IMG/VR virus record: IMGVR_UViG_3300036851_000224
Coordinates: 1-28,310 of that record
Source of the DNA: a virus
Length of the DNA stretch: 28,310 nucleotides
Reading direction: 5' to 3' (one strand)
Below the pieces are notes generated by a model. It saw only the letters and a program-made list of their open reading frames with translations. It was not told the DNA's origin and did no database searches. Position numbers and translations under genes: made by a program. Below are positions 1 through 28,310 of the stretch, piece by piece; positions within the stretch are counted from its first letter, which is position 1, and each line of letters begins with the position of its first letter.

Positions 1-357
1 TAGCGTTCGGTCGGGCGGCTCGTAGATGCGCTCGGCCTTCGGAATGTGCCACGACACCTGCCCCTCCGGGGTCTCGATGTAGAGGACAGGCCAGTCCGGC
101 TCGGACGGATCGACGCCCCACGCAACCGGCCACCCGTGGTCAGCCATCGCCTGTGCGTATGCCTGAACGACGAGGTTGCGATCGACGTAGACCTCCGGAG
201 ACGTGGCGACCTTGACCCCGTGCTCGAATGCATCGACGATGTCGCCGTTGGCTTGGAACGTGGCGCCGCACGAGCAGCGATAGAAGTCGCTGAGCCCGTC
301 GCCGTAGCCCTTCGGGTCGTCCTCGACGTAGGTCAGCTCGTGCTCATTCGTCGCCAT
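1..357 (-). CDS. Phage hypothetical protein, 3' end cut by window edge
   Basis: Starts at ATG 357 and stays open for 119 codons to base 1, so the C-terminus is missing. The N-terminal third has a lone zinc-finger-like pair (RCSCGATF, near residues 27-34). The later segment GWPVAWGVDPSEPDWP followed by YIETPEGQVSWHIP resembles, from memory, a C-terminal module found in many phage hypotheticals and some phage DNA methylases, where a Trp/His-rich stretch precedes a K..RI motif; here KAERI fits. Function unknown. It overlaps the upstream gene by 14 bp and is the most distal gene of the leftward array seen here. Confidence 0.8.
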   Translation of the reverse strand, partial: MATNEHELTYVEDDPKGYGDGLSDFYRCSCGATFQANGDIVDAFEHGVKVATSPEVYVDRNLVVQAYAQAMADHGWPVAWGVDPSEPDWPVLYIETPEGQVSWHIPKAERIYEPPDRTL

Positions 358-547
358 CGAAGAACCCTTCAGAATAGGCTCCGATCTCGGGCGCGCCGTC
401 CGTCACGTCGAGCCAGAAGATGCCATGGTCGCCCTCTTCATCGCGGAGCTTGAAGGCGGCCTCGTCTCGCTCCGTTTCAGTTTCAAACGGACCCTTGGCT
501 TCGGGCTCGATGTCGCCCCAAACGAAGACGAGCCAGAAGGTCTTCAT
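344..547 (-). CDS. Small phage hypothetical protein (67 aa)
   Basis: Starts at ATG 547, overlapping the upstream stop by 4 bp (ATGA). The protein opens MKTFWLVFVWGDIEPEAKGP, then has a charged helix (ETETERDEAAFKLRDEEGDH) and an acidic C-terminus ending FFDGDE. This WLVFVWGD...GPF.TE.ERD...GIFWLD pattern resembles a small single-domain family common in phages of many hosts. Very acidic and soluble, with no metal site or membrane segment. Function unknown. Confidence 0.8.
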   Translation of the reverse strand: MKTFWLVFVWGDIEPEAKGPFETETERDEAAFKLRDEEGDHGIFWLDVTDGAPEIGAYSEGFFDGDE

Positions 548-1059
548 CGGTAGCGTCCGGGCGACGTGCCGTCGGCGATGTGCTCGCGGTACTCGGTGAT
601 CGTCTCGCGCATCCCGGCAACCACAAAGGCATCCTCGGGATCGCCATAGGCGAGGAGAGCGGTGAGCGCCTCCTCGTGCTGCTCGACCATGTCGCGCAGC
701 ATCTCGGGGTGGGCATCCTCAGCCTCGTCGTAGTCGAACGCGAACCGACGGGGCGTGCCGAGTCCCGGCTTGTACACCGCCCATTGCTCGACGCCGCCAC
801 CGGAGCCGGTGATGACGAGCGGACGGCGAGTGGCGCTGGAGTGCTCAGCCGTCCGTTCGACGAGCTTTTCGACGGCGAGAGCGACCTCGCGCGGCGAGAG
901 GTTGTAGTGCTCGATGACGGCCAGCAGGGCGTTGCCGATCGAATAGCCGAGCTTGAACTCAGCGGGGTCACCGCGCATCAGGTCGGCGGCCAGCTCGGCG
1001 GCCGCGTCGACCTTCCTACCGCCGTTCTTCCGCAGGTAATCCTCGACGATGGTGGTCAT
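544..1059 (-). CDS. Hypothetical protein (171 aa)
   Basis: ATG at 1059 with a 4-bp overlap with the gene before it and another with the gene after it. The N-terminal half is helical and acidic (VEDYLRKNGGRKVDAAAEL near the start, then YNLSPREVALAVEKLVERT). A glycine loop (ITGSGGGVEQW, about residues 83-93) precedes a segment resembling a beta-sheet. No catalytic motif was recognised; the glycine loop is not a Walker A site because no GK[ST] follows. Cytoplasmic, function unknown. Confidence 0.75.
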   Translation of the reverse strand: MTTIVEDYLRKNGGRKVDAAAELAADLMRGDPAEFKLGYSIGNALLAVIEHYNLSPREVALAVEKLVERTAEHSSATRRPLVITGSGGGVEQWAVYKPGLGTPRRFAFDYDEAEDAHPEMLRDMVEQHEEALTALLAYGDPEDAFVVAGMRETITEYREHIADGTSPGRYR

Positions 1060-1361
1060 GCAATCCCTCCGTAGTAGACGTGGACGACGAGGAAGCCCAG
1101 CTCCTGATGAGTGCGCTGGGCCGACCCGACGTAGCTGTATGAACCCTCGGGCACGTCCTCACCCGTGAAGACGGCCGTGAACCGATAGTCGCGTTCGCCC
1201 ACGTAATGGCCGCTGCCTTCGGTACTGCCGGGGACGTGGCCCTCGACCCAGACGACGAGCTTCTGGCCCTGCCAGCCGACGGCCAGTGGGCGCAGACCGG
1301 GACCAGACACGACGATGGTTTCGCCTTGGGGCTTGATCTCGTACTTCAGGAGGCGCCTCAC
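1056..1361 (-). CDS. Hypothetical protein (101 aa), GTG start
   Basis: The reading frame is open from 1418, but GTG 1361 forms a GTGA overlap with the upstream stop (TGA 1358-1360), matching the neighbours, so I chose it. The product begins MRRLLKYEIKPQGE and is rich in beta-strand-type residues (ETIVVSGPG, KLVVWVEGH, HYVGERDYRFTAVFTGED), suggesting an all-beta fold. No signal peptide, metal site or catalytic motif. Function unknown. Confidence 0.7.
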   Translation of the reverse strand: MRRLLKYEIKPQGETIVVSGPGLRPLAVGWQGQKLVVWVEGHVPGSTEGSGHYVGERDYRFTAVFTGEDVPEGSYSYVGSAQRTHQELGFLVVHVYYGGIA

Positions 1362-1588
1362 GACCCGGAGTCCCCGACGATCGGGTAAACGATCCAGCCG
1401 TCGCCCAGCGTGTCCCACTGAAGCCGGACCGTGGTGGCCCGGATGACGTCCTGAAGCTCATTCTTCTCGACCCGGACGGCAGGGCCTTCCCAGTACGCCC
1501 GGCCGTGGTAGTGCTCGACCTCGTAGAACCCCTCGGCCGACTCCATGTCGTTCACGAACTGGACCGCGTCCCTCGCGGTGTATTTCAT
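1358..1588 (-). CDS. Hypothetical protein (76 aa)
   Basis: ATG 1588 overlaps the stop of the upstream gene by 4 bp (1585-1588). The product begins MKYTARDAVQFVND and has aromatic-rich strands (GFYEVEHYHGRAYWEG, GDGWIVYPIVGD). Its first 14 codons lie in the left copy of a 47-bp inverted repeat whose second copy sits reversed at 2364-2410. The gene is coherent here, so this copy is probably the original. Function unknown. Confidence 0.75.
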   Translation of the reverse strand: MKYTARDAVQFVNDMESAEGFYEVEHYHGRAYWEGPAVRVEKNELQDVIRATTVRLQWDTLGDGWIVYPIVGDSGS

Positions 1589-1592
1589 CCGA
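1546..1592. repeat. 47-bp inverted repeat, left copy
   Basis: Bases 1546-1592 are the exact reverse complement of 2364-2410 by manual comparison. This copy spans the end of the 1585-1980 gene and the first codons of the 1358-1588 gene, including the shared ATGA, so both reading frames use it in the normal way. Identity ends abruptly at both edges. The two copies flank 771 bp. Confidence 0.93.
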
Positions 1593-1980
1593 ACACCACC
1601 TCTCCGAAGACGCCGAACTGCACGAGCATGTCGGCGATATCGCTGTCGATCTCTCCGGTACAGTCCTCGCGGGCCATACCGAGGAGCTTCGGGACGGGCC
1701 AGCCGCCCTTGTCGAGCGGTGCCTTGGCCATCACCTCGAACCCGCGTCGGAGCAGCTCAGGTGTGATCTCGCTCTCGATCTCGCCCTTGCCCACCGGGTT
1801 CTCATAGCGGATCGTGTAGAACACGAAGTCATCGGGAACTTCGATGACGTGGAGGCTCGGCTGCCACCGCTCCCACTCGTACTTCAGGATCTGCGACCAG
1901 TAGCCGATGCCGCCCTCGGCCGCGGTGATCGCGATGTCACCGCACTCGACGCCGGTCAGGTCGGCGATCTCGATCTTCAT
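1585..1980 (-). CDS. Hypothetical protein (131 aa)
   Basis: ATG 1980, with 4-bp overlaps at both ends. Begins MKIEIADLTGVECGDIAIT and contains a Trp-rich segment (IGYWSQILKYEWERWQPS, about residues 25-42) and a strand-rich centre (HVIEVPDDFVFYTIRYENPVG). The C-terminal half looks helical (ELLRRGFEVMAKAPLD, SDIADMLVQFGVFG). No known motif. Its last codons lie in the left inverted-repeat copy. Function unknown. Confidence 0.78.
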   Translation of the reverse strand: MKIEIADLTGVECGDIAITAAEGGIGYWSQILKYEWERWQPSLHVIEVPDDFVFYTIRYENPVGKGEIESEITPELLRRGFEVMAKAPLDKGGWPVPKLLGMAREDCTGEIDSDIADMLVQFGVFGEVVFG

Positions 1981-2327
1981 CGATCCTCCGCCTGTTGCTG
2001 GTCGATCCCCTCGCGGCGCGGGAGGAAGTTGACGACCTGTTGATCGACGGTGATGACGACGCCTTGAGCGCGCAGGCGGGCGATGACCTCCTGAGCGTTG
2101 GGCTTGATGCCCGACACGTTGCTGCCGTCGATCCCATACGAGTCGGTGGCCTTCTCGACCATCGCCCAGAGACCGGGCGCGTCGGCGTTCTCGTTGACGC
2201 GTGAGTCGATCTTGATGATGTCGACGATCTCATCGACGATCAGCAGGCCCCTCGGGTAGAACATGTCGATCTCATCGACGAGGCCGGTCTTGACCAGCGC
2301 GTGGGCGATGGCGGTGCGGATGCTCAT
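1977..2327 (-). CDS. Hypothetical protein (116 aa)
   Basis: A longer open frame reaches 2480, but ATG 2327 is preceded by GGGAGGGA and forms an ATGA overlap with the upstream stop; the extra N-terminal codons run antisense through the right inverted-repeat copy and look like noise. The product begins MSIRTAIAHALVKTGL and is alpha/beta (PRGLLIVDEIVDIIKIDSRV; NAQEVIARLRAQGVVITVDQ). The last segment resembles a short regulatory or dimerisation fold, but no family was recognised. Ends in a Gln/Glu-rich tail. Confidence 0.78.
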   Translation of the reverse strand: MSIRTAIAHALVKTGLVDEIDMFYPRGLLIVDEIVDIIKIDSRVNENADAPGLWAMVEKATDSYGIDGSNVSGIKPNAQEVIARLRAQGVVITVDQQVVNFLPRREGIDQQQAEDR

Positions 2328-2551
2328 GGGGTCCCTCCCATCAGGGCGATGAACTCGCCCTCCTCGGATGAAATACACCGCGAGGGACGCGGTCCAGTTC
2401 GTGAACGACAGTCGAGCACGTTCTTGTTCTCGCTCAGGAGCGCCGACATCCAGTCGGCCACGTCCGCGCTCGTTGTCCATTCGGTGGGCGCGTCCGGGCC
2501 GACGACACGCGGGTCGAGAACGATCTGGACCGTGGTCACGAACGCCTTCAT
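2324..2551 (-). CDS. Small phage hypothetical protein interrupted by a repeat (75 aa)
   Basis: ATG 2551 and stop at 2324, each with a 4-bp overlap. MKAFVTTVQIVLDPRVV and the VADWMSALLSEN helix resemble a common phage family that normally continues through a short strand to a GEFIALMG-like end. Here residues around 48-63 (CRSRTGPRPSRCISSE) come from the reversed 47-bp repeat and do not look like native sequence. The frame is kept, so a protein can be made, but its middle has probably been replaced. Could be a real recombinant or an assembly artefact. Confidence 0.65.
   Translation of the reverse strand: MKAFVTTVQIVLDPRVVGPDAPTEWTTSADVADWMSALLSENKNVLDCRSRTGPRPSRCISSEEGEFIALMGGTP
2364..2410. 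repeat. 47-bp inverted repeat, right copy
   Basis: Exact reverse complement of 1546-1592. On the + strand it reads as the first 14 codons of the 1358-1588 protein, but here it lies antisense inside the 2324-2551 gene and is followed by unrelated sequence. It is therefore the derived copy. Confidence 0.93.
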
Positions 2552-2865
2552 GGGACAGCGATCTCCTCGAACTCGGACTGCTCGAATACGTACTCGACGT
2601 CGTCGAGCCGGTCGTAGACGAACCAGTGCGTGCCGCTGGCCCCCTCGTCCTTCGTCAGATCGAGTGCGCTGGCTGCGGCCTGAAGCGCTTTCTCCTTGCC
2701 TGTGGACCGGCCGGGGAGCGCCTCAGCGATCGTCTCGTTGTCGTAGCCAACGACGAGCGAGACGATGAAGCGATCCTCGGTTCCGACGTAGATCGTCCCG
2801 ACCTCGCGCTTCGCGGTGCGGAGCTTGGCATCCTCCCGGATGTACCGGGTGGTGTAGCCCTTCAC
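2548..2865 (-). CDS. Hypothetical protein (105 aa), GTG start
   Basis: The open frame runs far upstream to 3180, but GTG 2865 makes a GTGA overlap with the stop of the preceding 59-aa gene, as elsewhere in this array. The product begins MKGYTTRYIREDAKLRTAKR, followed by strands (GTIYVGTEDRFIVSLVVGYD), a helix (KEKALQAAASALDLTKDEG) and an acidic aromatic C-terminus (DRLDDVEYVFEQSEFEE). Residues 8-20 are basic. Function unknown. Confidence 0.75.
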   Translation of the reverse strand: MKGYTTRYIREDAKLRTAKREVGTIYVGTEDRFIVSLVVGYDNETIAEALPGRSTGKEKALQAAASALDLTKDEGASGTHWFVYDRLDDVEYVFEQSEFEEIAVP

Positions 2866-3041
2866 GGCCGCGTGACCATGGCCACCAGCTTGCGCGCGGC
2901 GTCTTGCCGGTTCGACCCGAGGGCCTCCGCGCGAAACGTGCCCTTCGTGGCCTTGGCCACGTAGCGCTGGCCGATGGGCTCGAAGCCCGTGAAGGTGAAG
3001 CCGCGAGCTTTCAGCATCGCGACCTCCATGTCGGTGAGCAT
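2862..3041 (-). CDS. Small basic hypothetical protein (59 aa)
   Basis: ATG 3041 sits behind a strong ribosome site (GGAAGGAGAG, about 8 nt upstream). The product is MLTDMEVAMLKARGFTFTGF followed by a basic half (YVAKATKGTFRAEALGSNRQ, then DAARKLVAMVTRP). The pattern of an N-terminal helix, GFTFTGFEPIGQRY strands and a C-terminal helix suggests a small mixed fold. First gene after an intergenic hairpin, so possibly the head of a transcription unit. Confidence 0.75.
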   Translation of the reverse strand: MLTDMEVAMLKARGFTFTGFEPIGQRYVAKATKGTFRAEALGSNRQDAARKLVAMVTRP

Positions 3042-3074
3042 ATGCGCTCTCCTTCCTGCCCCACGAAGAGGGGA

Positions 3075-3104
3075 GGGACCGGACGCGTGGGCACGTCCGG
3101 TCCC
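3075..3104 (-). terminator. Hairpin between genes, terminator or leader structure
   Basis: An 11-bp perfect stem (3075-3085 with 3094-3104; arms gggaccggacg and cgtccggtccc) with an 8-nt loop. Read leftward it is followed by the pyrimidine run TCCCCTCTTC and then the ribosome site of the 3041 gene. It may end the transcript of the 3125-3652 gene or fold in the leader of the next one. The short U content makes strong intrinsic termination uncertain. Confidence 0.6.
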
Positions 3105-3107
3105 ATG

Positions 3108-3125
3108 ATGGTACCGCCGGGTACC
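3108..3125 (-). promoter_or_regulatory. Paired GGTACC sites with possible leftward -10 element
   Basis: GGTACC occurs twice, 4 bp apart (3110-3115 and 3120-3125), just after the stop of the 3125-3652 gene. On the - strand bases 3113-3108 read TACCAT, close to a TAnnnT -10 box and identical to the candidate -10 at 10831-10836. No convincing -35 is visible. The paired hexamers could also be a dyad for a regulator. Confidence 0.3.
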
Positions 3126-3652
3126 TAGAACGGAGGGTCGTCCGACGTGATTGGCCCGGGGTCGGGCAGCGACCCGTCACCGTGGCCGGGCCGGGTGCTC
3201 TTCTCGCAGGCCGGGCAGCCGTCGACCGTGAACCCGACGTGCTTGTCGAGGAAGTGGTCGCGGTTCATCTGGAGCTTGATGTTCTCCCGCTCTTCGAGCA
3301 GGTTCTGCGCTTTGGCCCGCTCGATGTCGAGCGGCGTGCAGTCGCCGTCCATCGGCCCCTTCACCGACTCGGGTTTGGGCAGGCTGAACTGGTCGGCCGG
3401 GATCGCCTTGATCTTGTCGAGGACATGCTGGATATCGCTGCCGTTGAGGACCGACGCGATCGTCGACGCGTCATCCTTGTCGAGCCTGATGATCTGGCGT
3501 GCCGACCAGCCGTCCTCGGTCGAGGCACGCTGCGAGATAGTGATGACGCCATCCTTGTCCCGCGTGAAACGGAAGACCTGCTGGGAGTCGTCCGTGACGA
3601 CCTCGATGCCGGTCAGGCGGTGCTCGGTGCTCTTGCCCTGAATGTGGCCCAT
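3125..3652 (-). CDS. Hypothetical protein with C-terminal Cys pair (175 aa)
   Basis: ATG 3652 has an excellent ribosome site (AGGAGGT, 5 nt upstream), which decides the start against the open frame reaching 3904. N-terminal beta-rich region (TGIEVVTDDSQQVFRFTRDK, then GVITISQRAS), a helical linker (SDIQHVLDKIKAI), then a charged coiled-coil-like stretch (DIERAKAQNLLEERENIKLQ). The C-terminus carries GCPACE and His residues nearby (HFLDKHVGFTVDGCPACEKS), a possible small zinc site, and ends in a flexible Pro/Asp/Gly tail. Function unknown. Confidence 0.78.
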   Translation of the reverse strand: MGHIQGKSTEHRLTGIEVVTDDSQQVFRFTRDKDGVITISQRASTEDGWSARQIIRLDKDDASTIASVLNGSDIQHVLDKIKAIPADQFSLPKPESVKGPMDGDCTPLDIERAKAQNLLEERENIKLQMNRDHFLDKHVGFTVDGCPACEKSTRPGHGDGSLPDPGPITSDDPPF

Positions 3653-3660
3653 GCGACCTC

Positions 3661-3870
3661 CTATCGCTCTTCGTAGCCGTCGAACCACTCGCCGAAGAGG
3701 CGGGTGCGACGACGAGCCCAACTGCCTTTGGCCGTGGAGCTGCTGGTCTCGGGGTCCTTGCAGTGCGCCTGCGCCTCCTCCAAGGTCACGCGCTGCTGGA
3801 TGATCCGGCGCCGGAGCGTCGGGTGGTCCTTGTAGAACCGGACGATGTTGTAGTGCCTCCCCTCGTTCAC
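3661..3870 (-). CDS. Conserved phage hypothetical protein (69 aa)
   Basis: ATG 3870 overlaps the upstream stop by 4 bp. The motifs YNIVRFYKD, RRRIIQQRVTLEEAQAHCKD and PETSSSTAKG then FGEWFDGYEER match from memory a very common small phage family (Y.VIRF ... R.I..GLTLEEAQAHC.DPETSS.T ... WFDGYEE). It is found in phages of many bacteria; its function is not known. The full family pattern is present, so the protein is intact. Confidence 0.88.
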   Translation of the reverse strand: MNEGRHYNIVRFYKDHPTLRRRIIQQRVTLEEAQAHCKDPETSSSTAKGSWARRRTRLFGEWFDGYEER

Positions 3871-4241
3871 AGCGTGTGCTCGGCGCGCTCGCGGGCGCCA
3901 CCACCCTTCAGGCGACCGCAGCTGGCGCAGAGATCAGGGGCGTGCCGCTCATCGGTCGGCTTGAATGAGTGGAACCCGTCCATCTGCGGACCGAGCGGGA
4001 AGTCCTTCGTGATCTGGATCTGCCGCTCGATGTCGTCGGCGAGGATCTCGCCCATCGCGGAGCGGACGTACGCGGAGTTGCGGCGGATGTAATCGACGAA
4101 GTCCATGAACGCATCGTCCGTCGGGAACGGCTCACTCGTTCGGATCACGAGCTGCTCGATGAACCGCTTCACAATCTCGACGTGGCGGTGGTAGTTGAAG
4201 TGCGGCGTGAGGTTCATCGACTCACCCGTCTCCTCGGTCAT
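3867..4241 (-). CDS. Hypothetical protein (124 aa)
   Basis: Start ATG 4241 chosen because it makes the usual ATGA overlap; the frame upstream to 4529 is low-complexity Arg/Pro/Ala and antisense-like. Mostly helical: HVEIVKRFIEQLVIRTSE, DAFMDFVDYIRRNSAYVRSA, ILADDIERQIQITKD. The C-terminus has CASCGRLKGGG, half of a zinc-ribbon knuckle without an obvious partner pair. Function unknown. Confidence 0.75.
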   Translation of the reverse strand: MTEETGESMNLTPHFNYHRHVEIVKRFIEQLVIRTSEPFPTDDAFMDFVDYIRRNSAYVRSAMGEILADDIERQIQITKDFPLGPQMDGFHSFKPTDERHAPDLCASCGRLKGGGARERAEHTL

Positions 4242-4495
4242 GCTGCCCTCCTTGCCTTGCGCCACTCGGCCGCGATCGGCCGGAGGCGTTCGTGGAACTC
4301 GTCGCCCATCGCCATCCAGAGTGCGGGGTACGAGTTGTGGACGGTGCCGTACAGCTGCTCGGTCGCCTCGGCGTCGGGGTCGAGGTCGAGCATCGCTGCC
4401 CAGCGCTCGTACTCGCCGCCGACCGCCTCGTAGCTTCCGAGCAGCTGCCATGTCAGCTCCTCCTGCGGCAGCTGGCGCAGCTCGGCGATGGTCAT
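4238..4495 (-). CDS. Hypothetical helical protein (85 aa)
   Basis: ATG 4495 with 4-bp overlaps at both ends. MTIAELRQLPQEELTWQLLG, then GGEYERWAAMLDLDPDAEAT, then YPALWMAMGDEFHERLRPIA: three amphipathic helices with no metal or catalytic motif, and a basic Arg/Ala tail. Function unknown. Confidence 0.75.
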   Translation of the reverse strand: MTIAELRQLPQEELTWQLLGSYEAVGGEYERWAAMLDLDPDAEATEQLYGTVHNSYPALWMAMGDEFHERLRPIAAEWRKARRAA

Positions 4496-5232
4496 GCACG
4501 CCGCCCGGTGCGGTCGAAGCGGTACTCATTGATCTCGCCCATTTCGAGCAGGTTCTCCTCGCTGGCGAGGTACTCGGCCTCGTCCCGGAGGACCCGCAAG
4601 CCGTAGGCGCAGAGGTCGCTCAGGAACTCGTTGGCGTCTTCCTTGAACTGGTCGCTCAGGCCCTCGTAGAAGTAGTCGAGATCGAACTCGTCGCTCTTGG
4701 AGTAGAGCCCATTGACCCTGTAGACCACGAGGCCCTGCTCCCGGACGATCCGGGCGTCCTTCGAGCGCAGGTCGAGATTGCGGATCTGGTGCCCGGTCGC
4801 CCTGATCGCCGTCGAGGCGTTGCCCTCGGTGTCGCCGTAGCCGAGGAGCGGGATACGGACGTCGATGCCGCTCAGGTAGATCTTCAGGGCGCGGAGGAAC
4901 TTGGTGGTGTCGATAGACGATTGGCGGGGAAGGACGAACTTCGACCCGCGATCGAGGTCGAACTCGATGTCGTTGGCCTTGTACTCGATCCCACAGGCGA
5001 CGAGCGTCACGTGGATGTCCTCGGCGGCGGTGTCCCACCAGTCGTAGTCGTAGAGGCCATCCCGCAGCCAGTTGAGCGCGTTCTCGAATGCGCCTCCCTC
5101 GATCTCGTCGTCCTGCTCGGACGCGGGACGCTCGTCGAGCGCCTTCAGCTCGGCCAACGTGTAGAGCTTGCGTTCGGTCTGCTCCACGACCGCGTCACCG
5201 TCCTTGACGGTGGTGATCTCGTTGAGCGGCAT
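4492..5232 (-). CDS. Phage protein of the 'antitoxin N-terminal' type (246 aa)
   Basis: ATG 5232 has a ribosome site (GGAAGGAGAG, about 6 nt upstream). The segment LYTLAELKALDE, ALNWLRDGLYDYDWWDTAAE, DIHVTLVACGIEYKANDIEF, DLDRGSKF follows the pattern of a widespread phage family (DWW...ED....A...GI....I.FD..RG) that databases label antitoxin of a toxin-antitoxin system, N-terminal. That label is weakly founded; no toxin gene is beside it. The second half holds acidic helices (DYFYEGLSDQFKEDANEFLS) and a C-terminal YLASEENLLEMG segment. Role unknown, probably host takeover. Confidence 0.75.
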   Translation of the reverse strand: MPLNEITTVKDGDAVVEQTERKLYTLAELKALDERPASEQDDEIEGGAFENALNWLRDGLYDYDWWDTAAEDIHVTLVACGIEYKANDIEFDLDRGSKFVLPRQSSIDTTKFLRALKIYLSGIDVRIPLLGYGDTEGNASTAIRATGHQIRNLDLRSKDARIVREQGLVVYRVNGLYSKSDEFDLDYFYEGLSDQFKEDANEFLSDLCAYGLRVLRDEAEYLASEENLLEMGEINEYRFDRTGRRA

Positions 5233-5422
5233 GTGCTCTCCTTCCGTGCGTGGACTTGCCAGTTGAAGCCGAAGCATTCGCCCTTCCCCAACGATGCGAG
5301 GCGTAAGGATCCAGCCAGTTGCCCGGCGCAACGTGCTGACCTGAATGGCCAGCATCCAGCGTGCATCGAACACCGGAGTAGACGAACACGCCGCTCGCTC
5401 GGCGGTAGCTGCGACACCTCAC
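5195..5422 (-). CDS. Small zinc-finger-like protein (75 aa), GTG start
   Basis: GTG 5422 forms a GTGA overlap with the upstream stop (5419-5421). The product starts MRCRSYRRAS and contains GVRCTLDAGHSGQHVAPGNW; the RC...AGH.G.H arrangement is typical of small phage zinc-binding proteins (Cys at 3 and 21, His at 26 and 30). Its 3' end overlaps the start of the next gene by 38 bp, where the protein turns basic (TGKSTHGRRAHAAQRDHHRQ). The C-terminal part may be non-essential. Confidence 0.62.
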   Translation of the reverse strand: MRCRSYRRASGVFVYSGVRCTLDAGHSGQHVAPGNWLDPYASHRWGRANASASTGKSTHGRRAHAAQRDHHRQGR

Positions 5423-5844
5423 GTGAGTGGCCTGTCGGACATCAGGATCTCGCCGAGCGTCTCGCCCGTGTCCCAGCCCCACTGCTCACGAGGCGCGAGC
5501 AGCTGGCCGAAGCTGTTGTAGTCGCGGCCGCACCGCTCGCAGGTGTTCGTCATTAGCATGTCGATGACGACCTCGGCCCCGCACTGGCACCTGAGCATGC
5601 CCGGCTCCCAGTACCTGTGCTCGTTGCGCCTGATCCCACGGTCGACCACCTTGCGGCCATCAACTGTGCCCGTGATGCAGGCAGCCCAGTTGCCTGACCA
5701 CGAGTCGTGGTACTGGTCGGGGAGCGCCTCGCCCTGCTCGTTGCAGGGGAAAGCGAAGCCCCAGCCGTCCTCGCCCTCGTAGTCGAAGACCCGAGAGAAC
5801 GAGACGACCGTGATCCGCTCGCCTCGCTTGACCCAGTCGGTCAT
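5419..5844 (-). CDS. Conserved phage zinc-ribbon protein (141 aa)
   Basis: ATG 5844, 4-bp overlaps both sides. The N-terminal half is a beta-rich domain (ERITVVSFSRVFDYEGEDGW) followed by WSGNWAACITGTVDGRKVVD. The centre has LRCQCGAEVVIDMLMTNTC and ERCGRDYNSFGQLLAP, a four-Cys zinc ribbon. The ending REQWGWDTGETLGEIL is a hallmark of a phage family I recognise, in which the ribbon is followed by an invariant WG.ETGE-like motif. Function unknown; possibly a nucleic-acid or protein adaptor. Confidence 0.85.
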   Translation of the reverse strand: MTDWVKRGERITVVSFSRVFDYEGEDGWGFAFPCNEQGEALPDQYHDSWSGNWAACITGTVDGRKVVDRGIRRNEHRYWEPGMLRCQCGAEVVIDMLMTNTCERCGRDYNSFGQLLAPREQWGWDTGETLGEILMSDRPLT

Positions 5845-6119
5845 CGTCCGGCCTCCCGTGCTTCGGCCGCGGCCTCTGGGTAGACAGCCTCGATCCGTGC
5901 GAGCCGCTCGTCGCGCTCGAATAGGTAGACGATCTCGCTGCCATCAGCCGCGGCCTGAGCGGCGCAGACCGAGCAGCGGAGTAGGTGGTCGGCCCTCGGA
6001 CCCTCGCCATCGATGACGTACACTGCGGGCGCCCCGCAGTCGTAGCACTCGCCGAACTGCGGGTCCCAGTCGAACTCGACGTGGACCAGCCCGGTCTCGG
6101 GGTTGGGGGTGAGCTTCAT
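5841..6119 (-). CDS. Small zinc-binding protein (92 aa)
   Basis: ATG 6119; its A overlaps the stop of the upstream gene by 1 bp and its own stop overlaps the next start by 4 bp. Two Cys pairs, CYDCG (about residues 25-29) and CSVC (about 49-52), form a treble-clef or ribbon-like site around the strand AVYVIDGEG. A C-terminal acidic helix (RDERLARIEAVYPEAAAEAR) follows. Function unknown. Confidence 0.8.
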   Translation of the reverse strand: MKLTPNPETGLVHVEFDWDPQFGECYDCGAPAVYVIDGEGPRADHLLRCSVCAAQAAADGSEIVYLFERDERLARIEAVYPEAAAEAREAGR

Positions 6120-6472
6120 CAGCAGTCCACCTTCGTGAACTCACCGATGACCACCTGAAACTGACCGACCTCGATGATCGCCCAGCCGACCGTCTTGCCC
6201 TCGGCGTTGTACTTGGCGGTCTCGCGCTCGATGCGAGCGCGCAGCTGCTCGGGCGTGTCGGCTGGCTCACCCGGTGAGCCGAAGCCCGACGAGTCAGCCA
6301 TGAAGTATTCGACCAGCTCCCAGCACGGCGGCACGTAGCTACCGAGGTTCGGGAATGGGAACGGCGGGCCGAGGTCGTCGCCTTCCCAGAAGACGAACGG
6401 GATGCGGCCTTCGTCGGCCGCCTGCTCGGCAGCCTCCTGCTGCATCGAGCGGATCGTGTCGCCGTTGAACAT
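6119..6472 (-). CDS. Hypothetical protein (117 aa)
   Basis: ATG 6472 directly abuts the stop of the upstream gene. N-terminal helix (SMQQEAAEQAADEGR), a proline/aromatic-rich middle (FVFWEGDDLGPPFPFPNLGS, then YVPPCWELVEYF) and a C-terminal helix plus strand (EQLRARIERETAKYN, GWAIIEVGQFQVVIGEF). No known motif. Function unknown. Confidence 0.78.
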   Translation of the reverse strand: MFNGDTIRSMQQEAAEQAADEGRIPFVFWEGDDLGPPFPFPNLGSYVPPCWELVEYFMADSSGFGSPGEPADTPEQLRARIERETAKYNAEGKTVGWAIIEVGQFQVVIGEFTKVDC

Positions 6473-7279
6473 TCAGCCTGCCCTCCTTGCGCTGTAGTCC
6501 ACGAACGGACGGGCGCCCGTCGTGCCGTCGAGGAGTTGCGACTTGATGAAGTCGCGGATCCAGCGCTGCCACATGAGCCGCTGGTCTCGTCGCTGGAGGC
6601 GCAGGTTGACCATGTACTCGGCCCCGCCGATCTCGGCGAAGTAGTACGGCCCGGCGCCCTTGGCCCGGAGCGCGTTGTAGATGAGAGCCGGAGGGAACTC
6701 CGAGCGCTCGATGTGACGGAGCAGGTGAGCCTTCGGTCCACCCTCGCTCGTCCGACCGGCCATGGTGGGGTTGGAGCAGTCCCAGCACGCGATCGCGCCG
6801 CCGCTGCTGTCCATGGCGTCGACGTACAGGCCCTCGTCGCTCGCCGATTGAACGTACGCCCTGACGTACTTGTCGATCGCCTTGACCAGCGCCGTGTCAT
6901 CCACGGGCTCGGGCTGCGGGTTCAGGATCGTCTCGCTGTCGATGTGGATGCCGTCGAAGTACGGCCCGACCGGCTGCCAGTGGGGACCGAACATCCACCA
7001 GCGGTTGGTGCCTTTGTGGCGCTTCGAGCCGACCCGCAGGCCATACGAGTAGCCGCCGGGGCGGAACTCGTTCATCCGTGCCTTGGTCGTCATCGTGTAC
7101 CAGCCGCCCGTGCTCAGCTCGTACGAGCCGTCCCGGTGGAGTTTGATGACGTAGGTGCCGTGGAGCCTGATGCCGATCGTGTCCGCGTCGATGCGCTCGA
7201 CACGGGTGTTGTTCGCGATCGGCCGCGAACTCTTGTTACGACCTCCGGAGAGGAAGGACTCCGCTTCTGAGAAGTACAT
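6473..7279 (-). CDS. Conserved phage hypothetical protein with zinc-finger-like core (268 aa)
   Basis: ATG 7279 follows AAGGAGGT. Residues about 20-75 (PIANNTRVERIDADTIGIRL, HGTYVIKLHRDGSYELSTGG, WYTMTTKARMN) match a family seen in very many phages, with the pattern ANNT..ER....I.IRLH.T.V.....DG...L..GGW.T.TTK.R.N. A second conserved block has CWDCSNPTMA then HLLRHIERSEFPPALIYNAL, resembling the C..C...H...H block of the same family. The function is unknown despite wide conservation. Complete in length and motifs. Confidence 0.88.
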   Translation of the reverse strand: MYFSEAESFLSGGRNKSSRPIANNTRVERIDADTIGIRLHGTYVIKLHRDGSYELSTGGWYTMTTKARMNEFRPGGYSYGLRVGSKRHKGTNRWWMFGPHWQPVGPYFDGIHIDSETILNPQPEPVDDTALVKAIDKYVRAYVQSASDEGLYVDAMDSSGGAIACWDCSNPTMAGRTSEGGPKAHLLRHIERSEFPPALIYNALRAKGAGPYYFAEIGGAEYMVNLRLQRRDQRLMWQRWIRDFIKSQLLDGTTGARPFVDYSARRAG

Positions 7280-7342
7280 GGTCGGTGTGACCTCCTTCGC
7301 GCGTAACGAGTGGACGTTTGCCGGTTAGCCCCGAGCCTCCCT
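7280..7342 (-). promoter_or_regulatory. 63-bp leader with shared element and strong ribosome site
   Basis: Between the helix-turn-helix gene and the 6473-7279 gene. It holds AAGGAGGT about 11 nt before the ATG and, at 7310-7326, gtggacgtttgccggtt (+ strand), which recurs with a 2-nt gap at 5250-5264 ahead of the 5232 start. I see no clear -35/-10 pair, so a promoter is only possible. The shared element could be an operator. Confidence 0.4.
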
Positions 7343-7579
7343 TCACGAGTCGTCCGAGAGCGCGGCCAGCAGCTCTGGCGAGAGACGCCCGCGATACCAC
7401 GAGATCACCTCGCTCTTACTGAAGAGCTTGATCTTGCCCTTGGCCACGGTGGCGACTGGCCGAGGGAAGTTGAGGCGTTGCTGCCAGTTGCTGATGACGT
7501 TGGCTCTGACCCCGAGCAGGCGAGCAGCATCACTCGCGCTGATGAGATCATCGACCTCGATCTTCACGAGTCGCGCCAT
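7343..7579 (-). CDS. MerR/excisionase-type helix-turn-helix protein (78 aa)
   Basis: ATG 7579; the longer frame to 7693 adds low-complexity sequence only. Residues 11-37 (DLISASDAARLLGVRANVIS then NWQQRLN) form a winged helix-turn-helix like those of MerR regulators and phage excisionases, and FPRPVATVAKGKIKLFSKSE is the wing followed by the EV..W recognition-type strand. Such small proteins act as transcription regulators or recombination directionality factors. With no integrase visible, a regulator of the leftward array is the more likely role (inference). Confidence 0.85.
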   Translation of the reverse strand: MARLVKIEVDDLISASDAARLLGVRANVISNWQQRLNFPRPVATVAKGKIKLFSKSEVISWYRGRLSPELLAALSDDS

Positions 7580-7707
7580 GGCCGCGCCTGATTGCGGCGG
7601 CGGGCATCGCGCCTGTCCATGCGTTGGTTGAACAGGACGACGAACTTCACGATGAGCCAGACGCCGCCGATGGCGACGAGGATCATCAGCCACGGATCGA
7701 GGGTCAT
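7564..7707 (-). CDS. Small single-pass membrane protein (47 aa)
   Basis: ATG 7707 makes an ATGA overlap with the preceding lipoprotein gene, and the 3' end overlaps the next start by 16 bp. After MTLDPW the segment LMILVAIGGVWLIVKFVVLF is a clear transmembrane helix, followed by a strongly basic tail (NQRMDRRDARRRNQARPWRD). By the positive-inside rule the tail is cytoplasmic. Adjacent to a small lipoprotein, so an envelope or lysis role is possible but unproven. Confidence 0.7.
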   Translation of the reverse strand: MTLDPWLMILVAIGGVWLIVKFVVLFNQRMDRRDARRRNQARPWRDS

Positions 7708-7853
7708 CGGACGAGCCGATCGCAGGCCATGGCCGAGTTCTCGCCGTCGCCCTGCTGCCAACACAGGGCGCCGTTCTCGATTGTCCACGTCACGCCATCA
7801 GGCGTGGTACACGCGGACAACAGGATGGCCACGAGCAGGGCCAAGCGCTTCAC
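7704..7853 (-). CDS. Tiny predicted lipoprotein (49 aa), GTG start
   Basis: GTG 7853 makes a GTGA overlap with the upstream stop at 7850. The product starts MKRLALLVAILLSACTTPDG: two basic residues, a hydrophobic core and the lipobox LSAC with the lipidated Cys at residue 15. The mature part is only about 35 residues with two more Cys (CWQQGDG and ACDRLVR) that could form a disulfide. Candidates include superinfection exclusion or an outer spanin if the host has an outer membrane; neither can be shown here. Confidence 0.75.
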   Translation of the reverse strand: MKRLALLVAILLSACTTPDGVTWTIENGALCWQQGDGENSAMACDRLVR

Positions 7854-8095
7854 TTGCCGCGATCTCCCCACGGGCTCTCGAACCCGCCCTGCTGGATGAC
7901 GACGCGATCGAACTTGCCCGTCCGGCCATCGCCGTCGTACCAGTAGCCCTCGGGGTCGCGACGACGCAGGATCGTCTGGCCCGTCAGGCTGTCGATGATG
8001 CGGTCATCCTCGATGGCGACCGCGGTGAACGGACCGAGCACGTGCTCGACGTTCTGGGTGATGCGCTTCTCGATGACCAGCAACCAGACGTTCAT
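7850..8095 (-). CDS. Hypothetical protein (81 aa)
   Basis: ATG 8095, 4-bp overlaps at both ends. Beta-rich: MNVWLLVIEKRITQN, FTAVAIEDDRIIDS, QTILRRRDPEGYWYDGDGRT, FDRVVIQQGG. The hydrophobic N-terminus is too short and charged for a signal peptide. No recognised family. Confidence 0.75.
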   Translation of the reverse strand: MNVWLLVIEKRITQNVEHVLGPFTAVAIEDDRIIDSLTGQTILRRRDPEGYWYDGDGRTGKFDRVVIQQGGFESPWGDRGK

Positions 8096-8730
8096 CGACC
8101 GAACCGCCTGATCTGCGACTCGTAGAGATCGTCGCGCTCCTGCTCGGCCAGTTGATCGTCGGTCTCCTCTATCACGCCGAACGCTTCCTCGAACGACGCG
8201 AACTCGACGCGCGCGGCCTCGGCCGACCCGAACTGGTGGCCGTAACGGAAGCCCTGCGTGTCGCAGGTGATGAACCAGTGCTCAGGCTGGCGCGACCACG
8301 GCACCGCAGCCTCCGTGAACAGGTGCCCGACGAGCGGCGAGATCGACAGGTCGCCCGAGTAGCCGTCGGCCCACTCGGTGTTCGAGTCGAGCCACTCGAC
8401 CTTCAACGCGGTGCTCGGTTCGAGCCCCTCGAACCTGCCGGGACCGACGTACGGCGAGATCCGGTTCAGGATCGCGATCACCCAGCGCAACGAGGCGAGG
8501 CGCATGGTGATGAGCGGATGCGACAACTTCCAGAGCCAGCGGCGGAACCGGACACTTGAGTAGCCCTCCCACTGATCGAACGTGCTGGCCCGGTCGACGA
8601 AGTCGCGCAGCCAGCGCCACGGCCAGCCGTACCACATGTAGCGGTAGGTCAGCAGCTGCTCGCGGCTCTTGACCCGCCAGCGGTAGTCGACGAGCCAGAG
8701 CCTGACTCGCCAGCTGATGAACTCGATCAC
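8092..8730 (-). CDS. Hypothetical protein rich in Trp and Arg (212 aa), GTG start
   Basis: GTG 8730 sits 8 nt after AGAGG; the frame stays open to 8775 but without a better site. The first 90 residues are unusually rich in Trp, Arg and Tyr (FISWRVRLWLVDYRWRVKSR; YRYMWYGWPWRWLRDFVDRA), suggesting membrane-surface or nucleic-acid contact. The second half looks like an ordinary soluble alpha/beta domain ending in an acidic helix (FASFEEAFGVIEETDDQLAE). No known motif. Confidence 0.75.
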   Translation of the reverse strand: MIEFISWRVRLWLVDYRWRVKSREQLLTYRYMWYGWPWRWLRDFVDRASTFDQWEGYSSVRFRRWLWKLSHPLITMRLASLRWVIAILNRISPYVGPGRFEGLEPSTALKVEWLDSNTEWADGYSGDLSISPLVGHLFTEAAVPWSRQPEHWFITCDTQGFRYGHQFGSAEAARVEFASFEEAFGVIEETDDQLAEQERDDLYESQIRRFGR

Positions 8731-8741
8731 GAACTGAACCT

Positions 8742-8906
8742 CTATTCCTTGGCCCGACGGTCGTACGCGAACCATTCGCGCTGCCCCGTCTCAGGGTTGC
8801 GGCGTGTCCAGAAGAACGGGGCGCCACCGTAGGTGACGCTGGGTGCGCGCTCCCACCCTTGGCCATCAGGGCGGGGCGCGGTCGGGACCGCGTATCGGCG
8901 GGTCAC
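8742..8906 (-). CDS. Small basic hypothetical protein (54 aa), GTG start
   Basis: GTG 8906 gives a GTGA overlap with the upstream stop (8903-8905). The product MTRRYAVPTAPRPDGQGWER then SVTYGGAPFFWTRRNPETGQ and REWFAYDRRAKE looks like a compact beta fold, with GGAPFFW and TGQREWF strand pairs. The sequence extending upstream to 9104 in this frame is antisense-like. Function unknown. Confidence 0.65.
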   Translation of the reverse strand: MTRRYAVPTAPRPDGQGWERAPSVTYGGAPFFWTRRNPETGQREWFAYDRRAKE

Positions 8907-9355
8907 TCGATCCCCAGCCTTTCCCGGCCGATCGTGCGGCCGAAGTCGTATGAGCGCGAGAGCAACGAGTCGGGATCGTCGTCGTAGGTGGCCCCGACGT
9001 CGCCCTCGGCCTCCTGAACACCCTTCGCGAACGCGACTACCACGTCCTCGATCGAAGGCGTAACGAGCGGCGGATTGCCAGTTCCCTCCGAGCAGTAGCG
9101 ACAATCGCAGAGCTGGCCGTCAACCAACGTGTCGCGTTCGGGGTGGACGAGGCTGTATCTGGCCTTGACGCGGACGCCGCTGTCCATGCCGCTGACCTTG
9201 CCGTGCATGAACGAGCCCGAGACCGCGAGGTGCGTGTCGAGTAGTCGCGCCTCGACGATCGAGTCCGAGCACGGCGAGTCGTGCAACGAGAGGCCGCACT
9301 CGATGACGACGCGGATCTCGGCATCATGCCGAACGAGCACGCTCTCGCCGATCAT
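8903..9355 (-). CDS. Hypothetical protein with Cys cluster (150 aa)
   Basis: ATG 9355 with a 4-bp overlap upstream and downstream. N-terminal strands (ESVLVRHDAEIRVVIECGLS) and LAVSGSFMHGKVSGMDSGVR resemble a beta-sandwich; QLCDCRYCSEGTG has three close Cys residues that could hold zinc with C20 or C29. The C-terminal half is acidic and helical (IEDVVVAFAKGVQEAEGD). Function unknown. Confidence 0.76.
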   Translation of the reverse strand: MIGESVLVRHDAEIRVVIECGLSLHDSPCSDSIVEARLLDTHLAVSGSFMHGKVSGMDSGVRVKARYSLVHPERDTLVDGQLCDCRYCSEGTGNPPLVTPSIEDVVVAFAKGVQEAEGDVGATYDDDPDSLLSRSYDFGRTIGRERLGIE

Positions 9356-9474
9356 GCGATGCCTCCGTTCAGGATGATGTAGATGGCGATGAACACGACG
9401 ATGGCCGCGAACGAGCGCGCGTCGCTGCCAGTGCGGCCCGATGCACGCGCACCGGGCACACTTCGCCTATCCAC
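9352..9474 (-). CDS. Tiny membrane protein (40 aa), GTG start
   Basis: GTG 9474 overlaps the upstream stop (9467-9469) by 8 bp; GTG 9459 is an alternative giving 35 aa. After a basic N-terminus, SFAAIVVFIAIYIILNGGIA is a transmembrane helix at the very C-terminus. Its 4-bp overlap with the 9355 start supports translation. Resembles a tail-anchored micro-protein; function unknown. Confidence 0.5.
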   Translation of the reverse strand: MDRRSVPGARASGRTGSDARSFAAIVVFIAIYIILNGGIA

Positions 9475-9649
9475 GGCGGTGCGATGACGCGATCGCGATC
9501 GAGCGTGGGCTGATCGGTCGCGGCTTGCGAGCCTGCTTGACGGTGTGACCGTCAGCGCGCAGCTCACGCTGCTGCTCGATGATCTCGTCGTGTGTGCCGC
9601 GCATCTCGGTGAGGCGACCATCGACGTAGAACCACTGACCTGCGCTCAT
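9467..9649 (-). CDS. Small hypothetical protein (60 aa)
   Basis: ATG 9649 forms an ATGA overlap with the preceding 54-aa gene. MSAGQWFYVDGRLTEMRG then EIIEQQRELRADGHTVKQAR: a short strand pair and a charged helix, ending in a basic Ser/Arg tail. Function unknown. Confidence 0.65.
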   Translation of the reverse strand: MSAGQWFYVDGRLTEMRGTHDEIIEQQRELRADGHTVKQARKPRPISPRSIAIASSHRRG

Positions 9650-9810
9650 CGCCAGTCCACCACCGCGAGCGCGCGGTCGAACGAGCGATGAAAGCCGGGC
9701 TGCTTCGCCATCGCCATGAGGCGGGCGAAGGTGAGCAGCGCAGTGACCTCGTCACCACGCCTTCGTGCGCTCGTGTTGAGGCGTACGAGCTGCTCCACGA
9801 TGCGGTCCAC
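9646..9810 (-). CDS. Small helical hypothetical protein (54 aa), GTG start
   Basis: GTG 9810 is 8 nt after GGGAG. The product reads MDRIVEQLVRLNTSARRRGD then EVTALLTFARLMAMAKQPGF, with HRSFDRALAVVDWR at the end. Two or three helices with basic patches; it could be a small DNA- or RNA-binding helix bundle, but no family was recognised. It ends with an ATGA overlap into the next gene and lies after an 87-bp non-coding stretch, so it may head a transcription unit. Confidence 0.65.
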   Translation of the reverse strand: MDRIVEQLVRLNTSARRRGDEVTALLTFARLMAMAKQPGFHRSFDRALAVVDWR

Positions 9811-9828
9811 TGTGCGATCTCCCTTCGT

Positions 9829-9837
9829 AGGCTACCA
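9829..9837 (-). promoter_or_regulatory. Possible leftward extended -10 promoter
   Basis: In the 87-bp gap 9811-9897, the - strand reads TGGTAGCCT (9837 to 9829), matching the extended -10 form TGnTAnnnT, about 20 nt before GTG 9810. No good -35 is visible. The same TGGTA core occurs at 10828 and 15544 on the + strand. Confidence 0.35.
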
Positions 9838-9897
9838 GTGCAACACGTGTAGCGTGTGGCGCCTGCACCTGTGCGCCGCACGTCCTCTGGTCGAGGG

Positions 9898-10212
9898 TTA
9901 GACAGGCGATGAGAACCGCGACGTCACGCCGACCGGAGTCGGGATCGCGTAGGTGAGCTGCCCGACGGCCGCACTCGTCTGGTCCTCAGAGGAGAGAGAC
10001 GACAGAACAGGAACGCGGCGAGGCGTGGGGTTCGTGTGAGCCGAGGCGGACGCAACGGCCGAGGGCTCACTCACGAGTGCGCTTGCGGGGGTCGCCGATC
10101 CGCTCGATGAGCGCACACACTTGACGTCGTCACAGTCGCGACCGGCGACGTAGTGGCAGACGCAGAGGCAAGACGAGGCGGACCAATGCTGGCCCGACGA
10201 GTGGCGGTTCAC
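9898..10212 (-). CDS. Cys-rich small protein with Ser/Thr/Pro tail (104 aa), GTG start
   Basis: GTG 10212 is 9 nt after GGAGG, chosen over upstream codons in a structured region. Residues 9-32 hold SASSCLCVCHYVAGRDCDDV then KC: five Cys and a His in a dense cluster, a likely zinc site or disulfide knot. The remaining 70 residues are low-complexity Ser, Thr, Pro, Val and Ala (for example SATPASALVSEPSAVASASA) and probably disordered. No signal peptide. Function unknown. Confidence 0.6.
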   Translation of the reverse strand: MNRHSSGQHWSASSCLCVCHYVAGRDCDDVKCVRSSSGSATPASALVSEPSAVASASAHTNPTPRRVPVLSSLSSEDQTSAAVGQLTYAIPTPVGVTSRFSSPV

Positions 10213-10238
10213 GATGAAGGTCCTCCAGCACGAGACAT
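10209..10238 (-). CDS. Possible 9-codon leader peptide (MSRAGGPSS)
   Basis: ATG 10238 opens a 9-codon frame ending in a TGA that forms a GTGA overlap with GTG 10212. Its codons for Gly-Gly contain the GGAGG ribosome site of the next gene. It follows a hairpin and pyrimidine tract. It could couple translation or be chance; no ribosome site for it is obvious. Confidence 0.25.
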   Translation of the reverse strand: MSRAGGPSS

Positions 10239-10239
10239 G

Positions 10240-10287
10240 AAGAAACCGCCGCCCGCGACGTTCGGGTGAGCGCAACGAGCGGCGGCG
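10240..10287 (-). terminator. GC hairpin followed by TTTCTTC (leftward)
   Basis: The perfect 7-bp arms ccgccgc (10246-10252) and gcggcgg (10279-10285) enclose 26 nt, and on the - strand the hairpin is followed by TTTCTTC. This is a plausible intrinsic terminator or attenuator between the 10328-10537 gene and the 9898-10212 gene. The long loop weakens the call. Confidence 0.45.
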
Positions 10288-10302
10288 ATGCCGTTCCGGT
10301 GC

Positions 10303-10320
10303 GAGCCGCTCGCGCGGCTC
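10303..10320. other. Short perfect hairpin with 4-nt loop
   Basis: gagccgc and gcggctc (10303-10309 and 10314-10320) enclose tcgc; on the - strand the loop reads GCGA, a GNRA tetraloop. It lies just after the stop of the 10328-10537 gene in the leftward direction and may stabilise the 3' end or form part of the leader described next to it. Confidence 0.45.
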
Positions 10321-10327
10321 AGGTGAG

Positions 10328-10537
10328 TCAGCGCGGCTCGTGGCCGCCCTTGTCGACACCGTGCACGGCGGCACGCTTGGCGGTGCGGAACGTCCGCGAG
10401 CAGGGCTTGTCGGCCGAGCACGGGATGTCGCGCGCGGAGAAGTGTGCGGACGCGGCCGCGACTGGCGCTGCCTCGACCAGTAGGGCTTCGAGCTTCGCGA
10501 TGCGCGCGAGCAGCTCGGCCGAGTTCGTGCGAGCCAT
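10328..10537 (-). CDS. C2H2-like zinc finger protein (69 aa), first gene of leftward array
   Basis: ATG 10537 is 7 nt after AGGAGA, which favours it over ATG 10639 in the same open frame. Residues 1-30 form a helix that could dimerise (MARTNSAELLARIAKLEALL). The C-terminal part has CSADKPCSRTFRTAKRAAVH and then GVDKGGH, a C-x5-C-x11-H-x5-H pattern like a single C2H2 finger. As the first gene of the leftward unit it is a candidate early regulator (inference). Confidence 0.72.
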   Translation of the reverse strand: MARTNSAELLARIAKLEALLVEAAPVAAASAHFSARDIPCSADKPCSRTFRTAKRAAVHGVDKGGHEPR

Positions 10538-10759
10538 GATGCGCTCTCCTAGGATCGTGTGGTACGCGCGCGCCGCGAGTGCGGAGCGTAGGGCGTCCCT
10601 CGCCTGATCACTGTAGGCCCCCGGGGGCATGGGACCCATCCCAGAGCGCTTCAGCGGGCTTCGAGCGTCGCGCCCCGAACGGCGTCACACGGCGGGATGC
10701 GTCGGGACGGCCCGGCAGGATCGCCAGACGAGGGCGCCGTGGCCGGACCTGAACGGACC

Positions 10760-10791
10760 GGATCAGGATCAGACAGGATCAGACAGGATCA
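10760..10791. repeat. GGATCAGACA tandem repeats (iteron-like)
   Basis: GGATCA (10760-10765), GGATCAGACA (10766-10775), GGATCAGACA (10776-10785) and GGATCA (10786-10791) lie head to tail, giving GATC four times with one 6-bp and two 10-bp spacings. The 10-bp spacing places the repeats on one helix face, as for an operator or iteron. Confidence 0.85.
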
Positions 10792-10827
10792 CCTGACGGG
10801 TCGGACCGGGCGGTAGACGGACCTGAG

Positions 10828-10836
10828 TGGTACCAT
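10828..10836 (+). promoter_or_regulatory. Candidate extended -10 promoter for the rightward array
   Basis: TGGTACCAT matches TGnTAnnnT and lies about 39 nt before GTG 10875. No consensus -35 occurs 16-18 nt upstream, so activity would rest on the extended -10 or an activator bound to the repeats just upstream. Confidence 0.45.
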
Positions 10837-10874
10837 CCGTGAGCGAGCCCGACTGAGCGGAGAAATGGACGAGC

Positions 10875-11327
10875 GTGAACGAGCCCCTACGGACGGATCA
10901 GGTCACCGAGAGCCAGAAGGTCCGAGCGCGCGGCAAGCTCCAGCGCGCGGTCAAGGACGGACGGATCAGGAGAGAGCCCTGCGAGTTCAGGGTGGTCGTT
11001 CGGACGAACGACGAGGTCCGCGGCGAGTCGAGGAAGACTCAGCTCTGCGGTGAAGTGGAGACCGACGCGCATCACGACGACTACTCGAAGCCCCTTGACG
11101 TGAGGTGGCTGTGTAGACGGCATCATAGGGCAGTCCACGACGCCGTCAAGCCCCAACCGCTACCCATTCGTCCGGGGGCCATCATCAGCTGGCGTCGGCT
11201 CCGGGACAGTGCGGGCGCCTTCGATGAACCCGTCTTCGTGATGAGGGGCTCACCCGAGGGAGCGGTCCTCGCTGGCGCGTGGATCCCGAGCTGGATGCTC
11301 GACGAACTAGATGCGAGGGCGAGATGA
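10875..11327 (+). CDS. HNH endonuclease-like protein (150 aa)
   Basis: GTG 10875 with a weak GGAGA ribosome site 12 nt away. Residues 36-91 carry the zinc and HNH pattern of small phage nucleases: Cys36, Cys58, then DAHHDDYSKPLDVRWLC (64-80) and RRHHRAVH (81-88). Proteins with AHH.DY..PL.V.WLC..HH are common in phages and nick or cut DNA, often near packaging genes. The C-terminal 60 residues (IPSWMLDEL near the end) are not part of the nuclease core. The first Cys pair is incomplete, so activity is not certain. Confidence 0.8.
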   Translation: MNEPLRTDQVTESQKVRARGKLQRAVKDGRIRREPCEFRVVVRTNDEVRGESRKTQLCGEVETDAHHDDYSKPLDVRWLCRRHHRAVHDAVKPQPLPIRPGAIISWRRLRDSAGAFDEPVFVMRGSPEGAVLAGAWIPSWMLDELDARAR

Positions 11328-12226
11328 CCGAGACGCGAGCCGACATGCCACGAGATGCGCTGGCGCGGGCGCTCGAAGAGCATTGGCCGACGCTCGTCTT
11401 CGAGGAAGGTGACGGGGACCTCTGCCGATGCTCGTGCGGCGAACAGGGCTTCGACTTCAAGCAAGGTCGAGAGTGGTTCGCCGCTCACCTCGACGTCGCC
11501 CGGTCCGGCTCTCAGGCTGAGGAACCGCCGCTGCCCGATCCGACGTGGGCGCACACGCCGCAGAACGATCCTGCGGGTCTCTACGACGATAGTTGGGAGT
11601 ACAACACCGGCTCTCAGGCTGTACCGGGGGACCGGCTGCGAGAGGCGCTACACAATCTTCGTCGCTCGTGGGAGGGACGGTGCAGCAACCCCCGGTGCCC
11701 GTCGCAGCACGAGGGGTACGCGCCGGATTGCACCGAGGCCGCGCTAGTTGAGGTTGAAGCTGCCGCTCTCGGCGCCGAACCCGTCGCACCGCCAGCGCCA
11801 GCACCCGAGCCGTCGTGGTCATTCAAGAAGGGCACCCTCCGCGACCGGCTTGAATGGGCTCGGGATCAGCACCAGCTCATGGTCGAGTGGATGGACGTAC
11901 CGGGCCACAAGGCCGAGGCCGCGTCGCAGAGTTTCCACCGCGCCTGCGTCGATTGGTACGCCGACATGATCCGCCAATACGACGAGCCCGCTTCTAGCGA
12001 CGTCGCACCGCTGGACGGCATCAAGTTCGTCACCCCGGTGCAGGCGGGCGAAGCGATGCACGACGCGTTCCGGGAGCTAGCCCCCACCGCTCATCTGGGC
12101 GGGCCGGAGGGTTTCGTTCGGATTGACGTCATCCACCAGCTCATCGACGAAACGATGAAGGCACTCAGCGAACCGATCGTCCTCCACCCCGACACCGCCG
12201 GGGAGCCGGGAGAGAGGACGACGTGA
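11324..12226 (+). CDS. Hypothetical multi-segment protein (300 aa)
   Basis: ATG 11324 overlaps the HNH stop by 4 bp. The N-terminal region has CRCSCGEQGFDFKQGREWFA then AHL, resembling the C.CG...W..H module common in actinobacterial phage hypotheticals. A second Cys group (RCSNPRCPSQHEG then DCTEAAL, about residues 120-138) follows, then a Pro/Ala linker (APPAPAPEPSW) and a helical C-terminal domain (RLEWARDQHQLMVEWMDVPG; AFRELAPTAHL). Probably several small domains joined by flexible linkers; function unknown. Confidence 0.75.
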   Translation: MTETRADMPRDALARALEEHWPTLVFEEGDGDLCRCSCGEQGFDFKQGREWFAAHLDVARSGSQAEEPPLPDPTWAHTPQNDPAGLYDDSWEYNTGSQAVPGDRLREALHNLRRSWEGRCSNPRCPSQHEGYAPDCTEAALVEVEAAALGAEPVAPPAPAPEPSWSFKKGTLRDRLEWARDQHQLMVEWMDVPGHKAEAASQSFHRACVDWYADMIRQYDEPASSDVAPLDGIKFVTPVQAGEAMHDAFRELAPTAHLGGPEGFVRIDVIHQLIDETMKALSEPIVLHPDTAGEPGERTT

Positions 12227-12255
12227 GCGCGATCTATGTCGAGTCCCCCGAGTGA
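12223..12255 (+). CDS. Possible 10-codon coupling ORF (MSAIYVESPE)
   Basis: GTG 12223 overlaps the 11324 gene stop (GTGA), and its own TGA at 12253-12255 forms a GTGA with the next start, GTG 12252. This exactly bridges two genes that would otherwise be 25 bp apart. It may keep ribosomes moving to the next gene; it may also be the remnant of a lost gene. Confidence 0.4.
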   Translation: MSAIYVESPE

Positions 12256-12458
12256 AGCAGCCTGACCCTGAGTGCTCGGATTGTGGAGCACGGATGCAGG
12301 AGTGCCGCTTGACCGGCGAGTTCTTCTGGCGGTGCCCGTGGACGAAGGACTACGAGTGGACGATCGAGACGCACACGATCCCGAAGCAGCTCTTCTGCGG
12401 CGGCAAGCCGCTGGGGCGGCGGATCCCGGGCGGGATCAGGATCGACAGCGTGGCGTAG
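12252..12458 (+). CDS. Small zinc-ribbon protein (68 aa), GTG start
   Basis: GTG 12252 forms a GTGA with the bridging ORF. The product has CSDCGARMQECRLTGEFFWR then CPW: Cys at 8, 11, 18 and 28 form a rubredoxin-like ribbon around two strands. FCGG at residues 48-51 adds a fifth Cys. Single-domain zinc ribbons of this kind are common in phages; function unknown. Confidence 0.72.
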   Translation: MKQPDPECSDCGARMQECRLTGEFFWRCPWTKDYEWTIETHTIPKQLFCGGKPLGRRIPGGIRIDSVA

Positions 12459-12460
12459 TG

Positions 12461-12826
12461 ATGCACACCATAGATCGCTGTGCGCTGCACTGGTGGAACC
12501 CGGCTGCTCCATTCCCGAGGGACGGCTGCCCGTGTCGGCGCGGGGTGACGGTTTTCCTCAGCCACGAGTTGGTCGATGCGAGGTTGGTGCCGCTGCCGGA
12601 GATCAGCGGCACCTTTTCCATGCTAGACGGGTCGGTCGAGATCAAGGAGGGGGACGAGGTCTTCTTCTACACGCAAAAGAACGTCTCGCTGTTCTACCAC
12701 CTGCTCTACTCGGCGCGCGAGCACCTGTTCGGCGTGCCCTATCCACAGGAGCAGGTGTTCAGCGGCCACGTCAAGGAATGGGAGGCGAAGGAGGATGGAA
12801 TAGTGGAAGGGACGTTCGGTCCATGA
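12461..12826 (+). CDS. Hypothetical protein (121 aa)
   Basis: ATG 12461; GTG 12458 directly before it in frame overlaps the upstream stop by one base and could be used instead. N-terminal MHTIDRCALHWWNPAAPFPR then DGCPC gives Cys/His residues that could bind a metal. The rest is strand-rich (GTFSMLDGSVEIKEGDEVFF) with an aromatic helix (VSLFYHLLYSAREHLFGVPY). No family recognised. Confidence 0.72.
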   Translation: MHTIDRCALHWWNPAAPFPRDGCPCRRGVTVFLSHELVDARLVPLPEISGTFSMLDGSVEIKEGDEVFFYTQKNVSLFYHLLYSAREHLFGVPYPQEQVFSGHVKEWEAKEDGIVEGTFGP

Positions 12827-13113
12827 GGACGATCAGCCTCCGGAAGTTCAGGACCGAGGTCGCCGACCTGACGGATCAGGTCGAGGTCACCCGGCGTGAC
12901 AGCGACGGCAACATCCACCTGCTCGGCTTCTGGACTCCGTATGCGGCGAAGTCCGATCAGGTCCAGTTGCCAGTGCGGCGGCTGGAGATCCCTGTTCCGG
13001 AGCCGACTGGACCGAAGATCGTCAGGACGCCGGAGGAAGCCGCCGCGGCCGTGCCTGCCCGTGGTGAGCCGTACCCGAAGGAGCAGCAGGCCGGGAGAAG
13101 GAGGAAGCGATGA
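12823..13113 (+). CDS. Phd/YefM-like antitoxin-type small protein (96 aa)
   Basis: ATG 12823 makes an ATGA overlap. Residues 1-40 (MRTISLRKFRTEVADLTDQV then EVTRRDSDGNIHLLGFWTPY) follow the N-terminal fold of Phd/YefM antitoxins: a first strand, a helix that normally reads R.nl...l..V, then a strand pair with a polar turn. The C-terminal half is Pro/Glu/Lys-rich and likely disordered. No toxin gene adjoins it, so it is an orphan, perhaps neutralising a host toxin or acting as a repressor (inference). A second such protein is at 16546. Confidence 0.62.
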   Translation: MRTISLRKFRTEVADLTDQVEVTRRDSDGNIHLLGFWTPYAAKSDQVQLPVRRLEIPVPEPTGPKIVRTPEEAAAAVPARGEPYPKEQQAGRRRKR

Positions 13114-13445
13114 CCGCTCTGACCGGGGCTGAGCGGATCTCAGTCGAGCGAGCCCGTCAACTACTGCCGAGGGAGGACGGCGGCGAGGGCTGGAACGCCG
13201 CGCATGACCGAGGTCAGACTGACGCGCTGGCCCGCGCAGCCGCGGCGTACGCGTTGCCTGCTCACCAGCGGCTCTTCGAGTATGCCAGCGGCGCGTGGAA
13301 GATCAAGCTCGATCTAAGGCATCACATCTGGCCATGGAAGGCCATGTGGTGGAAGCCGACACCGAAGGATCGTATCCGGGAACTGGAGAAGGCAGGAGCC
13401 CTGATCGCCGCCGCGATCGACTCGCTGCTCCAAGAGGAGGGATGA
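13110..13445 (+). CDS. Conserved phage hypothetical protein (111 aa)
   Basis: ATG 13110, ATGA overlap. The motifs ISVERARQL, EGWNAAHDRGQTDALARAAA, YALPA, IWPWKAMWWKPTPKDRIREL and EKAGALIAAAIDSLLQ match a very widespread phage and prophage family with the pattern ER.RQ...EGW...HDD....G.LA.AA..YA...WPW...WKP.D..R.L.KAGALI.AEI..L. All conserved blocks are present, so the protein is intact. Its role has not been established. Confidence 0.88.
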   Translation: MTALTGAERISVERARQLLPREDGGEGWNAAHDRGQTDALARAAAAYALPAHQRLFEYASGAWKIKLDLRHHIWPWKAMWWKPTPKDRIRELEKAGALIAAAIDSLLQEEG

Positions 13446-13446
13446 C

Positions 13447-13848
13447 ATGCGGGTCAACGTCTACGACCACGAGCTGACAGATCGGGTCGAGGTCGCCAAG
13501 GCGACGGCCGACAACACCGGCCAGAGCTTCTACGGCGTCCGGATCTACGTCGGTCCGGTCATCATGCACCAGCCGGGCGACGACGACAGCTCGGCGGTCA
13601 CGTGGTGGGTGCCGTGGTCCCAGCGAGGCGGCCATGACCTCCGGCTGCTGAAGTCGGCGTTCCAGAAGGCGCTGGCCTCGCTCGCCCAGATCGAGGCCGA
13701 GATCCGGCTCGACTCGGCAAACAAGGCTCGGGCCGAACTGGACGCCGAGATCGCGATGACGCCCTCGATCGATGCCCATGGCAACGAGCTGGCGCCGGAG
13801 ATCGTGGAGAACCCACGACGCCACGCCGACGGTTCGTGGCGCCCGTGA
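13447..13848 (+). CDS. Conserved phage hypothetical protein (133 aa)
   Basis: ATG 13447, one base after the previous stop region, with GAGG upstream. MRVNVYDHELTDRVEVAKAT followed by FYGVRIYVGPVIMHQPGDDD and SSAVTWWVPW matches a family recurring in actinobacterial and other phages (MR.NVY.EELT..VE...K......G.RFY......H.PGDDD.SAVTFW). The C-terminal part after about residue 85 is variable (a helical acidic stretch and a Pro/Arg tail). Function unknown. Confidence 0.85.
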   Translation: MRVNVYDHELTDRVEVAKATADNTGQSFYGVRIYVGPVIMHQPGDDDSSAVTWWVPWSQRGGHDLRLLKSAFQKALASLAQIEAEIRLDSANKARAELDAEIAMTPSIDAHGNELAPEIVENPRRHADGSWRP

Positions 13849-14471
13849 CCCGGTTCGAGGGCGTGCTCCTGAAGCCGCTCGACCAACAGGCTGACCGGGA
13901 CGGCTCGCTCATCGACCCGGACGGGGTGAAGTTCGATCCCGACGAGACCTACACGATCTGGCGGGAGTTCAACTACAGCGTCCCGGACGACGTGCTCGGT
14001 AGCGGCAAGATCCATCGAGCCGAAGATGGTTCGCTGATCGTCACTGGCGAGCTGAACGAGAAGGTCCCATTCCCGCGCGACGAGCCGGTTCCGTGGCGCC
14101 TCGCGATCCTCGCGATCGGGATCAAGACGGAAAGCATCATCCGCGGCCAACGAGTATCTGAGTGCGAGTTGTTTGGCATCGGGCTGACTGGCAACCATGT
14201 CGACCCGACCCAGCCACCCGTTGTCGTCAAGGGAACGATCAGGAAGGAAGTACAAATGATCGACAAGGCTGAGATCGAGAAGCGGTTCACCCATCATCGC
14301 CCCGATGCCGACGCGCAGGAGAAGCACGATTGGGCGCGAGCCGCCTTCAAGGCGTTCGCCGAGCAGCTCGCCGACTCCCTGCCCGACAGCCGCGAGAAGA
14401 GCCTCGCCTTCACGGCGCTCGAAGAGTCGTCGTTCTGGGCGCACGCGGCAGTCGCACGAGCGGGCCGGTAG
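13845..14471 (+). CDS. Two-domain protein: phage hypothetical domain plus Acb2-like cyclic-nucleotide sponge domain
   Basis: GTG 13845 gives a GTGA overlap with the upstream stop; GTG 13836 is also in frame. Residues 1-137 look like a phage hypothetical domain (DVLGSGKIHRAEDGSLIVTG; ILAIGIKTESI; SECELFGIGLTGNHVDP). Residues 138-208 carry the signature of the Acb2/Vs.4 hairpin family: IEKRFTHHRPD, WARAAFKAFAEQLADSLPDS, REKSLAFTALEESSFWAHAA, VAR. Acb2 binds cyclic di- and trinucleotides and blocks CBASS and related defences. The two parts are continuous in frame, but an internal ribosome site could make the Acb2 part separately. Confidence 0.8.
   Translation: MTRFEGVLLKPLDQQADRDGSLIDPDGVKFDPDETYTIWREFNYSVPDDVLGSGKIHRAEDGSLIVTGELNEKVPFPRDEPVPWRLAILAIGIKTESIIRGQRVSECELFGIGLTGNHVDPTQPPVVVKGTIRKEVQMIDKAEIEKRFTHHRPDADAQEKHDWARAAFKAFAEQLADSLPDSREKSLAFTALEESSFWAHAAVARAGR
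14241..14258 (+). promoter_or_regulatory. acb2: Internal ribosome site and ATG for the Acb2-like domain
   Basis: Within the 13845-14471 frame, aggaaggaag ends about 6 nt before ATG 14256, which would start a free 71-aa protein (MIDKAEIEKRFTHHRPDADA ... AVARAGR, ending at 14471). Known Acb2 proteins are of similar size, so separate synthesis is plausible. Confidence 0.6.
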
Positions 14472-14481
14472 GAACGTTGGT

Positions 14482-14730
14482 GTGCCGCGCTACGTCCGTG
14501 ACCACGACTCGGTCGGGGACGGTGAGACCTGCACCCGGTGCGGCTCGCTTCGTATCCGTCACATCAAGCAGTCCAGCGGTCACGCGCCCGTTCCGGGAGC
14601 AGATGGTCGATGCGACCACGAACTCGGTGACGGGCGCTGCGGCCGTCTCGTTCGGTTGATCCGTGCCGAGGCGCGCCGCTCCTACTGGATCCACACCGGC
14701 AAGCGAAGAGTGCCATTGCGCCGAGGGTGA
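14482..14730 (+). CDS. Small zinc-binding basic protein (82 aa), GTG start
   Basis: GTG 14482 follows AGGAACG by about 7 nt. Residues 18-58 hold TCTRCGSLRIRHIKQSSGHA then RCDHELGDGRCGRLVR: two Cys pairs separated by a basic loop with His residues, a typical four-Cys ribbon. The C-terminus is basic (AEARRSYWIHTGKRRVPLRR). Nucleic-acid binding is likely from charge and fold type, but unproven. Confidence 0.68.
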   Translation: MPRYVRDHDSVGDGETCTRCGSLRIRHIKQSSGHAPVPGADGRCDHELGDGRCGRLVRLIRAEARRSYWIHTGKRRVPLRRG

Positions 14731-14953
14731 GAATGCTCGCCTCGTCGAATATCGAGGCAAGTGCCTGATCGTCTGCGGCACGATGATCCCGGCGAAACAC
14801 TTCGTCTGCCGCCCGTGTGCTCTCGGGAACCACACGGGCGGCCCCTGTCGACAGTATGTTCCCGATTACCCGCGCAACCTCATCAAGACGTGCAGAGAGT
14901 GCGGCTTCGACGGTGCGCTCCACGAGGTGGGCAGCAATGGCCAGCGGAACTAG
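14663..14953 (+). CDS. Cys-rich zinc-binding protein (96 aa), start uncertain
   Basis: The only ATG/GTG/TTG before the conserved-looking part is GTG 14663, overlapping the previous gene by 68 bp. Cys groups: ECHCAEG, KCLIVCG, FVCRPCALGNHTGGPCRQ and KTCRECGFDG, ten Cys in 96 residues, enough for two zinc sites. The first 15 residues look like overlap sequence, so translation may start later at a non-standard codon. Function unknown. Confidence 0.6.
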   Translation: MPRRAAPTGSTPASEECHCAEGENARLVEYRGKCLIVCGTMIPAKHFVCRPCALGNHTGGPCRQYVPDYPRNLIKTCRECGFDGALHEVGSNGQRN

Positions 14954-15259
14954 ATGAACCAGATCATGCCGGTCGGCGACGGCGTCCTGATCGCGATCGA
15001 GAAAAAGGTCGACATCGGCTTGTTCAGGGTGCTTCAGGCCACGTGGGAGGCGCGGTTCCCGACGGTCCCGTGCCTGATTGTGTCCGAGGCCCAGATCGTC
15101 CAGATGCCGAACGACGCCGGGATCCTCTTCGAGTTCACCGGCCACGACATCAGCCCGACGTTCATCGCCGAGTTCCAACGATGGTGGGAGGAAGTCAATG
15201 GCGCAGAGCAGGTTTCCGGTTCTAGGGATAAGGGGAGGGCCACACCCGCCGACGATTGA
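14954..15259 (+). CDS. Hypothetical protein (101 aa)
   Basis: ATG 14954 directly follows the previous TAG. A compact alpha/beta core (GVLIAIEKKVDIGLFRVLQA; PTVPCLIVSEAQIVQMPNDA; FTGHDISPTFIAEFQRWWEE) looks complete by residue 82. The last 20 residues overlap the next gene by 62 bp and look non-structured. No family recognised. Confidence 0.72.
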   Translation: MNQIMPVGDGVLIAIEKKVDIGLFRVLQATWEARFPTVPCLIVSEAQIVQMPNDAGILFEFTGHDISPTFIAEFQRWWEEVNGAEQVSGSRDKGRATPADD

Positions 15260-15533
15260 GCTGTCGCTCGACGGCAAGCCGATCACGAAGACTACCGGGC
15301 TCGACCTCCGGCTCACGATGCAGACCGACGACGTCGCCCGGGCCACGTGGGTCCAGATCATCGAACCCGACATCGAGGTCGTCCTCGGGCGACAGTTGTT
15401 CCGGGTGACGATCAACGGGCTCAACCTCGGCGTCGTCACGGCCAAGGCGGACACTGTCTGGCAGGCCGTGGCCGACTGCGCGAAACAGCTTGAGGCCGCG
15501 GCCAGAGAGGAGGCACCAGCGAGCACCAGCTAG
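15198..15533 (+). CDS. Hypothetical protein (111 aa)
   Basis: ATG 15198 has a good ribosome site (GGAGGAAG, about 4-5 nt upstream), which fixes the start despite the 62-bp overlap. Beta-rich: TIELSLDGKPITKTTGLDLR, LTMQTDDVARATWVQIIEPD, IEVVLGRQLFRVTINGLNLG; then a C-terminal helix (DTVWQAVADCAKQLEAAARE). It reads like a small beta-sandwich; function unknown. Last gene before the structured leader at 15.54 kb. Confidence 0.72.
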   Translation: MAQSRFPVLGIRGGPHPPTIELSLDGKPITKTTGLDLRLTMQTDDVARATWVQIIEPDIEVVLGRQLFRVTINGLNLGVVTAKADTVWQAVADCAKQLEAAAREEAPASTS

Positions 15534-15543
15534 TTGCACACGG

Positions 15544-15552
15544 TGGTACCCT
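15544..15552 (+). promoter_or_regulatory. Candidate extended -10 promoter
   Basis: TGGTACCCT fits TGnTAnnnT and lies 11 bp after the stop of the 15198 gene. It would start transcription near 15558, upstream of the folded leader. No clear -35. Confidence 0.4.
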
Positions 15553-15557
15553 GTTGA

Positions 15558-15640
15558 CGTCTAGTGGTCGTCCCCCCGGGCACTAGGCAAGGGGTACGCG
15601 CGGCGGGTCGCCAGTCCAAGAGGCGGCCCGCGCGCTTTCT
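15558..15640 (+). ncRNA. Structured leader with terminator-like hairpin (possible attenuator or small RNA)
   Basis: Hairpin 1 pairs ctagtg (15561-15566) with cactag (15581-15586). Hairpin 2 pairs 15598-15612 with 15622-15635: 14 base pairs with one bulged G, a 9-nt loop, and then TTTCT (15636-15640). The ribosome site AGGAGG of the next gene follows at once. With a promoter upstream, the hairpin may yield a short RNA or attenuate the downstream genes; it may also simply end read-through from the left. The 123 bp between genes hold no ORF. Confidence 0.5.
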
Positions 15641-15656
15641 CCCGGGGGCAGGAGGG

Positions 15657-15851
15657 ATGCGAATGGGCCGACACCCCCGGCGTTACCGGAAGCGACGTCC
15701 GCGGCAAGTCGCGAGCGAGGCTGAGCTACTCGCGGTCCTCGAACGGAACGGCTTCATGGAGGTTCCCATTGGTCGACAAGACAAAGGGCTCACCGATCCC
15801 GGAGCGACGGCCGATCGAGACGAAGAAGTCCGAGAAGCCATCCACGCCTGA
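15657..15851 (+). CDS. Small basic protein (64 aa)
   Basis: ATG 15657 follows GCAGGAGGG by about 4 nt. Strongly basic N-terminus (MRMGRHPRRYRKRRPRQVAS) then a helix and turn (EAELLAVLERNGFMEVPIGR). The basic arm suggests nucleic-acid binding. The last 25 residues overlap the next, TTG-started frame and look less structured. Function unknown. Confidence 0.65.
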   Translation: MRMGRHPRRYRKRRPRQVASEAELLAVLERNGFMEVPIGRQDKGLTDPGATADRDEEVREAIHA

Positions 15852-15918
15852 CGAGCAGGCTGATCCAAAGTTCGTCCGAGGGACGATCGACCCCCCGACT
15901 ATCAAGAAAGGGTCCTGA
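15769..15918 (+). CDS. Small Pro/Lys-rich protein (49 aa), TTG start
   Basis: TTG 15769 is preceded by GGAGG at 6 nt, an ideal ribosome site inside the previous gene. The product (MVDKTKGSPIPERRPIETKK then SEKPSTPDEQADPKFVRGTI, DPPTIKKGS) is charged, Pro-rich and likely disordered. It could be a small linker or accessory protein. The good ribosome site is the main support. Confidence 0.5.
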   Translation: MVDKTKGSPIPERRPIETKKSEKPSTPDEQADPKFVRGTIDPPTIKKGS

Positions 15919-15923
15919 ACTCC

Positions 15924-16280
15924 ATGGTGACCACGCTTTCCACGCTGCGGTACTTCCAGCCAGCCGAACCCAAGGACGCCGACTGGCATGCCTATCGGGA
16001 GGACTCGCCGAACGCGCTGTGCGGCATGATCGCGCTCCGTTATAACGTCGACTCAATCCAAGACGCGCTCCCGGGTGGCGCCAAGCTCCACGGTCCCTGC
16101 GCCGACAAGCTCCGCTCGCAGGAGGACGGCACCGAGGCCGCCAGCGAGCCCGGCGAGATGACCGGCGAGATGACCGAGGATGAGGCGACCGGCACCGAGG
16201 AGACCCCGACTGGCGAGGAGACACCCGTCGATGAGGAGACCGGCGAGACTTCGGCCACGCCGGACAACGAGCCCAGCTGA
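15924..16280 (+). CDS. Hypothetical protein with acidic repeat tail (118 aa)
   Basis: ATG 15924 follows the previous stop by 5 bp, with AAAGGG upstream. Residues 1-65 form a small domain (STLRYFQPAEPKDADWHAYR; NALCGMIALRYNVDSIQDAL; HGPCADKL) with two Cys and several His residues. Residues 70-118 are an almost pure Glu/Thr/Gly/Asp tail with short repeats (GEMTGEMTEDEATGTEETPT and similar), very acidic and disordered. Such tails can mimic nucleic acid or tether partners; this is inference. Confidence 0.72.
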   Translation: MVTTLSTLRYFQPAEPKDADWHAYREDSPNALCGMIALRYNVDSIQDALPGGAKLHGPCADKLRSQEDGTEAASEPGEMTGEMTEDEATGTEETPTGEETPVDEETGETSATPDNEPS

Positions 16281-16283
16281 AAG

Positions 16284-16658
16284 TTGGGCTCCATAGCCGA
16301 GTGTCTCGCCGCCCTTCCGGTCGAATACCTGCCGACGGGCGACAAGGCGCTCATCACGGCGTGGGCCGTCCTACAGGCTGACGATCGTCCCGGCCACGAC
16401 TACGTGGCCGCGGTCCTCTGTCTGGAGGACGGCTCATCCGTCATCGCCGAGACGAGCCAGTTCAAGTTCGACTACCGCTGGCATCAGGGGAAGCAGAAGT
16501 TCGTCGACGTTTCAGCTATCCCGGACGCAGGAGATGAGGAACCAGATGCCGACACCGATCAAGAACATGCCGATCTTGGGGGTCAGAGCTTTCCGGGACC
16601 AGTTCCCGACCCTGACCGAGCCGACGAGGGTGATCCGGGCGACGAGCCGCAACGGTAG
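16284..16658 (+). CDS. Hypothetical protein with acidic C-terminus (124 aa), TTG start
   Basis: TTG 16284 lies 3 bp after the previous stop with only a weak ribosome site (GCTGAAAG); no ATG or GTG is available in frame. Residues 1-80 form an alpha/beta domain (LITAWAVLQADDRPGHDYVA, AVLCLEDGSSVIAETSQFKF, DYRWHQGKQKFVDVS). The tail is acidic and Pro-rich, and its last 113 nt overlap the next gene in another frame. Function unknown. Confidence 0.62.
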   Translation: MGSIAECLAALPVEYLPTGDKALITAWAVLQADDRPGHDYVAAVLCLEDGSSVIAETSQFKFDYRWHQGKQKFVDVSAIPDAGDEEPDADTDQEHADLGGQSFPGPVPDPDRADEGDPGDEPQR

Positions 16659-16728
16659 CGGGCCGGTCGTGCTGGGCGTCTGGATGCCCCAGAAGCAGGC
16701 CGAGCCGAAGGCCAAGAAGGGTGCCTGA
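16546..16728 (+). CDS. Second Phd/YefM-like small protein (60 aa)
   Basis: ATG 16546 follows GAGGA by about 5 nt; ATG 16534 in the same frame lacks a ribosome site. PILGVRAFRDQFPTLTEPTR then VIRATSRNGSGPVVLGVWMP has the strand-helix-strand-strand layout of Phd/YefM antitoxins, with V-R-x-F-R-x-x-F-x-x-L-T matching the first helix. The positively charged tail (KQAEPKAKKGA) is short. It resembles the 12823 protein at the same positions. No toxin partner is visible. Confidence 0.66.
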   Translation: MPTPIKNMPILGVRAFRDQFPTLTEPTRVIRATSRNGSGPVVLGVWMPQKQAEPKAKKGA

Positions 16729-17278
16729 TGCGACCAGCGAGGTCGAGGAGTGGGCTCGCGGCGATTGGATGCAGCTCTTCAGTGGTCGGCGGTTCTACCC
16801 GCTTGATCCGCAGCCGGTCGACATCGCCCCAGAGGACATCGCGCACGCTCTCTCGCTCCTCTGCCGATATGGCGGTCATCTCGACCGCTTCTATTCAGTG
16901 GCCGAACACAGCGTCCTGATGTCGCAGGCGGTGGCGCCCGAGCACGCTCTGGTGGCCCTGCTCCATGACGCGACCGAGGCATACGTCGTCGACGTCCCTC
17001 GGCCGCTGAAGCGATACCTGCCCGATTACAAGGCGATCGAGGCGTCGGTCTGGAACGCTATCTGCCTCCGGTTTCATCTCGCAGGCGATCTCCCGCCAGA
17101 GGTCAAAGAGGCTGACACCCGGATCCTTCTGACTGAGCGCGACGTGCTGATGTCGCGAACCATGTACTCGTGGTCGATCGAAGACATGGAGCCGCTGCCC
17201 GTCACGATCCAAGGCTGGGCTCCGACCGATGCGGAGGAGAAGTTCTTCGCTCGACTGGAGGTGCTGTTCCATGAGTGA
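16721..17278 (+). CDS. HD-domain phosphohydrolase, YfbR-like (185 aa)
   Basis: GTG 16721 overlaps the previous stop by 8 bp. WMQLFSGRRFYPLDPQPVDI then APEDIAHALSLLCRYGGHLD and FYSVAEHSVLMSQ match a phage and bacterial HD family. The metal residues are visible: His63 (AEHS), His82-Asp83 (LLHDATEAY) and Asp132 (KEADTRIL). These enzymes cleave phosphate from deoxynucleoside monophosphates or related substrates in the cytoplasm. In phages they are thought to adjust nucleotide pools, and here the enzyme could work with the nearby QueD-like protein. Confidence 0.88.
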   Translation: MPDATSEVEEWARGDWMQLFSGRRFYPLDPQPVDIAPEDIAHALSLLCRYGGHLDRFYSVAEHSVLMSQAVAPEHALVALLHDATEAYVVDVPRPLKRYLPDYKAIEASVWNAICLRFHLAGDLPPEVKEADTRILLTERDVLMSRTMYSWSIEDMEPLPVTIQGWAPTDAEEKFFARLEVLFHE

Positions 17279-17453
17279 GAGGCTAGTCATGGCCCGGGTC
17301 GTCGGCAGGACCGACAACGGGTTGCGGGTCCGCCCGATGGGAGCCCCGGATAGCACGCCGCACTCGATGTGCCCCAAGCTGAGCTGGTGCCAACCAGCCG
17401 AAGTCGCCCTCGCGGCGCTCCAGAAGGACCAGCCACTACCTCGGCGCGGCTGA
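17271..17453 (+). CDS. Small hypothetical protein (60 aa)
   Basis: ATG 17271 overlaps the HD gene by 8 bp and its stop shares one base with the next ATG (TGATG at 17451-17455). MSERLVMARVVGRTDNGLRV then APDSTPHSMCPKLSWCQPAE. The two Cys and His in HSMCPKLSWC could be a partial metal site. Function unknown; translation looks coupled to the ATPase gene after it. Confidence 0.62.
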   Translation: MSERLVMARVVGRTDNGLRVRPMGAPDSTPHSMCPKLSWCQPAEVALAALQKDQPLPRRG

Positions 17454-19201
17454 TGGCCAGCAAGATGCTGGAGATCGGAGCGGGGCTGACCCTTCCGCTC
17501 TCGTGGATGACCATGGCGTCGGTCGTCTACGGCAACCGGGGGACCGGCAAGTCGACATTCGGACGGGTCATCGCCGAAGAGATCGTGAACCACGGCCAGC
17601 GGTTCTGCGCTCTGGACATCGCGGGCGCCTTCTGGGGCTTGAAGGCGTCGGCCTCCGGGACTGATACGGGCCTTCCCATCGTCATCTTCGGAGGCGAGCA
17701 CGCCGACGTCCCGCTGGAGACCGGCGCTGGGACCAAGGTCGCCGAAGTCGTGGCCTCGATCAGCCAGTCCGTGATCCTCGACTTCGAGCTGATGTCGAAG
17801 GGCAAGCAGATCGCCTTCCTCGGGGAGTTCCTCGAACGGCTCTATCACATCAACCGCGACCCGCTGCTGCTCCTCATGGACGAGGCCCAGCGGTACGCGC
17901 CCCAGAAGCCAATGAGCGTCGAGGCGAACAAGACCCTCGGCGCGACCGAGGACATCGTGAAGCTCGGCCGGAAGCACGGCCTTGGCCCGGTCGTCTTCAC
18001 TCAGCGCGGCTCCGGGCTGAACAAGGAGGTCAGCGAGCTGGCCGACGTTCTGGTCGCGTTCCGTTCACCGGGCGTCCTCGACCAGAAGCGCATTAAGGAA
18101 TGGCTGGAGGCGAATGCCACCGCCGAGCAGCAGAAAGAGGTCATGGCCAAGATCTCATCGCTGCCGACCGGCACGGCGATCGTCGCCTCGAACCACCCTG
18201 ATCTGCCGCTCTTCGGGGCGTTTGCCATCCGGCGGCCGCGTACGTTCGACAGCTCGGCAACCCCGAAGCCCGGTGAGAGGCGGGTCGAGCCGAAGGTACT
18301 CGCGCAGGCCGATATCGAGGTCCTGAAGGTCGAGATGGCCGAAGCTATCGAACGGGCCAAGGCCGAAGACCCGAAGGAGCTGCGGAAGGAGGTCGCCCGC
18401 CTGAAGGGTCAGATTGCCGATCTCATCGCGGATCCTATGAAGGTCGAATACGAGACGATTGTCGAGAAGCCGGTGCCGTTCCTGACCGACGAGGCCCGCG
18501 CACAGATCGACGAGCTGACGGCCACGCTCCAGTCGATCTCGGAGCAGCTCGACACGGAGTCCGTGCGCCAGCCAATTGCATTGGATCGCCTCCATACAGA
18601 GCCTACGAAGGCTGTCATCCACGAATGGAAGCCAGACTTGCGACCAGCGCGCATCGAAGATATGGGCCGGGCCGACCCGGAGAAGCTGCGTCAGGCTGGC
18701 ATCGCGGTCGCGGTAGCTGCGCGTTCGCCGTCTGACGGCGAGATGAAGCTCGGCAAGCCGGAGCTGGCCATCCTCGCGACGCTGGCTGTCAATCCCGAGG
18801 GCCTGATCCAGAAGCGGCTGTCGACCCTGACCGGCTACTCGATCAAGTCGTCGGGGTTCGGGATCGCTCTGGCAACCCTTCGACGAGAGGAGCTGGTCGA
18901 GAAGGGGCCGCTCATCAAGATCACCGACAAGGGACTCGGTTATGTGCCGGACGGTGTCGAGCTGCCGCCACCGCCCGGACCCGAGCTGGTCGACTACTGG
19001 CTCCGGAAGCTGAAGACGACCGAACAGAGGATCCTGCGAGTGATGATCGACGCACACCCGGAGCAGCTGACCATCGACGAGATAGCTGAGCGAGCGGGCT
19101 ATTCCCCAAAGTCATCGGGTCTCGGGATCGCGTTGGGGAAACTCAGGAGCACGAAGCTCATCAACGGCTTCCGCGTTAGCGAGGATGTTGTCGGCAGTTA
19201 G
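17453..19201 (+). CDS. HerA/FtsK-like ATPase with two C-terminal winged helices (582 aa)
   Basis: ATG 17453 (TGATG overlap). Walker A is GNRGTGKST (residues 27-35) and Walker B LLLLMDEAQ (138-146), in the layout of HerA/FtsK P-loop ATPases that pump or unwind DNA as hexamers. Residues about 310-400 are a charged coiled coil (KVEMAEAIERAKAEDPKELR). Two similar winged-helix domains end the protein, one with LTGYSIKSSGFGIALATLRR and one with AGYSPKSSGLGIALGKLRS. This architecture recurs in phage and bacterial ATPases of unknown role. No NurA-type nuclease adjoins it. Confidence 0.85.
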   Translation: MASKMLEIGAGLTLPLSWMTMASVVYGNRGTGKSTFGRVIAEEIVNHGQRFCALDIAGAFWGLKASASGTDTGLPIVIFGGEHADVPLETGAGTKVAEVVASISQSVILDFELMSKGKQIAFLGEFLERLYHINRDPLLLLMDEAQRYAPQKPMSVEANKTLGATEDIVKLGRKHGLGPVVFTQRGSGLNKEVSELADVLVAFRSPGVLDQKRIKEWLEANATAEQQKEVMAKISSLPTGTAIVASNHPDLPLFGAFAIRRPRTFDSSATPKPGERRVEPKVLAQADIEVLKVEMAEAIERAKAEDPKELRKEVARLKGQIADLIADPMKVEYETIVEKPVPFLTDEARAQIDELTATLQSISEQLDTESVRQPIALDRLHTEPTKAVIHEWKPDLRPARIEDMGRADPEKLRQAGIAVAVAARSPSDGEMKLGKPELAILATLAVNPEGLIQKRLSTLTGYSIKSSGFGIALATLRREELVEKGPLIKITDKGLGYVPDGVELPPPPGPELVDYWLRKLKTTEQRILRVMIDAHPEQLTIDEIAERAGYSPKSSGLGIALGKLRSTKLINGFRVSEDVVGS

Positions 19202-19205
19202 GCTC

Positions 19206-19233
19206 TTGAAGGCGGTCAGCGACCTGCTATGCT
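19206..19233 (+). promoter_or_regulatory. Candidate promoter (TTGAAG - 16 bp - TATGCT, extended -10)
   Basis: TTGAAG (19206-19211) and TATGCT (19228-19233) are 16 bp apart, and TGC before the -10 makes it an extended -10. It begins 4 bp after the ATPase stop and is the best -35/-10 pair seen in the window. Transcription would start near 19240. Confidence 0.6.
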
Positions 19234-19240
19234 GCCGCCC

Positions 19241-19340
19241 AATCGCACAGAGAACGCTGGTCGTGCGTTTCGTGGGCTTCGCACGCATCGGCATCCCGAA
19301 CGGACGGGTCGGCCTCAGTGGCTGGCCCGTCCCTTCTTTC
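19241..19340 (+). ncRNA. Candidate small RNA or attenuator leader before queD-like gene
   Basis: About 100 nt between the promoter and the ribosome site of the next gene, with no ORF. Hairpin A can pair cgtgcg with cgcacg (around 19262-19267 and 19280-19285). Hairpin B (19302-19314 with 19320-19332) has 13 pairs, two of them G-U, a 5-nt loop (tcagt) and a following CTTCTTTC, a good intrinsic terminator. An alternative pairing, tccct with agggat, would cover the ribosome site. This suits a leader that can be switched. Confidence 0.55.
19302..19340 (+). terminator. Intrinsic terminator-like hairpin
   Basis: The 13-bp stem with a tcagt loop is followed by CCTTCTTTC. It lies 10-20 nt before the ATG of the queD-like gene, downstream of the candidate promoter. 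Confidence 0.6.
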
Positions 19341-19350
19341 GGGTGGAGGG

Positions 19351-19710
19351 ATGATCGTGCTGGAGTTCACGGGGACCGCGGCGGCGGAGTTCAGCGCGTC
19401 GCACGTCGTGCCGGGCCACACTCGATGCGGGAGGCTCCATGGGCATCGCTGGCGGATCGTCGTCTCGATGGAGGCCGGTCAGGACCCGACGACTGGCGAG
19501 CTACACAGGGTCCCTCAGCTGGCGAACGCGGTCGAGGCGATCTGCGCCGAGGCCGACCGAGAGCACGTCAACGATATGTTCCCCGCCAGCTCCCCGACCC
19601 CAGCCGGGGTCGCCCTCTCCGTCCGCGAGAGACTGATCCTCGACTTCCCGAAGATCACCAAGGTGCAGGTCTGGGCCGATGACGTCAGCGTCACACTCTC
19701 CAGCGGCTGA
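19351..19710 (+). CDS. queD: QueD-like 6-carboxy-tetrahydropterin synthase homologue (119 aa)
   Basis: ATG 19351 follows GGAGGG. The zinc ligands are His18 (SASH), His30 and His32 (RLHGHRW); Cys26 (TRCGRLHGH) sits where QueD's catalytic Cys is. DREHVNDMF and SPTPAGVA match the next conserved blocks. QueD makes 6-carboxy-tetrahydropterin on the path to 7-deazaguanine, used by some phages to modify DNA against restriction. Two differences: the Asp-His pair reads Glu71-His72 with a shortened loop, and the C-terminal Glu that holds the pterin is replaced (VWADDVSV). The substrate may therefore differ. No queC, queE, folE or dpdA is in this window. Confidence 0.8.
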   Translation: MIVLEFTGTAAAEFSASHVVPGHTRCGRLHGHRWRIVVSMEAGQDPTTGELHRVPQLANAVEAICAEADREHVNDMFPASSPTPAGVALSVRERLILDFPKITKVQVWADDVSVTLSSG

Positions 19711-20392
19711 TCCGACCTTCGAGTGGGTTGCGATCAGCCGGATCCAGCCCAATCCATGGAACCCGAACGCCATGGATGACGAGATGTACGCGAAGGCGAT
19801 CGAGTCGATCCACAGGTTCGGGTTCGTCGATCCACTTACCTGCCGGACCGAGGTCAACGCGGCCGGGGTCATCGTCTTCGAGATCATCGACGGCGAGCAC
19901 CGTTGGAAGGCCGCGAAGGACCATGGCCGCTGTACCCGGGCGAAGAAGGGCGGCGGCTGGGAGCGCCACGTTGGACTGGCCGAGCTGCCGGTAACCAATC
20001 TCGGCGTGGTCATCGACAGCGTTGCCCAGCAGCTGACGATCGTCCTCAACGAGACACGGGGCGAGTACAAGCCGAAGGAAATGGGCGTTCTCCTCACGAA
20101 GCTCCTGACGGTCGAGCCGCTCCCGGATCTCCTCGAAGTCCTGCCGTTCACCAAGCCCCAGTTCGAGGAACTGGCCGAGCTGCCCAGCGTCGACTGGAAC
20201 AAAGTCGGCTCAACGGCGCTCTCGACGCCGAAGCGTCAGGACCAGTTCGTCGAACGGGTCTACCGGCTGCCGACCGAAGCGGCCCAGAAGATCGACGAGG
20301 CGATCGTTGCGTGGCGAGATCGCGAAGGAGAGAGCGGTGGGCCAGACTGGAAGGCGCTCCAAGCCATCGCCGAGGAGTTTCTCGGCGCGTAG
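19679..20392 (+). CDS. ParB-like nuclease domain protein (237 aa)
   Basis: ATG 19679 overlaps the queD-like gene by 32 bp. Residues 15-100 show the ParB/Srx N-terminal layout: VAISRIQPNPWNPNAMDDEM, YAKAIESIHRFGFVDPLTCR, then VFEIIDGEHRWKAAKDHG, where DGEHR corresponds to ParB box II (GERR). The middle (VVIDSVAQQLTIVLNETRGE) and C-terminal helices are typical of phage ParB-like proteins next to terminase genes. Such proteins bind NTP or nick DNA; the exact job is unknown. No ParA partner is present. Confidence 0.86.
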   Translation: MTSASHSPAADPTFEWVAISRIQPNPWNPNAMDDEMYAKAIESIHRFGFVDPLTCRTEVNAAGVIVFEIIDGEHRWKAAKDHGRCTRAKKGGGWERHVGLAELPVTNLGVVIDSVAQQLTIVLNETRGEYKPKEMGVLLTKLLTVEPLPDLLEVLPFTKPQFEELAELPSVDWNKVGSTALSTPKRQDQFVERVYRLPTEAAQKIDEAIVAWRDREGESGGPDWKALQAIAEEFLGA

Positions 20393-20558
20393 CTACGAGA
20401 CGTTCTGTGGTGGCTGCGAGACGTGGTTCACTTTCGAGCTGGGAAGCCTGCTCGACCGCGGGATCGACCCGGCAGACCTGTTGAAGATCACTGAGAAGTG
20501 CTCGTACTGTGGCGCCCACTGCACGGTCGGGCCGGGGGACGTCTTGGAGCTGACATGA
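20337..20558 (+). CDS. Small zinc-ribbon protein (73 aa), GTG start
   Basis: GTG 20337 has AAGGAG 4 nt upstream; TTG 20307 is a longer alternative. It overlaps the ParB-like gene by 56 bp. TFCGGCETWFTFELGSLLDR and ITEKCSYCGAHCTVGPGD give two CxxC knuckles about 30 residues apart, a classic zinc ribbon, with one extra Cys. The first 20 residues are basic overlap sequence. It abuts the small terminase gene (ATGA overlap), so a packaging-related role is possible. Confidence 0.7.
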   Translation: MGQTGRRSKPSPRSFSARSYETFCGGCETWFTFELGSLLDRGIDPADLLKITEKCSYCGAHCTVGPGDVLELT

Positions 20559-21109
20559 GCCGGACGAAGCACGACTACCCGAAGCTCCGCCTCGAATACA
20601 TCCAGTCCGAGATCAGCATCCGGGAGCTGTGCAAGCGCAACGACATCAAGAACTGGTCGACCGTCAACGCCATGAAGGTGAAGGAAGACTGGGACAAGGC
20701 CCGCGAGGAGTTTCGGGAGAGGGTCGCCGAGCGTGAGATCGGGGCGCTCGTCGACGCTCGAATGAGGACGACGGCAGAGATCCATCAGGAGCTGCTGGTC
20801 GCCATTCGTCACGCCGTGCGGCGGTTCATCAAGGACCTCGCCGCGGACAAGGAAGAGGGTCAGACGGTCTCGGCCCGCGACATCATGGGCATGATCGACA
20901 AGTTCCTGCTGCTCACGGGTCAGGCAACCTCGCGCTCGGAGAGTAAGAACCTTGATCTCCACGCCATCACGGGCTTCGACGACGTCCTCCGAGGAGCCCC
21001 GCCCGACCTACTTCGAGAACTTGCAGAAGTGGCTCGCTCGAACGGAGCTGGAGCGAAGCCAGTGGGATCAGGTCCACTCATCGTCCTTGAGGGAACTCGC
21101 ACGGCGTAA
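20555..21109 (+). CDS. terS: Terminase small subunit-like protein (184 aa)
   Basis: ATG 20555, ATGA overlap. The N-terminal domain (YPKLRLEYIQSEISIRELCK, then RNDIKNWSTVNAMKVKEDWD, KAREEFRERVAE) is the helix-turn-helix DNA-recognition fold usual for small terminase subunits, followed by a long helical oligomerisation region (EIHQELLVAIRHAVRRFIKD) and RDIMGMIDKFLLLTG. It lies directly before the large terminase gene, with which it overlaps by 158 bp. The small subunit recognises the packaging site and controls the motor. Confidence 0.82.
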   Translation: MSRTKHDYPKLRLEYIQSEISIRELCKRNDIKNWSTVNAMKVKEDWDKAREEFRERVAEREIGALVDARMRTTAEIHQELLVAIRHAVRRFIKDLAADKEEGQTVSARDIMGMIDKFLLLTGQATSRSESKNLDLHAITGFDDVLRGAPPDLLRELAEVARSNGAGAKPVGSGPLIVLEGTRTA

Positions 21110-22469
21110 GGTCGTCGACGCGATCTTCGCGTACGGGGAGTACGTCTTCGGCTACCGGGCAGCCGCGCACCACCGCGAGATGATCGAGAAGATGCTCGAC
21201 GCAGTGGCCAAGGCTGGAACTGCGCTGGCTCGGAACCTCATCATCGAGGAGCCCCGCGGCCACGCCAAGACGACGTGGGGCGACACGATCTTCCTGTGCT
21301 GGCTCATCAGCCAGTTCCCGCACCTCCGGATCGGGCTCCTGTCCAAGAAGGACGAGCTGGCCTACGACTTCAGCAAAGCCATCCGCTGGACCTTCGAGAA
21401 CAACCCGCGGCACCACGAGATCTTCGGGCGGAACGTCTCGGCGGCGAAGTGGACGGACAAGGAGTGGTATCACTCGGACAGCCCGTGGCAGGGCCAGAAG
21501 GACATGACCCTGTTCGCCGCGGGGACGGGCTCGGCGATCGTGTCCAAGCGCTTCGACATCATCCTCGCCGACGACATCCTCGACGCCGAGAACACCAAGA
21601 CGCCGGAGCAGCGCGCGGCGGTCGAGGAGTGGTGGCAGAAGACGGTCCGGCCGTGCCTGACCCCGAACGGCATCATCATCATGCTCGGGACCCGATGGGC
21701 GGTCGAGGATCTCTACGAGAAGCTCAGCGACGACGACGAGGACGGGGAAGAGTCCGATTTCGAGCTGATGCTTCGGCAGGCCATCATCGAGGACCCGGTC
21801 ACCAAGGAGGTCACCGCGCTCTGGCCCGAGGTCTGGTCGCTGGAGCGACTGGCCAAGGAGCTGAAGAACATGGGGTCGGCGTGGTTCAGCTGCGCCTACC
21901 AGAACGACGTCTCGGGTCTGGCCAAGGGCAACGTCTTCCGGAAGGACGACTTCGACTACTTCAAGCGGCTCGACCCCGAGAAGAGCTACACGATCCGGAT
22001 GGGGATGGACCTAGCCTCCTCGGAGAAGCAGACGGCCGACTTCACGGCCCGCTGCACGACGGCCGAGGATGAGGACGGCAACTTCTACGTACTCGCGGTC
22101 TATCGGGACCGTCGAGAAACCGATCACGCCGACTTCGTCGTCGACGGCTGGATGGCCCACCAGCACATGGCGCTCGTCATCTGCGAGAACAACGCCTTCC
22201 AGTCGACGCTCATCAAGGAGGTCATGCGGGACTACCCGCAGATCCCGATCGAGGGCAAGAAGACCGACGTCGACAAGGTGACGCGCGCCAGAGCGGTCGC
22301 CGCCAAGTACGAGGCCCACAAGGTCTTCCACCACATCTCGCTGAAGGGCGGCGAGTTCGAGCAGGAACTGCTGACGTTCCCGAAGGGGCACGACGACATG
22401 ATCGACGCCCTCGGGTTCTCGATGGATCTCGGAGGCGACGAGTTCAGCTTCACGTCAGCTCGGAGGTGA
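20952..22469 (+). CDS. terL: Terminase large subunit (505 aa), TTG start
   Basis: TTG 20952 has GGAGAG 8 nt upstream; no ATG or GTG occurs in frame before residue 77, and coding-type sequence begins by residue 15 (EPRPTYFENLQKWLARTELE). Walker A variant EPRGHAKTT (100-108), Walker B IILADD (203-208), coupling motif IIIMLGTRW (241-249). RNase H-like nuclease acidic residues: Asp353 (GMDLASS), Glu in VICENNAF, and GHDDMIDALG near the end. The protein pumps DNA into the capsid and cuts it. All motifs are present, so it should be active. Confidence 0.95.
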   Translation: MISTPSRASTTSSEEPRPTYFENLQKWLARTELERSQWDQVHSSSLRELARRKVVDAIFAYGEYVFGYRAAAHHREMIEKMLDAVAKAGTALARNLIIEEPRGHAKTTWGDTIFLCWLISQFPHLRIGLLSKKDELAYDFSKAIRWTFENNPRHHEIFGRNVSAAKWTDKEWYHSDSPWQGQKDMTLFAAGTGSAIVSKRFDIILADDILDAENTKTPEQRAAVEEWWQKTVRPCLTPNGIIIMLGTRWAVEDLYEKLSDDDEDGEESDFELMLRQAIIEDPVTKEVTALWPEVWSLERLAKELKNMGSAWFSCAYQNDVSGLAKGNVFRKDDFDYFKRLDPEKSYTIRMGMDLASSEKQTADFTARCTTAEDEDGNFYVLAVYRDRRETDHADFVVDGWMAHQHMALVICENNAFQSTLIKEVMRDYPQIPIEGKKTDVDKVTRARAVAAKYEAHKVFHHISLKGGEFEQELLTFPKGHDDMIDALGFSMDLGGDEFSFTSARR

Positions 22470-22472
22470 GTC

Positions 22473-22631
22473 ATGGCGGAGATCGAGCGGGCCGCCCCTC
22501 AGCTCCCCAAGCTCGTTTGCGACTGGTGCCTCCGTAAGCGGGAGTGCCACACCTTCGGGAGCCCCGGCCTTCGGCGACGGGCGCTCTGTCCGCCCTGTCT
22601 CTGGGCCTTGGTTCATCAGGCATTGAAGTGA
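22473..22631 (+). CDS. Tiny zinc-finger protein (52 aa)
   Basis: ATG 22473 follows GGAGG by about 6 nt. LVCDWCLRKRECHTFGSPGL then ALCPPCLWALVHQALK: Cys at 16, 19, 25, 40 and 43, with His26, form a small treble-clef-like site. It sits between the terminase and portal genes, so a packaging or head-assembly role is possible but not shown. Confidence 0.68.
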   Translation: MAEIERAAPQLPKLVCDWCLRKRECHTFGSPGLRRRALCPPCLWALVHQALK

Positions 22632-22638
22632 GGTCACC

Positions 22639-22842
22639 GTGGGGCTGAAGAGGCTGAAGTTCAGGGACGGGCGGCGGTGGGTGCCCGAGCACGTGGCCGC
22701 GATGATGGTGGGGCTCAAGACCCACACGATGACGCACCAGCAGGCCCTCGACGCTGCCAATGAGCGGCTGACGAAAGACCACATCGAGCGAGCGTTCGAC
22801 GGGATCGTCTCGGCTCACTTTCGCGATCACGGAGGCGGTTGA
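22639..22842 (+). CDS. Small hypothetical protein (67 aa), GTG start
   Basis: GTG 22639 with GAGGT 6 nt upstream. Basic N-terminus (MGLKRLKFRDGRRWVPEHVA) and helices (MTHQQALDAANERLTKDHIE). Its last base overlaps the portal ATG (TGATG). Not recognised; the position suggests a head-assembly accessory protein. Confidence 0.68.
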   Translation: MGLKRLKFRDGRRWVPEHVAAMMVGLKTHTMTHQQALDAANERLTKDHIERAFDGIVSAHFRDHGGG

Positions 22843-24434
22843 TGGGGATCGTCGTTGACCTCGCCCGCGCCGCGGTCGCGGCATCCGGCCGCAAGGCCAA
22901 CGAGAAGGCCGTACCCGCCAGTGCCTCCATGGCGCCGACGGAGTCCGGTCGGCAGGGCAAGCCGAACGTCCGGCTCTTCCGCCATTGGGCGGAGCATTCA
23001 GAGCTGGTTCGCGGCGCCATCGACATCAGGCGTGGGCAGGTTGCGGTCGCGGAGTGGGACATTCTGCCCGTCGACGGCGATCTGAGCTACTCACAGTCCC
23101 TAAAAGCTCAGATCGTTGACCTGTTCGACCGGCCGAACCCGACCCGTGCCAGCTTCCGCTCGTTCACAGAGCCAGTGGTCGAAGATGTCCTCGTGCTCGA
23201 TGCTGGCTCGATCGAGAAGGTCCGCAATCTGCGGGGACAGATCGCCCAGCTGTGGGCGGTCGACGGCGGCGAGGTCCGGGTTGCCAAGTATTGGGACGGC
23301 GAAGAGGACGAGGCTCGGTACTTCTGGTATCCGGACGGGCAGGTTCGAGCGCGCTGGACGAACAGTGAGTTCACTTACATCATGTCCCGCCCGGCGTCGT
23401 ACCGGGTCGTCGGCCTCTCTACCATGGAGGTCCTGAAGGCGACGATCGACCGCGAGCTGGGTGCCGACGCCTACAACTCGCGGCAGGTGACCTCGGCCGC
23501 GCCGGACGGTCTGCTCGATCTCGGCGAGGGCGTTCGACCAGATCAGGTCGAGAAGTTCAAGGCGTACTGGCTGGCGGAGATCGCCGGGCGCGGCGCCATG
23601 GCCATCCTCGGCGGATCGCGGAACGCCAAGTTCCACCACTTCCGGATGTCGAACCGGGACATGCAGTTCGCCGAGTGGCAGAACTACCTGCTCCGCAAGA
23701 CGGCTCTCGTCTTTGGGCTCGCCGCTCAGGACCTGAACGCGGTCACCGACGTGAACCGGGCCTCGGCCTCGGTCTTTCAGGAGAACACCGAGGATCGTGG
23801 CCTGCGGCCGCTCCTCGGGCTCGTGGCCGACTACTACACCCGCGAGATCGTCTGGGATGAGGGCTTCGGCGGGGCCGAGAACAACCTCCGCTTCGCGTTC
23901 ACCAAGCTGAACCTGAAGGAGACGCTCGACAATGCCAAGGTCGAGGCAACCCAGACCGGCAACATGCCGACGCGCAGCGTCGATGAGCTGCGGAAGAAGG
24001 CTGGGCTGGAGCCGTGGGGACCGCCATTCGATCTGCCAATGGTCGTCACACCGACAGGCGTCGTCATCCTCTCGGATGTCCCGACGGCACGCGAGGTCAT
24101 GCAGTCGAAGGAGAAGCCCGAGCCGAAGCCCCCGGCGCCGACAAAGGCGGGCGACATTCATGTGGCTGCGACGGACCTGACGCCTATCCGGGATCTCTTC
24201 GAGCGGTTCTCGGGCGATCAGGAGAAGCTCATCGAGGCGATCGCGCTGCGAGATACCCCGCCCGCCGAGGTCCACATCGACGCGGGGGCCGTTCAGGTCC
24301 ATCTCGATGCTCCGGTGACCGTCGAGGCGGCGCGCAAGCCGGACGTCACTCGCGAGACGGAGTTCAAGTTGGACGGAAGCGGCCGCATCGTCGGCAAGAG
24401 GGAGGTCGAGACCAGTGCCGATTTCGAACGCTAA
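22842..24434 (+). CDS. Phage portal protein (530 aa)
   Basis: ATG 22842 (TGATG overlap). Assigned from position after terL and from features of the HK97/PBSX-type portal: an N-terminal entry with NVRLFRHWAEHSELVRGAID, the wing domain (AQLWAVDGGEVRVAKYWDGE), a stem and clip region (DGLLDLGEGVRPDQVEKFKA, YWLAEIAGRG) and the stretch LLRKTALVFGLAAQDLNAVT, typical of portals before the crown helix. The last 120 residues are an acidic Pro/Lys linker and strand-rich tail (VHIDAGAVQVHLDAPVTVEA; LDGSGRIVGKREVE), which may bind scaffold. It forms the dodecameric DNA gate of the head. Confidence 0.88.
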   Translation: MGIVVDLARAAVAASGRKANEKAVPASASMAPTESGRQGKPNVRLFRHWAEHSELVRGAIDIRRGQVAVAEWDILPVDGDLSYSQSLKAQIVDLFDRPNPTRASFRSFTEPVVEDVLVLDAGSIEKVRNLRGQIAQLWAVDGGEVRVAKYWDGEEDEARYFWYPDGQVRARWTNSEFTYIMSRPASYRVVGLSTMEVLKATIDRELGADAYNSRQVTSAAPDGLLDLGEGVRPDQVEKFKAYWLAEIAGRGAMAILGGSRNAKFHHFRMSNRDMQFAEWQNYLLRKTALVFGLAAQDLNAVTDVNRASASVFQENTEDRGLRPLLGLVADYYTREIVWDEGFGGAENNLRFAFTKLNLKETLDNAKVEATQTGNMPTRSVDELRKKAGLEPWGPPFDLPMVVTPTGVVILSDVPTAREVMQSKEKPEPKPPAPTKAGDIHVAATDLTPIRDLFERFSGDQEKLIEAIALRDTPPAEVHIDAGAVQVHLDAPVTVEAARKPDVTRETEFKLDGSGRIVGKREVETSADFER

Positions 24435-24918
24435 TCTCAAGTGGTACCTCTCGGGTGGCTCCGGGAACACCGATCCGAACGCATCGCTCGGCGGCGCGCG
24501 GAGCACGACCCTTGCTCCGTCCAGTCTGTTCGACACCGTCACGGGCGACGAGAGTGCGGCCGGTGACACCGAGTATCGCTGCGTCTACTTCCGGAACGAG
24601 GACGCCGACGCCGACGGGCTCATCAACCCGATCCTCTGGATCCTGTCGAACACACCGTCGGCCGACACGACGGTCGCCGTCGGTCTCGATCCGGCTGGCA
24701 AGGGCGGAACGGCCACGACGATCGCCAACGAGAACACGGCCCCTGCCGGGGTGAGTTTCAGCTCGCCTGCCACGAAGGGGGCCGGGCTCGCGCTGCCATC
24801 GACACCATATGCTCAGGACGAGTTCATTGCGGTCTGGATCAGGCGGACGGTCGACGCTGGCGCGGCCTCGGCCGCTTCTGACCCGGCCACTCTCCGGGTC
24901 GAGGGAGACACGATCTGA
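24415..24918 (+). CDS. Conserved virion-type beta protein (167 aa), GTG start
   Basis: GTG 24415 has GGGAGGT about 10 nt upstream and overlaps the portal gene by 20 bp. NLKWYLSGGSGNTDPNASLG followed by LFDTVTGDESAAGDTEYRCV, YFRNED and VGLDPAGKGGTATTIANENT, then SFSSPATKGAGLAL and AVWIRRTVDAGAASAASDPA, match from memory a family found next to portal or tail genes in environmental phages. Likely an all-beta surface protein on the head or tail (inference). Not a major capsid protein. Confidence 0.82.
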   Translation: MPISNANLKWYLSGGSGNTDPNASLGGARSTTLAPSSLFDTVTGDESAAGDTEYRCVYFRNEDADADGLINPILWILSNTPSADTTVAVGLDPAGKGGTATTIANENTAPAGVSFSSPATKGAGLALPSTPYAQDEFIAVWIRRTVDAGAASAASDPATLRVEGDTI

Positions 24919-25922
24919 TGGTCGCCCTTCGCGCGGAGTCATTCCTCGGGATCGCTTCGACGGCCGAATGGATCTCGAAACACGCCGGGTCTATCACCGG
25001 GGCCGGTCACTCGTTTCCCGGTGGTAATGGTCGCAACGGCGGCAATGCTGGTCGCGCCAACAGCGGCAATGCGTGGGTTGCAACCTACGACTCGGTCGCC
25101 ACCGCGTACGCTGGCGGAGCCCACAAGACTCCGTCGCTTCCGGCGGGCACGAGCGAGCTGTTCTCGTTCCTTGATGCGACGGTCACCCACATCACCTTCA
25201 ACCTGAAACCCGACGGGGCAATCGATATCCGCCGGGGGACGACGAGCGGCACGTTGCTCGCCACCTCCGCCGCGGGAGTGATCGTCGCGGGGTCCTTCTC
25301 CTACGTCGAGTTCAAGGCGCTGGTCGCCAACTCGGGCGGGATCGCCGAGTGCCTCGTCAACGGCGTTTCGGTCGTCTCGTTCAGCGGCGATACCCAGAAC
25401 GCCGGAACGGCCGCCAGCACGCAGGCCAAGTTCTGGCACCCGGCCACAGGGAGCGACTGGACCGACCTCTATTATGGCGACACGGGCGCCTACTATGGCG
25501 ACGGACGGGTCGAGCTTCGCAGTCCGAGCGCAGCGGGCAACTCCACAGTCCTCACTCGCGGCGGAGCCGACAGCGGGGCGAACTGGTCGCAGGTCGACGA
25601 GGGCGTTCCGAACGACGACACCGACTACGTCACCTCGGGCACGCCGGGTGACAAGGATACCTACGCCCATCAGGATCTGGTCTCCATTGGCGGGGTCGTG
25701 AAGGTTGTCCAGATCGTCGGGCGGATGAGGAAGGACGATGCCGGAGCCCGCTCTGTCGTCATGGTCGCCCGCCTCTCGGCGACCGAGGTCGACGGCCCGG
25801 CTCAGACGCTCAACACCAGTTATGCCACGTTCGCCGACCCCCGGACGACCAAGCCCGGTGGTGGTGCGTGGACGATCTCGGACGTGAACAGCGCGGAGTT
25901 CGGCGTAAAGATCAACGCCTGA
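24918..25922 (+). CDS. Virion structural protein, lectin-like N-terminus (334 aa)
   Basis: ATG 24918 (TGATG overlap). Residues 1-50 are Gly/Asn-rich (GNGRNGGNAGRANSGNAWVA). Residues about 60-200 resemble a concanavalin/jelly-roll-like beta-sandwich (DGAIDIRRGTTSGTLLATSA, FSYVEFKALVANSGGIAECL). The C-terminal part (NWSQVDEGVPNDDTDYVTSG, TPGDKDTYAHQDL, RMRKDDAGARSVVMVARLSA) matches a family common in phage virion clusters. Likely a tail-tip, fibre or decoration protein that may touch host sugars. Confidence 0.82.
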   Translation: MVALRAESFLGIASTAEWISKHAGSITGAGHSFPGGNGRNGGNAGRANSGNAWVATYDSVATAYAGGAHKTPSLPAGTSELFSFLDATVTHITFNLKPDGAIDIRRGTTSGTLLATSAAGVIVAGSFSYVEFKALVANSGGIAECLVNGVSVVSFSGDTQNAGTAASTQAKFWHPATGSDWTDLYYGDTGAYYGDGRVELRSPSAAGNSTVLTRGGADSGANWSQVDEGVPNDDTDYVTSGTPGDKDTYAHQDLVSIGGVVKVVQIVGRMRKDDAGARSVVMVARLSATEVDGPAQTLNTSYATFADPRTTKPGGGAWTISDVNSAEFGVKINA

Positions 25923-25928
25923 TCCCTG

Positions 25929-27026
25929 ATGGCTGACAGGGTCTCGACCGAACACGTCGAAGTCTTCGTTGTCCCCGACACCCAGAAGGCCCGCGTCAGC
26001 GCCGAGCACGTCGAAGTCTTCGTCGTTCCAGACACCCAGAAGGCGCAGATCAGCGCCGAACACGTCGAAGTCTTCGTTGTCCCCGACACCCAGAAGGCGC
26101 AGATCTCGGCCGAATACGTCGAGGTCTTCATCGCAGGGGCGACGACCGGAGAGCCCGTTTCCTCCGACCTCGCCTTCGATGCGTCGATCATCAACCTCGG
26201 GCAAGCATCGCTCACCTTCGACTACGAGATCCTCCCGGAAGGTGTAGATCAGGCCGGGGCGGATCTTGGTATCGACTACGCGATCGGAGTCGCTGGTGGT
26301 GTCCATAAGGACCTGACGTTCAGCGCCCGGGTCACGAAGGCGACTAAGCTCAAGCAGCGCGGCAAGGACCTGCGGATCGGCTGGCAGGTTCAGGCCCTGA
26401 CGGTCATCGGACGCGACTACCAGATCAACTGGATCATCGAGCCGCCGCTCGTCGGCGCCGACCTCGACATCAATGCCCCGGTCGACATCAACACGGTCGC
26501 CGGGGCCGACCTGCCGTTCACCTTCGAGGTCGAGAACCCGCGACCTCGGGTGGGGCTCTCATTCGATGCCACGATCAGAGCGCTGGTCAATGGCGACCTG
26601 CCGTTCGACGCCGGAATGCGGGCACCGGCTGACGGCGATCTGATGATCGACGCGCCGATCGAGGGCGCCACGGTCTCCAGCGATCTCACGATCGACTTCG
26701 AGATCCAAGCGCAACGGCGTCGGGGTACAGCGTTCATCGTCGGGCCGCGGACCGAGGAGCCGAAGAAGCCGAGGCAGCGCGGGAAGTATCCGCGGCAACG
26801 ACAGGCGGATCTCGCGTTCGACGCGCCGATCAGGCGGTTGGCCAACTCGGACTTCATGGTCAGCTCGCCGATCCTTGCGCTGGTGGCGGCCTCGGTGACT
26901 CTCGGCTCAAGGATCGCTCGCTCGGCCGGATCCGATCTCGGGATCGACTCGGTCCGCTACGACTTCTACGACTGGAACCGCGACGTCCTGCTCGCGGAGA
27001 TTGACCCCGACCTCGTTGGAGGGTGA
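25929..27026 (+). CDS. Repeat-rich virion protein (365 aa)
   Basis: ATG 25929. Residues 5-69 are tandem 18-residue repeats with the core SAEHVEVFVVPDTQKA, resembling repeats in phage proteins encoded after the portal in several environmental phages. Residues 75-365 contain a second, looser repeat of the form (S/G/A)DLxFDAxI (for example SDLAFDASI, GDLPFDAGM, SDLTIDFEI), with a basic insertion (RRRGTAFIVGPRTEEPKKPR then QRGKYPRQRQ) near residue 270. The alternation suggests a beta-stacked, fibrous or surface protein. No catalytic motif. Confidence 0.78.
   Translation: MADRVSTEHVEVFVVPDTQKARVSAEHVEVFVVPDTQKAQISAEHVEVFVVPDTQKAQISAEYVEVFIAGATTGEPVSSDLAFDASIINLGQASLTFDYEILPEGVDQAGADLGIDYAIGVAGGVHKDLTFSARVTKATKLKQRGKDLRIGWQVQALTVIGRDYQINWIIEPPLVGADLDINAPVDINTVAGADLPFTFEVENPRPRVGLSFDATIRALVNGDLPFDAGMRAPADGDLMIDAPIEGATVSSDLTIDFEIQAQRRRGTAFIVGPRTEEPKKPRQRGKYPRQRQADLAFDAPIRRLANSDFMVSSPILALVAASVTLGSRIARSAGSDLGIDSVRYDFYDWNRDVLLAEIDPDLVGG
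25941..26135 (+). repeat. 54-bp tandem repeats (18-residue unit)
   Basis: Three full units (25941-25994, 25995-26048, 26049-26102) and a diverged fourth (26103-26135). Units 1-3 share nearly all codons, with differences mostly at third positions or at a single Thr/Ala and Arg/Gln change. Confidence 0.9.
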
Positions 27027-27027
27027 C

Positions 27028-28119
27028 GTGATCCCGCTCTTTCGCGTTCAGATGAGCCCCTCGGCGGAGATGAGGGCTGATGCCGTCCTCTCCTCGGGCT
27101 ACGTGGGTCAGGGGCCGATCGTCGACGAGTTCGAGGCGGCGCTGGAACCATGGATGGGTGTTCGTCCAGTTGCCCTCAACTCGGGCACAGCAGCGCTCGA
27201 ACTTGCCCTCAGACTCGTCGGGGTCCAAGGGCGGAAGGTCATCTCGACACCGATGACCTGCTCGGCGACGAACATCGCCATCCTGAACGAAGGCGGCGAG
27301 GTCGTCTGGGCCGACATCGACCCGCGGACAGGACTCATCGACCCGGCATCGGTCGGGGCTCGGCTGATCGAGCACGGCGATGAGATCGCTGCGGTGATGG
27401 CCGTCGACTGGGGCGGCCAGCCCTGCGACTACGACGAGATCAGGCAGCGGACGCAGACCCGGAACATCCCGATCATCGAGGATGCCGCTCACGCGATCGG
27501 AGCGACATACCGGGATCGCCCGGTCGGGACCGTGGCCGACTACACGGCATTCAGCTTCCAAGCCATCAAGCACCTGACGACAGTCGATGGCGGGGCTCTC
27601 GTCGTGCCTATCGAGCAGGCCGCCCGGGCTCGGCGACTGCGCTGGTTCGGCATCGATCGCGACACGCCGGTCGAGTGGCGGGGGTCCCTCGACATCGAGG
27701 AGGCTGGAGCCAAGTGGCACATGAACGACGTCACGGCGTCGATCGGTCTCGGCAACCTCGGCTCGCTGGAACAGATACTCGACGGTCATCGCCGGGCGAA
27801 CCGGGCCTACTCGATCATGCTGGATCGCCGCTTCGTCCGAACGGCGCCCGTGTATCCTCACGACGGATCGTGGTGGATGGAGACTGTGCTCCTTCCCGAT
27901 CGCGCAAGCAGGGACGCGTTCGTCGAGCACATGGCCAGCCTCCACACGCAGGTCAGTCAGGTCCACTGGCGCAACGACCTTCTCACGGTCTTCGCCCCGT
28001 TCAGGCGGGAGTTGCCGGGCGTCGATCACTTCTCGGGCAGGATGATCTGCCTGCCCGCCCATCCGGAGACGCCGGTCCCGCTCGTCATCGAGCAGGCCAA
28101 TGAGTTCTTCGATGCGTGA
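27028..28119 (+). CDS. DegT/DnrJ/EryC1/StrS sugar aminotransferase (363 aa)
   Basis: GTG 27028 follows GGAGGGTGAC; the first residues IPLFRVQMSPSAEMRADAV fit the family start. SSGYVGQGPIVDEFEAAL, LNSGTAALELAL, STPMTCSATNIAILN and ADIDPRTGLIDP are family blocks. IIEDAAHAIGATY (Asp152) and FSFQAIKHLTTVDGG (Lys181, the PLP-binding Lys) are the cofactor sites. The enzyme adds an amino group to a keto sugar nucleotide, using glutamate as donor. Next to virion genes it may build a sugar for decorating virion proteins or host glycans; a glycosyltransferase is not seen here. Intact. Confidence 0.93.
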   Translation: MIPLFRVQMSPSAEMRADAVLSSGYVGQGPIVDEFEAALEPWMGVRPVALNSGTAALELALRLVGVQGRKVISTPMTCSATNIAILNEGGEVVWADIDPRTGLIDPASVGARLIEHGDEIAAVMAVDWGGQPCDYDEIRQRTQTRNIPIIEDAAHAIGATYRDRPVGTVADYTAFSFQAIKHLTTVDGGALVVPIEQAARARRLRWFGIDRDTPVEWRGSLDIEEAGAKWHMNDVTASIGLGNLGSLEQILDGHRRANRAYSIMLDRRFVRTAPVYPHDGSWWMETVLLPDRASRDAFVEHMASLHTQVSQVHWRNDLLTVFAPFRRELPGVDHFSGRMICLPAHPETPVPLVIEQANEFFDA

Positions 28120-28310
28120 CGCCGAGTTGGTCGTGGACGTCGTGTCGGGCGGCGTCCTGCTCATATCGGGGGACGTCGTCAAGGTGTACGCCGACGAGAT
28201 CTATCTCGGGAAGGGAACGCGGATCTCACCGGACCTCCAGATCGGGATGCCGGACAAGCCGGTGAAGCGGTTCGAGGTCGGTGACCAGTGTCGGCTCTAC
28301 GGCGGCCAGA
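28112..28310 (+). CDS. Hypothetical protein, 5' part only
   Basis: ATG 28112 overlaps the aminotransferase stop by 8 bp and the frame is open to the window edge (66 codons). It starts MRDAELVVDVVSGGVLLISG and continues DVVKVYADEIYLGKGTRISP, a beta-rich pattern of alternating hydrophobic residues. Not recognised; the product may be a virion protein or part of the sugar pathway. Confidence 0.65.
   Translation, partial: MRDAELVVDVVSGGVLLISGDVVKVYADEIYLGKGTRISPDLQIGMPDKPVKRFEVGDQCRLYGGQ

What the first reader, a model, noticed from the sequence alone, without database searches (positions are those of the whole stretch)
13845..14471. Acb2-like anti-CBASS sponge joined in frame to a phage hypothetical domain, with an internal start
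Seen: residues 138-208 carry the REKSLAFTALEE...FWAHAAVAR and HHRPD motifs of the Acb2/Vs.4 hairpin family, in frame with a 137-residue N-terminal domain. An internal ATG (14256) has its own ribosome site. Known: Acb2 binds cyclic nucleotides and blocks CBASS-type defences. Inference: this locus may make both a fused and a free sponge, and the N-terminal domain could tune ligand, location or assembly.
Basis: partly seen in the sequence, partly recalled or inferred. Interest (0 to 1): 0.85.

Follow-up and report, generated by a model that had tools for sequence, protein, structure and literature searches.

The report
Phage sponge protein fused in frame
A phage gene carries a standard Acb2 "sponge" (a small protein known to soak up bacterial alarm nucleotides) joined without a stop codon to an unrelated phage domain, with a strong internal start that should also release the sponge on its own; the sponge is ordinary, the joint is unusual.

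Summary
13845-14471 is one open frame of 208 codons. Residues 150-205 are an Acb2/Tad1 hairpin domain (PF24729, 54.7 bits, cut-off 27). The internal ATG at 14256 has a strong ribosome site (-10.6 kcal/mol) and aligns with the native start of stand-alone Acb2 genes. The N-terminal domain (NTD) belongs to a very rare family with only two other copies found. In L007 it stands alone, with its own stop. In L001/L006, a syntenic relative, it continues in frame into a different, unrelated 77-residue protein, again across a Shine-Dalgarno-coding linker and an internal ATG. So the NTD gene has a variable slot at its 3' end, here filled by Acb2. No stop separates the two parts, so ribosomes that read the NTD should make the fusion; free sponge needs the internal start, which is likely but not shown. 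Among 64 other distinct Acb2 loci none has a comparable fusion; one has a plausible 46-residue in-frame leader. The T4 Tyr8 position, needed for cyclic-dinucleotide binding, is His here. The NTD fold and function remain unknown: structure prediction failed, and a capsid-protease relation was tested and not supported. Verdict: new variant of a known kind, moderate interest.

The parts
13845..14471 (+). Composite gene: NTD plus Acb2 sponge, 208 aa from GTG 13845 (GTGA overlap with the upstream gene)
   Evidence: Open frame without a stop; GTGA/ATGA overlap seen in all three NTD loci
13845..14228 (+). N-terminal domain, residues 1 to about 128, rare family (GVLLKPLDQQxDRD ... HxDPTQP); stands alone in L007
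   Evidence: 57% and 51% identity to L001 and L007; codon-position pattern of a coding frame, third-position changes most frequent
14229..14255 (+). Linker KGTIRKEVQ, whose codons AGG AAG GAA form the Shine-Dalgarno site for the internal start; counterpart in L001 is GTTRRDKA (CGG AGG GAC)
14256..14471 (+). Acb2-family sponge, 71 aa, with its own ATG
   Evidence: PF24729 58.1 bits; start column aligned with 11 stand-alone homologues; hairpin model pLDDT above 90 in most of it
14292..14294 (+). His codon (CTD residue 13, full-length residue 150) at the position of T4 Acb2 Tyr8
   Evidence: Y8A of T4 Acb2 disrupts cyclic dinucleotide binding (PMC12657218)
13447..13848 (+). Upstream gene overlapping the NTD start by 4 nt (phrog_20753-like, unknown function)
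14481..14730 (+). Probable small CxxC-type protein, the other gene in the variable slot; no counterpart in L001/L006
   Evidence: Open frame, no match from L006 in this stretch
14663..14953 (+). Cysteine-rich gene that bounds the variable slot on the right; conserved in L001/L006
   Evidence: 55% identity over 85 aa to the L006 frame

Best explanation
It is a composite phage gene. A rare phage domain (NTD) with a variable 3' slot has received an Acb2-type sponge in frame, without a stop between them, while the Shine-Dalgarno site and start codon of the downstream gene are kept inside the joint. Ribosomes that enter at GTG 13845, probably by coupling to the upstream gene through the GTGA overlap, make the 208-residue fusion. 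Ribosomes that enter at ATG 14256 make the free 71-residue sponge, probably the main product because its site is much stronger. The sponge part is expected to oligomerise and sequester cyclic oligonucleotide signals of CBASS-like defences, perhaps in mixed oligomers that carry some NTDs. Shown from sequence: family membership, in-frame joint, conserved internal start signal, different partners at the slot. Inferred: translation of both forms, sponge activity, mixed oligomers. The Tyr-to-His difference suggests an altered or weakened dinucleotide pocket; the trinucleotide site may be intact.
For: Acb2 profile hits far above cut-off. Internal ATG aligned with native starts of stand-alone Acb2s with -10.6 kcal/mol Shine-Dalgarno pairing. 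The relative L001/L006 is collinear with window 12.2-21.6 kb and has the same NTD read in frame into a different 77-aa protein, with Shine-Dalgarno pairing of -10.4 at its internal ATG. L007 has the NTD alone, ending where the linker begins. The linker DNA is similar between the two fusions.
Against: No expression data. Only three NTD sequences exist in the collections searched, so slot exchange rests on one pair of related phages plus one outgroup. The NTD start has weak ribosome pairing (-4.5), so the fusion may be minor. The window is a viral contig of 28,310 bases; a lost stop cannot be checked against reads, though the similar in-frame joint in L001 argues against an error.
Confidence: 0.6

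Rival explanations
1. Neutral run-on: two ordinary adjacent phage genes whose separating stop was lost. The free sponge does the work; the NTD-Acb2 fusion is a tolerated by-product without a function of its own.
For: NTD and Acb2 each exist as separate proteins; the strong start sits where a separate gene would start; one third of lost stops would be in frame by chance; another Acb2 (L011/L048) also has a plausible in-frame 46-aa leader.
Against: The stop-less joint occurs with two different partners in two diverged phages (about 56% NTD identity), which needs two losses or retention of one stop-less ancestor.
Confidence: 0.3
2. Functional fusion: the NTD tunes localisation, ligand range or assembly of the sponge.
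For: No stop, so in this phage the NTD can be made only as a fusion unless it is cleaved; NTD shows the pattern of a coding frame.
Against: NTD alone in L007 and with another partner in L001; no NTD fold or function could be assigned; the known Acb2 sponges work alone.
Confidence: 0.2
3. A Tad1-like sponge: an N-terminal beta domain plus the shared hairpin forming one ligand site, instead of a fused Acb2.
For: Pfam groups Acb2 and Tad1 hairpins in one family; the NTD model is strand-rich but of low confidence; Tad1 chains appear among structural matches.
Against: The C-terminal part has the Acb2 N-terminal helix and an own start shared with stand-alone Acb2s; the NTD matches no Tad1 chain by sequence; Tad1 chains are about 123-138 residues in all, about as long as the NTD alone; the NTD occurs without a hairpin in L007.
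Confidence: 0.04
4. Assembly or sequencing error removed a stop codon or frameshifted two genes together.
For: Contig from a virus collection; reads not available.
Against: L001, a different contig, has the same kind of stop-less joint with a different partner; local gene order is conserved.
Confidence: 0.06

Closest known systems
Acb2 (T4 Vs.4, PaMx41 gp24; PF24729)
   Different: Joined in frame to a domain and linker of 137 residues; His instead of the Tyr8 equivalent; Ala at the aligned position of T4 Phe82
Acb2 homolog 43 (PDB 9ptq)
   Same: Closest solved relative by sequence; also lacks the Tyr (Thr in the alignment)
   Different: 76 residues, stand-alone chain
Tad1 (7uav, 8kbb)
   Same: Same Pfam hairpin, preceded by another domain
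   Different: N-terminal beta domain of Tad1 is shorter, and no sequence similarity to the NTD was found
Nested genes with in-frame internal starts (lambda C/Nu3, Cas8/Cas11; from general knowledge)
   Same: One frame, two starts, a long and a short product that share the C-terminal part
   Different: Here the short part is a counter-defence protein and the joint lies at a slot with different partners in different phages

Membership tests
Acb2 (PF24729) | Profile score above the curated cut-off | tested here: met
   54.7 and 58.1 bits against cut-off 27; T4 Vs.4 scores 71.4
Acb2 (PF24729) | Short N-terminal helix plus helical hairpin | tested here: met
   Model helices 141-149, 155-178, 183-206, pLDDT 88-97 over 151-200; prediction only
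Acb2 (PF24729) | Tyr at the dinucleotide-binding position (functional, not defining: 47 of 56 have it) | tested here: not met
   His at CTD residue 13; solved Acb2 homolog 43 also lacks Tyr in the alignment
Acb2 (PF24729) | Hexamer that binds cyclic di- and trinucleotides | not testable with these tools
   Needs purified protein
Tad1 | N-terminal Tad1 beta domain before the hairpin | tested here: inconclusive
   No sequence match of the NTD to any solved Tad1 chain; NTD fold not predicted with confidence
HK97-type prohead protease (Peptidase_S78) | Profile similarity of the NTD | tested here: not met
   No PF04586 match in the window; hhalign score 14.2 against up to 19.2 for column shuffles
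Nested gene with an internal in-frame start | Internal start codon with ribosome site at the domain boundary, conserved in relatives | tested here: met
   Window -10.6 and L001 -10.4 kcal/mol at equivalent sites; starts aligned with stand-alone homologues
Nested gene with an internal in-frame start | Both products made | not testable with these tools
   Needs ribosome profiling or proteomics

The most novel reading that the evidence does not exclude
The NTD is a carrier domain whose 3' slot takes up small effector or counter-defence proteins in frame, each with its own internal start, so that the phage makes a free and a carrier-bound form of every cargo; here the cargo is an Acb2 sponge with a retuned pocket (His for Tyr) that assembles into mixed NTD-bearing oligomers.
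Probability: 0.15. Interest if true: 0.7.

Novelty: new variant of a known kind. Interest (0 to 1): 0.4.

Why it matters
Acb2 sponges have been described as small stand-alone proteins, as far as the papers and the loci sampled here show. An in-frame fusion with a conserved internal start would give a phage two forms of one counter-defence protein from one frame. The slot after the NTD offers a way to look for new small counter-defence proteins: the 77-residue partner in L001/L006 occupies the same place as Acb2 and is a candidate by position. The His-for-Tyr difference is a simple test of how ligand range is set.

Tried and rejected
NTD as a degenerate prohead protease: it looks similar by eye to HK97 gp4, but PF04586 does not match and the profile comparison is no better than shuffles; rejected. 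NTD fold: prediction with three sequences gave mean pLDDT 36.7 and under 60 in most of the NTD of the full model, so fold searches say nothing about it. Foldseek gave no match with E below 0.7 for the whole model; in the second look Tad1 reached Z 4.7, not above unrelated helical rows. More NTD relatives: none in annotated phages, plasmids or GTDB genomes, two in IMG/VR; L120 is a chance match. The 77-aa partner of L001: no family and no relative apart from itself. PADLOC and NCBIfam: no hits. Long in-frame stretches upstream of other Acb2s are mostly shadow frames, judged by G+C per codon position.

Full report
What is in the sequence. The frame from GTG 13845 to the stop ending at 14471 is open and encodes 208 residues. 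The window is a virus record of 28,310 bases with a terminase large subunit at 20952-22469 and a portal gene at 22839-24434. The best match of the terminase among annotated phages is 27% identical; the most frequent matches are in phages of Microbacterium and Streptomyces.

The sponge. Residues 150-205 match PF24729, Acb2/Tad1 hairpin, at 54.7 bits (cut-off 27), and phrog_1454 at 8e-23. All 12 members of a small family alignment match the same Pfam model, and so does T4 Vs.4. The closest solved structure by profile is 9ptq, Acb2 homolog 43, at 1.3e-8. The model of the full protein has helices 141-149, 155-178 and 183-206, with pLDDT of about 88-97 over residues 151-200. [quoted passage not shown] Family membership by sequence is therefore settled; sponge activity is inferred from relatives.

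The internal start. ATG 14256 aligns with the native starts of 11 stand-alone homologues. The upstream sequence AGGAAGGAAGTACAA pairs with the anti-Shine-Dalgarno at -10.6 kcal/mol; sampled stand-alone Acb2 starts lie between -8.7 and -11.9, and the GTG 13845 start at -4.5. The three NTD genes all start in a 4-base overlap with the stop of the gene before (GTGA or ATGA), which suggests translational coupling.

The N-terminal domain. Only two relatives were found in the collections searched. L007 carries the NTD alone, 127 residues with its own stop. L001/L006 carries the NTD (56-57% identity) read in frame into an unrelated 77-residue protein with its own ATG at 3020 and a Shine-Dalgarno pairing of -10.4. 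L006 is collinear with the window from about 12.2 to 21.6 kb, so these are related phages that differ, among other places, at the slot between the NTD and the cysteine-rich gene at 14663-14953. In the window the slot holds Acb2 and probably a further small gene at 14481-14730. Differences between NTDs are most frequent at third codon positions (65 against 45 and 35 for window and L001), as expected of a protein-coding frame.

How unusual the joint is. No annotated phage or plasmid match covers 80% of the fusion, and the annotated matches inspected are separate genes of about 69-91 residues. Among 64 distinct Acb2 loci from IMG/VR, 15 have 40 or more stop-free codons upstream in frame. By G+C per codon position most of these look like shadow frames of other genes or non-coding DNA; only L048/L011 has a plausible 46-residue in-frame leader. 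The sample is of the closest relatives (best 80 of 113), and the G+C test is rough.

Ligand site. T4 Acb2 Tyr8, whose change to Ala disrupts dinucleotide binding (PMC12657218), aligns with His at CTD residue 13. Of 56 aligned sequences 47 have Tyr, 4 Phe, 2 His, 2 Asn. An altered dinucleotide pocket is a reasonable inference, not a result.

Mechanism. Because no stop lies between the parts, any ribosome that translates the NTD should continue into Acb2, so the NTD is not expected as a separate product here without cleavage. The internal site should give free sponge, probably in excess. Mixed oligomers are possible but untested. Whether the fusion has a role or is a tolerated by-product cannot be decided from sequence; the presence of the same kind of joint with another partner mildly favours more than chance, but with n = 2 this is weak.

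Literature. Acb2 is described as a small hexameric sponge for cyclic di- and trinucleotides, present in many tailed phages (PMC12043709), and is annotated in actinophages (PMC13348362). No fused Acb2 was found in the papers searched; many papers are not in that library.

Verdict. Observation confirmed; interpretation partly supported; a new variant of a known kind; interest 0.4.

Noticed in passing
L001:3020-3253 (same DNA in L006, L021): The 77-aa protein MNLVRLGHYFNPGNDSC... occupies the slot that holds Acb2 in the window; no family or relative found. Candidate counter-defence protein by position only.
   Followed up: partly
L011:1854-2213 (L048): A 46-residue leader (GYCWCQPKIAYEDPATGDRVYLHHHERN) is in frame with an Acb2 that has its own start with Shine-Dalgarno pairing of -9.8 kcal/mol; weak similarity to phrog_2864 (E 0.02).
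   Followed up: partly
window 1545-1593 and 2363-2411: An exact inverted repeat of 47 bases or a little more that encodes the same start (MKYTARDAVQFVND) on opposite strands.
   Followed up: no
window 25929-26200: Virion-region frame with tandem repeats of about 17 residues (VSAEHVEVFVVPDTQKA).
   Followed up: no
window 19318-19710, 16721-17278, 17369-19201: QueD-like synthase, a weak YfbR-like (HD nucleotidase) match below cut-off, and a 610-aa P-loop ATPase with a partial terminase-family match between the Acb2 region and the terminase genes.
   Followed up: no
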